Part shown: one piece after another, positions 1-64,000 of the stretch
Layout: each line of letters starts with the position of its first letter
Position numbering within the stretch: position 1 is the first letter of the stretch
Assembly: GCF_000725125.1 (NCBI RefSeq)
Contig: NZ_JFCB01000008.1
Location: 62,001-126,000, forward strand
Origin: Streptomyces toyocaensis
Lineage (GTDB): Bacteria; Actinomycetota; Actinomycetes; Streptomycetales; Streptomycetaceae
Length of the DNA: 64,000 bases
Direction of reading: 5' to 3'
Made by a program: the position numbers and the translations under genes
The notes under the pieces: generated by a model
Database searches by the model: none
What the model was told of the DNA's origin: nothing
What the model saw: the letters and a program-made list of their open reading frames with translations, nothing else

Positions 1-46
1 GCGGAACGCCTTTCCCGGAACCAGGTCGAAGGCAGGGAATTCAGCA

Positions 47-742
47 ATGCGACAGGTCACCCGCAAGGGCCTGATGACCATGGCGGCCGCCACCGGTGTG
101 TTCGCCGCCGTGGGCGGGGCCGCCCACGCCGACTCCGGCGCGGCGGGCGCCGCGACCGGCTCGCCCGGCGTGCTCTCCGGCAACACGGTCCAGGCGCCCG
201 TGCACGTGCCGGTCAACGTCTGTGGCAACACGGTCGACGTCGTCGGTCTCCTCAACCCGTCCGTGGGCAACGCCTGCGCCAACGAGGGCGGCGCGTCGTC
301 CGAGGAGGGGCACGGCGGCTCCGGCGGCTCGCACGCCGACGGCCGCACGAGCGACTCGCCGGGCGTGGGCTCCGGCAACCAGATCCAGGTCCCGGTCCAC
401 GTCCCGGTGAACGTCTGCGGAAACAGCGTCGACGTCGTCGGCGCCGGCAACGCCACCGAGGGCAACGACTGCGCGAACGGCGGCCCCGGCCACGAGGAGC
501 CGGGACAGCCCGGCACCCCCGAGCGGCCGGACACCCCGGGCGACGAGCCGAGCACCCCGGCCACTCCGGGCGACACCCCGCGCGGCAACCAGCCGGACAC
601 GCACCCCGTCACCCCGCCCCGGGCCGACGCGCAGCTGGCACAGACCGGCAGCGAAGTGCCGATGGGACTCGTCCTGCCGGTCGGCGCGGGCGCCCTGCTC
701 GCCGGCGCGGTCCTCTACCGCAAGGCCCGCGGCGCCGCGTGA
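47..742 (+). CDS. chpC: Long chaplin, cell-wall anchored, two chaplin domains
   Basis: 231 aa. A secretory signal peptide (about residues 1-28, ending in AHA) is followed by two chaplin domains at about 35-78 and 106-147. Each contains the hydrophobic HVPVNVCGN stretch and two cysteines. A Pro/Thr/Gly-rich spacer follows, then a sortase signal LAQTG at about 197, one membrane helix and a short basic tail. This is the long-chaplin architecture: a sortase joins the protein to the wall, where the amyloid-forming domains coat aerial hyphae. Its position next to the mshC block matches S. coelicolor chpC. Start is ATG at 47 with an AAGG-GGGA type ribosome site. ChpA or ChpB are the alternatives, but location favours ChpC. 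Confidence 0.88.
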   Translation: MRQVTRKGLMTMAAATGVFAAVGGAAHADSGAAGAATGSPGVLSGNTVQAPVHVPVNVCGNTVDVVGLLNPSVGNACANEGGASSEEGHGGSGGSHADGRTSDSPGVGSGNQIQVPVHVPVNVCGNSVDVVGAGNATEGNDCANGGPGHEEPGQPGTPERPDTPGDEPSTPATPGDTPRGNQPDTHPVTPPRADAQLAQTGSEVPMGLVLPVGAGALLAGAVLYRKARGAA

Positions 743-753
743 CTCCGGACACA

Positions 754-787
754 CGGAGTGGGCCCCGCGACCGCGGGGCCCACTCCG
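754..787. terminator. Strong hairpin terminator after the chaplin gene
   Basis: A perfect 16-bp GC-rich stem with a 2-nt AC loop begins 12 nt after the chaplin stop codon. There is no T-run, as is usual for Streptomyces. It lies between convergent genes and could serve both. Confidence 0.8.
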
Positions 788-815
788 TCGTGTGATTCCG
801 GTCGGGTGCCCGGAC

Positions 816-1004
816 TCACCAGGTGGCGCGCACCTGGCGGATGATCCGCCGCCGCAGCCGCACCCTGCGGCTGCCGTCACGCATCAGCGTCAGGCGGTAC
901 AGCTCCCAGTGACCGTACTCTGCGTGGTCCGTCAGCAGACGTGCCGTCTCCTTGCGGGACACCCCGCGCGGCACGTACACGTCGGCAAATTCGTATTCCG
1001 GCAT
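816..1004 (-). CDS. Small conserved actinobacterial protein (DUF5703-like)
   Basis: 62 aa and very basic at the C-terminus (repeated R-R-R). The N-terminus MPEYEFADVYVPRGVSRKE and the central HWELYRL stretch are typical of a short actinobacterial family I associate with DUF5703; function unknown. Start is ATG at 1004, in an AT-richer patch shared with the divergent gene at 1052. No signal peptide or membrane helix is visible. The family assignment is by recollection of the sequence pattern. Confidence 0.7.
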   Translation of the reverse strand: MPEYEFADVYVPRGVSRKETARLLTDHAEYGHWELYRLTLMRDGSRRVRLRRRIIRQVRATW

Positions 1005-1038
1005 CGCATCTATTGTGCGGGCCGGGCCCCGGTACGGA

Positions 1039-1044
1039 TAGCGT
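1039..1044 (+). promoter_or_regulatory. -10 box TAGCGT, probably leaderless
   Basis: TAGCGT ends 7 nt before the ATG at 1052. There is no ribosome-binding site between, which suggests transcription starts at or next to the start codon. Confidence 0.45.
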
Positions 1045-1051
1045 CTGCACT

Positions 1052-1726
1052 ATGTCTGATGCTGCGCAGCCCACCGCTGCCGAGGTACGCGCCGCCGCCG
1101 AGGCGGTGAAGACCGCGCTCGACCGCCACCTGGCCGCGGTCGAACGCCGGTCGGGGGAGGACGACCCGGCCGTCTACGAGGCGTTCAACCAGCTGGCCGC
1201 GGCCGCGGAGACGTACGACGAACTGCTCTACGACCGCTACGACGAGGTCACACCCTTCGAGATCCCCACGGCCGAGGACACACCGCCGTACACCGGCCCC
1301 GAGGAACCCAGCGCGGTCAGCGTGCTGATCCGCCGCGACTACGCCGTCGCGGAACCGCAGCGGCTGCTGGGGCACGCCCAGCGCATCGAGGCGGCGGACG
1401 GCGAGGGCCCGGGTGCGTCCGGGACCGTCCACGGCGCGCTCGGCCTGCTGTTCGGCGAGTTCGAGCCCGACGAGATCGCCTCCCGGCACAAGGAGTTCGG
1501 CCTGGAGGAGGGCGACTCCACCCTGTGGGTGACGGCATCGGACGAACCCGCGGACCCCGGCGAGTGGCTGGAGGCCCCGTTCGAGCAGGTGGACCCGCAG
1601 CACGTGGTCTGCCGCTTCGACGTCAGCGCCGTCTTCGACGACGACTCCGACGACGACCTGGAGGACGACCCTCTCCCCGGCCTCGACGAGGACGAGGACC
1701 TGGAACCACTCGACGCGGACCGCTGA
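1052..1726 (+). CDS. Conserved hypothetical acidic protein
   Basis: 224 aa, starting at ATG 1052 with MSDAAQPTAAEV. An upstream in-frame extension to 941 is rejected because it runs through the divergent gene and is low-complexity. The N-terminal half is mostly helical (Ala/Glu-rich, to about residue 60). The middle contains a RRDYAV-EPQRLL stretch, and the last 30 residues are almost entirely Asp/Glu with no membrane segment. I do not recognise a family with a known function. It is transcribed away from the DUF5703-like gene and ends at a bidirectional hairpin facing the RecD-like gene. Confidence 0.75.
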   Translation: MSDAAQPTAAEVRAAAEAVKTALDRHLAAVERRSGEDDPAVYEAFNQLAAAAETYDELLYDRYDEVTPFEIPTAEDTPPYTGPEEPSAVSVLIRRDYAVAEPQRLLGHAQRIEAADGEGPGASGTVHGALGLLFGEFEPDEIASRHKEFGLEEGDSTLWVTASDEPADPGEWLEAPFEQVDPQHVVCRFDVSAVFDDDSDDDLEDDPLPGLDEDEDLEPLDADR

Positions 1727-1738
1727 CCGCACCCGACG

Positions 1739-1763
1739 ACGGCGGCGCCACCGGTGCCGCCGT
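1739..1763. terminator. Bidirectional hairpin between convergent genes
   Basis: ACGGCGGC and GCCGCCGT arms (8 bp) flank a 9-nt loop. It sits in the 40-nt gap between the stop codons of the genes ending at 1726 (+) and 1767 (-). Confidence 0.55.
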
Positions 1764-1766
1764 TCG

Positions 1767-3791
1767 TCAGCCGTCCGCGCCGGCCGGGACCTGCGGCGCC
1801 AGCAGTGCCGGCAGCCGGGTCGTGCGCGGCTCGGCGGCCACCTCGGCCACGGCGCGCGGCAGCGCCTGCTCCACCCCGTGCACCACGGACAGGTGCCGGC
1901 CGGCCCGGCCGAAGGCCGTGTACACCCAGGGCCGGCTCAGTGCCTGGGCGGCGTCACCGGGCAGCACGACGACGACCGCGGGCCACCGGCAGCCCACCGC
2001 CTGGTGCGCGGTCAGCGCCCATCCGTGCCGCACGGAGCGCTCCACCCGCTCCGGCGGTACGACGATCTCCCCGCCCCCGCACGCCAGGTGCAGCCCGTCG
2101 CCGTCGGCCCCCACGACACGACCCGGCAGCGTGCGTCCCGGAGCGGGGGAGTAGGCGACCCGGTCACCCGGGTCGAACCCGCCGAAGCGCCCCGGTCCCG
2201 GATTGAGCCGTTCCTTGAGCGCCGCGTTCAGCACGCGCGTACCGGCGGCACCGCCGTGCCCGGGGGTGATCACCTGGGTCTCCTCCACCGGCACCCCGAT
2301 CGCGCGCGGTACCGAGTCCGCCACCAGCTGCACGGTCCGGTGCACGGCCTCTCCCGCGTCCCGCACCGGCACGATCACGACCTCCTTGCCGGGCGCCGCC
2401 ACCTGGTTCAGCTCGCCGACGCCGATCCCGGAGACCAGCTCACCGAGCGGCCCGGGGTCCGGCCGCCGGGAGGCGATCTGCGGACAGATCCGGGCGGCCA
2501 GCAGGTCCGCGAACACCCGCCCGGGCCCCACCGACCACAGCACCCCGGGATCACCGGCCAGCACCAGCCGCGCCCCGTCCGCCAGCGACTCCGTCACCAG
2601 CGCGGCGGTCTCGACGTCCAGCTGCGGAGCGTCCAGCACGACCAGCAGGTCGACGTCCAGCGCACCGTCGGCGTCACGTCCCGGCCCCTCGGCACCGGAC
2701 AGCAGACCGGTGACGGTGGCGACACCCGGACCCTCGACCAGCGCCGCGAACCCGGCACGCCGGAGCGGACTGTGCGTGGCGGCCCAGACACGCAGCCCCA
2801 GGCCGTGCGCGGCGTTCAGCAGCGCCGCGGGGTCGGCCAGCGAGGCCTCCCCGCCGGTGTGCAGCACCAGTCCGTGCCCGGCGACCGCGCGGATCAGCTC
2901 ACCGGCGGAACCCCCCGCCGTGGCGGCCGCGCGCTCCCACTCCTCACCCGTACCGTCCTGCTTGGGCACGGAGTCGATCAGCCGGGCCAGTCCGTCGGCG
3001 AGGCTCTCCTCGGCCATCGCGAAGCGCTCCAGCCCCACCTGCACCCGGACGGGCTGGTCCTCGTCCTCCTCGAGGGCGTCCTGGAAGACGAGTACGTCAC
3101 CCTCCGCGATGGCGTTCTGCACGGCCTCGTCGGGATCCGGCACCCCCTGCCGCCCCAGCGCGTCGGTCAGCCCGGCCGTCCCGAGAACGGTGTGTCCGGC
3201 CTGCGCCGCCTGCTCGAGCAGCCACACGGTGATCGCGCGCCCCCGCCGCTCGTCGCCCGGCCCGGCCTCGGCACCGAGCAGCGCCCGGGCGAACCCGTCG
3301 GCCTGCTCGGGCCACACCCCGGCGATCCGCAGCAACTGCCAGGGATCGGCGCGCAGCACCTCCGCCGCCCCCTCGCCCAGCACGCCGGCGGCCTGCACGG
3401 CGAGCCCTTCCGGAGCGCCCCCCCGGACCAGCACCCCCCGCACATCCTCGACGGCGCCGGCGGCAGGAACGCCCGGAGGCACGGCCGGGGCCCGCCGCAC
3501 GGGCTCGGGAGCGGCCCGCCGCGGCGCGGGCCGGGCCTCCTCGAACACGGCGGCGGCCGGCTTCTCGCCGCTCTCCACGGCCCGCACGGCGGCCAGCAGA
3601 TCGGCGGCCGTGCCGCTCAGCTTGGCACCGGCCTCGATCGGCCCCTGCCGCTCCGCCCTCCGCCTCTCGATACGCTCCCGCTCCAGGCGCTGCGCGGCCA
3701 GTTCGGCCTCCGCCTCGGACACCTGCGCGCCCTCGGCGGGCGTGCCGTCCGCGCGCTCCGGCTCGGCGTCCTCCGGCGTCTCGGTGCTCAC
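1767..3791 (-). CDS. RecD2-like helicase homologue with degenerate ATPase motifs
   Basis: 674 aa. A charged N-terminal helix (about 25-50) is followed by a region like the helix-hairpin-helix repeats of RecD2, then a two-lobed helicase fold. The RecD landmarks can be aligned: ARLVLAGDPG-LWSVGPGRVFADLL near 410 (motif III) and YTAFGRAGRH near 620 (motif VI). The Walker A position near 308 reads TGGEASLAD, where the family has TGGPGTGKT. The Walker B position near 380 reads VVLDAPQ instead of VVDEAS. The motif V position near 595 reads AHQAVG instead of HKSQG. No GKT/GKS occurs anywhere. The GTG start overlaps the stop codon of the upstream aldo/keto reductase (GTGA), so translation is coupled. 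It is probably a non-hydrolysing nucleic-acid-binding or partner protein. Confidence 0.8.
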   Translation of the reverse strand: MSTETPEDAEPERADGTPAEGAQVSEAEAELAAQRLERERIERRRAERQGPIEAGAKLSGTAADLLAAVRAVESGEKPAAAVFEEARPAPRRAAPEPVRRAPAVPPGVPAAGAVEDVRGVLVRGGAPEGLAVQAAGVLGEGAAEVLRADPWQLLRIAGVWPEQADGFARALLGAEAGPGDERRGRAITVWLLEQAAQAGHTVLGTAGLTDALGRQGVPDPDEAVQNAIAEGDVLVFQDALEEDEDQPVRVQVGLERFAMAEESLADGLARLIDSVPKQDGTGEEWERAAATAGGSAGELIRAVAGHGLVLHTGGEASLADPAALLNAAHGLGLRVWAATHSPLRRAGFAALVEGPGVATVTGLLSGAEGPGRDADGALDVDLLVVLDAPQLDVETAALVTESLADGARLVLAGDPGVLWSVGPGRVFADLLAARICPQIASRRPDPGPLGELVSGIGVGELNQVAAPGKEVVIVPVRDAGEAVHRTVQLVADSVPRAIGVPVEETQVITPGHGGAAGTRVLNAALKERLNPGPGRFGGFDPGDRVAYSPAPGRTLPGRVVGADGDGLHLACGGGEIVVPPERVERSVRHGWALTAHQAVGCRWPAVVVVLPGDAAQALSRPWVYTAFGRAGRHLSVVHGVEQALPRAVAEVAAEPRTTRLPALLAPQVPAGADG

Positions 3792-4774
3792 AGCGTGCTC
3801 CAGTCGTGATCGGGATAGCGGTGCACGGGCGCCGACACATCGTCCAGCGCCCGGCAGATCTCGTCAGGAAGACTAAGGGCCTCCACTGACAACGCCGCCG
3901 TGAGCTGCTGCGCGTTGCGCGCGCCGACGATGGGGGCGGCGACACCGGGCCGGTCCCGCACCCACGCGAGCGCCACCTGCAGGGCGGTCACGGCGAGCCC
4001 GTCCGCCGCCGTCGTCACGGCGTCCACGATCCGGCTCGCCGTGTCGTCGAGGTACGGCGCGACGAACGGGGCGAGGTGCTCCGAGGCGCCCCGGGAGCCC
4101 GGCGGGGTGGAGTCATTGCGGTACTTGCCGCTCAGCACACCCCGGCCGAGCGGCGAGGACGGCAGGAGCCCGATCCCCAGATCCAGTGCCGCGGGCAGCA
4201 CCTCGCGCTCCACGCCGCGCTGCAGCAGCGAGTACTCCATCTGCGTACTCGCCAGCCGGGTCCGCGTCCCCGGCACCGCGAGCTGCCAGGTCGCCGCCTT
4301 GGCCAGCTGCCAGCCGCAGAAGTTGGAGACACCGGCATAGCGCACCCGCCCGCTGCCGACGGCGATGTCGAGCGCCTGGAGCGTCTCCTCCAACGGGGTG
4401 GCGGGGTCGTAGGCGTGCACGTGCCACACGTCGACGTGATCGGTGCCGAGCCGGGCCAGCGAGGCGTCAAGCGCCGTGAGCAGATGACCCCGCGAGCCGT
4501 CGAACCTGCGGTCCGGGTCGGGCACGCTGCCGGCCTTCGTCGAGATGACCAGATCCTCTCGGGGCACGAGCCCGTCCATCAGCCGTCCGAGCAGATACTC
4601 GGCCTCTCCGTCGCCGTACACGTCGGCGGTGTCGACGAGGGTCCCGCCGGCTTCCCAGAACGTCTTCAGGAGGTCCGCCGCGTCGTGCTCGTCGGTGTCC
4701 CGACCCCAGGTCAGCGTCCCGAGCCCGATCCGGGACACACGCAGGCCGGTACGGCCGAGATGCCTCTGCTCCAT
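3788..4774 (-). CDS. Aldo/keto reductase
   Basis: 328 aa, a normal length for the family. It begins at ATG 4774 (MEQRHLGRTGLRVS), the classical AKR amino terminus. The NADPH-dependent catalytic tetrad is visible: Asp and Tyr in DTADVYG, Lys in ISTKAG, His in DVWHVHAYD. It reduces an unknown carbonyl substrate in the cytosol. It is the first gene of a two-gene unit with the RecD-like protein, which it overlaps by 4 nt. Longer in-frame starts up to 5200 would read through the intergenic repeat element and are rejected. Confidence 0.9.
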   Translation of the reverse strand: MEQRHLGRTGLRVSRIGLGTLTWGRDTDEHDAADLLKTFWEAGGTLVDTADVYGDGEAEYLLGRLMDGLVPREDLVISTKAGSVPDPDRRFDGSRGHLLTALDASLARLGTDHVDVWHVHAYDPATPLEETLQALDIAVGSGRVRYAGVSNFCGWQLAKAATWQLAVPGTRTRLASTQMEYSLLQRGVEREVLPAALDLGIGLLPSSPLGRGVLSGKYRNDSTPPGSRGASEHLAPFVAPYLDDTASRIVDAVTTAADGLAVTALQVALAWVRDRPGVAAPIVGARNAQQLTAALSVEALSLPDEICRALDDVSAPVHRYPDHDWSTL

Positions 4775-4965
4775 GAACGCCGAGATTACTGGCCGGAGGC
4801 GGAGGTGTGGGGGCCTGTGGACAACCGACTTCCGCGGGGCCCGCCGGGGGCTGCGCAGGGCGGGGTGCCCTTCCTGACGGGGTACGCGCCGCACGCGCCC
4901 GGAGCTTCCGGGAGGCGGCCCGCGGGAGCGGCGGGACGCCGACGGGAACGACGTGGCAGCCCGCG

Positions 4966-5146
4966 GTGTGCCGCCTACGGCGCGGAGGGGGCGGGGCGGG
5001 GGTGTGCGCCCGCAGCGGCCGGTGCGAACAAACGCCCCGCACCTCCACCGGCCGACCCGGTCGCGCCAGTCCGAGGACGGACACCCCCGACCCGACCCCG
5101 ACCCACCCACCACCCGCAAGTGCCACGCGCACCCCCACCGGAGGGA
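4966..5146 (-). repeat. Dispersed intergenic element, copy 1
   Basis: This stretch matches the reverse complement of 38661-38842. About 48 bases at one end and 46 at the other agree at roughly nine positions in ten, while the middle diverges. Each copy contains the self-complementary pair CGGGGGTGT / ACACCCCCG about 100 nt apart, so both could fold into one long stem. No open frame is conserved between the copies, so a structured RNA, a small non-autonomous mobile element or a protein-binding array are all possible. Confidence 0.7.
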
Positions 5147-5184
5147 CAGGTGCGCCGCGGGCATCCCCCCATCCACCGGAGGTA

Positions 5185-5190
5185 TAGGGT
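5185..5190 (+). promoter_or_regulatory. Probable -10 box TAGGGT for the F420-type oxidoreductase
   Basis: TAGGGT lies 42 nt before the ATG at 5233. An AAGGGGAGA ribosome site follows at about 5219. Confidence 0.4.
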
Positions 5191-5232
5191 CGCCGCACAA
5201 GCGACGTTACTCATCGGTAAGGGGAGACGGCC

Positions 5233-6288
5233 ATGCAGCTAGGGATCAACCTCGGCTACTGGGGTGCCGGAATGGACGCGGACAACCTCGCCGTGGCCCA
5301 GGAAGCCGACCGCCTCGGATACGCGGTCTGCTGGGCCGCGGAGGCCTACGGCTCCGACGCCGCCACCGTGCTCACCTGGGTCGCCGCCCAGACCCGGCGC
5401 ATCGATGTCGGCTCCGCCATCTTCCAGATCCCCGCCCGCCAGCCCGCGATGACCGCGATGACCGCGGCCACCCTCGACTCACTCTCCGGCGGCCGCTTCC
5501 GCCTCGGCCTCGGCGTCTCCGGCCCCCAGGTCTCCGAGGGCTGGTACGGCGTCAAGTTCGACAAGCCCCTCGCCCGCACCCGCGAGTACGTCGAGATCGT
5601 CCGCAAGGCCATGACGCGCGAGCGCCTCTCCTACGAGGGCGAGCACTGGACCCTCCCCCTCCCCGACGGCCCCGGCAAGCCCCTCAAGCTCACCGTGCAC
5701 CCGCAGCGCGAGCACATCCCCCTCTACATCGCCGCGATCGGCCCGAAGAACCTCGAGCAGACCGGCGAGATCGCCGACGGCGCCCTGCTGATCTTCCCCT
5801 CCGCCGACCACCTCGAGGACACCGCCGTCAAGCACCTCCGCGCCGGCCGCGAGAAGGCCGGCAAGACCCTCGACGGCTTCGACGTCTGCCCCACGCTTCC
5901 CCTCGCCGTCGGCGACGACAAGGACGTCACCACCCTCGCGGACACCTTCCGCCCCTACACCGCGCTGTACGTCGGCGGCATGGGCAGCCGCAAGCAGAAC
6001 TTCTACAACCAGCTCGCCCAGCGCATGGGCTACGAGCGCGAGGCCGCCGACATCCAGGACAAGTACCTGTCCGGCGACAAGCAGGCCGCGGCCGCCGCCG
6101 TCCCGCACGACCTGATCGACAAGACGACCCTCCTCGGTTCCGTCGACCGCATCGCCGACCGCATGAAGGCCTACGCGGCCGCCGGAGTCACCACCCTGAC
6201 CCTCGCCCCGGCCGGCTTCACCCTCGACGAGCGCCTCGCCTCGCTCCGCGCCGGCACCGAGGCCCTGGAGCGCGCCGGCCTCGCCTGA
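5233..6288 (+). CDS. LLM-class F420-dependent oxidoreductase
   Basis: 351 aa, a luciferase-like monooxygenase TIM barrel. Evidence includes the MQLGINLGYWG start, a GRFRLGLGVSGPQVSEGWYG segment at about 85-105 (the cofactor-phosphate loop typical of F420 enzymes) and IPLYIAAIGPKNLEQTGEIADG at about 160-185. Members use reduced coenzyme F420 to transfer hydride; the substrate cannot be told from sequence. It is a single-gene unit with its own ribosome site and a hairpin terminator 15 nt downstream. Confidence 0.88.
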   Translation: MQLGINLGYWGAGMDADNLAVAQEADRLGYAVCWAAEAYGSDAATVLTWVAAQTRRIDVGSAIFQIPARQPAMTAMTAATLDSLSGGRFRLGLGVSGPQVSEGWYGVKFDKPLARTREYVEIVRKAMTRERLSYEGEHWTLPLPDGPGKPLKLTVHPQREHIPLYIAAIGPKNLEQTGEIADGALLIFPSADHLEDTAVKHLRAGREKAGKTLDGFDVCPTLPLAVGDDKDVTTLADTFRPYTALYVGGMGSRKQNFYNQLAQRMGYEREAADIQDKYLSGDKQAAAAAVPHDLIDKTTLLGSVDRIADRMKAYAAAGVTTLTLAPAGFTLDERLASLRAGTEALERAGLA

Positions 6289-6302
6289 CGGCCGCGCACC
6301 GC

Positions 6303-6326
6303 CGGGCGGCCCACCAGGGCCGCCCG
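6303..6326 (+). terminator. Hairpin terminator after the F420-type oxidoreductase
   Basis: 10-bp arms CGGGCGGCCC / GGGCCGCCCG with a 4-nt ACCA loop, 15 nt after the stop codon. Confidence 0.7.
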
Positions 6327-6464
6327 CGCGCGTCCGCCCACGTACTCCTTTTGGCGGAGTTGTCCGGCACCCCCTGTTGCCGCACCCGGTCTCTCGGACT
6401 TGACTCGTTCTTTGCGGAACCGCAGCAGTGCGGCACCGCGAAGCCCGCGGAGAGGTGGTCCACC

Positions 6465-7253
6465 ATGCTGTCGGCCAAGAGCCTTTTCCAGGAGATCATC
6501 GACAACGACGAGTCGTTCGCCCTCTTCTGCTCCATCGCCGCGAGCGGCGAGTCCCAGGGTGGGTGGGAGAACGCCCGCATCGCCGCGCTGGTCCCCGAAA
6601 CCCAGCGCGAACTCGCCCCCAAGATCATCCGGCACGGCGCCGACGAGGACAAGCACGGCCGCATCTTCAACGCCTTGCTGAGGAAGCGCGGCCTGCGGCC
6701 CGTCCCGGTCCCTCCGGAGACCGACTACACGATGCTGCTGGAGCGGCACGGCATCGGCCTGGCGCACGACCGGCTCAGACGCGACGAGCCCCTCACGGTG
6801 CAGGACGTCGTCACCTACCTCGCCCACAGCAGGGTCACCGAACAGCGCGCCTCCGAGCAGATGGAACTGCTCCGCAAGCACTTCGCCGACCACCCGGACC
6901 TGGGGCGCGCGATCAGGATGATCTCGGACGACGAGGACAACCACCTCGCCTACTGCCACGAGGAACTGCTGCGCTTCGCGTACGCCGGACACGGCCGCGC
7001 CATCCAGCGCACCCTGCGCGAGTGCGCGCTGGCGGAGATCCGGGTCCACCGGGACGTGAGCCTCGCGGTGATGACCCACATGGGCCGCATCCTGGGCTGG
7101 CCCAGGTCCAGGGCGGCGGTGCTCGCCGCGGGTATCCACGCGGTGTACGCGTACGAACGCCTGGCAGGCTGGCGCCGCATGGTCTCCCTCAGCATGCCCG
7201 AGCGCCGCAACGCCCTGGCCGGCCCGGCCACCCCGGAACCCGAACTGGCCTGA
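6465..7253 (+). CDS. Ferritin-like di-iron family protein
   Basis: 262 aa, all-helical. Start is ATG 6465 (MLSAKSLFQEII), preceded by GGAGAGG. Two E-x-x-H metal motifs appear in the expected helices: EDKH at about 68 and EDNH at about 152. A further EQRASEQ helix near 130 supplies acidic ligands. This spacing resembles the ferritin-like/rubrerythrin-type domain used for iron handling or oxidation chemistry. No signal peptide is visible. It stands alone, convergent with corA. The actual substrate is not predictable. Confidence 0.72.
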   Translation: MLSAKSLFQEIIDNDESFALFCSIAASGESQGGWENARIAALVPETQRELAPKIIRHGADEDKHGRIFNALLRKRGLRPVPVPPETDYTMLLERHGIGLAHDRLRRDEPLTVQDVVTYLAHSRVTEQRASEQMELLRKHFADHPDLGRAIRMISDDEDNHLAYCHEELLRFAYAGHGRAIQRTLRECALAEIRVHRDVSLAVMTHMGRILGWPRSRAAVLAAGIHAVYAYERLAGWRRMVSLSMPERRNALAGPATPEPELA

Positions 7254-7318
7254 CCGGGCACGCCCGCACCCCGACCGACCACCCTCACTGACCACCTGCC
7301 CACCCCAAAACCGCCGGC

Positions 7319-8311
7319 CTACATCCACCCCCGCCGCTTGAACAGCCGGTACAGCAGCACCTCCAGCACCGCCATCACCACGATCACCACCGGGTACGAC
7401 CACTCCCACCGCAACTCAGGCATGTGCTCGAAGTTCATCCCGTAGATCCCCGCGAGCATCGTGGGGACCGCGGCCATCGCCGCCCACGCGGAGATCTTCC
7501 GCATGTCGTCGTTCTGCCGCACGCTCATCTGCGCCAGGTGCGCCGAGAGGATGTCCGAGACCAGCCGGTCCAGCCCCTCCACGGACTCGTTCACGCGGGT
7601 GAGGTGATCGTGCACGTCACGGAAGTAGGGCCGCGCCCCGTCCTTCACGAACGGCACGGGCGCCCCGAACGTGCCCGCCCCCGCCAGCCGTGTCATCGGC
7701 AGCGCCAGCGGCCCGGTCGCGCGGCGGAACTCCAGGATCTGCCGTTTGAAGTCGTAGATCCGGGAGGCGGTGTTGCGCGACCCCCCGTCCGGGGTGAAGA
7801 CCTCGGCCTCCAGCTCCTCCAGATCGGTCTGCAGCTCGGTCGCCACCTCCAGGTAGTGGTCGACGACGGCGTCGGCGACCGCGTACAGCACGGAGGTCGC
7901 CCCCTCGCCCAGCAGGTCGGGCTCCCGCTCGAGCCGGTCGCGCACCGCCTTCAGCGGGGCGCCCTCCCCGTGCCGCACCGTCACCGCGAACGAGTCACCG
8001 AGGAAGATCATGATCTCGCCGGAGGAGACGGTGTCGCTCCGCGGCTCGTACACCACCGGTTTGAGCACCACGAAGAGCGAGTCGTCGTACACCTCGAGTT
8101 TGGGCCGCTGATGGGCCTTGAGCGCGTCCTCCACCGCCAGCGGGTGCAGCGCGAACTCCTGCGCGACCAGGTCGAACTCGTCGGCCGACGGCTCGTGCAG
8201 CCCGATCCAGACGAAACCCCGCGCCGACCGCGCCTCGTCCAGCGCGTCGGAGAAGTCCTGGGGCCCCTCCGACCGTTTTCCCTCCCGGTAGATGGCACAG
8301 TCGACGATCAC
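7319..8311 (-). CDS. corA: CorA-type magnesium/cobalt channel
   Basis: 330 aa from GTG 8311 (MIVDCAIYREG...). A large cytoplasmic domain with a long helix (about 120-260) precedes two C-terminal membrane helices. The CorA signature YGMNFEHMPEL sits between the helices, and the protein ends in a basic cap. It forms a pentameric divalent-cation channel in the membrane. The GTG start is preferred because upstream codons encode an implausible CCGGRRR stretch, and GGAGGGA precedes it. It is divergent from the phosphomutase-like gene. Confidence 0.93.
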   Translation of the reverse strand: MIVDCAIYREGKRSEGPQDFSDALDEARSARGFVWIGLHEPSADEFDLVAQEFALHPLAVEDALKAHQRPKLEVYDDSLFVVLKPVVYEPRSDTVSSGEIMIFLGDSFAVTVRHGEGAPLKAVRDRLEREPDLLGEGATSVLYAVADAVVDHYLEVATELQTDLEELEAEVFTPDGGSRNTASRIYDFKRQILEFRRATGPLALPMTRLAGAGTFGAPVPFVKDGARPYFRDVHDHLTRVNESVEGLDRLVSDILSAHLAQMSVRQNDDMRKISAWAAMAAVPTMLAGIYGMNFEHMPELRWEWSYPVVIVVMAVLEVLLYRLFKRRGWM

Positions 8312-8360
8312 GAAGCGTCTTCTCCCTCCACAGCACGGACACCGCACACACGGGTGCGCC

Positions 8361-8366
8361 TACCCT
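8361..8366 (+). promoter_or_regulatory. -10 box TACCCT, probably leaderless
   Basis: TACCCT ends 7 nt before the ATG at 8374 with no Shine-Dalgarno sequence between. Confidence 0.45.
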
Positions 8367-8373
8367 GGTCCGC

Positions 8374-9060
8374 ATGCCCACATTGCTCCTGGTCCGGCAC
8401 GGACGTTCCACCGCCAACACCGAGGGACTGCTCGCCGGCTGGACGCCCGGCGTCGCCCTCGACGACCGCGGGGCCGCGCAGGCCGCCGCACTGCCGGACC
8501 GGCTCGCCGGACTGCCGCTGGCCGAGATCGTCACCAGCCCGCTCCAGCGCTGCCGGGAGACGATCGGCCCGCTGCTGGACGCCCGCCCGGGCCTGACCCC
8601 GCACACCGACGAGCGGATCGGCGAGTGCCACTACGGCGACTGGTCGGGCCGTAAACTCGCCGAGCTCAAGGACGAGCCGTTGATGGAGGTGGTGCAGGCG
8701 CACCCGTCGGCGGCGGCGTTCCCCGGCGGGGAGTCCATGCGCGCGATGCAGACGCGCGCCGCCGAGGCGGTGCGCGAGTGGAACACGCGCGTGGAGCGTG
8801 ATCACGGTGCCGACGCCGTGTACCTCATGTGTTCGCACGGCGACATCATCAAGTCTCTGGTCGCCGACGCGCTGGGACTCCATCTCGACCTCTTTCAGCG
8901 GATCACCGTGGAACCGTGTTCCATCACCGCGATCCGCTACACACGGTTGCGTCCGTTTCTCGTCCGTCTCGGCGACACCGGCGACCTCGCCTCCCTGGCG
9001 CCGCGCGAGGAGACGCCCGCCGACGACGCGACGGTCGGGGGCGACGCGGGCGCACCGTGA
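8374..9060 (+). CDS. Histidine phosphatase superfamily protein (MSMEG_4193-type phosphomutase-like)
   Basis: 228 aa. The catalytic RHG motif is at residues 8-10 (LLVRHGRSTAN). A second conserved His lies in CSHGDIIKS near 152, and the acidic proton donor is expected around EIVTSPLQRCRET / GECHYGDW. Members transfer or hydrolyse phosphate through a phosphohistidine. The MSMEG_4193 family is typically found next to mshC in actinobacteria, as here, together with DUF3090 and the SCO1664-family protein; its substrate is not established. Confidence 0.85.
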   Translation: MPTLLLVRHGRSTANTEGLLAGWTPGVALDDRGAAQAAALPDRLAGLPLAEIVTSPLQRCRETIGPLLDARPGLTPHTDERIGECHYGDWSGRKLAELKDEPLMEVVQAHPSAAAFPGGESMRAMQTRAAEAVREWNTRVERDHGADAVYLMCSHGDIIKSLVADALGLHLDLFQRITVEPCSITAIRYTRLRPFLVRLGDTGDLASLAPREETPADDATVGGDAGAP

Positions 9061-9073
9061 TCGTCGGCCGCAG

Positions 9074-9079
9074 TAGGGT
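9074..9079 (+). promoter_or_regulatory. Possible -10 box TAGGGT before the DUF3090 gene
   Basis: TAGGGT lies 69 nt before the GTG at 9149, giving a short leader with a GGAGACAGG ribosome site. Confidence 0.35.
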
Positions 9080-9148
9080 GAAGCGACCGCAGCATGCGCT
9101 CCCGTTCGAACAGCCGCCCGTTCCCACGACTCTCAATGGAGACAGGAC

Positions 9149-9739
9149 GTGTCCCGTCAGGTGTTCCTCTACGACCAGCCGGAACGTTTCGTGGCCGGCA
9201 CGGTCGGACTGCCAGGGCGCCGTACGTTCTTCCTCCAGGCCTCCGCCGGCTCCCGGGTGACCAGCGTGGCCCTGGAGAAGACCCAGGTCGCCGCGCTCGC
9301 CGAGCGCATGGACGAACTGCTCGACGAGGTCGTACGCCGTAGCGGCGGCAGCGCGGCGGTGCCCGCCATGACGCCGACCGAGGTCGCCGACACCGCTCCG
9401 CTGGACACCCCGGTCGAGGAGGAGTTCCGCGTCGGCACCATGGCGCTCGCCTGGGACGGCGAGGACCAGCGCATGATCGTCGAGGCGCAGGCGCTCGTCG
9501 AGCTGGACGCCGACTCCGAGGAGGACCTCGCCGAGGCCGAGGAGCGGCTGCTCCAGGACGAGGAGAACGGACCCCCGATGCTCCGCGTCCGGCTCACCGG
9601 CGCGCAGGCGCGAGCCTTCGCCAAGCGCGCCCTGGACGTCGTCAACGCGGGGCGGCCGCCGTGTCCGCTGTGCAGCCTCCCGCTCGACCCGGAGGGACAC
9701 GTATGTCCGCGCCAGAACGGATACCGCCGCGGAGCGTGA
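9149..9739 (+). CDS. DUF3090 family protein
   Basis: 196 aa from GTG 9149 (MSRQVFLYDQPERFVAGTVG). The family is defined by this start and by the C-terminal zinc-finger-like CPLCSLPLDPEGHVCPRQNGY (two C-x2-C / H-x-C type ligand pairs at about 171-188). Biochemical function is unknown. It is a constant neighbour of the phosphomutase-like and SCO1664-family genes beside mshC. Its last 37 nt overlap the next gene, so the two are probably translated together. Confidence 0.88.
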   Translation: MSRQVFLYDQPERFVAGTVGLPGRRTFFLQASAGSRVTSVALEKTQVAALAERMDELLDEVVRRSGGSAAVPAMTPTEVADTAPLDTPVEEEFRVGTMALAWDGEDQRMIVEAQALVELDADSEEDLAEAEERLLQDEENGPPMLRVRLTGAQARAFAKRALDVVNAGRPPCPLCSLPLDPEGHVCPRQNGYRRGA

Positions 9740-10542
9740 GCGTGACGGCCGCAGGCCCGGCCGCCGCGGCGCTGCTCGCGCGGGGCGAGCTGACCGTGCG
9801 CGGACGCATCCGCGAGGCCTCGAACGCGGCGCTGTACTGCACCGTCACCCACGAGGGGCACGAGGCCGCCTGCGTCTACAAGCCGGTCGCCGGGGAGCGG
9901 CCCCTGTGGGACTTCCCCGACGGGACGCTCGCCGGGCGCGAGGTCGCCGCCTACGAGGTCTCCCAGGCGACCGGGTGGGGCCTCGTGCCGCCCACCGTGC
10001 TGCGGGACGGCCCGTACGGCGAGGGCATGTGCCAGCTGTGGGTCGAGATGGCACCGGGTGCGGAACTCCTCGCCCTGGTGGACGGGGAGGAGCCCGGGCC
10101 GGGCTGGAAGGCCATCGGTCCGGCGGAGGTCGGTGAGGGCCGCACCGCGCTGCTCGTGCACGCCGACGACGAGCGGCTGCGCCGGCTGGCCGTGTTCGAC
10201 GCCGTGATCAACAACGCCGACCGCAAGGGCGGCCACCTGCTGCCCACCGCGGAAGGGCTGCTGTACGGCATCGACCACGGGGTCACCTTCAACGCCGAGG
10301 ACAAGCTGCGCACGCTGCTGTGGGGCTGGGCGGGGGAGCCGTTGACCCAGGAGGCCCTGGGGGTCCTGGAGGGCCTCAGGAGCGCCCTCACGGCCGCCGG
10401 CCCCCTCACCGCCGTCCTGGCCCCCTTGATCACCCCCGCGGAGATCGACGCCACCCGCGCCCGTGTCGACTCCCTGCTCACCACGGGTGTCCATCCGCGA
10501 CCTGGCACCGACTGGCCGGCCATCCCCTGGCCCCCGGTCTGA
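9703..10542 (+). CDS. SCO1664-family protein (PI3/4-kinase-like fold)
   Basis: 279 aa from ATG 9703, placed there because GGAGGGA lies 5-6 nt upstream; a GTG at 9661 is the less likely alternative. A nucleotide-binding lysine is expected in the CVYKPVAGERPLWDFP segment (about 45-62). ADRKGGHLL (about 177-185) and GIDHGVTF (about 195) resemble the catalytic and metal-binding loops of the PI3/4-kinase-like fold seen in this family. The substrate is unknown. It overlaps the DUF3090 gene by 37 nt, making co-translation likely. Confidence 0.85.
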   Translation: MSAPERIPPRSVSVTAAGPAAAALLARGELTVRGRIREASNAALYCTVTHEGHEAACVYKPVAGERPLWDFPDGTLAGREVAAYEVSQATGWGLVPPTVLRDGPYGEGMCQLWVEMAPGAELLALVDGEEPGPGWKAIGPAEVGEGRTALLVHADDERLRRLAVFDAVINNADRKGGHLLPTAEGLLYGIDHGVTFNAEDKLRTLLWGWAGEPLTQEALGVLEGLRSALTAAGPLTAVLAPLITPAEIDATRARVDSLLTTGVHPRPGTDWPAIPWPPV

Positions 10543-10672
10543 CGAGGGCGAAGGGCCGTCCGGCGCGCGACGTCGGCGCGGCGGAACCCGCCGCACGCCG
10601 CGCGGCGACGCGCAAGAGGGCCTTCTCGGTCATCCGGCCCGCTCCGGTTCGTATCCGGAACTCCGGTCCGGT

Positions 10673-10678
10673 TAGGCT
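10673..10678 (+). promoter_or_regulatory. -10 box TAGGCT of mshC, probably leaderless
   Basis: TAGGCT ends 6 nt before the mshC ATG. No ribosome site fits between them. Confidence 0.5.
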
Positions 10679-10684
10679 CAGGGC

Positions 10685-11914
10685 ATGCATGCCTGGCCCG
10701 CTTCCGAGGTCCCCGCCCTGCCCGGTCAGGGCCGCGACCTGAGGATCCACGACACCGCGACCGGAGGCACGATCAGCCTCGACCCCGGTCCCGTCGCCCG
10801 TATCTACGTCTGCGGCATCACGCCCTACGACGCCACCCACATCGGACACGCGGCGACCTACAACGCGTTCGACCTCGTGCAGCGCGTGTGGCTCGACACC
10901 AAGCGGCAGGTTCACTACGTCCAGAACGTCACCGATGTCGACGACCCGCTGCTGGAGCGGGCCGACCGGGACGGCCTCGACTGGACCGCGCTCGCCGAGC
11001 GCGAGACCGCGCTGTTCCGTGAGGACATGACGGCCCTGCGCATGCTGCCCCCGCGGCACTACATAGGCGCCGTGGAGGCGATACCCGGCATCGTGCCGAT
11101 CGTCGAACGTCTGCGCGATCTCGGTGCGACCTACGAGATCGACGGCGACGTCTACTTCTCCGTCGAGTCGGACCGGCACTTCGGCCAGGTGTCGCACCTC
11201 GACGCCGCCGCCATGCGCCTGCTGTCCGCCGAGCGCGGCGGCGACCCGGACCGCCCGGGCAAGAAGAACCCGGTCGACCCGATGCTGTGGATGGCCGCCC
11301 GCGAGGGCGAGCCGAGCTGGGACGGCGGTTCGCTCGGCCGGGGCCGTCCCGGCTGGCACATCGAGTGCGTTGCCATCGCCCTCGACCACCTCGGCATGGG
11401 CTTCGACGTCCAGGGCGGCGGCTCCGACCTGGTCTTCCCGCACCACGAGATGGGTGCCTCCCACGCCCAGGTGCTCACCGGCGAGTTCCCCATGGCCCAG
11501 GCGTACGTCCACGCCGGCATGGTCGCCCTGCACGGCGAGAAGATGTCCAAGTCCAAGGGCAACCTGGTGTTCGTGTCCCGGCTGCGGCGCGACGGCGTGG
11601 ACCCGGCGGCGATCCGGCTGGCGTTGCTCGCCCACCACTACCGCTCCGACTGGGAGTGGACCGACGGGGTCCTCCAGGACGCCGTGACGCGTCTGGAGCA
11701 CTGGCGCGCCGCCGTCTCCCGTCCCGACGGCCCGCCCGCCGAGGCACTGGTCGAGGAGATCCGCGAGGCCCTGGCCGACGATCTGGACGCCCCGGCCGCG
11801 CTGGCGGCCGTCGACCGCTGGACGGTGCTGCAGGAGCAGAGCGGCGGCACCGACCCCGGCGCGCCGGGCATCGTCTCCCGCGCGGTGGACGCGTTGCTCG
11901 GCGTGGCGCTGTAG
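10685..11914 (+). CDS. mshC: MshC, cysteine:glucosaminyl-inositol ligase (mycothiol synthesis)
   Basis: 409 aa. It is related to cysteinyl-tRNA synthetase but lacks the anticodon-binding tail. It joins cysteine to GlcN-inositol with ATP, the third step of mycothiol synthesis in the cytosol. Class I synthetase signatures are present: the HIGH-type THIGH at about 52-56 and [10 protein letters not shown] at about 287. Zn ligands are expected at CGIT near 43 and in the HIECVA and [11 protein letters not shown] segments. Length and gene neighbours match Streptomyces MshC. It has its own promoter and ends at a hairpin facing parJ. Confidence 0.96.
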
Positions 11915-11943
11915 GAGCGCTGCGGCAGAGCGGCACACGACGG

Positions 11944-11977
11944 AGGGCGCCCCTTCCCGGGAGGGAGGGGGCGCCCT
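11944..11977. terminator. Hairpin between convergent mshC and parJ
   Basis: 10-bp arms AGGGCGCCCC / GGGGCGCCCT flank a 14-nt loop. It lies between the two stop codons and is probably bidirectional. Confidence 0.7.
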
Positions 11978-11986
11978 TCGCGTGGC

Positions 11987-12973
11987 TCAGTCCTCCGGCG
12001 GATCCCCGCCGTCCGCGTCGGACTCCGGCGTCGGCGGCTTGGGCGGCCGGGCCCGGCCGCCCGGGCTGTCCCGCCGGTACGACGTGCCGTCCGAGCCGTC
12101 CGCGGTGGCGTGCCCGCCGGACGGCCCCGACGCCCCGTCACGACGCCGCAGATACCGCTCGAACTCGCGGGCGATCGCCTCGCCCGACGCCTCCGGCAGC
12201 TCGGCCGTGTCCCGTGCCTCCTCCAGCGTCTGGACGTACTCGGCGACCTCGCTGTCCTCCGCGGCCAGTTGGTCCACTCCCACCTGCCAGGCACGCGCGT
12301 CCTCGGGCAGTTCGCCCAGCGGGATCCGCACGTCGATCAGGTCCTCCAGACGGTTGAGGAGGGCCAGCGTGGCCTTCGGGTTCGGCGGCTGCGAGACGTA
12401 GTGCGGGACCGCCGCCCACAGCGACACCGCGGGCACGCCCGCGTGGGTGCACGCCTCCTGGAGGATGCCGACGATGCCGGTGGGACCCTCGTACTTGGTC
12501 TCCTCCAGGCCCATGCGGCGGGCCAGGTCCGGGTCGGAGGTGGTCCCGCTGATCGGAACCGGACGGGTGTGCGGGGTGTCGCCGAGCAGCGCGCCCAGCA
12601 CGACCACCAGCTCCACGCCGAGTTCGTGGGCGAAGCCGAGGATCTCGTTGCAGAACGAGCGCCACCGCATGGACGGTTCGATGCCGCGGACCAGCACCAG
12701 GTCGCGCGGTTTCTCACCGCCGACCCGGACCACCGACAGCCGCGTCGTCGGCCAGGTGATCTTGCGGACCCCGCCGTCCATGAACACCGTGGGGCGGTTC
12801 ACCTGGAAGTCGTAGTAGTCCTCGGCGTCCAGCGCCGCGAACACCTCGCCCTTCCACTCCCTGTCCAGGTGCGCGACCGCGGTGGATGCGGCGTCACCGG
12901 CATCGTTCCAGCCCTCGAACGCGGCCACCATGACCGGGTCGATCAGCTCGGGAACCCCCTCGAGCTCGATCAC
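11987..12973 (-). CDS. parJ: PAC2-family protein, ParJ homologue
   Basis: 328 aa from GTG 12973, preceded by AAGGAGG at good spacing. The PAC2 (proteasome assembly chaperone 2-like) fold is indicated by VPELIDPVMVAAFEGWNDAGDAAS-type N-terminal strands and the central LVLVRGIEPSMRW segment. The C-terminal ~50 residues are disordered and rich in Gly, Pro and acidic residues. In S. coelicolor the protein at this position, between mshC and glpD, is ParJ (SCO1662). ParJ limits ParA polymerisation and affects chromosome segregation during sporulation. Orthology is inferred from position and family, not from a search. Confidence 0.85.
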   Translation of the reverse strand: MIELEGVPELIDPVMVAAFEGWNDAGDAASTAVAHLDREWKGEVFAALDAEDYYDFQVNRPTVFMDGGVRKITWPTTRLSVVRVGGEKPRDLVLVRGIEPSMRWRSFCNEILGFAHELGVELVVVLGALLGDTPHTRPVPISGTTSDPDLARRMGLEETKYEGPTGIVGILQEACTHAGVPAVSLWAAVPHYVSQPPNPKATLALLNRLEDLIDVRIPLGELPEDARAWQVGVDQLAAEDSEVAEYVQTLEEARDTAELPEASGEAIAREFERYLRRRDGASGPSGGHATADGSDGTSYRRDSPGGRARPPKPPTPESDADGGDPPED

Positions 12974-13198
12974 CCAGCGCCTCCTTCCGACGTGCCCTCG
13001 CGTACGCCCCAACCTTACGGCGTGCCCACGGGGGCGCCCGCAGCCCCCTCACAGGGGGAGTGCCCCATCACTGCCCCGCGGGACACCGGGAAACACTACG
13101 GCAGCGAACTCCGGTCCCGTGGCGCCGCGGTGGGGCGGCGGCGGTGGCGGCGCGTTGTCTGAGGGCCCCTCAGGCGGGCACCCCCGAGCGGCGTGGAA

Positions 13199-13232
13199 GA
13201 GGGGCGGCCCCGCCGGCGCGGAACCGCCCCTC
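13199..13232 (-). terminator. Second hairpin downstream of glpD
   Basis: 9-bp arms GAGGGGCGG / CCGCCCCTC with a 16-nt loop, about 45 nt beyond the glpD stop. Confidence 0.6.
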
Positions 13233-13240
13233 TCCCCGGG

Positions 13241-13264
13241 CCGGCTCCCGTGCGGGGGAGCCGG
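13241..13264 (-). terminator. First hairpin downstream of glpD
   Basis: 9-bp arms CCGGCTCCC / GGGAGCCGG with a 6-nt loop, directly after the end of the glpFKD unit. Confidence 0.6.
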
Positions 13265-13275
13265 GGGACCGGCCG

Positions 13276-14892
13276 TCACTTCTTGTCGAGCAGCTCCTGG
13301 ACGTCCGCGCGGACCTCGTCCGTGGCCAGGCCCCGGATCGTCAGCGTGGTGCGGCGGCGCAGCACGTCGTCCGCGGTCTCGGCCCACTCGTGGTCCCGGG
13401 CCCAGACGACCTGCGCCCGGATCTCCGGGGCGTCCGGGTGGACGCGCCGGCCCAGCGCCGGGTCCTCGTTGGCCAGCCGGGCGATGTCGAAGGCCAGCGA
13501 ACCGTAGTGGGTGGCCAGATGCCTGGCGGTGTCCGCCGCCATCCGCGGGCCGGGTGCCGGCCCGTCGACCAGCAGCCGGTGGGCCACCGCGCGGGGGTTG
13601 GCCACACCGGGCAGCGGCAGCTTCTTCGGCAGCGAGGAGACCGGCTCGAAGTCCTCGCCGAGCGGGTGGCCCGGCAGCGCCTGGAGCTTCTGCATCACCG
13701 TGCGGCCGATGTGGCGGAACGTGGTCCACTTGCCGCCCGCGACGGACAGCATCCCGCCGCGGCCCTCGGTGACGACCGTCTCCCGCTTGGCCTTGGCCGT
13801 GTCGCCGGGGCCGCCCGGCAGCACCCGCAGACCGGCGAAGGCGTAGGTGATCAGATCACGGTCGAGCTGCTGGTCGCGGATGGAGAACGCGGCCTCATCG
13901 AGTATCTGCGCGGTGTCCTTCTCGGTGACCGCGACGTCCGCCGGGTCGCCCTCGAACTCCTCGTCGGTCGTGCCGAGCAGCAGCATGTCCTCCCAGGGGA
14001 GGGCGAAGGTGATCCGGTACTTGTCGATCGGCGTGGCCAGCGCGGCCTTCCAGGGGCTGGTCCGCTTCAGGACCAGATGCGCGCCCTTCGACAGCCGGAT
14101 GGACGGCGCGGCGCCCGGGTCCTCCATCCGGCGCAGGTGGTCGACCCAGGGGCCGGTGGCGTTCAGCACGAGGCGGGCGTCGACGCCGAACTCGTCGCCG
14201 GAGATGCGGTCGCGCAGCTCGGCGCCGGTGACCCGGCCCTTGGTGAAGCGCAGGCCCGTCACCTCGGCGTGGTTGAGGACGACCGCGCCGGACTCGGCCG
14301 CCGCGCGGACCGTCATCAGCGCCATGCGGGCGTCGTTCATCTGGTCGTCGCCGTACACGGCCACGGCCCTGAGGTTGTCGGTGCGCAGCTCCGGCACGTC
14401 CTGCGCGGCCTTGGCGGGCGAGAGCAGGTGGCCGACGCCGTCGCCGAACGCCGAGAGCGCGGAGTAGGCGAAGACGCCGGCCCCGAGCTTCGCCGCGCCG
14501 TGCGGCCCGCCCTTGTACACGGGGAGGTAGAACGTGAGCGGGTTCGACAGGTGGGGTGCCACCTGGCGGGAGACCGCACGGCGCTCGAAGTGGTTCTCCG
14601 CCACCAGCTTCACCGCGCCGGTCTGCAGGTAGCGCAGACCGCCGTGGAGGAGCTTGGAGGAGGCGGAGGACGTGGCACCGGCGAAGTCGCCGGCGTCCAC
14701 CAGAGCCACCCTGAGGCCGGACTGCGCGGCGTGCCAGGCGGTGGAGATGCCCAGGATGCCGCCGCCGATCACGAGAAGGTCGTACGACGCCTTGGAAAGC
14801 TGCTCCCTGGTCTCGGCCCGGCTCGGGTTGGAGCCGGAGGCCGGGTGCGTCCCCAGGGCAGGCACGGACTGCAGGGTGGACTGAGTGGTCAT
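13276..14892 (-). CDS. glpD: Glycerol-3-phosphate dehydrogenase (FAD)
   Basis: 538 aa. It oxidises glycerol 3-phosphate to dihydroxyacetone phosphate at the membrane, passing electrons to quinone. The FAD Rossmann motif LLVIGGGILGISTAWHAA is at about 40-57. The family stretch GDFAGATSSASSKLLHGGLRYL follows near 70. The C-terminal domain (about 400 onward) is the usual DAO C-terminal extension. It is the last gene of glpF-glpK-glpD, only 8 nt after glpK. The order matches the S. coelicolor gyl operon, so glycerol induction through GylR is expected. Confidence 0.96.
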   Translation of the reverse strand: MTTQSTLQSVPALGTHPASGSNPSRAETREQLSKASYDLLVIGGGILGISTAWHAAQSGLRVALVDAGDFAGATSSASSKLLHGGLRYLQTGAVKLVAENHFERRAVSRQVAPHLSNPLTFYLPVYKGGPHGAAKLGAGVFAYSALSAFGDGVGHLLSPAKAAQDVPELRTDNLRAVAVYGDDQMNDARMALMTVRAAAESGAVVLNHAEVTGLRFTKGRVTGAELRDRISGDEFGVDARLVLNATGPWVDHLRRMEDPGAAPSIRLSKGAHLVLKRTSPWKAALATPIDKYRITFALPWEDMLLLGTTDEEFEGDPADVAVTEKDTAQILDEAAFSIRDQQLDRDLITYAFAGLRVLPGGPGDTAKAKRETVVTEGRGGMLSVAGGKWTTFRHIGRTVMQKLQALPGHPLGEDFEPVSSLPKKLPLPGVANPRAVAHRLLVDGPAPGPRMAADTARHLATHYGSLAFDIARLANEDPALGRRVHPDAPEIRAQVVWARDHEWAETADDVLRRRTTLTIRGLATDEVRADVQELLDKK

Positions 14893-14900
14893 GCTGTTTC

Positions 14901-16439
<1,539 letters not shown>

Positions 16440-16522
16440 TGTGTGCTCCTGCGAGTTCCTTGGTTACGGGGCTGTCTGTACGGCGCTTCTACAACGTTCG
16501 CGGTTTTCGGCCACCTGGTCAC

Positions 16523-17317
16523 CTATGCGAAGGCGACGTTGTAGATACCGGCCGCGAGGGCACCGCCGATCAGCGGACCGACCACCGGGATCCAGGCGTA
16601 CGACCAGTCGGAGCCGCCCTTGTTGGGCAGCGGCAGCAGGGCGTGGACGATGCGCGGACCGAGGTCGCGGGCCGGGTTGATCGCGTAACCGGTCGGGCCG
16701 CCGAGGGACAGACCGATCGAGACGACCACGAGCGCCGTGATCAGACCGCCCAGCACGCCGAGGCCGTTTCCCGCGTCGTTCAGGCCCTGGGTGAGCACGG
16801 CGAGCAGCAGCACGACGGTGCCGATGATCTCCGTGGCGAGGTTCTGCACCGTGTGCCGGATCTCCGGACCCGTGGAGAAGACGCCGAGCACGGGGCCCGC
16901 GCCCTTCTCCTGCGCCTCGACCGACTTCGCGGCGGTGGACTGCGCGCCCGGGCCGCCCACGATCTCCTTGTCGGTGAGGTGGGCCTGGAACTGTCCGTAG
17001 TACGCCACCCAGACCAGGGCCGCGCCGATCATCGCGCCGAGGAACTCTCCGGCGAAGTAGGTCGGGACGTTGCTCCAGTCGCCGTCCTTGACGGCGAGGG
17101 CCACGGTCACGGCCGGGTTGAGGTGGGCGCCGGAGAGCGGCCCCGCGATGTACACCGCCGTCATGACGGCGAAGCCCCACCCGAAGGCGATGGCGAGCCA
17201 GCCGGCGTTACGGGCCTTGGAGGCCTTGAGCGTCACGGCGGCACACACACCGCCGCCGAGCAGGATGAGTATGGCGGTACCGATGGTCTCGCCGATGAAG
17301 ATGTCGGAGCTGGACAC
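16523..17317 (-). CDS. glpF: Glycerol uptake facilitator (aquaglyceroporin)
   Basis: 264 aa, six membrane helices. Both NPA pore motifs are visible: [10 protein letters not shown] near 65 and [12 protein letters not shown] near 215. The Asp after the second NPAR is the hallmark of glycerol-conducting rather than water-only channels. Start is GTG 17317 with AAGGAG at 6-nt spacing; upstream in-frame residues are charged and unlike the family. It is the first gene of the glycerol operon, with a GylR-type operator about 125 nt upstream. Confidence 0.94.
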
Positions 17318-17659
17318 CCGCGACTCCTTTGTCCTTCGTCCAGGGAGCCGACCCCCGGGTCCCACCGGGGATTGGCGCCCTCAGGGGTGAGAGCGATGCC
17401 GGCCCTTGGCGTTGTCACACTCTAACGCGTATTGCCGTTAAGTGTTCGACAATGCCGACCGGTGGACGGGAGTCTTGCCCGGCGCCCCGCATGCGTCAAG
17501 GGTTTGGTAATCGAAAACGCGATCGTTATTGATCGCCCCGAGTCATCGATCTTCGCGGCGTTCCGTCGCCACGCGTACGGTGTGTGCATCCCCGGGCGTC
17601 ACCCCGGGCACACCTGTGACCGGAACGCCGTACGGCACCCCGGTCCCTGTCCGTCCCCC
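17318..17659. other. 342-nt glpF promoter region
   Basis: It holds the leader and promoter of the glycerol operon, including the GylR-like operator at 17443-17461. No open frame with family features is seen. The part near 17600 carries only the tail of the gylR transcription unit. Confidence 0.6.
17443..17461. promoter_or_regulatory. GylR-type operator upstream of glpF
   Basis: TGTTCGACAATGCCGACCG shares 16 of 19 positions with the palindrome in front of gylR (18479-18497). The AAT centre and left half-site are nearly intact. An IclR-family repressor dimer is the inferred ligand. Confidence 0.7.
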
Positions 17660-18424
17660 TCAGAAGCGGCCGGCGCCCAGGTCCCGCGAGACCGCGCGGG
17701 CACAGTCCCGCACCGCCGCGACCAGCTCGGGCCGCAGCTCGCCGTCGCGGCGCAGCCGCTCCACGGCCCCCGCGATGCCGACGGCACCCACGGGCATGCG
17801 CCGCCGGTCGTGAATGGGGGCGGCGACGGAGGCGACGCCCTCCCAGGTCTCCTCGACGTCCGCCGCGTACCCGCGCGCGCGGGTGAGATCGAGAATGTGC
17901 TCGAAGGCGTCGAGGTCGCACACGGTGCGGTCGGTGAAGGCCTTGCGGTCGGCCTCCAGAGCCTCGCTGTGCGCCACCGGGTCGTACGCCGACAGCACCT
18001 TGCCCAGGGCCGTGGAGTGCAGCGGCTGCATGGCCCCGATCTCCAGGACCTGCCGGCTGTCGTCGGGCCGGAAGACGTGGTGCACGATGAGCACGCCCTG
18101 CTGGTGCAGCACCCCGAGGTAGACGCTCTCGCCGCTGGAGCGGGCCAGGTCGTCCGTCCACACCAGGGCGCGCGCCCGCAGTTCGTGCACGTCGAGATAG
18201 GTGGTGCCCAGGCGCAGCAGCTCGGCACCGAGCTGGTAGCGCCCGGAGGCGTCGTCCTGCTCGACGAATCCCTCCTGCTGGAGGGTGCGCAGGATGCCGT
18301 GGGCGGTGCCCTTGGCGAGACCCAGCGAGGAGGCGATGTCCGACAGGCCGAGCCGTCGCTCGCCACCCGCGAGCAGCCGCAGCATCGCTGCCGCCCGTTC
18401 GAGCGACTGGATGTTCCGTGCCAT
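17660..18424 (-). CDS. gylR: GylR, IclR-family glycerol regulator
   Basis: 254 aa from ATG 18424 (MARNIQSLERAAAMLRLL). The winged helix is at about 8-60 (GLSDIASSLGLAKGTAHGILRTL), followed by the IclR effector domain to the end (EIGAMQPLHSTALGKVLSAYDP and the C-terminal VGAVGIAGAVERLR). In S. coelicolor GylR represses the glycerol operon and its own gene and is relieved by glycerol 3-phosphate. Length and position upstream of glpF match that protein. Matching operators are seen in front of both units. Confidence 0.95.
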   Translation of the reverse strand: MARNIQSLERAAAMLRLLAGGERRLGLSDIASSLGLAKGTAHGILRTLQQEGFVEQDDASGRYQLGAELLRLGTTYLDVHELRARALVWTDDLARSSGESVYLGVLHQQGVLIVHHVFRPDDSRQVLEIGAMQPLHSTALGKVLSAYDPVAHSEALEADRKAFTDRTVCDLDAFEHILDLTRARGYAADVEETWEGVASVAAPIHDRRRMPVGAVGIAGAVERLRRDGELRPELVAAVRDCARAVSRDLGAGRF

Positions 18425-18478
18425 CGCCGTACTGCCTCCGTCCCCTTCGCCCGTCGACCCACGACGCGCCGCTGCCGC

Positions 18479-18497
18479 TGTTCGGCAATGCCGAACA
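18479..18497. promoter_or_regulatory. GylR operator at the gylR promoter
   Basis: TGTTCGGCAATGCCGAACA is a perfect 8-bp inverted repeat around AAT, 55 nt before the gylR start. The same element, imperfect, precedes glpF. Confidence 0.8.
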
Positions 18498-18646
18498 CTA
18501 CCGGTCCATGTCGACCTCTCGCTAATGGTCGACCGTGATCGGTTCCGCAACTCCTCCTCCGAACAGCACCAGTCGGCCATCTTCGTCCGTCCCGTGGACG
18601 CCCTGAACATCGGGGCGCGGTCCCGGATACCCTGACGGCGTGCGCC

Positions 18647-18682
18647 CTGCCGGGAAGCACGCACCAGGAGCTTCCCGGGCAG
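18647..18682 (+). promoter_or_regulatory. Leader hairpin upstream of metH
   Basis: CTGCCGGGAAG and CTTCCCGGGCAG pair over 11 bp with one bulged C around a 13-nt loop. It ends 42 nt before the metH start. It may be an RNA control element or a simple stabilising stem; no known riboswitch class was recognised. Confidence 0.4.
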
Positions 18683-18724
18683 CCGCAAAGCCGACAGCCG
18701 TCGCATCCAGAGGGAGCCCCTTCC

Positions 18725-21700
18725 ATGGCCTCGTTGCCGCTGAACCCTTCCGCCGACAGCCGGACCCGTGCGTCCGCTCTCCGCGAGGCGCTCGCCACCC
18801 GCGTGGTGGTCGCCGACGGAGCGATGGGCACCATGCTCCAGGCCCACGACCCCACGCTCGAGGACTTCCAGAACCTCGAGGGCTGCAACGAGATCCTGAA
18901 CCTGACGCGCCCGGACATCGTCCGTTCGGTCCACTCCGAGTACTTCGACGCCGGAGTCGACTGCGTCGAGACCAACACCTTCGGTGCCAACCTCACCGCC
19001 CTCGGCGAGTACGACATCCCCGAGCGCGTCACCGAGCTGTCCGAGGCGGGCGCGCGCATCGCCCGCGAGACCGCGGACGAGTTCGCGGCGCGGGACGGCC
19101 GGCAGCGGTGGGTGCTCGGCTCGATGGGCCCCGGCACCAAGCTGCCCACCCTCGGCCACACCACCTTCACCGCCATCCGCGACGCCTACCAGCAGAACGC
19201 CGAGGGCCTGCTCGCGGGCGGCGCGGACGCCCTGCTGGTGGAGACGACGCAGGACCTGCTGCAGACCAAGGCCTCCGTCATCGCCGCCCGCCGCGCCATG
19301 GAGACCGCGGGCTTCGAGGTCCCGCTGATCGTGTCGGTGACGGTGGAGACGACGGGCACGATGCTGCTCGGTTCGGAGATCGGTGCGGCACTGACCGCGC
19401 TGGAGCCCCTCGGCGTCGACATGATCGGCCTGAACTGTGCCACCGGGCCGGCCGAGATGAGCGAGCACCTGCGCTACCTGTCCCGGCACTCACGCGTCCG
19501 GCTGTCGTGCATGCCGAACGCCGGCCTGCCGGAGCTCACCAAGGACGGCGCGCGCTACCCGCTGAGCGCGGGAGACCTCGCGGACGCCCAGGAGACCTTC
19601 GTACGGGACTACGGCCTGTCCCTCGTGGGCGGCTGCTGCGGCACGACGCCGGAGCACCTGCGGCAGCTCGTGGAACGGGTGCGGGGCGTGTCCCCGGCGG
19701 AGCGCGACCCGCGTCCGGAGCCCGGCGCCGCCTCCCTCTACCAGACGGTCCCCTTCCGGCAGGACACCTCCTACCTGGCGATCGGTGAGCGGACGAACGC
19801 CAACGGGTCGAAGAAGTTCCGGGAGGCCATGCTGGAGGGCCGCTGGGACAACTGCGTGGAGATCGCCCGCGAGCAGATCCGCGAGGGCGCGCACATGCTG
19901 GACCTGTGCGTCGACTACGTCGGCCGCGACGGTGTGGCCGACATGCGGGAGCTGGCGGGCCGGTTCGCGACGGCGTCCACGCTGCCCGTCGTGCTGGACT
20001 CCACCGAGGTCGACGTCATCCGGGCCGGACTGGAGAAGCTCGGCGGGCGTGCGGTGATCAACTCGGTGAACTACGAGGACGGGGCCGGCCCCGAGTCCCG
20101 CTTCGCCCGCGTCACCCGGCTGGCGAAGGAGCACGGGGCCGCGCTGATCGCGCTGACCATCGACGAGGTGGGGCAGGCCCGGACCGCCGAGAAGAAGGTG
20201 GAGATCGCCGAGCGGCTGATCGACGACCTGACCGGCACCTGGGGCATCCGCGAGGAGGACATCCTCGTCGACTGCCTGACCTTCACCATCTGTACCGGCC
20301 AGGAGGAGTCCCGCAAGGACGGCCTGGCCACCATCGAGGGCATCCGCGAGCTGAAGAAGCGCCACCCCCGTGTCCAGACCACCCTCGGCCTGTCGAACAT
20401 CTCCTTCGGTCTCAACCCGGCCGCCCGCATCCTGCTGAACTCCGTGTTCCTCGACGAGTGCGTCAAGGCGGGTCTGGACTCGGCGATCGTCCACGCCTCG
20501 AAGATCCTGCCCATCGCGCGGTTCAGCGAGGAAGAGGTCACCACGGCCCTGGACCTGATCTACGACCGCCGTCGTGAGGGCTACGACCCGCTGCAGAAGC
20601 TCATGCAGCTGTTCGAAGGGGCCACGGCGAAGTCGCTCAAGGCGGGCAAGGCCGAGGAGCTGGCCGCGCTGCCCCTGGAGGAGCGGCTGAAGCGGCGGAT
20701 CATCGACGGCGAGCGCAACGGGCTGGAGCAGGACCTGGACGAGGCGCTCCGGGAGCGCCCGGCGCTGGACATCGTCAACGACACCCTGCTGGACGGCATG
20801 AAGGTGGTCGGGGAGCTGTTCGGTTCCGGGCAGATGCAGCTGCCGTTCGTACTGCAGTCCGCCGAGGTGATGAAGACCGCGGTGGCGCACCTGGAACCGC
20901 ACATGGAGAAGACCGACGAGGCCGGCAAGGGCACCATCGTGCTGGCCACGGTGCGCGGGGACGTGCACGACATCGGCAAGAACCTGGTCGACATCATCCT
21001 GTCGAACAACGGCTACAACGTGGTCAACCTGGGCATCAAGCAGCCCGTCTCCGCGATCCTGGAAGCCGCCGACGAGCACAAGGCCGACGTCATCGGCATG
21101 TCCGGCCTGCTGGTCAAGTCCACCGTGATCATGAAGGAGAACCTCGAGGAGCTCAACCAGCGGGGGCTGGCCGCCGACTACCCCGTCATCCTGGGCGGCG
21201 CCGCCCTCACCCGCGCCTACGTCGAACAGGACCTGCACGAGATCTACCAGGGCGAGGTCCGCTACGCCCGTGACGCCTTCGAGGGCCTGCGCCTGATGGA
21301 CGCGCTCATCGGCATCAAGCGCGGCGTTCCCGGGGCGCGCCTGCCCGAGCTCAGGCAGCGCCGGGTCCGCGCGGCCACGGTCGAGGTCGAGGAGCGCCCC
21401 GAGGCGGGGCACGTCCGCTCCGACGTCGCCACCGACAACCCCGTCCCCGAGCCGCCGTTCCGGGGCACCCGCGTGATCAAGGGCATCCAGCTCAAGGAGT
21501 ACGCGAGCTGGCTGGACGAGGGTGCGCTGTTCAAGGGCCAGTGGGGCCTGAAGCAATCCCGCACCGGTGCGGGCCCGACGTACGAGGAGCTGGTCGAGAC
21601 CGAGGGCCGGCCGAGGCTGCGCGGGCTGCTGGACCGGCTGCAGACGGAGAACCTGCTGGAGGCGGCCGTGGTCTACGGCTACTTCCCGTGCGTCTCCAAG

Positions 21701-22237
21701 GACGACGACCTGATCATCCTGGACGAGCAGGGCAACGAGCGCACCCGTTTCACCTTCCCGCGCCAGCGCCGCGGCCGCCGTCTGTGCCTGGCGGACTTCT
21801 TCCGCCCGGAGGAGTCGGGCGAGACCGATGTCGTGGGGCTGCAGGTCGTCACCGTCGGTTCCCGCATCGGCGAGGAGACCGCGCGGATGTTCGAGGCCAA
21901 CGCCTACCGGGACTACCTCGAACTGCACGGGCTGTCCGTGCAGCTGGCCGAGGCGCTCGCCGAGTACTGGCACGCGCGCGTGCGCTCCGAGCTCGGCTTC
22001 TCCGGGGAGGACCCGGCGGAGATGGAGGACATGTTCGCCCTGAAGTACCGGGGCGCCCGCTTCTCCCTCGGCTACGGCGCCTGCCCGGACCTGGAGGACC
22101 GCGCCAAGATCGCCGACCTGCTCCGGCCGGAGCGCATCGGGGTCCACCTCTCCGAGGAGTTCCAGCTGCACCCCGAGCAGTCCACGGACGCCATCGTCAT
22201 CCACCACCCGGAGGCCAAGTACTTCAACGCCCGCTGA
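18725..22237 (+). CDS. metH: Cobalamin-dependent methionine synthase
   Basis: 1170 aa with all four modules in order. The homocysteine-binding barrel (1-330) ends with the zinc motif VGGCCGTTPEHL near 303. The methyltetrahydrofolate barrel (345-620) contains RTNANGSKKF near 360. The cobalamin domain (640-880) contains DVHDIGKN near 747, whose His is the lower cobalt ligand. The reactivation domain (about 900-1170) binds SAM. It transfers a methyl group from methyl-THF to homocysteine through B12. Start is ATG 18725 with a GAGGGAG ribosome site. It is a monocistronic unit and slightly shorter than E. coli MetH, as usual in actinobacteria. Confidence 0.97.
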   Translation: MASLPLNPSADSRTRASALREALATRVVVADGAMGTMLQAHDPTLEDFQNLEGCNEILNLTRPDIVRSVHSEYFDAGVDCVETNTFGANLTALGEYDIPERVTELSEAGARIARETADEFAARDGRQRWVLGSMGPGTKLPTLGHTTFTAIRDAYQQNAEGLLAGGADALLVETTQDLLQTKASVIAARRAMETAGFEVPLIVSVTVETTGTMLLGSEIGAALTALEPLGVDMIGLNCATGPAEMSEHLRYLSRHSRVRLSCMPNAGLPELTKDGARYPLSAGDLADAQETFVRDYGLSLVGGCCGTTPEHLRQLVERVRGVSPAERDPRPEPGAASLYQTVPFRQDTSYLAIGERTNANGSKKFREAMLEGRWDNCVEIAREQIREGAHMLDLCVDYVGRDGVADMRELAGRFATASTLPVVLDSTEVDVIRAGLEKLGGRAVINSVNYEDGAGPESRFARVTRLAKEHGAALIALTIDEVGQARTAEKKVEIAERLIDDLTGTWGIREEDILVDCLTFTICTGQEESRKDGLATIEGIRELKKRHPRVQTTLGLSNISFGLNPAARILLNSVFLDECVKAGLDSAIVHASKILPIARFSEEEVTTALDLIYDRRREGYDPLQKLMQLFEGATAKSLKAGKAEELAALPLEERLKRRIIDGERNGLEQDLDEALRERPALDIVNDTLLDGMKVVGELFGSGQMQLPFVLQSAEVMKTAVAHLEPHMEKTDEAGKGTIVLATVRGDVHDIGKNLVDIILSNNGYNVVNLGIKQPVSAILEAADEHKADVIGMSGLLVKSTVIMKENLEELNQRGLAADYPVILGGAALTRAYVEQDLHEIYQGEVRYARDAFEGLRLMDALIGIKRGVPGARLPELRQRRVRAATVEVEERPEAGHVRSDVATDNPVPEPPFRGTRVIKGIQLKEYASWLDEGALFKGQWGLKQSRTGAGPTYEELVETEGRPRLRGLLDRLQTENLLEAAVVYGYFPCVSKDDDLIILDEQGNERTRFTFPRQRRGRRLCLADFFRPEESGETDVVGLQVVTVGSRIGEETARMFEANAYRDYLELHGLSVQLAEALAEYWHARVRSELGFSGEDPAEMEDMFALKYRGARFSLGYGACPDLEDRAKIADLLRPERIGVHLSEEFQLHPEQSTDAIVIHHPEAKYFNAR

Positions 22238-22301
22238 GGCGTCCGCGACCCGCCGCGACCCGCGGCACGCGCCACATCAGGCATTCCGGGGGCGTACCAC
22301 G

Positions 22302-22307
22302 TACACT
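22302..22307 (+). promoter_or_regulatory. -10 box TACACT before the HAD phosphatase gene
   Basis: TACACT stands 13 nt before a perfect hairpin and 74 nt before the ATG at 22376. This would place the hairpin almost at the 5' end of the mRNA. Confidence 0.45.
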
Positions 22308-22320
22308 GGTCGGTCCACCG

Positions 22321-22351
22321 CAGGCCGGTTCCCCTCGTGGGAACCGGCCTG
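22321..22351 (+). promoter_or_regulatory. Perfect 13-bp leader hairpin before the HAD gene
   Basis: CAGGCCGGTTCCC and its exact complement enclose a CTCGT loop. It is 84 nt after the metH stop and 10 nt before the AAGGAGG ribosome site. It could be the metH terminator, a 5' stabiliser or both. Confidence 0.6.
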
Positions 22352-22375
22352 ATCGTCCCTCAAGGAGGTATGTGG

Positions 22376-23077
22376 ATGACCAGTACGGTCCCCGCGCTCG
22401 GAACTCTCACGGCCGAAGGCTCGGCCCTCCAGGCCGTGCTCCTCGACATGGACGGCACCCTGGTGGACACCGAGGGCTTCTGGTGGGACGTCGAGGTGGA
22501 GGTCTTCGCCTCCCTCGGCCACACCCTCGACGACGCCTGGCGCCATGTCGTGGTCGGCGGCCCCATGACCCGCAGTGCGGGATTCCTCATCGAGGCGACC
22601 GGTGCCGACATCACCCTCGCCGAACTGACGGTGCTGCTCAACGACGGCTTCGAGGACCGCATCGACCACGCCCTGCCGCTGATGCCGGGCGCCGCGCGGC
22701 TGCTGGCCGAGCTCGCCGAGTACGAGATCCCGACGGCGCTCGTCTCCGCCTCCCACCGGCGGATCATCGACCGGGTGCTGCCCGTGCTGGGGCCGCAGCA
22801 CTTCGCGCTGTCGGTCGCCGGTGACGAGGTGCCCCGCACCAAGCCGCACCCCGACCCGTACCTGGCGGCCGCCGACGGTCTGGGCGTGAACCCCGTGCGG
22901 TGCGCGGTCGTCGAGGACACGGTGACCGGTGTCACTGCCGCCGAGGCCGCCGGCTGTCACGTCGTCGCGGTGCCGTCGGTGGGCCCGATCACGCCGGCCG
23001 CCCGGCGGACGGTCGTGCACTCCCTGGAAGTCGTGGACCTGACATTCCTGCACGGTGTGATGACGGAAATGCGCTAG
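22376..23077 (+). CDS. HAD-superfamily phosphatase (phosphoglucomutase/phosphatase type)
   Basis: 233 aa. Start is ATG 22376; the ATG at 22370 is too close to the AAGGAGG at 22362. HAD motifs are all present: nucleophile DMDGTLVDTE (about 24-33), motif II LVSASHRR near 125, motif III RTKPHPDPY near 155, and acidic motif IV VVEDTVTG near 180. The helical cap between motifs I and II indicates subclass I, like beta-phosphoglucomutases and sugar-phosphate phosphatases. The substrate is unknown. It is probably a single-gene unit. Confidence 0.88.
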   Translation: MTSTVPALGTLTAEGSALQAVLLDMDGTLVDTEGFWWDVEVEVFASLGHTLDDAWRHVVVGGPMTRSAGFLIEATGADITLAELTVLLNDGFEDRIDHALPLMPGAARLLAELAEYEIPTALVSASHRRIIDRVLPVLGPQHFALSVAGDEVPRTKPHPDPYLAAADGLGVNPVRCAVVEDTVTGVTAAEAAGCHVVAVPSVGPITPAARRTVVHSLEVVDLTFLHGVMTEMR

Positions 23078-23207
23078 GCCTTCACCCAGCGTACGGCGGT
23101 GCGAGAAACGGAATTGACGCCACTCGGCCACCGGTGACGAGCTGTCGCCCGAAAGAATTCGTTCCGGTTGCCGGTGGCTGAATTTCGATACCACCGAACC
23201 CGTTTTC

Positions 23208-23229
23208 ACATGTGAGGTTCACCACATGT
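23208..23229. promoter_or_regulatory. Inverted repeat, possible operator
   Basis: ACATGTG and CACATGT arms are separated by 8 nt. It lies 38 nt before a GTCGACAACG-ATG leader frame and about 290 nt upstream of the first binding-protein gene. The size suits an HTH-dimer site; the ligand is unknown. Confidence 0.4.
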
Positions 23230-23245
23230 AAGGGGGTCGACAACG

Positions 23246-23311
23246 ATGTCCGGGTGTGCCGTCCGTCCGTTTTCTGACCTCATCGGTGCGCCCTTGTGTC
23301 CCGATTGGTGA
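23246..23311 (+). CDS. Possible 21-residue leader peptide
   Basis: ATG at 23246 with AAGGGGG about 9 nt upstream opens a 21-codon frame ending in TGA. It contains two cysteines (positions 4 and 18) and ends CPDW. It could be a regulatory leader or an upstream decoy. Codon use is too short to judge, and only the ribosome site supports it. Confidence 0.25.
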   Translation: MSGCAVRPFSDLIGAPLCPDW

Positions 23312-23519
23312 GAACCTGCACTAATCCTTCCCCAGTCACCTTCGCCGATCCGTTCACACCCGGTTCCACTGCGTGATGAGCGGTCAACTCCGGCGGCCGC
23401 GAGCCCTCCTGCGGGCGCGGACTAATGTCTTCGCGAGAACCTCGCCCCATCCATGTCATCCGCTGCGGCAACCCTGCATGCCGGATACACGGAGTCGACA
23501 GTCCTGGAGAAACTCGAGC

Positions 23520-25127
23520 ATGAACCGCAAGACTTTGGTGCTGGCGGCCGCGATGGGCCTGCTCGCGCCGGTGCTCGCCGCTTGCGGCGACACCGACAGC
23601 GGGAACGGCGACGGCGATGCGATCGTCGTGGGCACCACGGACCGGTTCACCGCATCGGAGGAGGACGGCCTCGCGCCCCTCGACCCGGCCTTCGCGTACG
23701 ACGTCGGTACCTGGAACATCCTGCGGCAGACCGTGCAGACCCTGATGGTCCAGCCGCGCGGCGACGGCGAGCCGGTGCCCGATGCCGCCGAGTCGTGCGG
23801 ATTCACCGACGCCGGCAACGAGCGGTACAGCTGCAAGCTGCGCGACGGACTGAAGTTCTCCAACGGCGACGCGGTCACCGCGGCCGATGTGAAGTTCTCC
23901 ATCGACCGTGCCCTCGCCATCAAGTCCGACAGTGGCGTCTTCGCGCTGCTGTCCACCATCGACACCGTGGAGACGCAGGGCGACAGCGAGGTGATCTTCC
24001 ACCTCAAGGCCGCCGACGCCACCTTCCCGTACAAGCTGTCCACCCCGGTCGCGGGCATCGTCAACCCGGACGACTACGAGAAGAACAAGCTGCGCGAGGG
24101 CTTCGACATCGGCGGTTCCGGGCCGTACACCCTCGACGCCGAGGTCGAGGACAACGAGATCGTCCGGGCCACCTTCACCAAGAACCCCTCCTACAAGGGT
24201 GCGTTGGAGGTGAACAACGACAAGGTCGAGCTGGTGTCCTTCGAGAGCTCCGAGTCCATGGGCGAGGCGCTGGAGAAGGGCGACATCCAGGTCATGACCC
24301 GCAACATGTCGCCGGAGCAGGTCCAGAAGCTCGGCAACGCCGGCGGCGGTGAGATCGAGCTGGTCGAGTCCCCGGGGCTGGAGATCCGGTACCTGGCCTT
24401 CAACACCAAGGCCGAGACCGTCGAGGACAAGGCCGTCCGCCAGGCGATGGCCCAGATCATCGACCGCAGCGAGCTGGTCGGCAAGGTCTACGGCTCCCAG
24501 GCCGAGCCGCTGTTCTCGCTGGTCCCCGCCGGCGTCACCGGCCACAACAACGCGTTCTTCAACAAGTACGGCGACCCGAGCCTGGCCAAGGCTCGCACCC
24601 TGCTGGAGAAGGCCGGCGTGACCACGCCGGTCAAGCTGACGCTGCACTACACGACCGACCACTACGGCCCGGCCACCAAGGCCGAGTTCGAGCAGCTGAG
24701 CAAGCAGCTCAACGACAGCGGACTGTTCGAGACGGACATCGAGGGCGTCCCCTGGAAGAAGTTCAGCCCCGACGGACGCAAGGGCAAGTACGACGTCTAC
24801 GGCATGGGCTGGTTCCCGGACTACCCGGACGCCGACGCCTTCATCTCGCCCTTCCTCGACGAGGACAACTTCCTCAACTCCCCCTACGCCAACAGCGAGA
24901 TCCGCAAGGACCTGATCCCGCAGTCGCGGCGCCAGGCCGACCGGCTGTCCGCCTCCGACAGCTTCACGGAGATCCAGGACATCGTCGCCGACGACGTCCC
25001 GGTGCTCCCGCTGTGGCAGGGCAAGCAGTACATCGCCACCCGCGACGGCATCACCGGAACCGCCTACGCGCTCAACTCGTCCTCGACGCTCCAGCTCTGG
25101 GAGCTCGGACGCGGCGTCAGCGGCTGA
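23520..25127 (+). CDS. Family-5 ABC solute-binding lipoprotein (first of a tandem pair)
   Basis: 535 aa from ATG 23520. It has a lipoprotein signal peptide with lipobox LAAC at about 18-21, then an oligopeptide/dipeptide-type binding domain. Family-5 marks include CKLRDGLKFSNGDAVTAADVKFSIDRAL (about 100-130), GSGPYTLDAE near 198 and the C-terminal VPVLPLWQGKQYIATRD. The mature protein would be tethered outside the membrane and capture a peptide-like or cationic solute. No permease or ATPase gene lies nearby. It resembles the next gene along its full length, so the two arose by tandem duplication. Confidence 0.88.
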   Translation: MNRKTLVLAAAMGLLAPVLAACGDTDSGNGDGDAIVVGTTDRFTASEEDGLAPLDPAFAYDVGTWNILRQTVQTLMVQPRGDGEPVPDAAESCGFTDAGNERYSCKLRDGLKFSNGDAVTAADVKFSIDRALAIKSDSGVFALLSTIDTVETQGDSEVIFHLKAADATFPYKLSTPVAGIVNPDDYEKNKLREGFDIGGSGPYTLDAEVEDNEIVRATFTKNPSYKGALEVNNDKVELVSFESSESMGEALEKGDIQVMTRNMSPEQVQKLGNAGGGEIELVESPGLEIRYLAFNTKAETVEDKAVRQAMAQIIDRSELVGKVYGSQAEPLFSLVPAGVTGHNNAFFNKYGDPSLAKARTLLEKAGVTTPVKLTLHYTTDHYGPATKAEFEQLSKQLNDSGLFETDIEGVPWKKFSPDGRKGKYDVYGMGWFPDYPDADAFISPFLDEDNFLNSPYANSEIRKDLIPQSRRQADRLSASDSFTEIQDIVADDVPVLPLWQGKQYIATRDGITGTAYALNSSSTLQLWELGRGVSG

Positions 25128-25141
25128 CGCACCGGCAAGAC

Positions 25142-25164
25142 CCCGGACCGCCCGGCGGTCCGGG
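25142..25164 (+). terminator. Intercistronic hairpin between the two binding-protein genes
   Basis: CCCGGACCG / CGGTCCGGG arms (9 bp) with a 5-nt loop, 15 nt after the first stop. It may reduce expression of the second gene or stabilise the first message. Confidence 0.55.
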
Positions 25165-25190
25165 CACACGGAACGACAAGGCAAGTGCAC

Positions 25191-26774
25191 GTGAACCTGC
25201 GTAACCAGTGGCCGGTCCTGCCGATCGTGGCGGGGCTGGCCTCCGGCCTGTTGACCGGCTGTGGCACCGAGAACGGCGCGACCGGGGCCGACGCCTCCCA
25301 CGTCGTGGTGGGGATGTCCGACGACGTCCTGGCCACCGACCCCGCCTCCGGCTACGACCCCGGCTCCTGGCTGTTGTTCAACAACGTCTTCCAGTCGCTG
25401 CTCAGCTTCCCCAAGGGCGCCACCGAGCCCCAGCCGGATGCCGCCGAGAGCTGCGCCTTCTCGGGAACCGGCGCCAAGGTCTACACCTGCACCCTGCGGG
25501 ACGGGCTGAAGTTCAGCAACGGAAACCCGCTGACGTCGAAGGACGTGAAGTTCTCCTTCGACCGCATGCTGACGATCAACGACCCCGACGGCCCCGCGGT
25601 GATGTTCCCGACGCTGGAGAAGGTCACCACGCCCGACGAGAGGACGGTCGTCTTCCGGCTCAACACGGCCGACGCCACCTTCCCCAGCAAGATCGCCTCC
25701 GGTGCCGGCTCCATCGTCGACCACCGCTCGTACGACGCGAACGGACTCCGCGAGGACGGCGAAGCGGCCGGCTCCGGCCCGTACACGCTGGACTCGTTCG
25801 GCAACGACCGTGCCGTGTTCTCCGTCAACGAGCACTACGCGGGCACCGCCGAGCCCCGGAACTCCGGCGTGACGCTGGAGTTCTTCCACGGTGACCAGAA
25901 GGCCCTGAAGGAGGCCCTGCAGGACGCCGAGGTCGACATCGCCTACCGCGGCCTCACCGCCCGGGCCGTCGCCGACATCGACGAGGCCGACCGCGGCGCC
26001 GGCGGCATCGAGGTCGTCGAGGGCAGCAGCGCCGAGGTCCAGCACCTCGTCTTCAACATGGACGACCCGGTCGCCGGCAAGCTCGGCGTGCGCAGGGCCA
26101 TCGCCCACCTGATCGACCGCGACGCCCTCATCCGGGACGTCTACGAGGGCACGGCCACCCCGCTGTACTCGATCGTCCCGGCCGGTGTCGCCGGCCACAA
26201 CACGGCCTTCTTCGACACCTACGGCGCCCGCCCGTCCAGGACGAAGGCCGCCGCCGCGCTGCGGAAGGAGGGCGTCAGCGGCAAGGTGGAGCTGACCCTG
26301 TGGTCCACCCCGTCCCGCTACGGCCCGGCCACCGACCAGGAGCTGGAGGCGATCGCCGGGCAGCTCAACGCCAGCGGGCTCTTCGACGCCGACGTCAGGT
26401 CCGTCCCGTTCGCCCAGTACGAGAAGGACATCGCGGCCGGCAAGTACGGCGTCTACGTCAAGGGCTGGGTCCCCGACTACCCGGACGCCGACAACTTCAC
26501 CGGGCCCTTCTTCGGCGAGGGCAACGTGCTGGGCAACAACTACGACAACAGCACGATCACCGAGTCGCTCCTCCCGCGCACGGCCGCCCAGGGCGACCGC
26601 GCCGCCACCGACAAGGACTTCGGCCGGATCCAGGACATCGTCGCCGAGGACGTCCCCGTCCTCCCGGTCTGGCAGGCCAAGCAGTACGCGGTCGTCCAGG
26701 ACGGCGTGTACGGTCTGGAGTACTGCCTCGACGCCTCGACCGTGTTCCGGTTCTGGGAGCTCAGCAAGGACTGA
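25191..26774 (+). CDS. Family-5 ABC solute-binding lipoprotein (second of the pair)
   Basis: 527 aa, taking GTG 25191 because AAGG is correctly spaced from it; GTG 25185 is the alternative. The lipobox is LLTGC at about 22. The same landmarks as the first copy occur in order: CTLRDGLKFSNGNPLTSKDVKFSFDRM, GSGPYTLDSF, VPAGVAGHNTAFF and VPVLPVWQAKQYAV. The two proteins are clearly paralogous, but the ligand-contact region (about 190-330) differs more, which suggests different ligands. It ends at a very strong hairpin. Confidence 0.88.
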   Translation: MNLRNQWPVLPIVAGLASGLLTGCGTENGATGADASHVVVGMSDDVLATDPASGYDPGSWLLFNNVFQSLLSFPKGATEPQPDAAESCAFSGTGAKVYTCTLRDGLKFSNGNPLTSKDVKFSFDRMLTINDPDGPAVMFPTLEKVTTPDERTVVFRLNTADATFPSKIASGAGSIVDHRSYDANGLREDGEAAGSGPYTLDSFGNDRAVFSVNEHYAGTAEPRNSGVTLEFFHGDQKALKEALQDAEVDIAYRGLTARAVADIDEADRGAGGIEVVEGSSAEVQHLVFNMDDPVAGKLGVRRAIAHLIDRDALIRDVYEGTATPLYSIVPAGVAGHNTAFFDTYGARPSRTKAAAALRKEGVSGKVELTLWSTPSRYGPATDQELEAIAGQLNASGLFDADVRSVPFAQYEKDIAAGKYGVYVKGWVPDYPDADNFTGPFFGEGNVLGNNYDNSTITESLLPRTAAQGDRAATDKDFGRIQDIVAEDVPVLPVWQAKQYAVVQDGVYGLEYCLDASTVFRFWELSKD

Positions 26775-26785
26775 CGCCGTCACCA

Positions 26786-26829
26786 CACGAGGAGGGCGCC
26801 CACCCCGCCGGGTGGGCGCCCTCCTCGTG
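26786..26829. terminator. Very strong bidirectional terminator
   Basis: A perfect 20-bp stem with a 4-nt CGCC loop, between the second binding-protein gene and the convergent response-regulator gene. Confidence 0.88.
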
Positions 26830-26843
26830 CCGGTGGAACCGGG

Positions 26844-27515
26844 CTACTGCGCGCCGGGACGCACCAGCCCGCTCTCGTAGGCGTACACCGCCGCCTGGAC
26901 CCGGTCGCGCAGGCCCAGCTTGGTCAGCACGTGACCGACGTGCGTCTTGACGGTGGTCTCGCTGACGAACAGATCCGCGGCGATCTCCGCGTTGGACAGC
27001 CCGCGCGCCACCAGCTTCAGCACCTCCACCTCACGCTCGGTCAGCGTGTGCAGCGTGTCCGGCACGGGCTCGTCACCGGACGGCAGATGGGTGGCGTACT
27101 TGTCCAGCAGCCGGCGCGTGATGCTCGGCGCGAGCATCGCCTCCCCGGCGGCCACCACGCGGATCGCCTGCACCAGCTCGTTGGCCGGTGCGTCCTTCAG
27201 CAGGAAGCCGCTCGCCCCGGCCTTCAGCGCCTCCACCACGTACTCGTCGAGATCGAACGTCGTCAGCACCAGCACCTTCGCGGGCCCGTTCCGTTCGGGC
27301 CCGGTGATCTGCCGGGTCGCCTCCACCCCGTCCATCCGCGGCATGCGGATGTCCATCAGCACCACATCGGGCTGCAGCGCCCGCACCTGGTCCAGGGCCT
27401 GGAGGCCGTCTCCGGCCTCGCCGACGACCGCGAGGTCCTGCTCGGCCTCCAGAATCATCCGGAAGCCGGTACGCAGCAGCGGCTGGTCGTCGACCAGTAG
27501 GACGCGGATGGCCAC
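26844..27515 (-). CDS. Orphan NarL/LuxR-type response regulator
   Basis: 223 aa from GTG 27515 with AAGGAG upstream. The receiver domain (1-120) has the acidic pair in LLVDDQP, phospho-accepting Asp in VVLMDIRMPRMDG near 54 and Lys in FLLKDAP near 104. The C-terminal LuxR-type HTH (about 155-215: LTEREVEVLKLVARGLSNAEIA) binds DNA. No histidine kinase gene is adjacent, so its partner must be elsewhere. The 3' end abuts the terminator shared with the binding-protein pair; the RecB-type gene lies 14 nt from its start side on the same strand. Confidence 0.93.
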   Translation of the reverse strand: MAIRVLLVDDQPLLRTGFRMILEAEQDLAVVGEAGDGLQALDQVRALQPDVVLMDIRMPRMDGVEATRQITGPERNGPAKVLVLTTFDLDEYVVEALKAGASGFLLKDAPANELVQAIRVVAAGEAMLAPSITRRLLDKYATHLPSGDEPVPDTLHTLTEREVEVLKLVARGLSNAEIAADLFVSETTVKTHVGHVLTKLGLRDRVQAAVYAYESGLVRPGAQ

Positions 27516-27529
27516 GTAAGTCTCCTTCG

Positions 27530-28474
27530 CTAGTCCGGCCCCATTCTGCCCTGACGGCCTCCGCCGGACTCGGCCGCCCTCACGGGGAGGGGGTACGGCG
27601 GGGGAGTGCCGCCGAACTCCGGACAGTGGGCCCGGTGGTCGCACCAGCCGCACAGCTTCGTCGGACGCGGACGCCAGTCGCCCGTCTCGGTCGCCAGCCG
27701 GATCGCGTCCCACAGGGCCAGCAGCTTGCGCTCCACCCGCTCCAGATCGGCGAGCACCGGGTCGTAGGTCAGCACGTCACCGCTGCCCAGGTACACGAGC
27801 TGGAGCCGGCGCGGGACCACCCGCTTCAGCCGCCACACCACCAGCGCGTAGAACTTCATCTGGAACAGCGCGCCCTCGGCGTACTCCGGGCGCGGGGCCT
27901 TGCCCGTCTTGTAGTCGACGATGCGCACCTCGCCGGTGGGCGCCACGTCCACCCGGTCGATGATGCCGCGCAGCCGCAGTCCGGACTCCAGCTCCGCCTC
28001 GACGAACAGCTCCCGCTCGGCGGGCTCCAGCCGGCTCGGATCCTCCAGCGCGAACCAGCGCTCGACCAGCGTCTCCGCCTCCGCGAGCCAGCGCGCGAGC
28101 CGCTCGCCCTCCGGGTCGTCGGCGAACAGCTCCACGACCTCCGGGCGGGACTCGCGCAGCCGGTCCCACTGGCCCGGGACGAGCGCCTTCGCCCGCGGCG
28201 GCGTGCGCTCGGCCGCGGGGGCGTCGAAGAGCCGCTCCAGCACCGCGTGCACCAGCGTGCCCCTGGTCGCCGCCTCGCTCGGCTTCTCCGGCAGCCGGTC
28301 GATCACCCGGAACCGGTACAGCAGCGGACACTGCATGAAGTCGCTCGCACGCGAGGGGGACAGCGACGCGGGCGGTGCGGCGGAGGCCTCGGTCACCACG
28401 GCCGTGTCCGTCGCCGCCTCCGCCGTGACCGGGCTGCTGTCGGGCGGTGCCGCGCCCTCGGTGCTCGTCTCCAT
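27530..28474 (-). CDS. RecB/Cas4-type exonuclease with Fe-S cysteines
   Basis: 314 aa. It has a PD-(D/E)XK nuclease domain: SPSRASDFMQCPLLYRF near 40 (first cysteine), GTLVHAVLERLF near 72, and catalytic residues in GIIDRVDVA and RIVDYKTGK (about 185-205). The C-terminal CGWCDHRAHCPEF near 285 supplies three more cysteines, giving the four-Cys Fe-S cluster of AddB/Cas4-like nucleases. It should degrade or trim DNA ends. Start is ATG 28474, only 8 nt after a TAAGGT box, so the message is probably leaderless. That box belongs to a PafBC-type promoter. Confidence 0.9.
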   Translation of the reverse strand: METSTEGAAPPDSSPVTAEAATDTAVVTEASAAPPASLSPSRASDFMQCPLLYRFRVIDRLPEKPSEAATRGTLVHAVLERLFDAPAAERTPPRAKALVPGQWDRLRESRPEVVELFADDPEGERLARWLAEAETLVERWFALEDPSRLEPAERELFVEAELESGLRLRGIIDRVDVAPTGEVRIVDYKTGKAPRPEYAEGALFQMKFYALVVWRLKRVVPRRLQLVYLGSGDVLTYDPVLADLERVERKLLALWDAIRLATETGDWRPRPTKLCGWCDHRAHCPEFGGTPPPYPLPVRAAESGGGRQGRMGPD

Positions 28475-28482
28475 GACCACAG

Positions 28483-28505
28483 ACCTTACGGCCCGCCACC
28501 GACAG
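28483..28505 (-). promoter_or_regulatory. PafBC-type (RecA-NDp) promoter of the RecB-type nuclease
   Basis: On the minus strand: CTGTCGGTG, then exactly 8 nt, then TAAGGT. The consensus for the RecA/LexA-independent damage promoter of mycobacteria is TTGTCRGTG-N8-TANNNT; only the first base differs. The -10 box ends 8 nt before the ATG. Confidence 0.75.
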
Positions 28506-28649
28506 CACGGCGTGAGTGAAGGGAGAGAAGGGGAACGAGGGGGTAGGGACAGGGGTGCCGGGGCGGAACGGACGGCGATCGCCGCATACCATCGACTCGA
28601 GACCTCCCGTCCGGCAGGCGCGGGATCCGCAGCGAACGAGGGGACACCG

Positions 28650-30341
28650 GTGGACGTAAGCGGCGGGCGCGGGCAGCCGCGGCCCGGCAACGACGAGTCG
28701 GCCGAGCACGCGGGGCCCGGGGCCCCGGACGCCGGCGACGCCCTCCCCGGGACCGGTGCGCGCCCCGTCCCTCCGGCCGGACCCACCGACGACGGCGCCC
28801 GCACGCCCGGGCCCGCAGCACCGCCCGCCGCACCGGACGACACCGCCCGGGACACGGGCACCCCCGCGGACCAGGACCCGGAGCCCGCACGGCCGTCCGA
28901 CCGCACGGCGCCCGGAGCCGGCCGGCAGGACACCGAGGGTCCCGCTCCCGCGGACCGGGGTGCCCGGCCGTGGCCACCGTCCGACCGCGACCCGGATGCC
29001 GAGCCCGCACCACCGTCCGACCGCACGGCGCCCGGAGCCGGCCGGCACGACGCGTCCGGCCCCGGCCCGGCGCCCGGTGCGTGGAGCGCTCCGCCCGCCG
29101 GGCAGGGCACCGGCGGGCACCCCGCCCACGACCGCCCGCTCGCCCACTCCGGCGGCGGCCGGGGACCCGGCCCGCAGCGACCCGAGGAGCGGCAGCGGGG
29201 CGGGCTGCTGATGGGGCGGCCGTTCGGGGTGCCGGTGTACGTGGCGCCCAGCTGGTTCCTCGTGGCCCTCCTCATCACCTGGGTGTTCGGCGGACAGATC
29301 GACCGCGTCCTGCCCGGGCTCGGCGCCGCCAGCTATCTGGTCTCCCTGTTCTTCGCGGTCGCCTTCTACGCCTCCGTGCTCGTCCACGAGCTCGCGCACA
29401 CCCTCGCCGCCCTCCGCTTCAAGCTGCCGGTGCGCCGCATCCAGCTGCAGTTCTTCGGTGGTGTGTCCGAGATCGAGAAGGAGGCCGAGACACCCGGCCG
29501 GGAGTTCGTGCTGGCCTTCGTCGGCCCCTTGCTGTCCCTCGTGCTGTCGGGCCTCTTCTACCTGGCCCTGCTGGCCGTCGACCCCAGCAGTGTCCCCGGC
29601 GTCCTGCTGGCCGGTCTGATGATCTCCAACCTCATCGTCGCCGTCTTCAACCTGCTGCCCGGCCTCCCCCTCGACGGCGGCCGCATGCTGCGCGCCGTCG
29701 TCTGGGCGGTCACGGGCAAGCCGATGACCGGCACCATCGCCGCCGCCTGGGTGGGCCGCGCCCTCGCCGTCTCCGTCCTGATCGGCCTCCCACTGCTCAC
29801 CCAGTCCGGCGCCCTCGGCTCCGACGCCGTGGACAACGTGGGCATGGACACCGTCCTGGACGCCCTGCTCGCCGCCATCCTCGCCGCGATCATCTGGACG
29901 GGCGCCGGCAACAGCCTGCGCATGGCCCGTCTGCGCGAGCACCTGCCCGAGCTGCGCGCCCGCGCCCTCACCCGCCGCGCGGTGCCCGTCGAGAGCGACA
30001 CCCCCCTCTCCGAGGCCCTGCGCCGCGCCAACGCCGCGGGGGCCCGCGCCCTGGTGGTCGTCGACCCGGACGGCGCGCCCCTCTCCCTGGTGCGTGAGGC
30101 CGCCATCGTCGGCGTGCCCGAGCACCGCCGCCCCTGGGTCCCGGTCAGCGGGCTGGCCCAGGACCTCACCGACGGCATGCGCGTCTCCGCCGAGCTCGCC
30201 GGAGAGGACCTCCTCGACGCCCTGCGCGCGGCACCGGCCACCGAGTACCTCGTGGTCGAGGAGACGGGCGAGATCTACGGCGTGCTGTCCGCGGCCGACG
30301 TCGAGCGCGCCTTCGTGAAGGCCATGGCCCGGCCCAGCTGA
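28650..30341 (+). CDS. Site-2 protease-type membrane metalloprotease with CBS domains
   Basis: 563 aa, taking GTG 28650 with a GAGGGGA site. A long Pro/Gly/Asp-rich disordered region (1-180) precedes an M50-type intramembrane protease core of about six helices. Zinc motif HELAH is near 245 and the distal metal motif NLLPGLPLDGGRM near 333. A C-terminal pair of CBS-like repeats (about 445-563) would bind a nucleotide ligand. This arrangement resembles SpoIVFB/Rip3-like proteases that cleave membrane-bound regulators. The N-terminal region contains an in-frame duplication. It is divergent from the RecB-type nuclease gene. Confidence 0.9.
   Translation: MDVSGGRGQPRPGNDESAEHAGPGAPDAGDALPGTGARPVPPAGPTDDGARTPGPAAPPAAPDDTARDTGTPADQDPEPARPSDRTAPGAGRQDTEGPAPADRGARPWPPSDRDPDAEPAPPSDRTAPGAGRHDASGPGPAPGAWSAPPAGQGTGGHPAHDRPLAHSGGGRGPGPQRPEERQRGGLLMGRPFGVPVYVAPSWFLVALLITWVFGGQIDRVLPGLGAASYLVSLFFAVAFYASVLVHELAHTLAALRFKLPVRRIQLQFFGGVSEIEKEAETPGREFVLAFVGPLLSLVLSGLFYLALLAVDPSSVPGVLLAGLMISNLIVAVFNLLPGLPLDGGRMLRAVVWAVTGKPMTGTIAAAWVGRALAVSVLIGLPLLTQSGALGSDAVDNVGMDTVLDALLAAILAAIIWTGAGNSLRMARLREHLPELRARALTRRAVPVESDTPLSEALRRANAAGARALVVVDPDGAPLSLVREAAIVGVPEHRRPWVPVSGLAQDLTDGMRVSAELAGEDLLDALRAAPATEYLVVEETGEIYGVLSAADVERAFVKAMARPS
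28881..29047 (+). repeat. Direct repeat in the protease linker (47 bp, period 120)
   Basis: A 47-nt block beginning GAGCCCGCAC at 28881 recurs at 29001 with two changes. The period of 120 nt keeps frame (40 codons), repeating PSDRTAPGAGR in the disordered linker. Confidence 0.85.
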
Positions 30342-30379
30342 TCGCGCGGGCCGTGGTCGGCGGCCCCTCCGGGGACCGG

Positions 30380-30385
30380 TAGGCT
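30380..30385 (+). promoter_or_regulatory. -10 box TAGGCT of trmI, probably leaderless
   Basis: TAGGCT ends 6 nt before the ATG at 30392, the same layout as mshC. Confidence 0.45.
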
Positions 30386-30391
30386 GGTCAC

Positions 30392-31294
30392 ATGTCCGAA
30401 CCGACCGGTGCCGCCCGCAGGCGCGGGCCCTTCAAGGTCGGGGACCAGGTTCAGCTGACCGACCCCAAGGGCCGCCACTACACGTTCACGCTCGAGGCCG
30501 GGAAGAACTTCCACACCCACAAGGGTTCCTTCCCCCACGACGAACTGATCGGTGCTCCCGAGGGCAGCGTTGTCCGCACCACCGGGAACGTCGCCTACCT
30601 CGCGCTGCGCCCCCTGCTCCCCGACTATGTCCTGTCCATGCCCCGCGGGGCAGCCGTCGTCTACCCGAAGGACGCGGGGCAGATCCTGGCCTTCGCCGAC
30701 ATCTTCCCCGGCGCGCGCGTCGTGGAGGCCGGCGTCGGCTCCGGCTCGCTCAGCAGCTTCCTGCTGCGCGCCATCGGCGACCAGGGCATGCTGCACTCCT
30801 ACGAGCGCCGCGAGGACTTCGCCGACATCGCCCGGCAGAACGTGGAGCGCTACTTCGGCGGACCGCACCCCGCCTGGCAGCTCACCGTGGGCGACCTCCA
30901 GGACAACCTGTCCGACGCCGACGTCGACCGCGTCATCCTGGACATGCTCGCCCCCTGGGAGTGCCTGGAGGCCGTTTCCAAGGCGCTCGTGCCCGGCGGC
31001 ATCCTGTGCTGTTACGTCGCCACCACCACCCAGCTGGCCCGGACCGTCGAGTCCATCCGTGAGATCGGCTGCTTCAACGAGCCGACCTCCTGGGAGACGA
31101 TGATCCGCAACTGGCACATCGAGGGCCTGGCCGTCCGCCCGGACCACCGGATGATCGGCCACACCGGTTTCCTGCTCACCGCCCGCCGCCTCGCCGACGG
31201 CGTCGAGCCGCCCATGCGTCGCCGCCGCCCCGCCAAGGGCGCCTACGGCGAGGACTACGCAGGCCCCAACGCCGACGGAGGCGCCGGCCGCTGA
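30392..31294 (+). CDS. trmI: tRNA (adenine58-N1)-methyltransferase
   Basis: 300 aa. The N-terminal beta domain (about 10-75) has FKVGDQVQLTDPKGRHYTFTLE. A Rossmann methyltransferase follows with the SAM loop VVEAGVGSGSLSSFLL near 110 and the catalytic-site segment VILDMLAPWECLE near 190. It makes m1A58 in the T-loop of tRNAs as a tetramer. The gene is a regular neighbour of the proteasome cluster in actinobacteria (Rv2118c type), as here. A strong hairpin follows. Confidence 0.94.
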   Translation: MSEPTGAARRRGPFKVGDQVQLTDPKGRHYTFTLEAGKNFHTHKGSFPHDELIGAPEGSVVRTTGNVAYLALRPLLPDYVLSMPRGAAVVYPKDAGQILAFADIFPGARVVEAGVGSGSLSSFLLRAIGDQGMLHSYERREDFADIARQNVERYFGGPHPAWQLTVGDLQDNLSDADVDRVILDMLAPWECLEAVSKALVPGGILCCYVATTTQLARTVESIREIGCFNEPTSWETMIRNWHIEGLAVRPDHRMIGHTGFLLTARRLADGVEPPMRRRRPAKGAYGEDYAGPNADGGAGR

Positions 31295-31323
31295 CGCGGT
31301 CCCGCCACTGGTGCAACGCACGG

Positions 31324-31371
31324 GCGCCGTGGCGCAGTTCCCCCGAACCGCTCGGAACTGCGCCACGGCGC
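31324..31371 (+). terminator. Strong terminator after trmI
   Basis: A perfect 18-bp stem (arms 31324-31341 and 31354-31371) with a 12-nt loop, 30 nt after the stop codon. Confidence 0.85.
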
Positions 31372-31543
31372 TCCGTCATTGACACGGCGACACGTCGACA
31401 CATCGACACGAGTGCGGCGACCGCAGCCCTTCCCGGTTCCCGCGCACCGCACCCGTACACCCCCCGCCGTTCCCTCCGTCCTGTGACGTGTGGCACGATG
31501 CTGGCCACCCCCACCGGCACAGCCCTCACAGGAGACACTCCTA

Positions 31544-32122
31544 GTGCAGCCTTCCGCCGTTCCGGAGCTCGCCCACACGCACGCCCGCCCGATCCACTGG
31601 GTCGCCACCGCCACGGCCCTCGCCGGTGTCGTGGCCCTGTCCTCGGTCCTGGGGCCCGACGCCGCGACCGCGGCCCCGCCCACCGGACCGCACACGAGGA
31701 GCGCCCCGGCCCGGATCGCTCCGCCCGACCCTGCGGCCGTGGAGTTCCCCCTCGAGTGCGGCCCGGTGGAGGCGGTGGTGAAGAGGAAGGCGTCAGGCGA
31801 CCTCGACGGCGACGGGCGGCCGGAGACGGTGGCGGTGGTGCACTGCGACGCTCCCATGGGCACCCCGCCCGACGGTGTGTACGTCGTCACCCAGGGCGCC
31901 GGGAGCACGCGGCCGCGCGTGGTCGCCACCCTGGCCGACCCCGAGGACCGCACCAACGTCGACGACTTCGCCGTACGGGACGGCGAAGTGACCGCCACCC
32001 TCCTCGGCTATTCGTCGGAGGCCGTGCCCAGTTGCTGCCCCGATGTGCGCGAGAGCGTGAAATGGCGGTGGGAGGACGGTGCGTTCGTGCGGTCGGCCCC
32101 GTCCGGCGCCAGGAGCGTGTGA
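31544..32122 (+). CDS. Secreted hypothetical protein with a calcium-loop-like motif
   Basis: 192 aa from GTG 31544 (AGGAG upstream); an ATG at 31490 would add a Pro-rich stretch without a ribosome site. A signal peptide runs to about residue 45 (ATALAGVVALSSVLG...ATAAP). The mature part contains GDLDGDGRPETVAVVHC near 88, a DxDxDG loop as in FG-GAP/dockerin-type calcium sites. Later cysteines (CDAP, SCCPD) could form disulphides. I do not recognise the family. It is separated from trmI by a terminator, so it is its own unit. Confidence 0.7.
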   Translation: MQPSAVPELAHTHARPIHWVATATALAGVVALSSVLGPDAATAAPPTGPHTRSAPARIAPPDPAAVEFPLECGPVEAVVKRKASGDLDGDGRPETVAVVHCDAPMGTPPDGVYVVTQGAGSTRPRVVATLADPEDRTNVDDFAVRDGEVTATLLGYSSEAVPSCCPDVRESVKWRWEDGAFVRSAPSGARSV

Positions 32123-32202
32123 ACCGCGCGCGGGGCGTGCGTCGAGCCGCGCACCCCGGAGTGTGACGAATCAGACAGCCGTGACGCGGCGTGCGGCGGC
32201 GG

Positions 32203-32508
32203 TCACCCGGCGTCCGGTCCGTACACCTCGGCCCTGTCCGAAACCCGGCGGACGTGGATGCACTCGCCCGGACACTCCTTCGCGGAGTCGATCACGTCCG
32301 TGAGGAGCGGCAGCGGTACGGGCGTTGTCGCCCCCTTGTCCTGCAGCAGCTCGTCCTGCGGGCTCTTCACATAGGCCAGACCGTCGATGTCCAGCTCGAA
32401 CACCTCGGGCGCGTACTGCGCGCAGATGCCGTCACCGGTACACAGGTCCTGGTCGATCCAGACCTCCAGGGCCTCGCCACCGACTCCGGCCTCCTGCTGC
32501 ACGCTCAT
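32203..32508 (-). CDS. Small single-cluster ferredoxin
   Basis: 101 aa. Cluster ligands: C-x5-C in DLCTGDGICAQYAP (about 23-29) and CPGEC near 79-83. The missing middle cysteine of the usual C-x2-C-x2-C motif indicates a 3Fe-4S or modified 4Fe-4S ferredoxin of the type that feeds cytochromes P450. It is cytosolic. It is divergent from arc, next to which it is found in other Streptomyces. The redox partner is unknown; the conservon P450 20 kb away is a candidate only by presence. Confidence 0.88.
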   Translation of the reverse strand: MSVQQEAGVGGEALEVWIDQDLCTGDGICAQYAPEVFELDIDGLAYVKSPQDELLQDKGATTPVPLPLLTDVIDSAKECPGECIHVRRVSDRAEVYGPDAG

Positions 32509-32709
32509 CTCTCCTACCGATTCCTGCGCCGAGCCGAACGGGAATCCGGCCAGCTCTGACGGGTGTTGAACACTTCGACCCTACCTTCGCCTGGGTTCCA
32601 ATCATCTTCGGTGGGTATTCCCCTGGCGTGAGGGAGAGCGCAAGGGTGAAGATCGGACACACCCCGACCGTCTTTGTGATCTAGGGGTTTCAATCGACAC
32701 CCGCCCAGG

Positions 32710-32715
32710 TAGGGT
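32710..32715 (+). promoter_or_regulatory. Probable -10 box TAGGGT of arc
   Basis: The surrounding GTAGGGTCTG is identical to the stretch at the pup promoter (36397-36406). No TTGTC element precedes it here, so it is probably an ordinary promoter. The arc ribosome site GGAGGAGGTGAGG follows. Confidence 0.4.
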
Positions 32716-32753
32716 CTGGAAGCGTCCAGCTCCCCTTGGAGGAGGTGAGGACC

Positions 32754-34520
32754 GTGGCAGCCCACGACGACGACATGAACCGCGGCATCCGCCCGGGACG
32801 CGGGTCCGACGACCCGGCCGGGCAGATCGCCTACCTTGAGCAGGAGATCGCCGTCCTGCGACGCAAGCTCGCCGACTCTCCGCGACACACGAGGATTCTC
32901 GAAGAGCGGATCGTCGAGCTGCAGACCAACCTGGCCGGCGTGTCCGCCCAGAACGAACGACTCGCGGGCACGCTCCGTGAGGCCCGCGACCAGATCGTGG
33001 CCCTCAAGGAGGAGGTCGACCGGCTCGCACAGCCCCCGGCCGGCTTCGGTGTCTTCCTCGTGGCGAACGAGGACGGCACGGCCGACATCTTCACCGGCGG
33101 CCGCAAGCTGCGGGTGAACGTCAGTCCCGGCGTCGAGCTCGAGGAGCTCAGGCGCGGCCAGGAAGTGATGCTCAACGAAGCGCTCAACGTGGTCGAGGCC
33201 ATGGAGTTCGAGCGCGTCGGTGACATCGTCACCCTCAAGGAGATCCTGGAGGACGGCGAGCGGGCCCTGGTGCTCGGGCACACCGACGAGGAGCGGGTGG
33301 TGCGGCTCGCTGAGCCGCTGCTGGACGTCACCATCCGCCCCGGCGACGCCCTGCTGCTGGAACCCCGCTCGGGATACGTCTACGAGGTCGTCCCCAAGAG
33401 CGAGGTCGAGGAGCTCGTCCTCGAGGAAGTCCCCGACATCGGATACGAGCAGATCGGCGGTCTCGGTGGCCAGATCGAGGCCATCCGCGACGCGGTCGAG
33501 CTGCCCTACCTCTACCCGGACCTGTTCAAGGAGCACGAACTGCGGCCGCCCAAGGGCGTGCTGCTGTACGGGCCTCCCGGATGCGGCAAGACGCTCATCG
33601 CCAAGGCCGTCGCCAACTCGCTGGCCAAGAAGGTCGCCGAGGTCACCGGCCAGGCCGCAGGCAAGAGCTTCTTCCTCAACATCAAGGGCCCCGAGCTGCT
33701 GAACAAGTACGTCGGTGAGACCGAGCGGCAGATCCGCCTGGTCTTCCAGCGGGCCCGGGAGAAGGCCAGCGAGGGCACCCCCGTCATCGTCTTCTTCGAC
33801 GAGATGGAGTCCCTCTTCCGCACCCGTGGGTCCGGTGTCAGCTCGGACGTGGAGAACACCATCGTCCCGCAGCTGCTCGCCGAGATCGACGGCGTGGAGG
33901 GCCTGCAGAACGTGGTCGTGATCGGCGCCTCCAACCGGGAGGACATGATCGACCCCGCCATCCTGCGTCCCGGCCGGCTGGACGTGAAGATCAAGATCGA
34001 GCGTCCGGACGCCGAGGCGGCCAAGGACATCTTCGGCAAGTACCTCACCGAACGCCTCCCGCTGCACTCCGACGATCTCACCGAGCACGGCGGCGACAAG
34101 TCCATGACGGTCCAGAGCATGATCCAGACCGCGGTGGAACAGATGTACGCCGAATCCGAGGAGAACCGCTTCCTGGAAGTCACCTACGCCAACGGCGACA
34201 AGGAAGTCCTGTACTTCAAGGACTTCAATTCCGGCGCCATGATCGAGAACATCGTGGGCCGCGCCAAGAAGATGGCGATCAAGGACTTCCTGGAGAAGAG
34301 CCAGAAGGGTCTCCGCGTCTCCCACCTGCTCCAGGCCTGCGTGGACGAGTTCAAGGAGAACGAGGACCTGCCGAACACCACCAACCCGGACGACTGGGCC
34401 CGCATCTCCGGAAAGAAGGGCGAGCGGATTGTTTACATCCGTACGCTCATCACCGGAAAGCAGGGCGCGGACACCGGACGCTCCATCGACACGGTGGCGA
34501 ATACCGGTCAGTACCTGTAA
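32754..34520 (+). CDS. arc: Arc/Mpa, proteasomal AAA+ ATPase
   Basis: 588 aa from GTG 32754. An N-terminal coiled coil (about 22-80) captures Pup. OB-type interdomain follows (about 85-225), then the AAA+ module with Walker A GPPGCGKT near 272, Walker [11 protein letters not shown] near 345 and an arginine-finger region in RPGRLDVKI. The last residues are GQYL, the C-terminal motif that docks to the 20S core. The hexamer unfolds pupylated proteins into PrcAB. It has its own promoter and ends at an unusually canonical terminator before dop. Confidence 0.97.
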
Positions 34521-34529
34521 AAGCCAGGG

Positions 34530-34572
34530 CGGCTGCGGGTGCCCTCAGCGGGTACCCGCAGCCGACTGTTTT
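34530..34572 (+). terminator. Intrinsic terminator with T-run after arc
   Basis: 11-bp arms CGGCTGCGGGT / ACCCGCAGCCG (34530-34540, 34554-34564), then ACTGTTTTTC. A T-run is rare at Streptomyces terminators, so termination here should be efficient. Confidence 0.85.
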
Positions 34573-34635
34573 TCGGTGCCACGGCTGGAGCACAGCAATG
34601 ACGCAAATGATCTCCCCACCAGCGCAAAGGCGTTC

Positions 34636-34641
34636 TAGGCT
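34636..34641 (+). promoter_or_regulatory. Possible -10 box TAGGCT for dop
   Basis: TAGGCT lies 111 nt before the dop ATG, after the arc terminator. This indicates that dop is transcribed separately from arc. Confidence 0.35.
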
Positions 34642-34752
34642 CTCTGGTACCGCCGAGTCGCGCAGTGCGGGGACGGGCACCGCACACGCACCGGAGCGCC
34701 AGCGGTACAGCAGCGCCCCCGACCGGGGACGCCGCCGGGCAAGGAGGGCCGC

Positions 34753-36264
34753 ATGACCGTACGGCGAGTAATGGGCATCGAGACGGAGTACGGAATCTCC
34801 GTCCCCGGCCACCCCAACGCCAATGCCATGCTCACCTCGTCCCAGATCGTGAACGCCTACGCGGCGGCGATGCACCGGGCCCGCCGGGCCCGCTGGGACT
34901 TCGAGGAGGAGAACCCGCTGCGGGACGCGCGAGGCTTCGACCTCGCCCGTGAGGCCGCCGACGCCAGCCAGCTCACGGACGAGGACATCGGTCTGGCCAA
35001 CGTCATCCTGACCAACGGCGCACGGCTCTACGTGGACCACGCCCATCCGGAGTACAGCGCGCCCGAGGTCACCAATCCGCGCGACGCCGTGCTCTGGGAC
35101 AAGGCGGGCGAGCGGATCATGGCCGAGGCGGCGGAGCGCGCGGCCCAGCTTCCCGGCGCCCAGCCGATCCACCTGTACAAGAACAACACCGACAACAAGG
35201 GCGCGTCCTACGGCACGCACGAGAACTACCTGATGAAGCGGGAGACCCCCTTCTCGGACATCGTGCGCCACCTGACCCCGTTCTTCGTCTCCCGCCAGGT
35301 CTTCACCGGCGCCGGCCGTGTCGGCATCGGCCAGGACGGCCACGAGCACGGCTTCCAGCTCAGCCAGCGCGCGGACTACTTCGAGGTCGAGGTGGGCCTG
35401 GAGACGACGCTGAAGCGCCCGATCATCAACACCCGGGACGAGCCGCACTCCGACGCGGAGAAGTACCGGCGGCTGCATGTGATCGTCGGCGACGCGAACC
35501 TGTCCGAGATCTCGACGTACCTGAAGCTGGGCACGACGGCGCTGGTGCTGTCGATGATCGAGGACGGATTCATCGCGGTGGATCTCGCGGTGGACCAGCC
35601 GGTGCGGACGCTGCACCAGGTGTCGCACGATCCCTCCCTGAAGCGGCTCGTCACGCTGCGCAGCGGACGGACGCTGACCGCGGTGCAGCTCCAGATGGAG
35701 TACTTCGAGCTGGCTCGCAAGTACGTGGAGGAACGCTTCGGGGCCGATGCCGACGAGCAGACCAAGGACGTCCTCGCGCGCTGGGAGGACACCCTCACGC
35801 GGCTGGAGAACGACCCGATGAGCCTGGCCGGTGAGCTGGACTGGGTCGCCAAGCGGGAGCTCATGGAGGGCTACCGGCGCAGGGACGGTCTGGACTGGGA
35901 CGCGGCCCGGCTGCACCTGGTGGACCTGCAGTACGCCGACGTGCGCCCCGAGAAGGGCCTGTACAACCGCCTGGTGGCCCGCGGGCGGATGAAGCGGCTC
36001 CTGGCCGAGGAAGAGGTCGAGCGGGCCCGTACGGCGCCTCCGGAGGACACCCGCGCCTACTTCCGCGGGCGGTGCCTGGAGCAGTACGCGGACGACGTCG
36101 CGGCGGCCTCCTGGGACTCGGTGATCTTCGATCTGCCGGGCCGGGACTCGCTCCAGCGGGTACCAACCCTGGAACCGCTTCGCGGAACGCGTAATCACGT
36201 CAAGGAGCTCCTGGACCGCTGCCGGACGGCGGAAGACCTGGTCAGGGTGTTGTCCGGGGGGTGA
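34753..36264 (+). CDS. dop: Dop, deamidase/depupylase of Pup
   Basis: 503 aa. It is a carboxylate-amine ligase fold of the glutamine-synthetase type. ATP/Mg residues are in [10 protein letters not shown] (about 7-16) and [19 protein letters not shown] (about 137-155). The Dop-specific insertion (the loop at about 40-80, rich in Asp/Arg) separates it from PafA. It converts the C-terminal Gln of Pup to Glu and also removes Pup from substrates. Because Pup here ends in Gln, Dop is required before PafA can act. Start is ATG 34753 with AAGGAGGGC upstream. Confidence 0.96.
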
Positions 36265-36304
36265 GCCCGGTCGGAGCGGGTACCTGCGGGTACCCGGAAG
36301 GACC

Positions 36305-36332
36305 GGCCGGGCAGGGTGGAAAATGCCCGGCC
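36305..36332 (+). terminator. Hairpin between dop and pup
   Basis: GGCCGGGCA / TGCCCGGCC arms (9 bp) flank a 10-nt A-rich loop. It is 40 nt after the dop stop and just before the pup promoter. Confidence 0.55.
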
Positions 36333-36380
36333 AGGGAATCATCGAGGTGGTCCCCGTACGTTGGAGCAACTGCGGGGGCA

Positions 36381-36403
36381 TTGTCGGACCCGGCTTGTAG
36401 GGT
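36381..36403 (+). promoter_or_regulatory. PafBC-like promoter of pup (weaker match)
   Basis: TTGTCGGAC, 8 nt, TAGGGT. Compared with TTGTCRGTG-N8-TANNNT it differs at two bases of the upstream box, but spacing and -10 box are right. It precedes the pup start by 50 nt. Confidence 0.5.
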
Positions 36404-36453
36404 CTGATCTTGACCGAGCAAGTGTGTCGGGCGAACCGAGCGGGGTGAGGGTG

Positions 36454-36672
36454 ATGGCGACCAAGGACACCGGCGGCGGACAGCAGAAGGCCACCCGGTC
36501 CACCGAGGAGGTCGAGGAGCAGGCGGCGGAGACGCAGGCTTCGGAGGACCTCAAGGAACGTCAGGAAAAGCTGAGCGAGGACGTGGACGACGTCCTCGAC
36601 GAGATCGACGACGTGCTCGAGGCCAACGCCGAGGACTTCGTGAGGTCCTTCGTTCAGAAGGGCGGCCAGTAG
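36454..36672 (+). CDS. pup: Pup, prokaryotic ubiquitin-like protein
   Basis: 72 aa, disordered and highly acidic, with a potential helix at about 25-55 that pairs with the Arc coiled coil. It ends in VQKGGQ, so the C-terminal Gln must be deamidated by Dop before PafA joins it to lysines of substrates. Start is ATG 36454 (MATKDTGGGQQ), preceded by GGGTGAGGG. It is the first gene of a pup - endonuclease VII-like - prcB - prcA unit. Confidence 0.97.
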   Translation: MATKDTGGGQQKATRSTEEVEEQAAETQASEDLKERQEKLSEDVDDVLDEIDDVLEANAEDFVRSFVQKGGQ

Positions 36673-36704
36673 CTCTCCGACCGGAGGCTGCGGGGGCGCC
36701 CGGG

Positions 36705-37004
36705 GTGAGGGACGAGGACGGTGTGAACGCTGTTCGCGGTGCGGGCTGGGCCGGCCGCGGGCAGCGTTCGTGCTGCGGGGCGGCGAGGGCCGCCGTGCGA
36801 GGCGCCCCGAAAGCCCCCGCCGGATATGTGGATCATTGCCGTGAGGCGGGTAGGGTCCGTGGCGTACCGTGCTTCAACTGCAATTCGGCCATCGGCAAGT
36901 TGGGAGATGATCCCGACGCTGTTCGTCGGGCAGCTGCCTACCTGGAAGGAACTTCGTGGAAGCCAACACTCACGGCACCGGGCGTCTGCCGGCTGCCTTC
37001 CTGA
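36705..37004 (+). CDS. Endonuclease VII-like protein, probably degenerate
   Basis: 99 aa frame from GTG 36705 with only a distant GGAGG; GTG 36723 is also possible. The C-terminal half matches the T4 endonuclease VII-type zinc/HNH fold: [13 protein letters not shown] (41-53), C-x2-C at 56-59, then [20 protein letters not shown]. Two features are off. The second His of the usual VDHxH is Arg (R46), and the first zinc pair is CC (23-24) instead of C-x2-C. Only one short domain is present, compared with longer Streptomyces homologues. It overlaps prcB by 49 nt and may now serve translational coupling. Confidence 0.6.
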
Positions 37005-37801
37005 CGCCCGGCTCTTCCTCCTTCATGGACTTCCTCTCCGAGCACCAGCCGGAACTGCTGCCGGGCAAGAGGTCGTTGCCGCCCGTCAAGGGCGTGATCG
37101 AGGCGCCGCACGGCACGACGATCGTGGCCGTCACGTTCCCCGGCGGGGTCGTGCTCGCCGGTGACCGGCGGGCCACCATGGGGAACGTCATCGCGCAGCG
37201 GGACATCGAGAAGGTCTTCCCCGCCGACGAGTACTCGGCCGTGGGCATCGCCGGCACGGCCGGGCTGGCCGTGGAGATGGTGAAGCTGTTCCAGCTGGAG
37301 CTGGAGCACTTCGAGAAGGTCGAGGGCGCGCAGCTCTCGCTGGAGGGCAAGGCGAACCGGCTCTCCACGATGATCCGTTCCAATCTGGGCATGGCCATGC
37401 AGGGACTGGCCGTGGTCCCGCTGTTCGCCGGGTACGACGTCGACCGGGAGAAGGGACGGATCTTCTCCTACGACGTCACGGGCGGGCGCTCGGAGGAGCA
37501 GGGGTACGCCGCCACCGGTTCCGGTTCGATCTTCGCGCGCGGTGCGATGAAGAAGCTGTTCCGGGATGATCTGAATGAGGCCGAGGCCACCACGCTGGTG
37601 GTGCAGGCCCTGTACGACGCGGCAGACGACGACTCGGCGACCGGTGGTCCCGATGTCGCCCGCCGGATCTACCCCATCGTCACCGTGATCACCGAGGACG
37701 GCTACCGCCGGCTCACCGAGGACGAGGCGTCCGGCATCGCCCGGTCGGTGCTGGAGCGGCGGCTGGAGCAGCCGGACGGTCCGCGGGCCTCGCTGCTGTA
37801 G
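36956..37801 (+). CDS. prcB: 20S proteasome beta subunit
   Basis: 281 aa from GTG 36956 (AAGGA at 6-nt spacing). A propeptide of 53 residues is removed at HG-TTIVAV, exposing Thr54 as the catalytic nucleophile. Asp and Lys partners are in LAGDRRA and near SNLGM / GYDVD segments of the Ntn-hydrolase fold. Two rings of seven beta subunits form the proteolytic chamber. The start lies inside the endonuclease VII-like frame. prcA follows after 70 nt. Confidence 0.97.
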
Positions 37802-37871
37802 GCCGCGCGGGCGGGTTGTTCGGTTGTTTCAGGGTGGTCCAGTGACTTCGACAGAAAGGGACGGATAACCG

Positions 37872-38630
37872 GTGTCGACGCCGTTCTATGTCTCACCTCA
37901 GCAGGCGATGGCCGACCGGGCGGAGTACGCCCGCAAGGGCATCGCCCGTGGCCGCAGCCTTGTCGTGCTGCAGTACGCCGACGGGATCGTGTTCGTCGGC
38001 GAGAACCCGTCCCGGGCGCTGCACAAGTTCAGCGAGATCTACGACCGGATCGGGTTCGCCGCCGCCGGTAAGTACAACGAGTACGAGAACCTGCGGATCG
38101 GGGGCGTGCGGTACGCCGACCTGCGGGGGTACACCTACGACCGGGACGACGTGACCGCCCGGGGTCTGGCGAACGTGTACGCGCAGACTCTGGGGACGAT
38201 CTTCTCGAGCGTGGGGGAGAAGCCGTACGAGGTGGAGCTGGTGGTGGCCGAGGTCGGGGAGACCCCGGAGCAGGACCAGATCTACCGGCTGCCGCACGAC
38301 GGGTCCATCGTGGACGAGCACGGCTCGGTGGCGGTGGGGGGCAACGCGGAGCAGATCAGCGGGTACCTCGATCAGCGGCACCGGGACGGTATGACGCTGG
38401 CGGAGGCGCTGAAGCTGGCGGTGCAGTCGCTGTCGCGGGACACCAACGGCAGTGAGCGGGAGATTCCCGCGGAGCGGCTGGAGGTGGCCGTGCTGGACCG
38501 CACGCGACCGCAGAAGCGGAAGTTCAGGCGGATCGGCGGGCGGCAGCTCGCGCGCCTGCTGGAGGCGGGCGGCGCGGAGACGGCCTCCGAGGCGGAGGGC
38601 GACACGGATTCCGGCGGAGACGTCGAGTAG
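37872..38630 (+). CDS. prcA: 20S proteasome alpha subunit
   Basis: 252 aa from GTG 37872 (GGATAACC upstream). The alpha-subunit gate segment [22 protein letters not shown] (2-23) and the family stretch [23 protein letters not shown] are intact. The C-terminal 40 residues are acidic and disordered. Outer seven-subunit rings gate substrate entry and bind Arc. The acidic tail is longer than in mycobacteria, as is usual for Streptomyces. The unit ends here, with no clear terminator before the repeat-rich gap. Confidence 0.97.
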
Positions 38631-38660
38631 GTGGGGGTTCGCGTCCCCTGCCTGCGGTGC

Positions 38661-38842
38661 GGCTGACCCTCCGGTGGGCCTCGGGCAGCGCCTTCGGTCG
38701 TGGGTGGGTCGGGGCCGGGGCGGGGGTGTCCGTCCCCGGACCGGTGCGATGCGGTTCGCGGGAGGGGTGCGGTGAGCGGACGCGCCGGCCACGGCGGGCG
38801 GAACACCCCCGCCCCGTCCCCTCCACGCCGTGGGCGGCATAC
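38661..38842 (+). repeat. Dispersed intergenic element, copy 2
   Basis: Reverse-oriented partner of 4966-5146. Shared blocks include GGGTGGGTCGGGGC and CGGGGGTGTCCGTCC on one side and CCGCCCACGGCGTGGAG-like sequence on the other (as read on either strand). It begins 30 nt after prcA and could also be acting as its transcript end. Confidence 0.7.
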
Positions 38843-38910
38843 TCCGCGCCCAGCCGCGCCACCGCCGGTGGTCACGCCCGGCGCCCGGCCGCGCCGCGCC
38901 CGTGGTTCCC

Positions 38911-39120
38911 TGCGCTGTGTCGCTCCGCGCCCGCCGTGACAGCGGGCCATCGCGCCGCGCCCGCCGTGACAGCGGGCCATCGCGCCGCGCCCGCCGTGAC
39001 AGCGGGCCATCGCGCCGCACCCGTCATGGCTGCGGGCCATCGCGCCGCGCCCGCCGTGACAGCGGGCCATCGCGCCGCACCTGTCATGGCTGCGGGCCAT
39101 CCGCCGCGCTCGCCGTTCCC
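38911..39120. repeat. 30-bp tandem repeat array, about seven units
   Basis: Unit AGCGGGCCATCGCGCCGCGC plus ten more bases, period exactly 30 nt. Two units (38941, 38971) are identical. Units at 39001 and 39061 are a variant with CCGTCATGGC-like ends, and the first and last units are degenerate. There are no unique spacers, so it is not a CRISPR. Every unit carries GGGCCATCGCGCC-type sequence. Confidence 0.9.
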
Positions 39121-39357
39121 GCGGGCAGTCGTGCCTCCCTCAGTTCGTTGTGGGCCTGCGAGGTACCCCCAGGGGCGATGACGGTACCTCCCGCTCATGG
39201 GCGTCCCCCCCCGGCTCGGGCGAAGCCGAGAGAGGGGAGGGTGGGCGCGACGGCACCGGCGGCGCCGGGCTGCGCCATCTTCCTCCGGTCCGTACCGGCG
39301 CCGGGTTCCTGTGGGCGCCCGGCGCGTACACTCCCCGGCCGGCGCCACCCGCGCACG

Positions 39358-40374
39358 TCAGCCGGCCGGCACCCGTGCCGTCGACCCCCGCACCACCAGG
39401 TCGACCGGGATGTCGCCCTCCGAGGGATCGCGTCCCTCCAGCACCGCCAGCAACGCCCGCATCCCCCGCTCCCCGAACAGCTCCGCGTCCAGCCGCACCG
39501 TCGTCAGCTCCGGATCGATCGCCGTCGCCAGGGCCAGATCGTCCAGCCCGGTGACGGACAGGTCCTCCGGCACCCGCAGTCCCAGCCGCCGCGCCGCCTT
39601 GTACACGCCCGCCGCCAGCTGGTCGTCGTCACAGACCACCGCGGTGGGCCGGTCCCGCTCCCCGGTGAGCGCGGCCTGGGCCGAGGCCTCCGCACCCCTG
39701 ATGGAGATCGGCGCCCGCGCCGTGCGCAACGACGTCCCCGAAGCCGCCCGCAGCCGCCCCGCCAGCTCCCGCGCGCGCGCCTCGAAGGTCCAGGACGGCA
39801 CGTCCGCCGCCAGGTGCAGGAAGCGGCGGTGCCCCAGGCCGAGCAGGTGGTCCGTGACCTGCCGGACCCCGTCGGCGATGTCCAGGTTGACCGTGGCCGC
39901 GCCCACACTCCCCTCGGGGTCGCTGTCCAGCATCACCAGCGGCAGCTGGTCGCCGCGGATCGCGGTCAGGGCCTCCGCCGCCATCGAGGAGGCGATCACG
40001 CCGTCCAGGGCCGCCTGGGCGGAGGCGAAGGGGTCGCGAGCGGGGCCGATGCCCTCCGGGGAGGGGTAGAGGACCACGCCGAAGCCGTGCTGGGAGGCCA
40101 CCCGGGCGGCACCGGTGTAGACGCCCGCGAAGAACTCCGTGGTGAGGGCGGGGACGACCAGGAGGACCGTGCGGGTACGGCCCAGGCGGAGGTTGCGGGC
40201 GGCGAGGTTGGGCCGGTAGTCCAGGGTGCGCGCGGCCTCGCGCACGCGCTCCGCCGTGGCCTCGGAGACCCGGCCGCGCCACTTGTCGCCGAGGACCAGG
40301 GAGACCGCGGCCTGGGAGACGCCGGCGACCTGGGCGACGTCCCTGCTCGTGGGGCGGGTACCGGCTCCGGGCAT
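39358..40374 (-). CDS. LacI-family transcriptional regulator
   Basis: 338 aa from ATG 40374. The N-terminal HTH is clear (about 8-55: SRDVAQVAGVSQAAVSLVLGD...YRPNLAARNL), followed by a periplasmic-binding-like sugar-sensor domain to the end (VLLVVPALTTEFFAGVY, TAVVCDDDQLAAGVYKAARRLGLRVPEDLSVTGLDD). It should repress the divergent MFS gene, and an inverted repeat lies between them. The effector is probably a sugar but is not readable. Together with the MFS gene it interrupts the proteasome cluster between prcA and pafA. Confidence 0.93.
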   Translation of the reverse strand: MPGAGTRPTSRDVAQVAGVSQAAVSLVLGDKWRGRVSEATAERVREAARTLDYRPNLAARNLRLGRTRTVLLVVPALTTEFFAGVYTGAARVASQHGFGVVLYPSPEGIGPARDPFASAQAALDGVIASSMAAEALTAIRGDQLPLVMLDSDPEGSVGAATVNLDIADGVRQVTDHLLGLGHRRFLHLAADVPSWTFEARARELAGRLRAASGTSLRTARAPISIRGAEASAQAALTGERDRPTAVVCDDDQLAAGVYKAARRLGLRVPEDLSVTGLDDLALATAIDPELTTVRLDAELFGERGMRALLAVLEGRDPSEGDIPVDLVVRGSTARVPAG

Positions 40375-40418
40375 CGGCGGGCCGCTCCTTCGTCTGGACT
40401 GGTGAACAGCGGCCATGG

Positions 40419-40445
40419 TACGTATGGACGACTTAGTTATACGTA
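40419..40445. promoter_or_regulatory. Probable LacI-family operator
   Basis: TACGTAT and ATACGTA arms (7 bp) are separated by 13 nt, in the AT-rich 94-nt gap between the divergent regulator and MFS starts. It likely overlaps both promoters. Confidence 0.6.
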
Positions 40446-40468
40446 AAACTTCCAGTGGAGGAGCCGGA

Positions 40469-41728
40469 ATGGCCACGGGATACCTGGAGATACTCCGGGC
40501 GCGGCACGCCACCCGGCTGCTCGTCGGCACGCTGGTCGGGCGGCTGCCCAACGCGACCGCGGCCATCGCGATCGTGCTGTTCGTGCGCGCGGAGGGCGGT
40601 ACGTACAGCCTGGCCGGAGCCCTGGCCGCGGTGTACGGCGTCGCCAACGCCGTCGGGCAGCCCGTCCTGGGGCGGCTGGTGGACCTGCGGGGGCAGCCGC
40701 GGGTACAGCTGCCCGCCGCCGTGCTGTCGGCGCTGGCGATGGCCGTCTTCGCCTTCGTGGGCATCGGGCCCCTGGCGCTCGCCTACGGCGCGGTCGCCGC
40801 TGCGGGCCTCTTCACTCCGCCGCTCGAGGGCGGGCTGCGGGCACTGTGGTCCTCGGTGCTGCCGAAAGAGGACCACGTGCACCGGGCGTACGCCATGGAC
40901 GCCGTGGCGCAGGAGGTGATGTTCACCGTCGGACCGCTGCTGGTGACCGTGTGTGCCTCGTTGTGGTCGGCCCAGGCGGCACTGCTCGTGCTGAACGTCA
41001 TCGGGGTGCTGGGCGCGCTCTCCGTGGTGGTGTCGCGGCCCTCACGCGCGTGGCGGTCGGCGCCGCGCGAGGCGCACTGGCTGGGGGCCCTGCGCTCACC
41101 GGGGCTGCTCGCGCTGCTGGGCGCCTTCCTGGCCGTGGGGATGGCGCTCGGGTCGATCACCGTGGCGGCCATGACGTACGCGGACGCGCACGGCGGTGAC
41201 CACGTGTACGGCTGGCTGATGGCGGGGATCGGGCTGGGCGCCCTGGTCGGCGGTGTGGCGTACGGGGCCCGGCAGTGGGCCGGTGAGCCCGCGCGGCGGC
41301 TCCAGGTGCTCGTGGCCCTGCTGGCGGTGTGCTACCTGCCGCTGATGCTGATGCCCGGCCCCGTGGCCATGACGTTGCTCACCGTGGTCTCCGGGTTCTT
41401 CCTGGCGCCGGCGATCGCCTGTGCGTTCGTGCTCGTCGACCGGCACGCGCCGCGCGGGACCGTCACGGAGGCCTTCTCCTGGCTGGTGACGACCTTCACG
41501 GTGGGCGCGTCGGTCGGAACGGGTGTCACCGGTGTGGTGGTCGAGGCGGGCGGGGCGCTGTGGGGGTTCGCCGTGCCGGGCGCCGCGGGCGGCGTGTCGC
41601 TGGTGGTTTTGATCGCCACCGGACGGGTATTGGCAGCTCCCGCCGGGAGGGCCGTGGTCGCGGCCCGATCGGAAAATGATCCGAACCGTGCCGTCGAACC
41701 TCGTTTCAGCTCGGGGGATCGGGCGTAA
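40469..41728 (+). CDS. Major facilitator superfamily transporter
   Basis: 419 aa from ATG 40469 with GGAGGAG at good spacing. About twelve hydrophobic helices in two halves. MFS loop-2-like GRLVDLRGQPR is near 70 and the central loop RPSRAWRSAPREAHW is near 200. No substrate-specific signature is visible; pairing with a LacI regulator suggests a sugar or metabolite exporter/importer. Its stop codon overlaps the pafA -10 box. Confidence 0.9.
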   Translation: MATGYLEILRARHATRLLVGTLVGRLPNATAAIAIVLFVRAEGGTYSLAGALAAVYGVANAVGQPVLGRLVDLRGQPRVQLPAAVLSALAMAVFAFVGIGPLALAYGAVAAAGLFTPPLEGGLRALWSSVLPKEDHVHRAYAMDAVAQEVMFTVGPLLVTVCASLWSAQAALLVLNVIGVLGALSVVVSRPSRAWRSAPREAHWLGALRSPGLLALLGAFLAVGMALGSITVAAMTYADAHGGDHVYGWLMAGIGLGALVGGVAYGARQWAGEPARRLQVLVALLAVCYLPLMLMPGPVAMTLLTVVSGFFLAPAIACAFVLVDRHAPRGTVTEAFSWLVTTFTVGASVGTGVTGVVVEAGGALWGFAVPGAAGGVSLVVLIATGRVLAAPAGRAVVAARSENDPNRAVEPRFSSGDRA

Positions 41729-41731
41729 TGT
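41726..41731 (+). promoter_or_regulatory. -10 box TAATGT of pafA, probably leaderless
   Basis: TAATGT ends 6 nt before the pafA ATG and overlaps the MFS stop codon. pafA may therefore be transcribed independently of the MFS gene. Confidence 0.4.
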
Positions 41732-41737
41732 TCCCTC

Positions 41738-43099
41738 ATGGACCGCCGCATTTTCGGGCTGGAGAACGAGTACGGCGTCACGTGCACGTTCAGGGGACAG
41801 CGCCGCCTGTCGCCTGACGAGGTGGCGCGGTACCTCTTCCGCCGTGTCGTGTCATGGGGCCGGAGCAGTAACGTCTTTCTGCGAAACGGCGCCCGCCTCT
41901 ATCTCGACGTGGGGTCACATCCGGAATACGCAACGCCGGAATGTGACAACGTGACCGAGCTGGTCACCCACGACAAGGCCGGCGAGCGCATTCTCGAAGG
42001 ACTCCTGGTGGACGCCGAACGACGCCTGCACGAGGAGGGAATCGCGGGCGACGTCTACCTCTTCAAGAACAACACCGACTCCGCCGGCAACTCCTACGGG
42101 TGCCACGAGAACTATCTCGTCGCCCGGCACGGGGAGTTCTCCCGGCTGGCGGACATCCTCATCCCGTTCCTGGTGACGAGGCAGTTGCTGTGCGGTGCGG
42201 GCAAGGTGCTGCAGACGCCGCGCGGTGCCGTGTACTGCGTCAGCCAGCGGGCCGAGCACATCTGGGAGGGCGTCTCCTCCGCGACGACCCGCTCCCGGCC
42301 GATCATCAACACGCGGGACGAGCCGCACGCGGACGCCGAGCGCTACCGCCGGCTGCACGTCATCGTGGGCGACTCGAACATGTCCGAGACGACCATGCTG
42401 CTCAAGGTCGGCGCCACCGACCTGGTGCTGCGCATGATCGAGGCGGGCACCGTGATGCGCGACCTCACCCTGGAGAACCCCATCCGGGCGATCCGCGAGG
42501 TCAGCCACGACATCACCGGGCGCAGGAAGGTGCGCCTGGCCAGCGGCCGGGAGGCCTCCGCGCTGGAGGTGCAGCGCGAGTACTACGAGAAGGCGCTGGA
42601 CTTCTGCGAGCGCCGCGGCATCCGCACCGGCACCGTCGAGCAGGTACTGGAGCTGTGGGGCCGCACGCTGGACTCGATCGAGTCCGAGGACCTCGACCGC
42701 ATCGGCACCGAGATCGACTGGGTCATGAAGTACAAGCTGCTCGAGCGGTACCGGGCCAAGCACAACATGACCATGTCGCACCCCCGGGTCGCGCAGATAG
42801 ACCTCGCCTACCACGACATCCACCGCCGGCGGGGCCTGTACTACCTGCTGGAGAAGAAGGGACAAGCCGCCCGGATCTGCAACGACTTGAAGATCTTCGA
42901 GGGCAAGTCCGTACCGCCGCAGACCACTCGGGCCCGGCTGCGCGGCGACTTCATCCGGCGGGCCCAGGAGCAGCGCCGCGACTTCACCGTCGACTGGGTG
43001 CACCTCAAGCTCAACGACCAGGCCCAGCGCACCGTGTTGTGCAAGGACCCGTTCCGCTCGGTGGACGAGCGGGTGGAGAAGCTGATCGCCGGAATGTAA
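41738..43099 (+). CDS. pafA: PafA, Pup ligase
   Basis: 453 aa. Glutamine-synthetase-like ligase that activates the C-terminal Glu of Pup with ATP and joins it to substrate lysines. Catalytic/metal segments: FGLENEYGV (about 6-14), [19 protein letters not shown] (about 109-127) and [27 protein letters not shown] (about 187-213). It closely parallels Dop but lacks the Dop loop. It is separated from prcA by the repeat region and the LacI/MFS cassette. Confidence 0.97.
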
Positions 43100-43145
43100 G
43101 AAACACGTTCTGTCGGGGGATCCCAAAATTCCCGGAACGTCACAC

Positions 43146-43175
43146 GGGCGCCGTACGTTACACCGTGCGGCGCCC
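43146..43175 (+). terminator. Hairpin terminator after pafA
   Basis: GGGCGCCG / CGGCGCCC arms (8 bp) with a 14-nt loop, followed by TTCTC. Confidence 0.6.
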
Positions 43176-43237
43176 TTCTCACGCCGTAGAGTTGCGCGGA
43201 CGCCATCCACAAGATCGATGATTACGAGGCCCCCACC

Positions 43238-44239
43238 GTGCGCCGACGCTCACTTCTCATTGCCGTTCCCGCTGGACTGGCCACCCTCGCCGCGTGCGGC
43301 GACGACAAGTCCGACTCGGGCAGCGTCGGCGACAGCGCGTCGCCCTCGGCGCCCGAGACGTCCGCCGCGCCGCCGCCGAAGATCGTCGACGGTCCGCTGC
43401 CGGCGATCACGGCGGGCACGAAGTTCGGTGAGAAGCCGACGGTCGCCAAGGGCACCGGCGAGCCCTCCAAGGACCTCGCGGTCAAGACCGTCATCGCGGG
43501 CGGCGGCAAGACGGTCGCCGAGAACGACTTCGTCGTGGCCAACTACCTGGGGCAGGTGTGGAGCACCGCCAAGGTGTTCGACAACTCCTACGACCGCAAG
43601 ACCCCGCTGGCCATCCAGCTCGCCCAGGGCACCATCATCGACGGCTGGCGGTACGCGCTCACCGGCAAGAAGACCGGCAGCCGCGTCCAGATGGCCGTAC
43701 CGCCGAAGTGGGGGTACGGCGAGCAGGGCAACGAGCAGGCGGGGATCAAGGGCACCGACACGCTGGTGTTCGTGGTCGACGTGCAGGACACGTTCAACGC
43801 CAAGAGCTCAGCCAAGGGCTCCGAGGTGGCCCAGGACAACAAGGACCTGCCCAAGGTCGGCACCAACACCGACGGCAAGGCGCCCTCCATCGAGGTGCCC
43901 GAGACGGACGCCCCCAAGAAGCTCGTGTCGAGCTACGTCATCGAGGGCGACGGCGAGGAGGTCGGCGCCGACAGCAGCGTCCTCGTGCAGTACAAGGGCG
44001 TGCTGTGGGACGGCGGCAAGGAGTTCGACTCCACCTACGGCCGGGGGCAGCTGACGTCGTTCTCGCTCCAGCAGGTCGTCAAGGGCTGGGCGCAGGGGCT
44101 CACCGGCAAGAAGGTCGGCAGCCGGGTCCTCATCGTCATCCCGCCGGAGCTGGGCTACGGCGACAACCCGCCGCAGGGCAGCGAGATCAAGAAGGACTCC
44201 ACGCTGGTCTTCTCGGTCGACATCCTCGCGAAGCTGTGA
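43238..44239 (+). CDS. FKBP-type peptidyl-prolyl isomerase, lipoprotein with two domains
   Basis: 333 aa from GTG 43238. A lipoprotein signal with lipobox LAAC (about 17-20) and a Ser/Pro-rich linker precede two FKBP domains. The first (about 90-185) is divergent but retains DGWRYALTGKKTGSRVQMAVPPKWGYG. The second (about 225-333) has VQYKGVLWDGGKEFDSTYGRG and VIPPELGYGDNPPQ. It should assist folding of exported proteins on the outer face of the membrane. It sits with a cytosolic FKBP in the proteasome-tat region, a conserved actinobacterial arrangement. Confidence 0.93.
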   Translation: MRRRSLLIAVPAGLATLAACGDDKSDSGSVGDSASPSAPETSAAPPPKIVDGPLPAITAGTKFGEKPTVAKGTGEPSKDLAVKTVIAGGGKTVAENDFVVANYLGQVWSTAKVFDNSYDRKTPLAIQLAQGTIIDGWRYALTGKKTGSRVQMAVPPKWGYGEQGNEQAGIKGTDTLVFVVDVQDTFNAKSSAKGSEVAQDNKDLPKVGTNTDGKAPSIEVPETDAPKKLVSSYVIEGDGEEVGADSSVLVQYKGVLWDGGKEFDSTYGRGQLTSFSLQQVVKGWAQGLTGKKVGSRVLIVIPPELGYGDNPPQGSEIKKDSTLVFSVDILAKL

Positions 44240-44300
44240 GGCCGTGGGGATGTAAGACTGTGCGTGTTCGCCTTTCCGCAGACAAGCAGGAGCGTTAGAC

Positions 44301-44672
44301 GTGAGCATCGACAAGCCCGAGATCGACTTCCCGGGCGGCGAGCCCCCGGCGGACCTCGAGATCAAGGACATCTGGGAGGGCGACGGCGAGGTGGCGCAGG
44401 CGGGTCAGACCGTCACCGTTCACTACGTCGGCGTGGCGTTCAGCACGGGCGAGGAGTTCGACGCCAGCTGGAACCGCGGCACCCCCTTCCGCTTCCCGCT
44501 GGGCGGCGGCCGGGTCATCAAGGGCTGGGACCAGGGCGTGCAGGGCATGAAGGTCGGCGGCCGCCGTCAGCTGACCATCCCGGCCCACCTCGCCTACGGC
44601 AACCAGAGCCCCACCCCGGCGATCAAGCCCGGTGAGACCCTGATCTTCGTCGTCGACCTCCTCGGCGTCTGA
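44301..44672 (+). CDS. Cytosolic FKBP-type peptidyl-prolyl isomerase
   Basis: 123 aa from GTG 44301, a single FKBP domain with no signal peptide. Active-site residues are in TVHYVGVAFSTGEEFDASWNRGTPFRFPLGGGRVIKGWDQGVQGM and LTIPAHLAYGNQ. It catalyses proline cis-trans isomerisation and is FK506-sensitive in related proteins. It lies 61 nt after the lipoprotein FKBP, probably in one transcript, and ends at a strong hairpin. Confidence 0.95.
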   Translation: MSIDKPEIDFPGGEPPADLEIKDIWEGDGEVAQAGQTVTVHYVGVAFSTGEEFDASWNRGTPFRFPLGGGRVIKGWDQGVQGMKVGGRRQLTIPAHLAYGNQSPTPAIKPGETLIFVVDLLGV

Positions 44673-44694
44673 TCCGACCGGAGTCGATCGTCTG

Positions 44695-44722
44695 GGGCCC
44701 ATGCCTGTCCGGGCATGGGCCC
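44695..44722 (+). terminator. Terminator after the FKBP genes
   Basis: GGGCCCATGCC / GGCATGGGCCC arms (11 bp) with a 6-nt loop, followed by CTCGGCTTTT. It separates this unit from pafBC. Confidence 0.82.
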
Positions 44723-44795
44723 TCGGCTTTTACCGCGCCACCCCGGGGCGGTACGGTCATCGCTCGTAAGCACCATAGGGAGGCGAAGCGCGTCG

Positions 44796-45749
44796 ATGGC
44801 CATTGCCAAGGCCGAGCGGCTGATGAATCTGGCGCTGTGTCTGCTCGGGACCCGGCGGCCGCTCAGCAAGCGCGAGCTGCGCGAGTCCATCGAGGCCTAT
44901 CTGGAAGCCGGGTCCGACGACTCCTTCAACCGCATGTTCGAGCGCGACAAGGACGATCTGCGCGAACTCGGACTGGTGATCGAAACCGTCGAGAACCTCG
45001 ACGGCGACACCGGCTACCTCGCCCGCCGCGACAGCAACCGGCTGCCGCCCATCACCCTCGACGCCGAGGAGGCCGCCGCCCTCGGGCTCGCCGCCAAGGT
45101 GTGGCAGCAGGCCCGGCTGGCCGGAGCGGCCAGCGGTGCCCTGCAGAAGCTGCGCGCGGCGGGTCTCCCGGAGGACGTCGACCCGTACGGCGCCCATGGT
45201 GCGCTCGAACCGCGCATCCCCGTGCACGAGGCGGCGTTCGAGCCGCTGATGCTGGCCTGTCGCGACCGCCGGCCGGTCGTCTTCGACTACCGCAAGGCGA
45301 ACGCTGCCCAGCCCGAGTCCCGGCACGTCGAACCGTGGGCGCTGGAGTGCTGGCGCGGCCACTGGTACCTGGCCGGCTGGGACCGTGACCGGGGTGCCGA
45401 GCGGGTCTTCCGGCTCTCCCGGATCACCGGCAAGGTGCGTTCGCGCGGCGGCCGGTTCACCGTCCCGGTGCCGGACGTCGTCACGGTGCGGGAGACCGTG
45501 GCGAGCTGGGCCGGGGAGACCGCCGACCGCTCGGCGCGGATCCGGCTGCGCTCCGACGCCGGATACCCGCTCCGGGCGAAGGCCACCGCGGTACGGGAAC
45601 TCGGGGACGGCTGGGACGAGTTGGAGATTCCGTACGGACACGGCCTGGATGCCTGGCTGGTGGAGTTCGGACCCGACGTGGTGGTCCTGGAGCCCGCCGA
45701 GCTGCGGGCCGACGTGGTGGACCGGCTGCGTGCCGTGGCCAAGGGCTGA
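44796..45749 (+). CDS. pafB: PafB, WYL-domain transcriptional activator
   Basis: 317 aa from ATG 44796 (AGGGAGG upstream). A winged HTH (about 5-70: ERLMNLALCLLGTRRPLSKRELRESI) is followed by a WYL domain (about 130-230, HWYLAGWDRDRG) and a C-terminal WCX extension. PafB and PafC act together to activate the RecA/LexA-independent DNA-damage regulon, adapting sigma factor to TTGTCRGTG-N8-TANNNT promoters (shown in mycobacteria). pafC follows after 18 nt. Confidence 0.95.
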   Translation: MAIAKAERLMNLALCLLGTRRPLSKRELRESIEAYLEAGSDDSFNRMFERDKDDLRELGLVIETVENLDGDTGYLARRDSNRLPPITLDAEEAAALGLAAKVWQQARLAGAASGALQKLRAAGLPEDVDPYGAHGALEPRIPVHEAAFEPLMLACRDRRPVVFDYRKANAAQPESRHVEPWALECWRGHWYLAGWDRDRGAERVFRLSRITGKVRSRGGRFTVPVPDVVTVRETVASWAGETADRSARIRLRSDAGYPLRAKATAVRELGDGWDELEIPYGHGLDAWLVEFGPDVVVLEPAELRADVVDRLRAVAKG

Positions 45750-45767
45750 GGGGGAGCGGACAAGAAC

Positions 45768-46763
45768 GTGGCAGGCAAACCGGTCAGGCCCGTCAACGCC
45801 ATCGACCAGACCCGGCGGATGCTCTCGCTGGTGACGTATCTGCGCGAGCGCCCCGGAGCCCGGATCGAGGACGTGGCGCGCGCCTTCGGCATCACCGAGG
45901 ACGAGCTGGTCTCCGACCTCGATGTGCTGCCCATGTGCGGCACCAGCTTCCGCGGCGGTGACCTGCTGGACATCGACACCGACGGTGAGCGCATCTGGTG
46001 GCACAACCCGGCGGCCCTCGGCGCGGAGGCCGCCGAGCCGCTGCGGCTGGCCGCCGACGAGGCCACCGCCCTGCTGGTCGCCGCCCGTGCCGTGGCCACC
46101 CTGCCCGGACTGCGTGAGAGCGACCGGCAGGCGCTGCTGCGCGCCACCGCCAAGGTCGAGACCGCCGCAGGTGAGGCCGCGGGCGCCAGCGCCCGGCTGT
46201 CGGTGACCTTCGAGTCCGAGGGCGGGGTCTTCGCGGACGTCGACCGGGCCATCGCCGAGCGCCGCAGGCTGTGGATCCGCTACTACTCGCCCGCGCGCGA
46301 CGAGGTCACCGAGCGCGAGATCGACCCCATCCGTCTGGTCAGCGTCGGCCACACCTACGTAGAGGCCTGGTGCCGCCGCTCCGAGGCCCGCCGCACCTTC
46401 CGGCTGGACCGGGTCGCCGAGATCAAGATTCTGGACGAGCCGTCCGCGCCGCCCGAGGTGGAGCTGCGGGACCTGTCGGAGGCACTGGTGCAGCCCGCCG
46501 CCGAGGACCCGGAAGTGGTGGTCGAGGTCGCGCCGGGCGGGCGCTGGGTGGCCGAGTACTACCCGCACGACAGTGCGGATGAGCTTCCCGACGGCGGGCT
46601 GCGTATCACCCTGCGCACGCCCGACCCCGCCTCACTCAGACGGCTGGCGCTGCGGCTCGGCCGTGACGGCCGCATCGTCGAGCCGTCCGAGCTGTCCGAG
46701 AGCGCCCGGCAGGCGGCGCGCGAGGCGCTGGCGGCGTACCACGGGGCCGAGGCGGCCGGATGA
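45768..46763 (+). CDS. pafC: PafC, WYL-domain transcriptional activator
   Basis: 331 aa from GTG 45768. HTH at about 15-75 (RRMLSLVTYLRERPGARIEDVARAFGI), WYL-type domain at about 150-220 (LWIRYYSPARDEVTEREIDPIRLV, HTYVEAWCRRSEARRTFRLDRV), and WCX domain to the end. The WYL tryptophan-tyrosine-leucine stretch is altered to TYVEAW, as usual for PafC. It forms a functional pair with PafB, and response elements are visible elsewhere in this window. Confidence 0.95.
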   Translation: MAGKPVRPVNAIDQTRRMLSLVTYLRERPGARIEDVARAFGITEDELVSDLDVLPMCGTSFRGGDLLDIDTDGERIWWHNPAALGAEAAEPLRLAADEATALLVAARAVATLPGLRESDRQALLRATAKVETAAGEAAGASARLSVTFESEGGVFADVDRAIAERRRLWIRYYSPARDEVTEREIDPIRLVSVGHTYVEAWCRRSEARRTFRLDRVAEIKILDEPSAPPEVELRDLSEALVQPAAEDPEVVVEVAPGGRWVAEYYPHDSADELPDGGLRITLRTPDPASLRRLALRLGRDGRIVEPSELSESARQAAREALAAYHGAEAAG

Positions 46764-46833
46764 ACGCGCCGCACACGGCGGGGGACCGGCGGCCGGTGCG
46801 GTACAGGCAGGACGACAGTCAGGAGCGAGGGCT

Positions 46834-47127
46834 TTGAGCGAGTCGGCGACCCCTGGAGTGCGGGGCATGACGGCGGCGTCCGCGTTCGCCGGGATGAGGA
46901 GCGTGGCCCCGGTGATGTTCCGGGCGGGCTGCCCGGACTGCCGGGAGCGCTTCGAGCTCTCCGCCGGCGCGCTGCGCCTGGCCATCGGGGCCAGCAGTCG
47001 CACCACCTTCTACTCCTTCACCTGTCCCGGGTGCGGCGCCGCCGTGCGCAAGCCGGCGGGGGAGCGGATCGTCGAGCTGCTGACCGGCGGCGGGGTCCGG
47101 ACGCTGCGGCTGCACTCGACCGTCTAG
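46834..47127 (+). CDS. Small zinc-ribbon protein
   Basis: 97 aa from TTG 46834 (AGGAG 8 nt upstream); ATG 46867 would give 86 aa. Two C-x2-C pairs, GCPDCRERF near 34 and FTCPGCGAAV near 64, form a zinc ribbon with a basic strand between. The C-terminus RIVELLTGGGVRTLRLHS resembles a short beta hairpin. Function unknown; possibly nucleic-acid or protein binding. It lies 70 nt after pafC and 10 nt before a small membrane-protein gene, so it may be part of the pafBC transcript. Confidence 0.75.
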   Translation: MSESATPGVRGMTAASAFAGMRSVAPVMFRAGCPDCRERFELSAGALRLAIGASSRTTFYSFTCPGCGAAVRKPAGERIVELLTGGGVRTLRLHSTV

Positions 47128-47137
47128 GCTCGCTCCC

Positions 47138-47332
47138 ATGTTCTGGCCGATGTTCGCGGTTGCCGTGGGGTTCCTGGGTCTTCTGGTGCTCGGGGTGCTT
47201 GCCGTCCGGGTCTTCGTCGAGGCGGAGCGGCTCGGCCGGCAGGTCACGGAGTCGGCCCGCCGCATCGGCCGCGCCGCCGAGGACCTGGAGAGCGCGGCGG
47301 CCGGCGCGGCGCGTTCGGCCGAGGCGCTCTGA
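47138..47332 (+). CDS. One-helix small membrane protein
   Basis: 64 aa. One N-terminal membrane helix (about 4-26, FAVAVGFLGLLVLGVLAVRVF) and an Ala/Arg-rich amphipathic helix behind it (about 28-64). Its topology resembles TatA/TatB, and tatA follows about 250 nt later, but the conserved FG hinge is missing, so it is not called Tat. Other possibilities are a leader or accessory protein of the zinc-ribbon gene. ATG 47138 lies 10 nt after the previous stop. Confidence 0.65.
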   Translation: MFWPMFAVAVGFLGLLVLGVLAVRVFVEAERLGRQVTESARRIGRAAEDLESAAAGAARSAEAL

Positions 47333-47583
47333 AAACAGGTCTCTGCCCCCTGCGCGGGGCGACCGCCCGCGGGGGCGCGCGCTGTCACCCGGCGGGGCCC
47401 GGCAGGTACGCTGCCTATCGCGGCCCGGAGAACGAGGCCCGGATCGCGGACGGGAGTACGCACAGGAGCTGCCGGACGTTCACCCCTGGGCGTTACGATC
47501 GCTGCCAGCACCGTCGTTCGGACACATGTCCGACCGGTCGGACAGCCACCCACCCACCCGCCTCGGTGAGAAGGTAAAGACTT

Positions 47584-47865
47584 ATGGGACGGCTCGGACC
47601 TACCGAGATCATTCTGATCCTCGTCGTCATCATCCTGCTGTTCGGTGCGAAGAAGCTCCCGGACATGGCGCGGTCGCTCGGCAAGTCCGCGCGCATCCTC
47701 AAGAGCGAGGCGAAGGCGATGAAGGACGACAACAAGTCCTCCGCCCCTGCCGACCCGCCGGCCCCCGGCGAGCAGCCCCCGGCGCAGCGCACCATCCAGG
47801 CGGCCCCAGGCGACGTGACCAGCTCCCGCCCGGTCACGGAGCCGACGGACACGACCAAGCGCTGA
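47584..47865 (+). CDS. tatA: TatA, twin-arginine translocase subunit
   Basis: 93 aa. N-terminal membrane helix (about 6-20), [23 protein letters not shown] hinge and amphipathic helix (about 21-45), then a disordered Pro-rich tail. TatA forms the protein-conducting assembly for folded exported proteins. It is 47 nt upstream of tatC, in one transcript, with TatB expected elsewhere in the genome. Confidence 0.96.
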
Positions 47866-47912
47866 CGCAGGGCCGGTGATCTCCGGCCCGCCGCACGAGA
47901 TGGGAACGTGGG

Positions 47913-48827
47913 TTGCTCAAGTCTGCCCGCAAGCAGGAGAGGGATCCCGAGGGGCGGATGCCCCTCGTGGAACACCTGCGTGAGCTGCGCAACCGGCTCG
48001 CCAAGGCCGTCGTCGCGATCGTCGTGGTGATGATCGTTGCCGCGTTCTACAGCGAGCAGCTCATGCAGTTCCTCGCGGAGCCGGTGCCCAAATGCGAGGA
48101 CCTGGCGAACAGTGACGGCGGCAACTGCGCCATCGTCTCCTTCAACACACTGACGTCGCCGTTCACCACGACGATCAAGGTGAGCCTCATGGCGGGCCTG
48201 ATCGTCTCCAGCCCTGTGTGGCTCTACCAGCTCTGGGCCTTCGTCGCCCCCGGGCTGCACAAGCACGAGAAGAAGTACACGTACTGCTTCGTCTCGGCCG
48301 CCGTTCCGCTGTTCGTCGGCGGCGCCTACCTGTCGTACGTCATCCTCCCCGTCAGCATCAAGGTGCTGCTCAGCCTGACGCCCGGGGGATCGGCCAACAT
48401 CCTCTCGCTCGACGAGGTCCTCGACTTCACCATCCGCATGGTGCTGGTCTTCGGCCTGGCCTTCGAGCTGCCCCTGCTGCTCATCATGCTGAACCTGGTC
48501 GGCATCGTCTCCGGCCGCCGCATGGCCGGCTGGTGGCGCGGTGTCGTCATGGGCGTCTTCGTCTTCGGTGCCGTCGCGACGCCCACGACCGACCCGGTGG
48601 GAATGATCGCGCTGTCCGGGCCCATCGTCGTCCTCTACTTCGTCGCCGTGGCGTTCTCGCTGCTCAACGACAAACGGCGCGCCCGCAGGGAAGCCGCGGG
48701 GCCCGCCGACGACGAGGCCTCCGAACTGGACCTCACACCGGAGTCGATCGAACCGGTGGAGCCGGTGGCCGCCCTGCCCGAGCAGGCGGCCAAGGACCGG
48801 GTCAACGGTTATGACGACGTGACCTGA
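47913..48827 (+). CDS. tatC: TatC, twin-arginine translocase receptor
   Basis: 304 aa from TTG 47913; the nearby GTG at 47909 is out of frame. Six membrane helices; the signal-peptide-binding N-terminus MPLVEHLRELRNRL (about 16-29) and conserved Glu in LAFELPLLLIMLNLVGIV (about 186-204) are intact. TatC recognises RR signal peptides and recruits TatA. The C-terminal 60 residues are a disordered acidic extension common in Streptomyces. Confidence 0.96.
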   Translation: MLKSARKQERDPEGRMPLVEHLRELRNRLAKAVVAIVVVMIVAAFYSEQLMQFLAEPVPKCEDLANSDGGNCAIVSFNTLTSPFTTTIKVSLMAGLIVSSPVWLYQLWAFVAPGLHKHEKKYTYCFVSAAVPLFVGGAYLSYVILPVSIKVLLSLTPGGSANILSLDEVLDFTIRMVLVFGLAFELPLLLIMLNLVGIVSGRRMAGWWRGVVMGVFVFGAVATPTTDPVGMIALSGPIVVLYFVAVAFSLLNDKRRARREAAGPADDEASELDLTPESIEPVEPVAALPEQAAKDRVNGYDDVT

Positions 48828-48845
48828 GGACCGGCCCGCAGCTCA

Positions 48846-48851
48846 TAGGGT
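48846..48851 (+). promoter_or_regulatory. -10 box TAGGGT, probably leaderless
   Basis: TAGGGT ends 7 nt before the GTG at 48859 with no ribosome site between, 19 nt after the tatC stop. Confidence 0.45.
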
Positions 48852-48858
48852 CACTCCC

Positions 48859-49749
48859 GTGACCAGCGAGATCACCCTCTTCGTCAATCCCACCGCGGGC
48901 GGCGGCCGGGGCGCCCGCGCGGCGCTGCCGGCCGCTTCGGCCCTGCGGGACGCCGGCTTCTCGGTGCGGACCGTGCTCGGTGACGACCCCCGGGACGCCC
49001 TGGTCCGGGCACGCGCCGCGATCGAGAAGGGCACCGGCGCCCTGATCGCCGTCGGGGGCGACGGCATGGCGAACCTGGCCCTGCAGGCGGTCGTCGGCAC
49101 GGGCACCCCGTTCGGCCTGGTCGCCGCCGGAACCGGTAACGACTTCGCCCGCGCGCTCGGCATGCCCCTGCGGGACCCGGCCGCGGCCGGCCGGATGATC
49201 GCCGACGCCCTCAGGAGCGGCCGGGTCCGCGACATCGATCTGGGCCGGATCGGCGACCGCTGGTTCGGCGCCGTGCTCGCCTCCGGGTTCGACTCCCGCG
49301 TCAACGACCGCGGCAACCGGATGCGGATGCCGCTCGGACGTTTCAAGTACGACCTCGCGATGGTCGCGGAACTGGCCGCCTTCCGGCCCCTGCCGTACCG
49401 GATCACCCTCGACGGCGGGGAGGTCCGCGAGGTCGAGGCGACGCTGGTGGCCGTCGGGAACGGGCCGTCGTACGGCGGCGGTATGCGGATATGCCCCGGA
49501 GCGGATCTCACCGACGGGCTGTTCGACGTGACGGTCGTGGGCGAGTGCAGCCGGGCCACGCTGCTGCGGGTGTTCCCGCGGGTGTACCGGGGGACGCACG
49601 TCGGCCATCCCGCGGTCACCGTGCTGCGCGCGGCGAGCGTCGGGCTGGCCGCCGAGCACGTCACCGGGTACGCGGACGGGGAGCCCGTGGGGCCGCTGCC
49701 GCTGACCGCGCGATGCGTGCCGGGGGCCCTGCGGGTCGTGGGCCCCTGA
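48859..49749 (+). CDS. Diacylglycerol/lipid kinase
   Basis: 296 aa from GTG 48859. DAGK catalytic domain with LFVNPTAGGGRG (7-18), the ATP loop AVGGDGMANLALQAV (about 64-78) and GLVAAGTGNDFARALGMP (about 85-102). A second beta-sandwich domain has LVAVGNGPSYGGGMRICPGADLTDGLFDV near 195. It phosphorylates diacylglycerol or a related lipid at the membrane surface. A -10 box just upstream suggests independent transcription from tatC. Confidence 0.93.
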   Translation: MTSEITLFVNPTAGGGRGARAALPAASALRDAGFSVRTVLGDDPRDALVRARAAIEKGTGALIAVGGDGMANLALQAVVGTGTPFGLVAAGTGNDFARALGMPLRDPAAAGRMIADALRSGRVRDIDLGRIGDRWFGAVLASGFDSRVNDRGNRMRMPLGRFKYDLAMVAELAAFRPLPYRITLDGGEVREVEATLVAVGNGPSYGGGMRICPGADLTDGLFDVTVVGECSRATLLRVFPRVYRGTHVGHPAVTVLRAASVGLAAEHVTGYADGEPVGPLPLTARCVPGALRVVGP

Positions 49750-49801
49750 TCCGGACGGCCCCCGCCGCCCACCGGGACGGTTACGGATAATGATCGTCCT
49801 G

Positions 49802-49824
49802 TTGTCGGTGCGGCCCGGTACGCT
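49802..49824 (+). promoter_or_regulatory. PafBC-type (RecA-NDp) promoter of helY, perfect consensus
   Basis: TTGTCGGTG, then exactly 8 nt (CGGCCCGG), then TACGCT. This agrees at every specified base with TTGTCRGTG-N8-TANNNT. The -10 box ends 10 nt before the ATG at 49835, so the leader is very short or absent. Confidence 0.85.
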
Positions 49825-49834
49825 CGAAAGCACG

Positions 49835-52648
49835 ATGACAGAGGATCTCTCTCCGGCCGAGCGGTACGCGGCAGCACGCAGGCGCGCTGCCGAGCAGGCC
49901 ACCGCGCTCGCCTCCTTCCGCGAGATGTACGACTTCGGCCTCGACCCCTTCCAGATCGAGGCCTGCCAGGCGCTCGAGGCGGGGAAGGGTGTGCTGGTCG
50001 CGGCGCCCACCGGCTCCGGCAAGACGATCGTGGGCGAGTTCGCCGTCCACCTCGCCCTCCAGCAGGGCAAGAAGTGCTTCTACACGACACCCATCAAGGC
50101 CCTGTCGAACCAGAAGTACGCCGATCTGTGCCGTCGCTACGGCACCGGGAAGGTCGGCCTGCTCACCGGTGACAACAGTGTCAACTCCGACGCGCCGGTG
50201 GTCGTGATGACCACCGAGGTGCTGCGGAACATGCTGTATGCCGGGTCGCAGACCCTCCTCGGCCTCGGCTACGTGGTGATGGACGAGGTGCACTACCTCT
50301 CCGACCGTTTCCGCGGTGCCGTCTGGGAGGAAGTGATCATCCACCTCCCCGAGTCCGTGACCCTGGTGTCCCTGTCGGCGACGGTGTCGAACGCGGAGGA
50401 GTTCGGCGACTGGCTGGACACGGTCCGCGGCGACACCCAGGTGATCGTCTCCGAGCACCGGCCCGTGCCGCTGTTCCAGCACGTGCTCGCCGGCCGCCGG
50501 ATGTACGACCTGTTCGAGGAGGGGGAGGGCCAGAAGAAGGCCGTCAACCCTGATCTCATGCGCATGGCCCGTCTGGAGGCCAGCCGCCCGTCCTACGCGG
50601 ACCGCAGACGCGGACGGGGCGCCATGCGGGAGGCGGACCGGGAGCGGGAGCGCCGGCAGCGCTCGCGGGTGTGGACGCCGAGCCGGCCGGAGGTCATCGA
50701 GCGGCTCGACTCCGAGGGCCTGCTGCCCGCCATCACGTTCATCTTCAGCCGCGCCGCCTGCGAGGCCGCCGTCCAGCAGTGCCTGTACGCGGGGCTCCGG
50801 CTCAACGACGAGGAGGCGCGGGCCCGGGTCCGCGCGCTGGTCGAGGAGCGCACCGCCTCCCTCCCGTCCGAGGACCTGCACGTCCTCGGCTACTACGAGT
50901 GGCTGGAGGGCCTGGAGCGCGGCATCGCGGCCCATCACGCCGGCATGCTGCCGACGTTCAAGGAGGTCGTGGAGGAGCTGTTCGTCCGCGGGCTGGTGAA
51001 GGCCGTGTTCGCGACCGAGACCCTCGCACTCGGCATCAACATGCCCGCCCGGTCGGTGGTCCTGGAGAAGCTCGTCAAGTGGAACGGAGAGCAGCACGCC
51101 GACATCACCCCCGGCGAGTACACGCAGCTGACCGGCCGGGCCGGCCGTCGCGGCATCGACGTCGAGGGCCACGCGGTCGTGCTGTGGCAGCGCGGCATGA
51201 ACCCCGACCACCTGGCGGGGCTGGCCGGCACCCGCACGTACCCGCTGCGCTCCAGCTTCAGGCCGTCGTACAACATGGCGGTCAACCTGGTCGAACAGTT
51301 CGGCCGGCACCGCTCGCGGGAACTGCTCGAAACGTCCTTCGCGCAGTTCCAGGCGGACAAGTCGGTCGTGGGCATCTCGCGGCAGGTGCAGCGCAACGAG
51401 GAGGGTCTGGAAGGCTACAAGGCCTCCATGACCTGCCACCTCGGCGACTTCGAGGAGTACGCGCGGCTGCGCCGCGAGCTGAAGGACCGGGAGAACGAGC
51501 TGGCACGGCAGGGCGCGGTGCAGCGCCGTGCGGAGGCCGCCGTCGCACTGGAGAAGCTCAAGCCCGGTGACGTCATCCACGTCCCCACCGGCAAGTACGC
51601 GGGGCTGGCGCTGGTGCTGGACCCCGGCCTGCCCGCGGGCCGTTCCAACGGGCACCGCGGCGTGGAGTACCACGACGGTCCGCGCCCGCTGGTGCTGACC
51701 GCCGAGCGGCAGGTCAAGCGGCTGGCGTCGATCGACTTCCCGGTGCCGGTGGAGGCGCTGGAGCGGATGCGGATCCCGAAGTCCTTCAATCCGCGCTCCC
51801 CGCAGTCCCGTCGGGACCTCGCCTCGGCGCTGCGCACCAAGGCCGGGCACATCACGCCGGAGCGGCACCGCAAGAAGCGTGCCCAGGCGGCCGACGACCG
51901 GGAGATCGCGCGGCTGCGCAAGGTGCTGAGGGCGCACCCGTGCCACGGCTGCCAGGACCGCGAGGACCACGCCCGCTGGGCCGAGCGCTACCACCGGCTG
52001 CTGCGCGACACCTCGCAGCTCGAGCGCCGGATCGAGGGCCGGACGAACACCATCGCCCGCACCTTCGACCGGATCGTGGCGCTGCTGACCGAGATGGACT
52101 ATCTGCGCGGCGACGAGGTCACCGAGCACGGCAAGCGGCTGGCCCGGCTGTACGGCGAACTCGATCTGCTGGCGAGTGAATGCCTGCGCGAGGGCGTCTG
52201 GGAGGGGCTCGCCCCCGCCGAACTCGCCGCGTGCGTCTCGGCGCTGGTCTACGAGGCGCGGCTCTCCGACGACGCCATGGTCCCCAAGCTGCCCTCGGGC
52301 AGGGCCAAGGCGGCACTGGGCGAGATGGTCCGCATCTGGGGCCGGCTGGACGCCCTGGAGGAGGACTTCCGGATCAGCCAGACGGAGGGCGTGGGCCAGC
52401 GCGAGCCCGATCTCGGCTTCGCCTGGGCCGCCTACATGTGGGCCTCGGGCAAGGGCCTGGACGAGGTGCTGCGCGAGGCGGAGATGCCGGCCGGTGACTT
52501 CGTGCGCTGGTGCAAGCAGGTCATCGACGTGCTCGGCCAGATCTCCGCGGCGGCACCGGCCGTCGAGGGCTCGACCGTCGCCAGGAACGCCCGCAAGGCG
52601 GTCGACGGGCTGTTGCGCGGCGTGGTCGCCTACTCCTCCGTGGGCTGA
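49835..52648 (+). CDS. helY: HelY/Ski2-type DEAD/DEAH helicase
   Basis: 937 aa from ATG 49835. Superfamily 2 motifs: Q-type PFQIEACQALE, Walker A APTGSGKT near 57, TTPIKALSNQKY, DEVHYL near 149, SLSATVSN near 175, and motif VI QLTGRAGRRG near 432. A C-terminal arch and helical (DSHCT) region follows. It resembles RNA helicases of the Mtr4/Ski2 group and mycobacterial HelY. A damage-type promoter directly upstream suggests a role in nucleic-acid metabolism under DNA stress. A GTG/ATG further upstream is rejected because the promoter occupies it. Confidence 0.93.
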   Translation: MTEDLSPAERYAAARRRAAEQATALASFREMYDFGLDPFQIEACQALEAGKGVLVAAPTGSGKTIVGEFAVHLALQQGKKCFYTTPIKALSNQKYADLCRRYGTGKVGLLTGDNSVNSDAPVVVMTTEVLRNMLYAGSQTLLGLGYVVMDEVHYLSDRFRGAVWEEVIIHLPESVTLVSLSATVSNAEEFGDWLDTVRGDTQVIVSEHRPVPLFQHVLAGRRMYDLFEEGEGQKKAVNPDLMRMARLEASRPSYADRRRGRGAMREADRERERRQRSRVWTPSRPEVIERLDSEGLLPAITFIFSRAACEAAVQQCLYAGLRLNDEEARARVRALVEERTASLPSEDLHVLGYYEWLEGLERGIAAHHAGMLPTFKEVVEELFVRGLVKAVFATETLALGINMPARSVVLEKLVKWNGEQHADITPGEYTQLTGRAGRRGIDVEGHAVVLWQRGMNPDHLAGLAGTRTYPLRSSFRPSYNMAVNLVEQFGRHRSRELLETSFAQFQADKSVVGISRQVQRNEEGLEGYKASMTCHLGDFEEYARLRRELKDRENELARQGAVQRRAEAAVALEKLKPGDVIHVPTGKYAGLALVLDPGLPAGRSNGHRGVEYHDGPRPLVLTAERQVKRLASIDFPVPVEALERMRIPKSFNPRSPQSRRDLASALRTKAGHITPERHRKKRAQAADDREIARLRKVLRAHPCHGCQDREDHARWAERYHRLLRDTSQLERRIEGRTNTIARTFDRIVALLTEMDYLRGDEVTEHGKRLARLYGELDLLASECLREGVWEGLAPAELAACVSALVYEARLSDDAMVPKLPSGRAKAALGEMVRIWGRLDALEEDFRISQTEGVGQREPDLGFAWAAYMWASGKGLDEVLREAEMPAGDFVRWCKQVIDVLGQISAAAPAVEGSTVARNARKAVDGLLRGVVAYSSVG

Positions 52649-52746
52649 CCCCGCCCCGTCCCGGCACCACGCCGAGACCGGTGCGCCCTCCGCGCGCCGG
52701 GCTCGTGCGTTCCGTGCGCCCTCGCCCGGCCGCATCACCGGCGGGT

Positions 52747-52768
52747 CCCGTGGGCAGGATCCCACGGG
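52747..52768 (+). terminator. Hairpin terminator downstream of helY
   Basis: CCCGTGGG / CCCACGGG arms (8 bp) with a 6-nt loop, about 100 nt after the stop codon. Confidence 0.6.
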
Positions 52769-52851
52769 CTGTTCCCCGCCCATGACGGTGAGTGGTTCTC
52801 GCACGCCCGTACGTCGTGACGGAATGTGTTCGATCGGAAGCGCACCGTGCA

Positions 52852-52888
52852 AATGACCCGAGCGTACTCCTGCCCCAGAGGTCATTTC
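52852..52888. promoter_or_regulatory. Inverted repeat upstream of the conservon
   Basis: AAATGACC and GGTCATTT arms (8 bp) are separated by 21 nt, about 140 nt before cvnA9. Flanking GTGC / GGCAC extends the symmetry. Could be an operator for a regulator of the conservon. Confidence 0.4.
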
Positions 52889-53027
52889 CGGCACTTGCTG
52901 AATATGACATAGCGATGATCCCGTCGGACTAGGCTCGCCCGCAGCGCACCGAGTTGGGATGAATTCGTGCGCTTGTTCCCCTATGTGCACGTTCCCCGAC
53001 CGTCAGTCGATTCGCTTAAGGGCTCAC

Positions 53028-54638
53028 ATGGCGAGTGTCCACCTTCCTCATGCACGCGTGCTGTTGCTGCCGTCCATAGTGATGGCCGCGGCGACCGGAG
53101 CCGCCGTCGCGCTGGTGACGGAGCCCGCCAGGACCGCCGTCGGTGTGTGCGGTGCCGTCGCGACCCTGTTCGTGACCGCGGCCGCGGCCGAGGCGGTGCG
53201 CCGCGGCCGCGTACTGCGGGAGACAGCAGCCGGGTACGGGCGTCACCGTGCGTATCTGGAGGCCCGGATCGCCGCCCACGACACGGAGACGCAGTACTTC
53301 ACCCAACAGGTCGTTCCCGCGGCCCTGGATCACCTGCACGCCGGCAACGACCCCGACGAGGTGATCCGCGCCCTGCCCCGGCTCGACCCGGCCTGGGGGG
53401 ACCTGCCGGCGTACCAGATCAGCCTGCTCAGGACGATGCTGAAGATCATCGACGACGAGGAGAACCTGCGCGACTCCTCCCAGCGTTCCTTCGTCAGCAT
53501 CGCCCGCCGCGTCCAGGCGATCGTCCACCAGCAGGCCAAGGAACTGCGGGAGATGGAGGAGGACCACGGCCGCAACCCCGAGGTCTTCGACGACCTGCTC
53601 CGCATCGACCACGGCACCGCGCTGATCGGCCGCCTCGCCGACTCCATCTCGGTCCTCGGCGGTGGCCGTCCGGGACGCCAGTGGCCCCAGCCGGTCGCGC
53701 TCTACAGCGTGCTGCGCGGCGCCATGTCCCGCATCCTCGAGTACCGCCGCATCGACCTGAAGGCGATCGCCAAGATCAACATCAAGGGCATCCACGTCGA
53801 GCCGGTCATCCACGCCGCCGCCGAACTCCTCGACAACGCCACCCGCTACTCCCCGCCGACCAGCAAGGTGAGCGTCACCGCCACGGAGGTGCAGACCGGC
53901 GTCGCCATCGAGATCGAGGACGCCGGCGTCAGCCTCGACGAGCAGGCCCGGGCACGCATCGAGGGCATTCTCGAGCAGGCCCAGCGGGGCGTCGACCTCC
54001 AGGAGATCGGGGCCAACCCGCGTCTCGGACTGGCCGTCGTCGGGCGGCTGTGCACCGCTTTCGACATGAAGGTCTCGCTGCGCGCCTCCGCCTACGGAGG
54101 CGTCCGGGCCGTCCTCGTCGTACCGAGCGAGATGATCACCGACCAGCCCGGTGTGGGCCTCGCCCACGGCATCGGGGCGACCGCCGTGCCCCGCCCGGTC
54201 GACGCCCTCCCCGGCCCCGAGCGCACACCCAAGAAGCGCCGCCCCACCAGCCCCCGCGTTCCTGACGCGGTGGCCGTGGAGGACGACGTCCCCGAGGTCA
54301 CCGAGTGGACCGCCGGCGGCCTGCCGCAGCGCCGGAGCCGGGTGAAGACCCCGCTGGCCCAGCGGTACGCCGAGCAGGCGGCCGCCGAACGGGCCGAGCG
54401 CGGGGCCAGGGAACGCGGCGAGGAGTACCACGACATCTGGGCCGCGCCGGAGCCCGTGAAGAAGAAGCAGAACGACCGCGAACCCGGGCTGTGGGTCGAC
54501 GCCTTCTGGGAGGGCCTGAAGAAGGACCTCGACCCGGGGGTCCACCCCACCGACTTCACCCGGAACCCGACCGCCTACCTGCATCTCATCAACGAACCGG
54601 CCCGCACCGAGGCCGAGGACGAGGGGGACCTCACGTGA
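53028..54638 (+). CDS. cvnA9: Conservon sensor-like ATPase (CvnA/RarA)
   Basis: 536 aa from ATG 53028 (AAGGG upstream). Two N-terminal membrane helices (about 10-30 and 35-55), then a linker and a GHKL ATPase domain (N-box ELLDNATRYSPP near 270, G-box NPRLGLAVVGRL near 330). No phospho-accepting His region is evident. A long charged tail follows (about 380-536). In conservons this protein is the membrane anchor of a heterocomplex resembling a G-protein-coupled system. Position matches S. coelicolor conservon 9, whose S. griseus counterpart (rarA) affects aerial mycelium and antibiotic onset. Confidence 0.92.
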   Translation: MASVHLPHARVLLLPSIVMAAATGAAVALVTEPARTAVGVCGAVATLFVTAAAAEAVRRGRVLRETAAGYGRHRAYLEARIAAHDTETQYFTQQVVPAALDHLHAGNDPDEVIRALPRLDPAWGDLPAYQISLLRTMLKIIDDEENLRDSSQRSFVSIARRVQAIVHQQAKELREMEEDHGRNPEVFDDLLRIDHGTALIGRLADSISVLGGGRPGRQWPQPVALYSVLRGAMSRILEYRRIDLKAIAKINIKGIHVEPVIHAAAELLDNATRYSPPTSKVSVTATEVQTGVAIEIEDAGVSLDEQARARIEGILEQAQRGVDLQEIGANPRLGLAVVGRLCTAFDMKVSLRASAYGGVRAVLVVPSEMITDQPGVGLAHGIGATAVPRPVDALPGPERTPKKRRPTSPRVPDAVAVEDDVPEVTEWTAGGLPQRRSRVKTPLAQRYAEQAAAERAERGARERGEEYHDIWAAPEPVKKKQNDREPGLWVDAFWEGLKKDLDPGVHPTDFTRNPTAYLHLINEPARTEAEDEGDLT

Positions 54639-55042
54639 TCCAGCAGCGAGCCAACTTCGACTGGATGCTCAAGGAGCTCGCCGACGGTGTACCCGGCGTC
54701 GAGATGATCGTGGTGCTGTCCGCCGACGGTCTGCGCATCGCGCGCTACGGAGGCGAGCCGGACGCCGCCGACCGGGTCGCCGCGGCCTGCGCGGGCGTCC
54801 AGAGCCTCGCCGGGGCCGTCGCCCAGGAACTCCCGCACGGAGACGGCGAGATGAAGATGGTGCTCATCGAGATCGACGAGGGCTACTTCTATCTGATGGC
54901 GGCCGGCGCCAACGCCTATCTCGCGGTGCTCTCGGACATGACCTGCGAACCCGGCCGCATGGGCGGCATGATGCGCGACCTCGTCGTCCGCATCGGCGCC
55001 CATCTGACCAGTCCGCCGCGACGGAACGGGCAGACCGTATGA
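54635..55042 (+). CDS. cvnB9: Conservon roadblock/LC7 protein (CvnB/RarB)
   Basis: 135 aa from GTG 54635, overlapping the previous stop as GTGA. Roadblock fold: NFDWMLKELADGVPGVEMIVVLSADGLRIA (8-37) and the C-terminal KMVLIEIDEGYFYLMAAGANAYLAVL (about 74-100). Such proteins act as partners of small GTPases, here the conservon GTPase CvnD. It is translated together with the genes on both sides. Confidence 0.93.
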   Translation: MIQQRANFDWMLKELADGVPGVEMIVVLSADGLRIARYGGEPDAADRVAAACAGVQSLAGAVAQELPHGDGEMKMVLIEIDEGYFYLMAAGANAYLAVLSDMTCEPGRMGGMMRDLVVRIGAHLTSPPRRNGQTV

Positions 55043-55452
55043 CTCCTCCGCAACGCCAGAGGCGCTCCCCCCAGGCCGGGCCTGCTCCGCGACCGGCCGG
55101 ACCGGCCGGTGACAGGGAGGGCCGGGGCGGCAATCCCGAGCGGCTGTACGTCGTCGCCGGCCGCGACGGCGAACGGGCGGACATCGATCTCGTGACGCTG
55201 ATCGTGGCCCGCTCCCCGGACCCCCCGCCCGCGGCCACCCCCGAGCAGGCGGCGCTGCTCAGGCTCTGCGTCGCCCCCCTGTCCGTGGCCGAACTGTCGG
55301 CCTACCTCAGCCTGCCGTTCAGCGTGGTGACCGTGCTGCTCACCGAGCTGCTGACGGCGGAACTGGTCCAGGCGCGCTCGCCGGTCGTCCGCAAGGCGCT
55401 CCCCGACCGTTCCCTTCTCGAAGCGGTGATGCATGGACTTCAAAGGCTCTGA
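55039..55452 (+). CDS. cvnC9: Conservon DUF742 protein (CvnC/RarC)
   Basis: 137 aa from ATG 55039, overlapping the preceding stop by 4 nt (ATGA). A disordered Pro/Arg-rich N-terminus (1-32) is followed by a DUF742 winged-helix-like domain: RLYVVAGRDGERADIDLVTLI and LSVAELSAYLSLPFSVVTVLLTELL. It is the third component of the conservon complex; it may bind the GTPase or the ATPase. Its 3' end overlaps the GTPase gene by 20 nt. Confidence 0.92.
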   Translation: MTPPQRQRRSPQAGPAPRPAGPAGDREGRGGNPERLYVVAGRDGERADIDLVTLIVARSPDPPPAATPEQAALLRLCVAPLSVAELSAYLSLPFSVVTVLLTELLTAELVQARSPVVRKALPDRSLLEAVMHGLQRL

Positions 55453-56053
55453 GACCATCCCGGGACCCCGGGCCGAGGATCAGTTGCCGCACACGGCCCG
55501 GGCCGCGGTGAAGATCGTCGTCGTCGGCGGGTTCGGCGTCGGCAAGACGACCATGGTCGGCTCGGTCAGCGAGATCAAACCGCTGACCACCGAGGAGACC
55601 ATGACGCAGGCCGGCATCGGGGTCGACGACAACTTCGGTTCCCCGTCCAAGACGGCCACCACCGTCGCCATGGACTTCGGCCGCATCAAGATCACGGACC
55701 AACTGGTGCTGTACCTGTTCGGCACCCCGGGCCAGGAGCGCTTCTGGTTCCTGTGGAACGGACTGTTCGAGGGGGCGCTCGGCGCGGTCGTGCTCGTCGA
55801 CACCCGCCGCCTCGAAGTCAGCTTCGACGTCATGGGACGGCTCGAGGAACGCGGCGTGCCGTTCGTGGTCGCCGTCAACTCCTTCCCGGACGCCCCGCGT
55901 TATCCCATCGCCGACCTGCGGTCCGCCCTCGACCTGTCGGAGCGGATCCCCATCATGGAGTGCGACGTGCGGCGCCGCGCCTCCAGCCGGGACGTCCTGA
56001 TGACCCTGACGCGGTTCCTGCACTCCCTCGCCATGACGGGCTCACTCACCTGA
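55433..56053 (+). CDS. cvnD9: Conservon Ras-like GTPase (CvnD/RarD)
   Basis: 206 aa. P-loop GGFGVGKTTMVGS (about 32-44), switch II GTPGQERFW (about 97-105, DxxG replaced by GTPG) and base-recognition segment AVNSFPDAP near 144 in place of NKxD. The nucleotide-binding core is complete, and this variant of the NKxD loop is common to the family. It cycles between GDP and GTP as the switch of the complex. It overlaps the DUF742 gene and is followed by the P450 gene after 66 nt. Confidence 0.93.
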   Translation: MDFKGSETIPGPRAEDQLPHTARAAVKIVVVGGFGVGKTTMVGSVSEIKPLTTEETMTQAGIGVDDNFGSPSKTATTVAMDFGRIKITDQLVLYLFGTPGQERFWFLWNGLFEGALGAVVLVDTRRLEVSFDVMGRLEERGVPFVVAVNSFPDAPRYPIADLRSALDLSERIPIMECDVRRRASSRDVLMTLTRFLHSLAMTGSLT

Positions 56054-56119
56054 CTCCCGGGATCCGTCCTCTCCCTTCTCCTGCCCAGCCCCCTGCCTCC
56101 CCCCTCCGGAGCGACCACT

Positions 56120-57631
56120 GTGACGCCTGAATCCCACTCCCTGACGGGTGATTCCCCGACCGGCACGGACGGTCCCCGGCCCGGACCGCCCCCCGGATGC
56201 CCCGCGCACGGCCCGGGCCCCGGCGGACCGGCCCGGCTGCACGAGTCGGAGGACCTGAGGACGCTGTACGAGGAGCTCCGGGACCGGCACGGTCCGGTGG
56301 CGCCCGTGCTGGTCCACGACGACGTGCCGATGTGGGTGGTGCTCGGTCACGCCGAGAGCCGGCAGCTGGTCCGCACGCCCGCGCAGTACTGCAAGGACAG
56401 CCGCATCTGGTCCCCGCTCCGGGACGGCCTGGTCAAGCCCGACCATCCGCTGATGCCGCACATCGCCTGGCAGCCGATGTGCGCGCACGCCGAGGGCGAC
56501 GAGCACAAGCGGCTGCGCGCCGCCATCGACGCGGCCGTGGCGGCCACCGACTTCCGCGGCCTGCGCCGGCACGTCAACCGCAGCGTGCAGCGGGTCGTCA
56601 ACCGGTTCTGCGAGGCGGGCGAGGCCGACCTGGTCGGCCAGTACGCCGAGCACCTTCCGATGGCCGTGATGTGCCACGTGCTGGGCATGCCGGACGAGTA
56701 CGGCGACCGGATCGTCGAGGCCGCCCGCGACATGATCCGGGGCACCGAGACCGCCATCGCCAGCAACGCCTACGTCATGGGGGCCCTGGAGCGTCTCACC
56801 GCCCGCCGCCGTGCCGAGCCGATGGACGATTTCGCGGGCCGTCTCATCGCCCACCCGGCCGGGCTGACCGACGAGGAGGTCAGCCAGCACCTCAGGGTGG
56901 TACTGATCGCCGCCTTCGAGGCCACCGCCAACCTCCTCGCCCATGTGCTGCGTCAGGTGCTGATCGACCCCCGCTTCCGCTCCCAGCTCAACGGCGGACA
57001 GATGACCGTGCCTCAGGCGGTGGAGCAACTGCTCTGGGACGAGCCGCCGTTCAGTACCATCTTCGCCTACTTCGCCAAGCAGGAGACGGAACTCGGCGGC
57101 CAGCGCATCCGCAAGGGCGACGGACTGCTGTTCGCGCCCGCGCCGGCCAACGTCGATCCGCGCGTGCGTCCCGATCCGACCGCCGACATGCAGGGCAACC
57201 GCTCGCACCTCGCCTTCGGCGGCGGCCCGCACGAGTGCCCCGGCCAGGACATCGGCCGTACCATCGCCGAAGTCGGCGTCGACGCCCTGCTCATGCGGCT
57301 GCCCGACGTGGAGCTCAGCGTCGACGAGGCGGAGCTGTCCTTCACCGAGTCCATCGCCTCGCGGCACCTGGTGGAGCTGCCCGTCCACTTCACGCCCCGG
57401 CCGCAGCAGGACGAGACACAGCGGCCCAGCCACGAGAACGACACGCCCCGGCAGCAGGACTGGCACATCGGCGCCGCCCGCCCGCAGCCCGGGCCGGCCG
57501 GCGCCGCCCCCGTGCGGCCGGAGCCGCGCGTCCAGCCGCCCGTGCCCGTGCCGCCGCTCCCGCCGGTGACGGAACCCGCCCCGCCACGGAACGCCTGGCA
57601 GCGCTTCCTGCGCTGGTGGCGCGGCTACTGA
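56120..57631 (+). CDS. cvnE9: Conservon cytochrome P450 without EXXR (CYP157-type, CvnE/RarE)
   Basis: 503 aa. Heme-binding loop FGGGPHECPG near 372 is intact (Cys ligand). The K-helix EXXR motif is missing: the position reads VEQLLWDEPP near 304, close to the EQSLW described for CYP157 proteins. The I-helix segment LIAAFEATANLL near 265 has an Ala/Glu in place of the usual acid-Thr pair. A Pro-rich C-terminal linker (about 430-490) ends in WQRFLRWWRGY, a likely membrane-binding tail. It is the last gene of the conservon. Its stop overlaps the end of the opposing pseudouridine synthase gene by 7 nt. Confidence 0.9.
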   Translation: MTPESHSLTGDSPTGTDGPRPGPPPGCPAHGPGPGGPARLHESEDLRTLYEELRDRHGPVAPVLVHDDVPMWVVLGHAESRQLVRTPAQYCKDSRIWSPLRDGLVKPDHPLMPHIAWQPMCAHAEGDEHKRLRAAIDAAVAATDFRGLRRHVNRSVQRVVNRFCEAGEADLVGQYAEHLPMAVMCHVLGMPDEYGDRIVEAARDMIRGTETAIASNAYVMGALERLTARRRAEPMDDFAGRLIAHPAGLTDEEVSQHLRVVLIAAFEATANLLAHVLRQVLIDPRFRSQLNGGQMTVPQAVEQLLWDEPPFSTIFAYFAKQETELGGQRIRKGDGLLFAPAPANVDPRVRPDPTADMQGNRSHLAFGGGPHECPGQDIGRTIAEVGVDALLMRLPDVELSVDEAELSFTESIASRHLVELPVHFTPRPQQDETQRPSHENDTPRQQDWHIGAARPQPGPAGAAPVRPEPRVQPPVPVPPLPPVTEPAPPRNAWQRFLRWWRGY

Positions 57632-58575
57632 CCGGTCGCCCAGTCCTCGTACGACGTCCAGGCCGCGAGCGTCCGGCCGCTGGTGAACCGGTGCTCCACG
57701 CCCGTCACCGGGTCGGTGAACTCCAGCCTCCGGGCGAGCAGTTGCAGCGGACGCCGGAAGTCACCGGCCGGGACGGGACCGGTCACCGCCGGATACAGCG
57801 GATCGCCGAGTATCGGCACGCCCAGGGCGTTCATGTGGACCCGCAGCTGATGGGTCTGCCCGGTACCGGGCACCAACCGGTACCGGCCCAGACCGTCCGG
57901 GCGGTGGGCGGCGAGCTCCACACGCGTCACCGCGTTCGGCTCACCCCCGACCTCCCGGGCGGTCAGCGTCCCGCGCTCCTTCACGATCCGGCTGCGCACG
58001 GTACGAGGGAGCTCCAGCGCCGGGTCGTACGGCGCGACGGCCTCGTACTCCTTGTGCACCAGACGGTCGCGGAACAGCGTCTGGTACGCGCCCCGCTCCC
58101 CGGGCCGCACCGTGAACAGCACCAGCCCCGCGGTGAGCCGGTCGAGGCGGTGTGCCGCGCCCAGCTCCGGAATGCCCAGTTCACGGCGGAGCCGGGCGAG
58201 CGCGGTCTGGGTGACGTGGCTGCCGCGCGGGGTGGTGGCCAGGAAGTGGGGCTTGTCGGCGACGACGATGTGCTCGTCCCGGTGGACGACCTCCAACGGG
58301 AACGGCACGGGCACCTCGGCGGGCAGCTCCCGGTGGAACCAGAGGAACATGCCGGGCGCGTACGGTGTGTCCGCCGGTACGGCCCGCCCGTCCGCCCCGA
58401 CGATCAGCCCCGCCGCGAACATCGCGTCCACCGTGCCGGGTCCGGCCGACAGCCGCTGCACCAGGTGCTCCCGCACCGTGGACCACTCCTCCCCGGCGGG
58501 CAGCCGCACCCTCACGGGGTCCACACCGTCGCGCTGCGGCAGGGGAGAGGGCGGGAGGGTGCGTCTACGTCTCAC
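57625..58575 (-). CDS. RNA pseudouridine synthase, RluA family
   Basis: 316 aa from GTG 58575. The RluA catalytic segment GAAHRLDRLTAGLVLF (about 147-162) contains the essential Asp. The nucleotide-pocket segment HKEYEAVAPYD and the C-terminal GTGQTHQLRVHMNALGVPILGDPLYP follow in order. It isomerises uridine in rRNA or tRNA; the target is not predictable. It is convergent with the P450 gene with a 7-nt tail-to-tail overlap. An unlikely in-frame extension to 59184 crosses two other genes and is rejected. Confidence 0.92.
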   Translation of the reverse strand: MRRRRTLPPSPLPQRDGVDPVRVRLPAGEEWSTVREHLVQRLSAGPGTVDAMFAAGLIVGADGRAVPADTPYAPGMFLWFHRELPAEVPVPFPLEVVHRDEHIVVADKPHFLATTPRGSHVTQTALARLRRELGIPELGAAHRLDRLTAGLVLFTVRPGERGAYQTLFRDRLVHKEYEAVAPYDPALELPRTVRSRIVKERGTLTAREVGGEPNAVTRVELAAHRPDGLGRYRLVPGTGQTHQLRVHMNALGVPILGDPLYPAVTGPVPAGDFRRPLQLLARRLEFTDPVTGVEHRFTSGRTLAAWTSYEDWATGQ

Positions 58576-58615
58576 ACCGAGCAAGCGTACGAGGCGGCGG
58601 GCGCCTGTCGGCTCC

Positions 58616-58924
58616 CTAGGGCAGTCGTCCGCCGTCCCGCCCCTCCGGCCCGGGTGGTTCCCCGGGCCGGACCGCACGTGCCAGCTCGGTCTCGATCTCG
58701 TGGCGCGGCCTGCCCTCGGCCCGGGCGTACTCGGCCACCGCGACGCGGACGTCACGGGCGAGGTCGCGCCAGGCCCTCCAGGCGGTCTCCCAGGTGGAGG
58801 TCTGGTGCCCGCTCCACCGGGCGCGGGCGCGCGGATCGTAGGCCTCCCGGAGCTGTCGTACCCGGGCGTGTGCCTCGTCCGCCGCGCGCTGCTTGGCCAC
58901 GAGCTCGTCGAAGGTGTGTGCCAC
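58616..58924 (-). CDS. Small hypothetical helical protein
   Basis: 102 aa from GTG 58924 (AGGA about 10 nt upstream). It is rich in Ala, Arg and Glu, with predicted helices throughout (AKQRAADEAHARVRQLREAYD, TAWRAWRDLARDVRVAVAEYARAEG). A coiled-coil or DNA-associated role is conceivable but I recognise no family. It lies 40 nt upstream of the pseudouridine synthase gene on the same strand, so the two could be co-transcribed. A start at 58969 is less likely. Confidence 0.6.
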   Translation of the reverse strand: MAHTFDELVAKQRAADEAHARVRQLREAYDPRARARWSGHQTSTWETAWRAWRDLARDVRVAVAEYARAEGRPRHEIETELARAVRPGEPPGPEGRDGGRLP

Positions 58925-59050
58925 GCGCCCGGATCCTGGGGCAGCGGCCGGTCCGGACGGGCTCGCCACGCCGTCCGGGACGGGGGGTGGTGCCGTCGTT
59001 CACCCGGTCGGCGCCCCGAGGGGGGCCGGAGGAGTGCTCGGGGGACCGGG

Positions 59051-59896
59051 TCAGGCGGGAGCCGCCGTGCCTTCCTGCTCGGCCTCGATACGGGCATTCC
59101 AGTCCCGCTTGGAGGCCTGCCAGCCGTCCTCGTTGTGGCCGAGCCGCCAGTAACCGGAGATCGACAGGTCCTCGCGCGGGACACCGCGCTCGATCCGCAG
59201 CAGACGGCGCAGTTGCTTCACGAAGTGGGCCTCGCCGTGCACGAAGGCGTGCACCCGGCCCTCGGGGAAGTCGAGATCGCGGACCGCCTCCACCAGTGCC
59301 TCGCCGACGCGCCGGCCGCCCCGGTGCAGCCAGCGCACCTCCACGTCGGAGTCGATCTTCTGCTCCTCCTCGGGGCCCGAGACCTCCACGAAAGCGAACG
59401 CCCGGGCGCCGTGCGGCAGTGTCTCCAGGGCGCGGGCGATCGCGGGCAGTGCGCTCTCGTCGCCGACGAGCAGGTGCCAGTCTGCGGCCGGGTCCGGGGC
59501 GTAGGCGCCGCCGGGGCCCAGGAAACGGACGACCTCGCCCGGCCGCGCGTTCACCGCCCAGGGACCGGCCAGGCCCTCGTCGCCGTGGATCACGAAGTCC
59601 AGGGTCAGCTCGCGGTGCTCGGCGTCCCACTGGCGCACGGTGTACGTACGCGTCACCGGCCACTGCTCGCGAGGGAACTCCTCGCGGATGCGCTGGAGGT
59701 CGAAGGGCTCCGGATAGACCGCGCCCGCGGGCGGGAACAGCAGCTTCACGTAGTGATCGGTGCAGGTGTCCGCGGCGAGGCCGGCGAGGCCCTCGCCGCC
59801 GAGCACGACGCGCTGCATGTGGGGGGTCAGCCGCTCGGTGCGGATCACCTCGGCGGTGTGCGGTGTGCGCGGTGCGCGTCCCGGTCGCTCTGCCAT
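59051..59896 (-). CDS. Siderophore-interacting (ferric-siderophore reductase-like) protein
   Basis: 281 aa from ATG 59896 (GGAGG at 6-nt spacing). FAD-binding domain with TRTYTVRQWDAEHRELTLDFVIHG (about 85-108) and AGPWAVNARPGEVVRFLGPGGAY (about 113-135). An NAD(P)H domain follows with LLVGDESALPAIARALETLP (about 148) and AFVHGEAHFVKQLRR near 222. It should reduce ferric siderophores in the cytosol to release iron. An IdeR/DmdR-type iron box 19 nt upstream indicates repression by iron. Confidence 0.93.
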   Translation of the reverse strand: MAERPGRAPRTPHTAEVIRTERLTPHMQRVVLGGEGLAGLAADTCTDHYVKLLFPPAGAVYPEPFDLQRIREEFPREQWPVTRTYTVRQWDAEHRELTLDFVIHGDEGLAGPWAVNARPGEVVRFLGPGGAYAPDPAADWHLLVGDESALPAIARALETLPHGARAFAFVEVSGPEEEQKIDSDVEVRWLHRGGRRVGEALVEAVRDLDFPEGRVHAFVHGEAHFVKQLRRLLRIERGVPREDLSISGYWRLGHNEDGWQASKRDWNARIEAEQEGTAAPA

Positions 59897-59914
59897 GAGG
59901 TGCCTCCCAGCGGT

Positions 59915-59933
59915 CACGGTTAGGGTTACCTAA
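59915..59933 (-). promoter_or_regulatory. DmdR1/IdeR-type iron box
   Basis: CACGGTTAGGGTTACCTAA (written on the plus strand) matches the TTAGGTTAGGCTAACCTAA iron-box consensus at 14 of 19 positions. It lies 19 nt before the start of the siderophore-interacting gene. Confidence 0.75.
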
Positions 59934-59949
59934 GTTACCACCTCGGGGT

Positions 59950-60882
59950 CTACGCCGAGAGCGTCGTCAGCAGACGCTGCAGCGAACCGCCCAGACCCCA
60001 GCGGACGGCCAGGGAATCGACCCCGGCCGGGTCGCGCGGCGCCCGCGGCAGCGCCGTGTCCACGTCCGGCAGCGGGACGTCCTCCGCGACCCTGACGACC
60101 TTGGGGGCGACCGCGAGGTACGGACGCGCCGTGTCGAGACGCTTGCGCTGCGTCGGTGTGAGTCCGGCCCGCCGGTCGTCCACCGCCGCCAGGATCCCGG
60201 CCAGGTCGCCGAACTCGGCCAGCAGCTTGGCCGCCGTCTTCTCCCCGACGCCGGGCACGCCCGGCAGGCCGTCGCTCGGATCACCGCGCAGCAGCGCCAG
60301 ATCCGCGTACCCCTTGCCGTCCACCCCATACTTCTCGCGCAGCACGGCCTCGTCGGTGACCTGGAGCGTGCCGACACCCTTCAGCGGATACAGCACGCGC
60401 ACCCCTCGCGCGTCGTCCACCAGCTGGTACAGGTCGCGGTCGCCGGTGACGATGTCGACCGGCCCCGTGGCCCGGGCGGTGAACGTCCCGATCACGTCGT
60501 CCGCCTCGTACCCGGCGACCCCCACGCGTGCGATGCCCACCGCGTCGAGCACCGTCTCGATGACCGGCACCTGCGGCGTCAGCGTGTCGGGCACCTCCTC
60601 CTCGTCAGGGCCCTCCCCGCGCTCCTCCGCGACCCGGTGCGCCTTGTAGGAGGGGATCAGTTCCACCCGCCACTGTGGGCGCCAGTCGGCGTCCATGCAG
60701 GCCACCAGGCGGTCCGGCCGGTGGTCCCTGACGAGCCGGTCGATGAAGTCCAGCAGTCCGCGCACGGCGTTCACCGGCGTGCCGTCGGGGGCGCGCACGG
60801 ACTCGGGGACCCCGAAGTAGGCGCGGAAGTACAGGGAGGCGGTGTCGAGGAGCATCAGTCGTCCGGTCACGTCCCGCATCAT
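59950..60882 (-). CDS. 5'-3' exonuclease (PIN/H3TH, DNA polymerase I-type)
   Basis: 310 aa if started at ATG 60882, 306 aa if the leaderless GTG at 60870 (VTGRLMLLDTASLYFRAYFG) is used. Metal-binding acidic residues are seen in LLDTASLYFRAYFG, RPDRLVACMDAD and VAGYEADDVIGTFTARA, VDIVTGDRDLYQLV; an H3TH segment GVPGVGEKTAAKLLAEFG is near 200. It corresponds to the detached 5' nuclease domain of DNA polymerase I, for primer removal and flap repair. A PafBC-type promoter overlaps the start region, favouring the GTG start. Confidence 0.9.
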   Translation of the reverse strand: MMRDVTGRLMLLDTASLYFRAYFGVPESVRAPDGTPVNAVRGLLDFIDRLVRDHRPDRLVACMDADWRPQWRVELIPSYKAHRVAEERGEGPDEEEVPDTLTPQVPVIETVLDAVGIARVGVAGYEADDVIGTFTARATGPVDIVTGDRDLYQLVDDARGVRVLYPLKGVGTLQVTDEAVLREKYGVDGKGYADLALLRGDPSDGLPGVPGVGEKTAAKLLAEFGDLAGILAAVDDRRAGLTPTQRKRLDTARPYLAVAPKVVRVAEDVPLPDVDTALPRAPRDPAGVDSLAVRWGLGGSLQRLLTTLSA

Positions 60883-60900
60883 GCCGCACGGCACCGACAG
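60878..60900 (-). promoter_or_regulatory. PafBC-like promoter of the 5'-3' exonuclease
   Basis: On the minus strand CTGTCGGTG, exactly 8 nt, then CATGAT. The upstream box differs from TTGTCRGTG only at base 1, and the -10 differs at its first base (C for T). Transcription from it would begin at the in-frame GTG at 60870. Confidence 0.6.
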
Positions 60901-60930
60901 CGCCCGGCAGGAAGCACGCCGTCGCGCACA

Positions 60931-60946
60931 GCGCAACCAGTTGCGC
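60931..60946. promoter_or_regulatory. Perfect palindrome upstream of the osmoprotectant transporter
   Basis: GCGCAAC and GTTGCGC (7-bp arms) are separated by 2 nt, 165 nt before the transporter start. Further GCGCA/TGCGC half-sites flank it at about 60923 and 60949. Probable operator for an HTH regulator of unknown identity. Confidence 0.5.
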
Positions 60947-61110
60947 GATGCGCTACTCCTGTGAGGCGGCACACGAACACGTTTGCCCTGTGCAAAACCG
61001 GGGAGGCGCCGCCCCGGAGCGATACCGGTTACAGATTCAACTGTCGTGGGCCGTGTGAGCCGTCCGCCGGACACCGCTCCTGTCCTTTGCCGTCGAGACA
61101 AGAGGTACGC

Positions 61111-62202
61111 GTGTCATCCAGGCTTGAGGCCGAGCATCTGTTCAAGGTGTTCGGCAGACGACCGGACCAGGCGGTCGAACGACTGCGCCAGAAGAAGGCA
61201 GACCGGGAGGAGCTGCGCGCCGACGGCGTCACCGCGGCCGTCATCGACGCCTCGTTCACGGTGGAGCCGGGCGAGATCTTCGTCGTCATGGGCCTGTCCG
61301 GCTCGGGCAAGTCGACCCTCCTGCGGATGCTCAACGGCCTGCTGGAGCCGACCGCCGGACACGTGCGCTTCGACGGCCAGGACCTGACCGCGCTGTCCGA
61401 CCGGGAACTGCGCCAGGTCCGTTCCAGGAAGATCAGCATGGTCTTCCAGCACTTCGCGCTGTTCCCGCACCGCAGCGTCCGTGACAACGCTGCCTACGGC
61501 CTGGAAGTGCAGGGCGTGCCCCGCGCCGAGCGCGAACGCCGCGCCGACGAGGCGCTCGCCCTGTGCGGCCTGGCCGGCTGGGAGGCGTCGTGGCCCGACG
61601 AGCTGTCCGGCGGTATGCAGCAGCGCGTCGGCCTCGCCCGCGCGCTCGCCACCGACGCCGACCTGCTGCTGATGGACGAGTCCTTCAGCGCGCTCGACCC
61701 GCTGATCCGCCGGGACATGCAGGACCAGCTGATCGAACTGCAGAAGAAGCTGAAGAAGACGATCGTCTTCATCACCCACGACCTCAACGAGGCCATGCGT
61801 CTGGGCGATCGCATCGCGGTGATGCGCGACGGCCGCATCGTGCAGATCGGCACCGCGCGGGACATCCTGATCCGGCCCGCCAACGACTACGTCGCCTCGT
61901 TCACCCAGGACGTCGACCGCTCCCGCGTGCTCACCGCCGGCGCCGTGATGGACCGCGAGGTGCGCGGCGACGAGGCCGACTGCGGCTGCGAGACCGCCTC
62001 GCCCGACACACCGTTCACCGATCTGTGCGCGATCAGCGCCCGCGTGCCGCACCCCGTCGCGGTGCTCGACACGCAGGACGCGCTCGTCGGGGTCGTGCCC
62101 CGGCAGCGCCTCGTCGGCTTCCTCGGCGACGAGGAGTCCGACCCCGGGGTCTGCGACACCCCGCGCGACAAGGGCGGCGAGAAGGTGATGGCCCGTGCCT
62201 AG
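61111..62202 (+). CDS. Glycine betaine/proline-type ABC transporter ATPase
   Basis: 363 aa from GTG 61111 (AGAGG upstream). QAT-family ATPase: N-terminal LFKVFGRRPDQAVERL (about 9-25, the ProV signature), Walker A GLSGSGKST near 65, signature LSGGMQQR near 165 and Walker B LLLMDESFSALD near 187. A C-terminal CBS-like regulatory segment (about 275-355, with CGCE) may sense ionic strength. It powers uptake of betaine-like osmoprotectants. Its stop overlaps the start of the permease fusion by 8 nt. Confidence 0.93.
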   Translation: MSSRLEAEHLFKVFGRRPDQAVERLRQKKADREELRADGVTAAVIDASFTVEPGEIFVVMGLSGSGKSTLLRMLNGLLEPTAGHVRFDGQDLTALSDRELRQVRSRKISMVFQHFALFPHRSVRDNAAYGLEVQGVPRAERERRADEALALCGLAGWEASWPDELSGGMQQRVGLARALATDADLLLMDESFSALDPLIRRDMQDQLIELQKKLKKTIVFITHDLNEAMRLGDRIAVMRDGRIVQIGTARDILIRPANDYVASFTQDVDRSRVLTAGAVMDREVRGDEADCGCETASPDTPFTDLCAISARVPHPVAVLDTQDALVGVVPRQRLVGFLGDEESDPGVCDTPRDKGGEKVMARA

Positions 62203-64000
62203 GATCCCGCTCGGCGACTGGGTCAACAGCACCGTCGACTGGCTGCTCGCCAACGTCAGCTGGCTCTTCGACTTCTTCAAGGCCCTCTTCACCGGCGCCT
62301 ACGACGGCGTCAACGCCGTCCTCCAGGCCCCCGAACCGCTGATCCTCTGCGGCATCTTCGCGGTCGTCGCCTTCTGGCTGCGCGGCACCTTCGCCGGTGT
62401 CCTCACCTTCGTCGGCTTCGCCTTCCTGGACTCCCTCGAACTGTGGGAGGACTCGATGGTGACGCTTGCGCTGGTCATCGTCGCCACCGTCATCGCACTG
62501 GTCATATCGGTGCCCCTGGGCATCTGGGCGGCCCGCTCCGACCGGGTCAGCGCCGCCGTCCGGCCGGTCCTCGACTTCATGCAGACGCTGCCCGCGATGA
62601 TCTACCTCATCCCGGCGATCCTGTTCTTCGGCACCGGATCCGCCCCCGGCATCGTCGCCACCCTGATCTTCGCGCTCGCCCCGGGCGTGCGCATGACCGA
62701 GCTGGGCATCCGCCAGGTCGACAAGGAACTGGTCGAGGCCGCCGAGGCGTTCGGCACCACCCCCCGCGACACCCTGTTGCGCGTCCAGCTTCCGCTGGCC
62801 CTGCCGACGGTCATGGCGGGCGTCAACCAGGTCATCATGCTCGGCCTGTCCATGGCGGCGATCGCGGGCATGGTCGGTACCGGCGGCCTGGGCGGCGCGG
62901 TCATCGAGGCCATCGGCCAGCTGAACATCGGCCTCGGCGCCGAGTCCGGCATCGCGATCGTCATCCTGGCGATCTACCTGGACCGCATGACCAGCGCCCT
63001 GGGCACCCAGGTCTCCCCGCTCGGCCGGCGCGCCGCGGCCAAGGCACGCGCCGCCCAGGGGCTGAGGATCTGGTCCTACCGGCCCCGCCCGCAGGTCGCC
63101 GTGATCGGTGTCGTGGTCCTCGCGCTCGTCGCGGGTGGCATGGGACTGTTCGGCGGCGGATCCAGTGGTTCCGGCAGCACAGCCGACGGCGGGAGGGTCG
63201 GTGACGGCAAGAAGATCAGCATCGGCTACATCCCCTGGGACGAGGGCGTCGCCTCCACCTTCCTGTGGAAGGAGGTCCTCGAACAGCGCGGCTTCGAGGT
63301 GGAGGCCGAGCAGTTCGAGGCCGGCCCGCTCTACACCGCGCTCGCCCAGGGCAACGTCGACTTCCAGACGGACGCCTGGCTGCCCACCACCCACGAGGCG
63401 TACTGGAAGAAGTACGGCAAGCAGCTCGACGACCTCGGCTCCTGGTACGAGGAGACCTCGCTGGAGCTGACCGTGCCGGCGTACATGGAGGACGTCGACT
63501 CCCTGGAGGACCTGAAGGGCGAGGCGTCCACGTTCGGCGGGAAGATCACCGGCATCGAGGCCGGCGCCGGCATGATGGGCCTGCTGAAGGACAAGGTGCT
63601 GAAGGACTACGGCCTGGACGAGGAGTACGAGGTCGTCGACAGCTCCACGCCGGCGATGCTGGCCGAGCTCAAGCGCGCCTACAGCAAGAAGGAGCCGCTC
63701 GTCGTCACGCTCTGGTCGCCGCACTGGGCGTACAGCGACTACGACCTGAAGAAGCTGAAGGACCCCAAGGGCTCCTGGGGCGAGGGCGACGGAGTGCACA
63801 CCGTGTCGCGCAAGGGCTTCGCCGGTGACAACCCGCTCGTCGGGAAGTGGCTGAAGGACTTCTCGATGACCGAGAAGGAACTGACAGGCCTCGAGGCCGA
63901 GATCAACAAGGCCGGCAAGGGCAGGCAGCAGGACGCCGTCCGCGCCTGGCTCGAGGACAACCCGGGCGTCGTCGACCGGATCGCCCCGGTGGGGTCCGGC
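62195..64000 (+). CDS. ABC permease fused to a betaine-binding domain (partial, runs off the window)
   Basis: At least 602 codons from GTG 62195; no stop before the window end. The N-terminal half (about 1-300) is a ProW-type permease with about six helices and the EAA loop ELVEAAEAFGTTPRDTLLRVQLPLALPTVMAG near 183. After a last helix near 310 comes an extracellular ProX/OpuAC-type domain (about 335-602) with the betaine-cage aromatics in GYIPWDEG, DAWLPTTHEAYW and LWSPHWAY. With the upstream ATPase this makes a complete two-gene osmoprotectant importer. The window ends close to the expected C-terminus. Confidence 0.93.
   Translation, partial: MPRIPLGDWVNSTVDWLLANVSWLFDFFKALFTGAYDGVNAVLQAPEPLILCGIFAVVAFWLRGTFAGVLTFVGFAFLDSLELWEDSMVTLALVIVATVIALVISVPLGIWAARSDRVSAAVRPVLDFMQTLPAMIYLIPAILFFGTGSAPGIVATLIFALAPGVRMTELGIRQVDKELVEAAEAFGTTPRDTLLRVQLPLALPTVMAGVNQVIMLGLSMAAIAGMVGTGGLGGAVIEAIGQLNIGLGAESGIAIVILAIYLDRMTSALGTQVSPLGRRAAAKARAAQGLRIWSYRPRPQVAVIGVVVLALVAGGMGLFGGGSSGSGSTADGGRVGDGKKISIGYIPWDEGVASTFLWKEVLEQRGFEVEAEQFEAGPLYTALAQGNVDFQTDAWLPTTHEAYWKKYGKQLDDLGSWYEETSLELTVPAYMEDVDSLEDLKGEASTFGGKITGIEAGAGMMGLLKDKVLKDYGLDEEYEVVDSSTPAMLAELKRAYSKKEPLVVTLWSPHWAYSDYDLKKLKDPKGSWGEGDGVHTVSRKGFAGDNPLVGKWLKDFSMTEKELTGLEAEINKAGKGRQQDAVRAWLEDNPGVVDRIAPVGSG

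Follow-up and report, generated by a model that had tools for sequence, protein, structure and literature searches.

A predicted PafBC-type promoter with an unusual second candidate activator site in front of helY in Streptomyces toyocaensis

The window analyzed here, a stretch of 64,000 nucleotides of the Streptomyces toyocaensis contig NZ_JFCB01000008.1, carries the gene pair pafB-pafC and, further along the same strand, the gene helY with a promoter-like array directly in front of it (Table 1). The end of pafC and the box that is the main subject of this analysis are separated by approximately 3.0 kb, occupied by tatA, tatC, and a diacylglycerol-kinase-like gene. The HelY protein combines a DEAD/Helicase_C core with a Ski2/Mtr4-like stalk and a DSHCT domain, and both these domains and the pafBC-tat neighborhood are shared with the mycobacterial HelY (Rv2092c / MSMEG_3885), from which the locus differs in the promoter arrangement upstream. 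The initial annotation read helY as a helicase gene, and pointed to the presence of pafB-pafC some 3 kb upstream. The protein is indeed a helicase, but one that acts on RNA or RNA:DNA hybrids (Uson 2015, cited in PMC8931766), rather than a typical DNA-repair helicase. The position of pafB-pafC is also as described, but this nearness says little, because Mycobacterium shares the pafBC-tatAC-helY order although its helY lacks the box.

Table 1. Features of the pafBC-helY region, in coordinates of the window.
Feature	Coordinates	Strand	Evidence
pafB (WYL, WCX)	44715..45749	+	Domain matches; real start probably ATG 44796, by alignment with M. smegmatis PafB
pafC (HTH_PafC, WYL, WCX)	45768..46763	+	Domain matches
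tatA-like ORF	47584..47865	+	Read by eye
tatC	47913..48827	+	Domain match
Diacylglycerol-kinase-like (YegS/DAGK) gene	48859..49749	+	Domain match; gap to helY 85 bp
AT-rich block GATAAT, candidate WblC/WhiB7 box	49786..49791	+	GAAAWY with 1 mismatch; separated from the -10 by 3 bp, a hexamer, and 18 bp
PafBC -26 element (RecA-NDp box) TTGTCGGTG	49802..49810	+	TGTC core 99-100% per base in 67 distinct Streptomyces sequences
-10 element TACGCT (TANNNT), common to the PafBC promoter and the putative WblC promoter	49819..49824	+	T, A, and last T invariant (100%) in the 67 sequences
helY, Ski2/Mtr4-like DEAD/DSHCT RNA helicase, 937 aa	49835..52648	+	DEAD, Helicase_C, MTR4-like stalk, DSHCT

The array at 49802-49824 (+) reads TTGTCGGTG CGGCCCGG TACGCT, and the perfect match to TTGTCRGTG-N8-TANNNT claimed for it in the initial annotation holds for every specified base and for the 8-nt spacing. 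It fits the consensus of the PafBC-dependent (RecA-NDp) promoter, given either as the pattern above or in the M. tuberculosis form, TGTC(G/A)G-N10-TANNNT (PMC8151990). The -26 box, the 8-nt spacing, the TANNNT element, and the orientation toward a near downstream gene start are all features of the PafBC promoters of the mycobacteria, and of those of the Streptomyces recA and SCO6735 genes. The ATG of helY begins 10 nt past the end of the -10 element, and the start codon on which the initial annotation based this distance is the correct one. An in-frame ATG at 49790, which would turn the box into coding sequence, is not conserved, and the distance shifts by single bases between species. A scan of positions 49600-49900 found no sigma-70-type -35/-10 pair, which fits a PafBC promoter that needs no consensus -35, and no LexA box was seen by eye in the gap before helY. 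The sequence supports the prediction of a PafBC-type (RecA-NDp) promoter in front of helY.

A scan of the genome for the same motif, proposed as a check in the initial annotation, returned 22 exact matches to TTGTCRGTG-N8-TANNNT in 7.34 Mb, mainly ahead of repair genes, versus none for the reversed pattern, with approximately 0.13 matches expected from the base composition (assuming 72% GC). All 22 sites face an open reading frame with a likely start no more than about 110 nt away, and at nine of them the start codon lies 6-10 nt past the -10, which is a leaderless-type layout. The repair-type genes recognized downstream by Pfam/NCBIfam models are recA, ung, dnaX, ruvC, uvrB, ogt (divergent from uvrB), xseA, pcrA, an AlkZ-like gene, and a RecD2-like helicase gene, to which uvrA can be added, recognized by eye from its translation. 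The same models identified an ECF sigma factor, a YjbR protein, a SWIM zinc-finger protein, moaA, an ABC transporter ATPase, and a SUKH-4 protein, although some of the last of these may be chance or unrelated neighbors. Taken as a group, the 22 sites appear to form a regulon-like set. A relaxed pattern, with the first base free and C allowed at the first base of the -10, gave 85 matches versus four controls in the same genome, which suggests that the functional set exceeds 22.

Two further features of this genome concern the composition of the set. The PafBC box ahead of the ECF sigma factor gene lies 56 nt upstream of it. This sigma factor has an NTF2-like domain (SigX5/TIGR02960), and would give the damage response another regulatory layer. 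Many exact TTGTCRGTG boxes are also followed, at the -10 spacing, by CANNNT in place of TANNNT, several of them close to a start codon, and these are possibly weaker PafBC promoters.

This type of promoter is not new for Streptomyces, given that it was first described at the recA gene of S. rimosus (Ahel 2002, cited in PMC5087735), and that SCO6735, which is UV-inducible, has a RecA-NDp promoter (PMC5087735). The existence of a PafBC-driven, LexA-independent damage response in Streptomyces was left as a question in 2022 (PMC9380542), in part because the motif seemed to be absent: the initial motif search described in that paper suggested that the PafBC motif of M. smegmatis is not conserved in S. 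venezuelae, which counts against the reading proposed here. This remark fits none of the Streptomyces genomes sampled here, among which S. venezuelae itself was not singled out. The motif is found in all 61 of the 61 genomes, with 11-44 matches in each and a total of 1,497, versus six controls. Matches occur in 87 of 118 genomes of the wider class, mostly in far lower numbers than in Streptomyces, although the PafC HTH model was matched in 110 of the 118. The abundance of the motif in every sampled Streptomyces genome, before the expected repair genes, makes the question of a PafBC response testable, with a list of targets at hand.

At helY itself, the strict motif is found ahead of the start, at a fixed distance and with varying spacer bases, in 118 of 296 genomes. 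In a sample of 68 Streptomyces genomes picked without regard to the motif, 67 have TGTC at a distance of exactly 16 nt from the T of the downstream TANNNT, and at no other offset. The end of the -10 is 8-10 nt from the ATG. The exact 9-mer TTGTCRGTG is present in only some of the genus (22/68), and the invariant core is the TGTC that lies 16 nt ahead of TANNNT and usually continues with (A/G)G. Among the 67 distinct Streptomyces sequences, conservation by column is highest at TGTC and the -10, and also extends to parts of the spacer, namely the CGG before the -10. Non-consensus helY boxes such as CTGTCAGAGG, found in many Streptomyces, are putative promoters only, and weigh against the main reading.

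Beyond the genus, the pattern NTGTC-N12-TANNNT was found upstream of helY at 34 of 40 loci of other Streptomycetaceae genera versus two of 82 loci in the rest of the class, and was absent from the Mycobacterium/Mycolicibacterium loci examined. The named genomes with the box include Streptomyces acidipaludis, S. carminius, Actinacidiphila rubida, and Kitasatospora humi. Relatedness makes the sequences non-independent, and the argument rests on this contrast between clades and on the fixed offset, not on the raw counts. The contrast places the origin of the box in, or close to, the ancestor of the Streptomycetaceae and, as judged from these comparisons, the helY box is a family-level invention, not a mycobacterial arrangement. 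Inheritance of the regulation of helY from the mycobacterial arrangement is ruled out by the boxless helY of the Mycobacterium loci examined, unlike that of Streptomyces. The helY of M. smegmatis is upregulated, together with translesion genes, by the G-quadruplex ligand BRACO-19 (PMC8931766), and this rise does not act through the box, because the mycobacteria have none at helY.

Most helY genes from outside the Streptomycetaceae show a leaderless layout, in which a TANNNT element ends 6-7 nt ahead of the start codon and no TGTC box is present. The helY of Promicromonospora iranensis does have a box, as does that of one other genome outside the family, and boxes of this kind outside the family may be independent gains.

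A second conserved element of the helY promoter, missed in the initial annotation, is an AT-rich run that spans positions -32 to -28 relative to the T of the -10. This block is kept at helY in 53 of 58 Streptomyces and in 18 of the 20 loci tested from elsewhere in the family, and it is found at helY alone among the PafBC boxes of this genome, being present at none of the other 21. The GATC of the AATGATC block is unnecessary as a key part, given that one Kitasatospora-like locus retains the AT run alone.

We infer that the AT-rich block would be a site for WblC. The helY locus of S. coelicolor is SCO1631. The HelY/SCO1631 gene is a member of the WblC (WhiB7) regulon of S. coelicolor (PMC7157823, including Fig. 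2J), and under tetracycline the wild type exceeded the wblC mutant 5.1-fold in its RNA and 8.0-fold in the ribosome-associated protein (PMC7157823). The WblC motif given in the same paper consists of GAAAWY, 3 bp, a -35 element (TKGMNN), 16-19 bp, and TANNNT, and in this frame the helY promoter reads GATAAT-GAT-CGTCCT-18 bp-TACGCT, with a correct gap and a near-optimal spacer. The AT-rich candidate box, the 3 bp that follow it, the 18-bp spacer, and the TANNNT element fit the WblC/WhiB7 promoters of S. coelicolor, where helY is a listed target, but the locus differs from these in that the PafBC box sits within the -35/-10 spacer. The CGTCCT hexamer is a poor WblC -35, with two of the four specified bases wrong, which also counts against the main reading. 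A scan with the WblC pattern before hflX, a known WblC target, gave no match, and is hence insensitive.

The reading that we consider quite probable is that the Streptomycetaceae helY is transcribed from its own promoter, with a single -10 (TANNNT) and, upstream of it, two alternative sites for activators, one for PafBC, in response to DNA damage, and the other for WblC, in response to translation stress. The mycobacterial PafBC is activated by ssDNA and inserts between the promoter DNA and region 4 of the sigma factor, while PafB occupies the -26 motif (PMC11804915), and we infer that PafBC acts at helY in Streptomyces. Following DNA damage, the ssDNA-loaded PafBC would bind the TTGTCRGTG element at -26, and so adapt the holoenzyme of the housekeeping sigma factor HrdB to a promoter without a recognizable -35. 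Under translation stress, WblC/WhiB7, which works with HrdB at its target promoters (PMC7157823), would attach to the AT-rich block immediately ahead of the -35 position, and bring HrdB to the -10 that PafBC would use as well. With one -10 in common, the two activators would probably alternate. The leader would be a few nucleotides at most, the ATG being 10 nt past the -10, although this distance is slightly long for a strictly leaderless mRNA. The HelY protein would unwind RNA or RNA:DNA hybrids on the ribosomes, where it has been shown under tetracycline stress in S. coelicolor (PMC7157823), and perhaps, more speculatively, also at R-loops or sites of blocked transcription after DNA damage.

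The PafBC promoter proposed in the initial annotation is in this way upheld by the motif, the regulon-like set, the conservation, and the presence of PafBC, but it is incomplete, since the S. coelicolor helY was already known to be activated by WblC/WhiB7. It is likely that helY is a PafBC target, and its promoter is a predicted addition to a known class, unusual in its second candidate site for an activator. In the open papers searched, helY was not found as a PafBC target, nor was any report found of a combined PafBC/WblC promoter. We lean, if only slightly, toward a broader reading, in which PafBC and WblC compete or alternate at the helY -10, the RNA helicase serves both DNA damage and ribosome stress as a common effector, and an uncharacterized PafBC regulon is present throughout Streptomyces. 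If so, the PafBC response would gain an RNA helicase through helY and be tied to the WblC antibiotic-stress response, at a promoter whose two sigma-dependent activators have either to share the site or to exclude each other.

The strongest alternative is a helY promoter dependent only on WblC/HrdB, with the TGTC core being kept for other reasons, for example because HrdB or WblC makes contacts with the spacer. The demonstrated control of helY by WblC in S. coelicolor (PMC7157823) and the lack of any report of the induction of helY by damage are in line with this explanation, but it seems unlikely, given that the WblC motif as published in PMC7157823 has no conserved element between the -35 and the -10, and that the same TTGTCRGTG-N8-TANNNT precedes recA, uvrA, uvrB, and other repair genes that have no AT block.

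The use of the box by a different WYL-type regulator, instead of PafBC, is more doubtful still. The PafC HTH model has six matches in the genome, several of them from paralogues, and the mycobacterial WYL paralogue SiwR responds to genotoxic stress (PMC10693628). The motif is nevertheless assigned to PafBC in the mycobacteria, the genes behind it are the classic PafBC set, and a true pafB-pafC pair is present, with conserved ligand residues. In the alignment to the M. smegmatis PafB, the S. toyocaensis protein retains R181, Y196, R204, and R208 (M. smegmatis numbering), which are needed for ssDNA binding (PMC11804915), and its HTH segment is very similar.

It is also highly improbable that helY is transcribed mainly by read-through from pafBC-tatAC or the upstream diacylglycerol-kinase-like gene, with only a minor role for the box: the genes are all co-oriented, with an 85 bp gap in which no terminator-like site was found upstream of helY, and the Mycobacterium helY directly follows tatC, but a promoter-like array, conserved throughout the family, keeps a fixed distance to the ATG. 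A chance match can be dismissed, as it is already refuted by the conservation, with the fixed spacing in 67 of 68 genomes, by the 22 versus zero matches in the genome, and by dinucleotide shuffles of the window, in which zero matches to the motif are expected.

The window contains two other sites of this type. A second exact PafBC box, at 3870-3892 (-), lies within the 3' end of an aldo/keto-reductase-like open reading frame, 78 nt ahead of the open reading frame of the RecD2-like helicase (1767-3791, -), and its 23-mer is identical, or almost so, in other Streptomyces genomes. A near-consensus box, CTGTCGGTGGCGGGCCGTAAGGT, is located at 28483-28505 (-), 8 nt ahead of the ATG of an open reading frame that, judged by eye, resembles a RecB-family nuclease.
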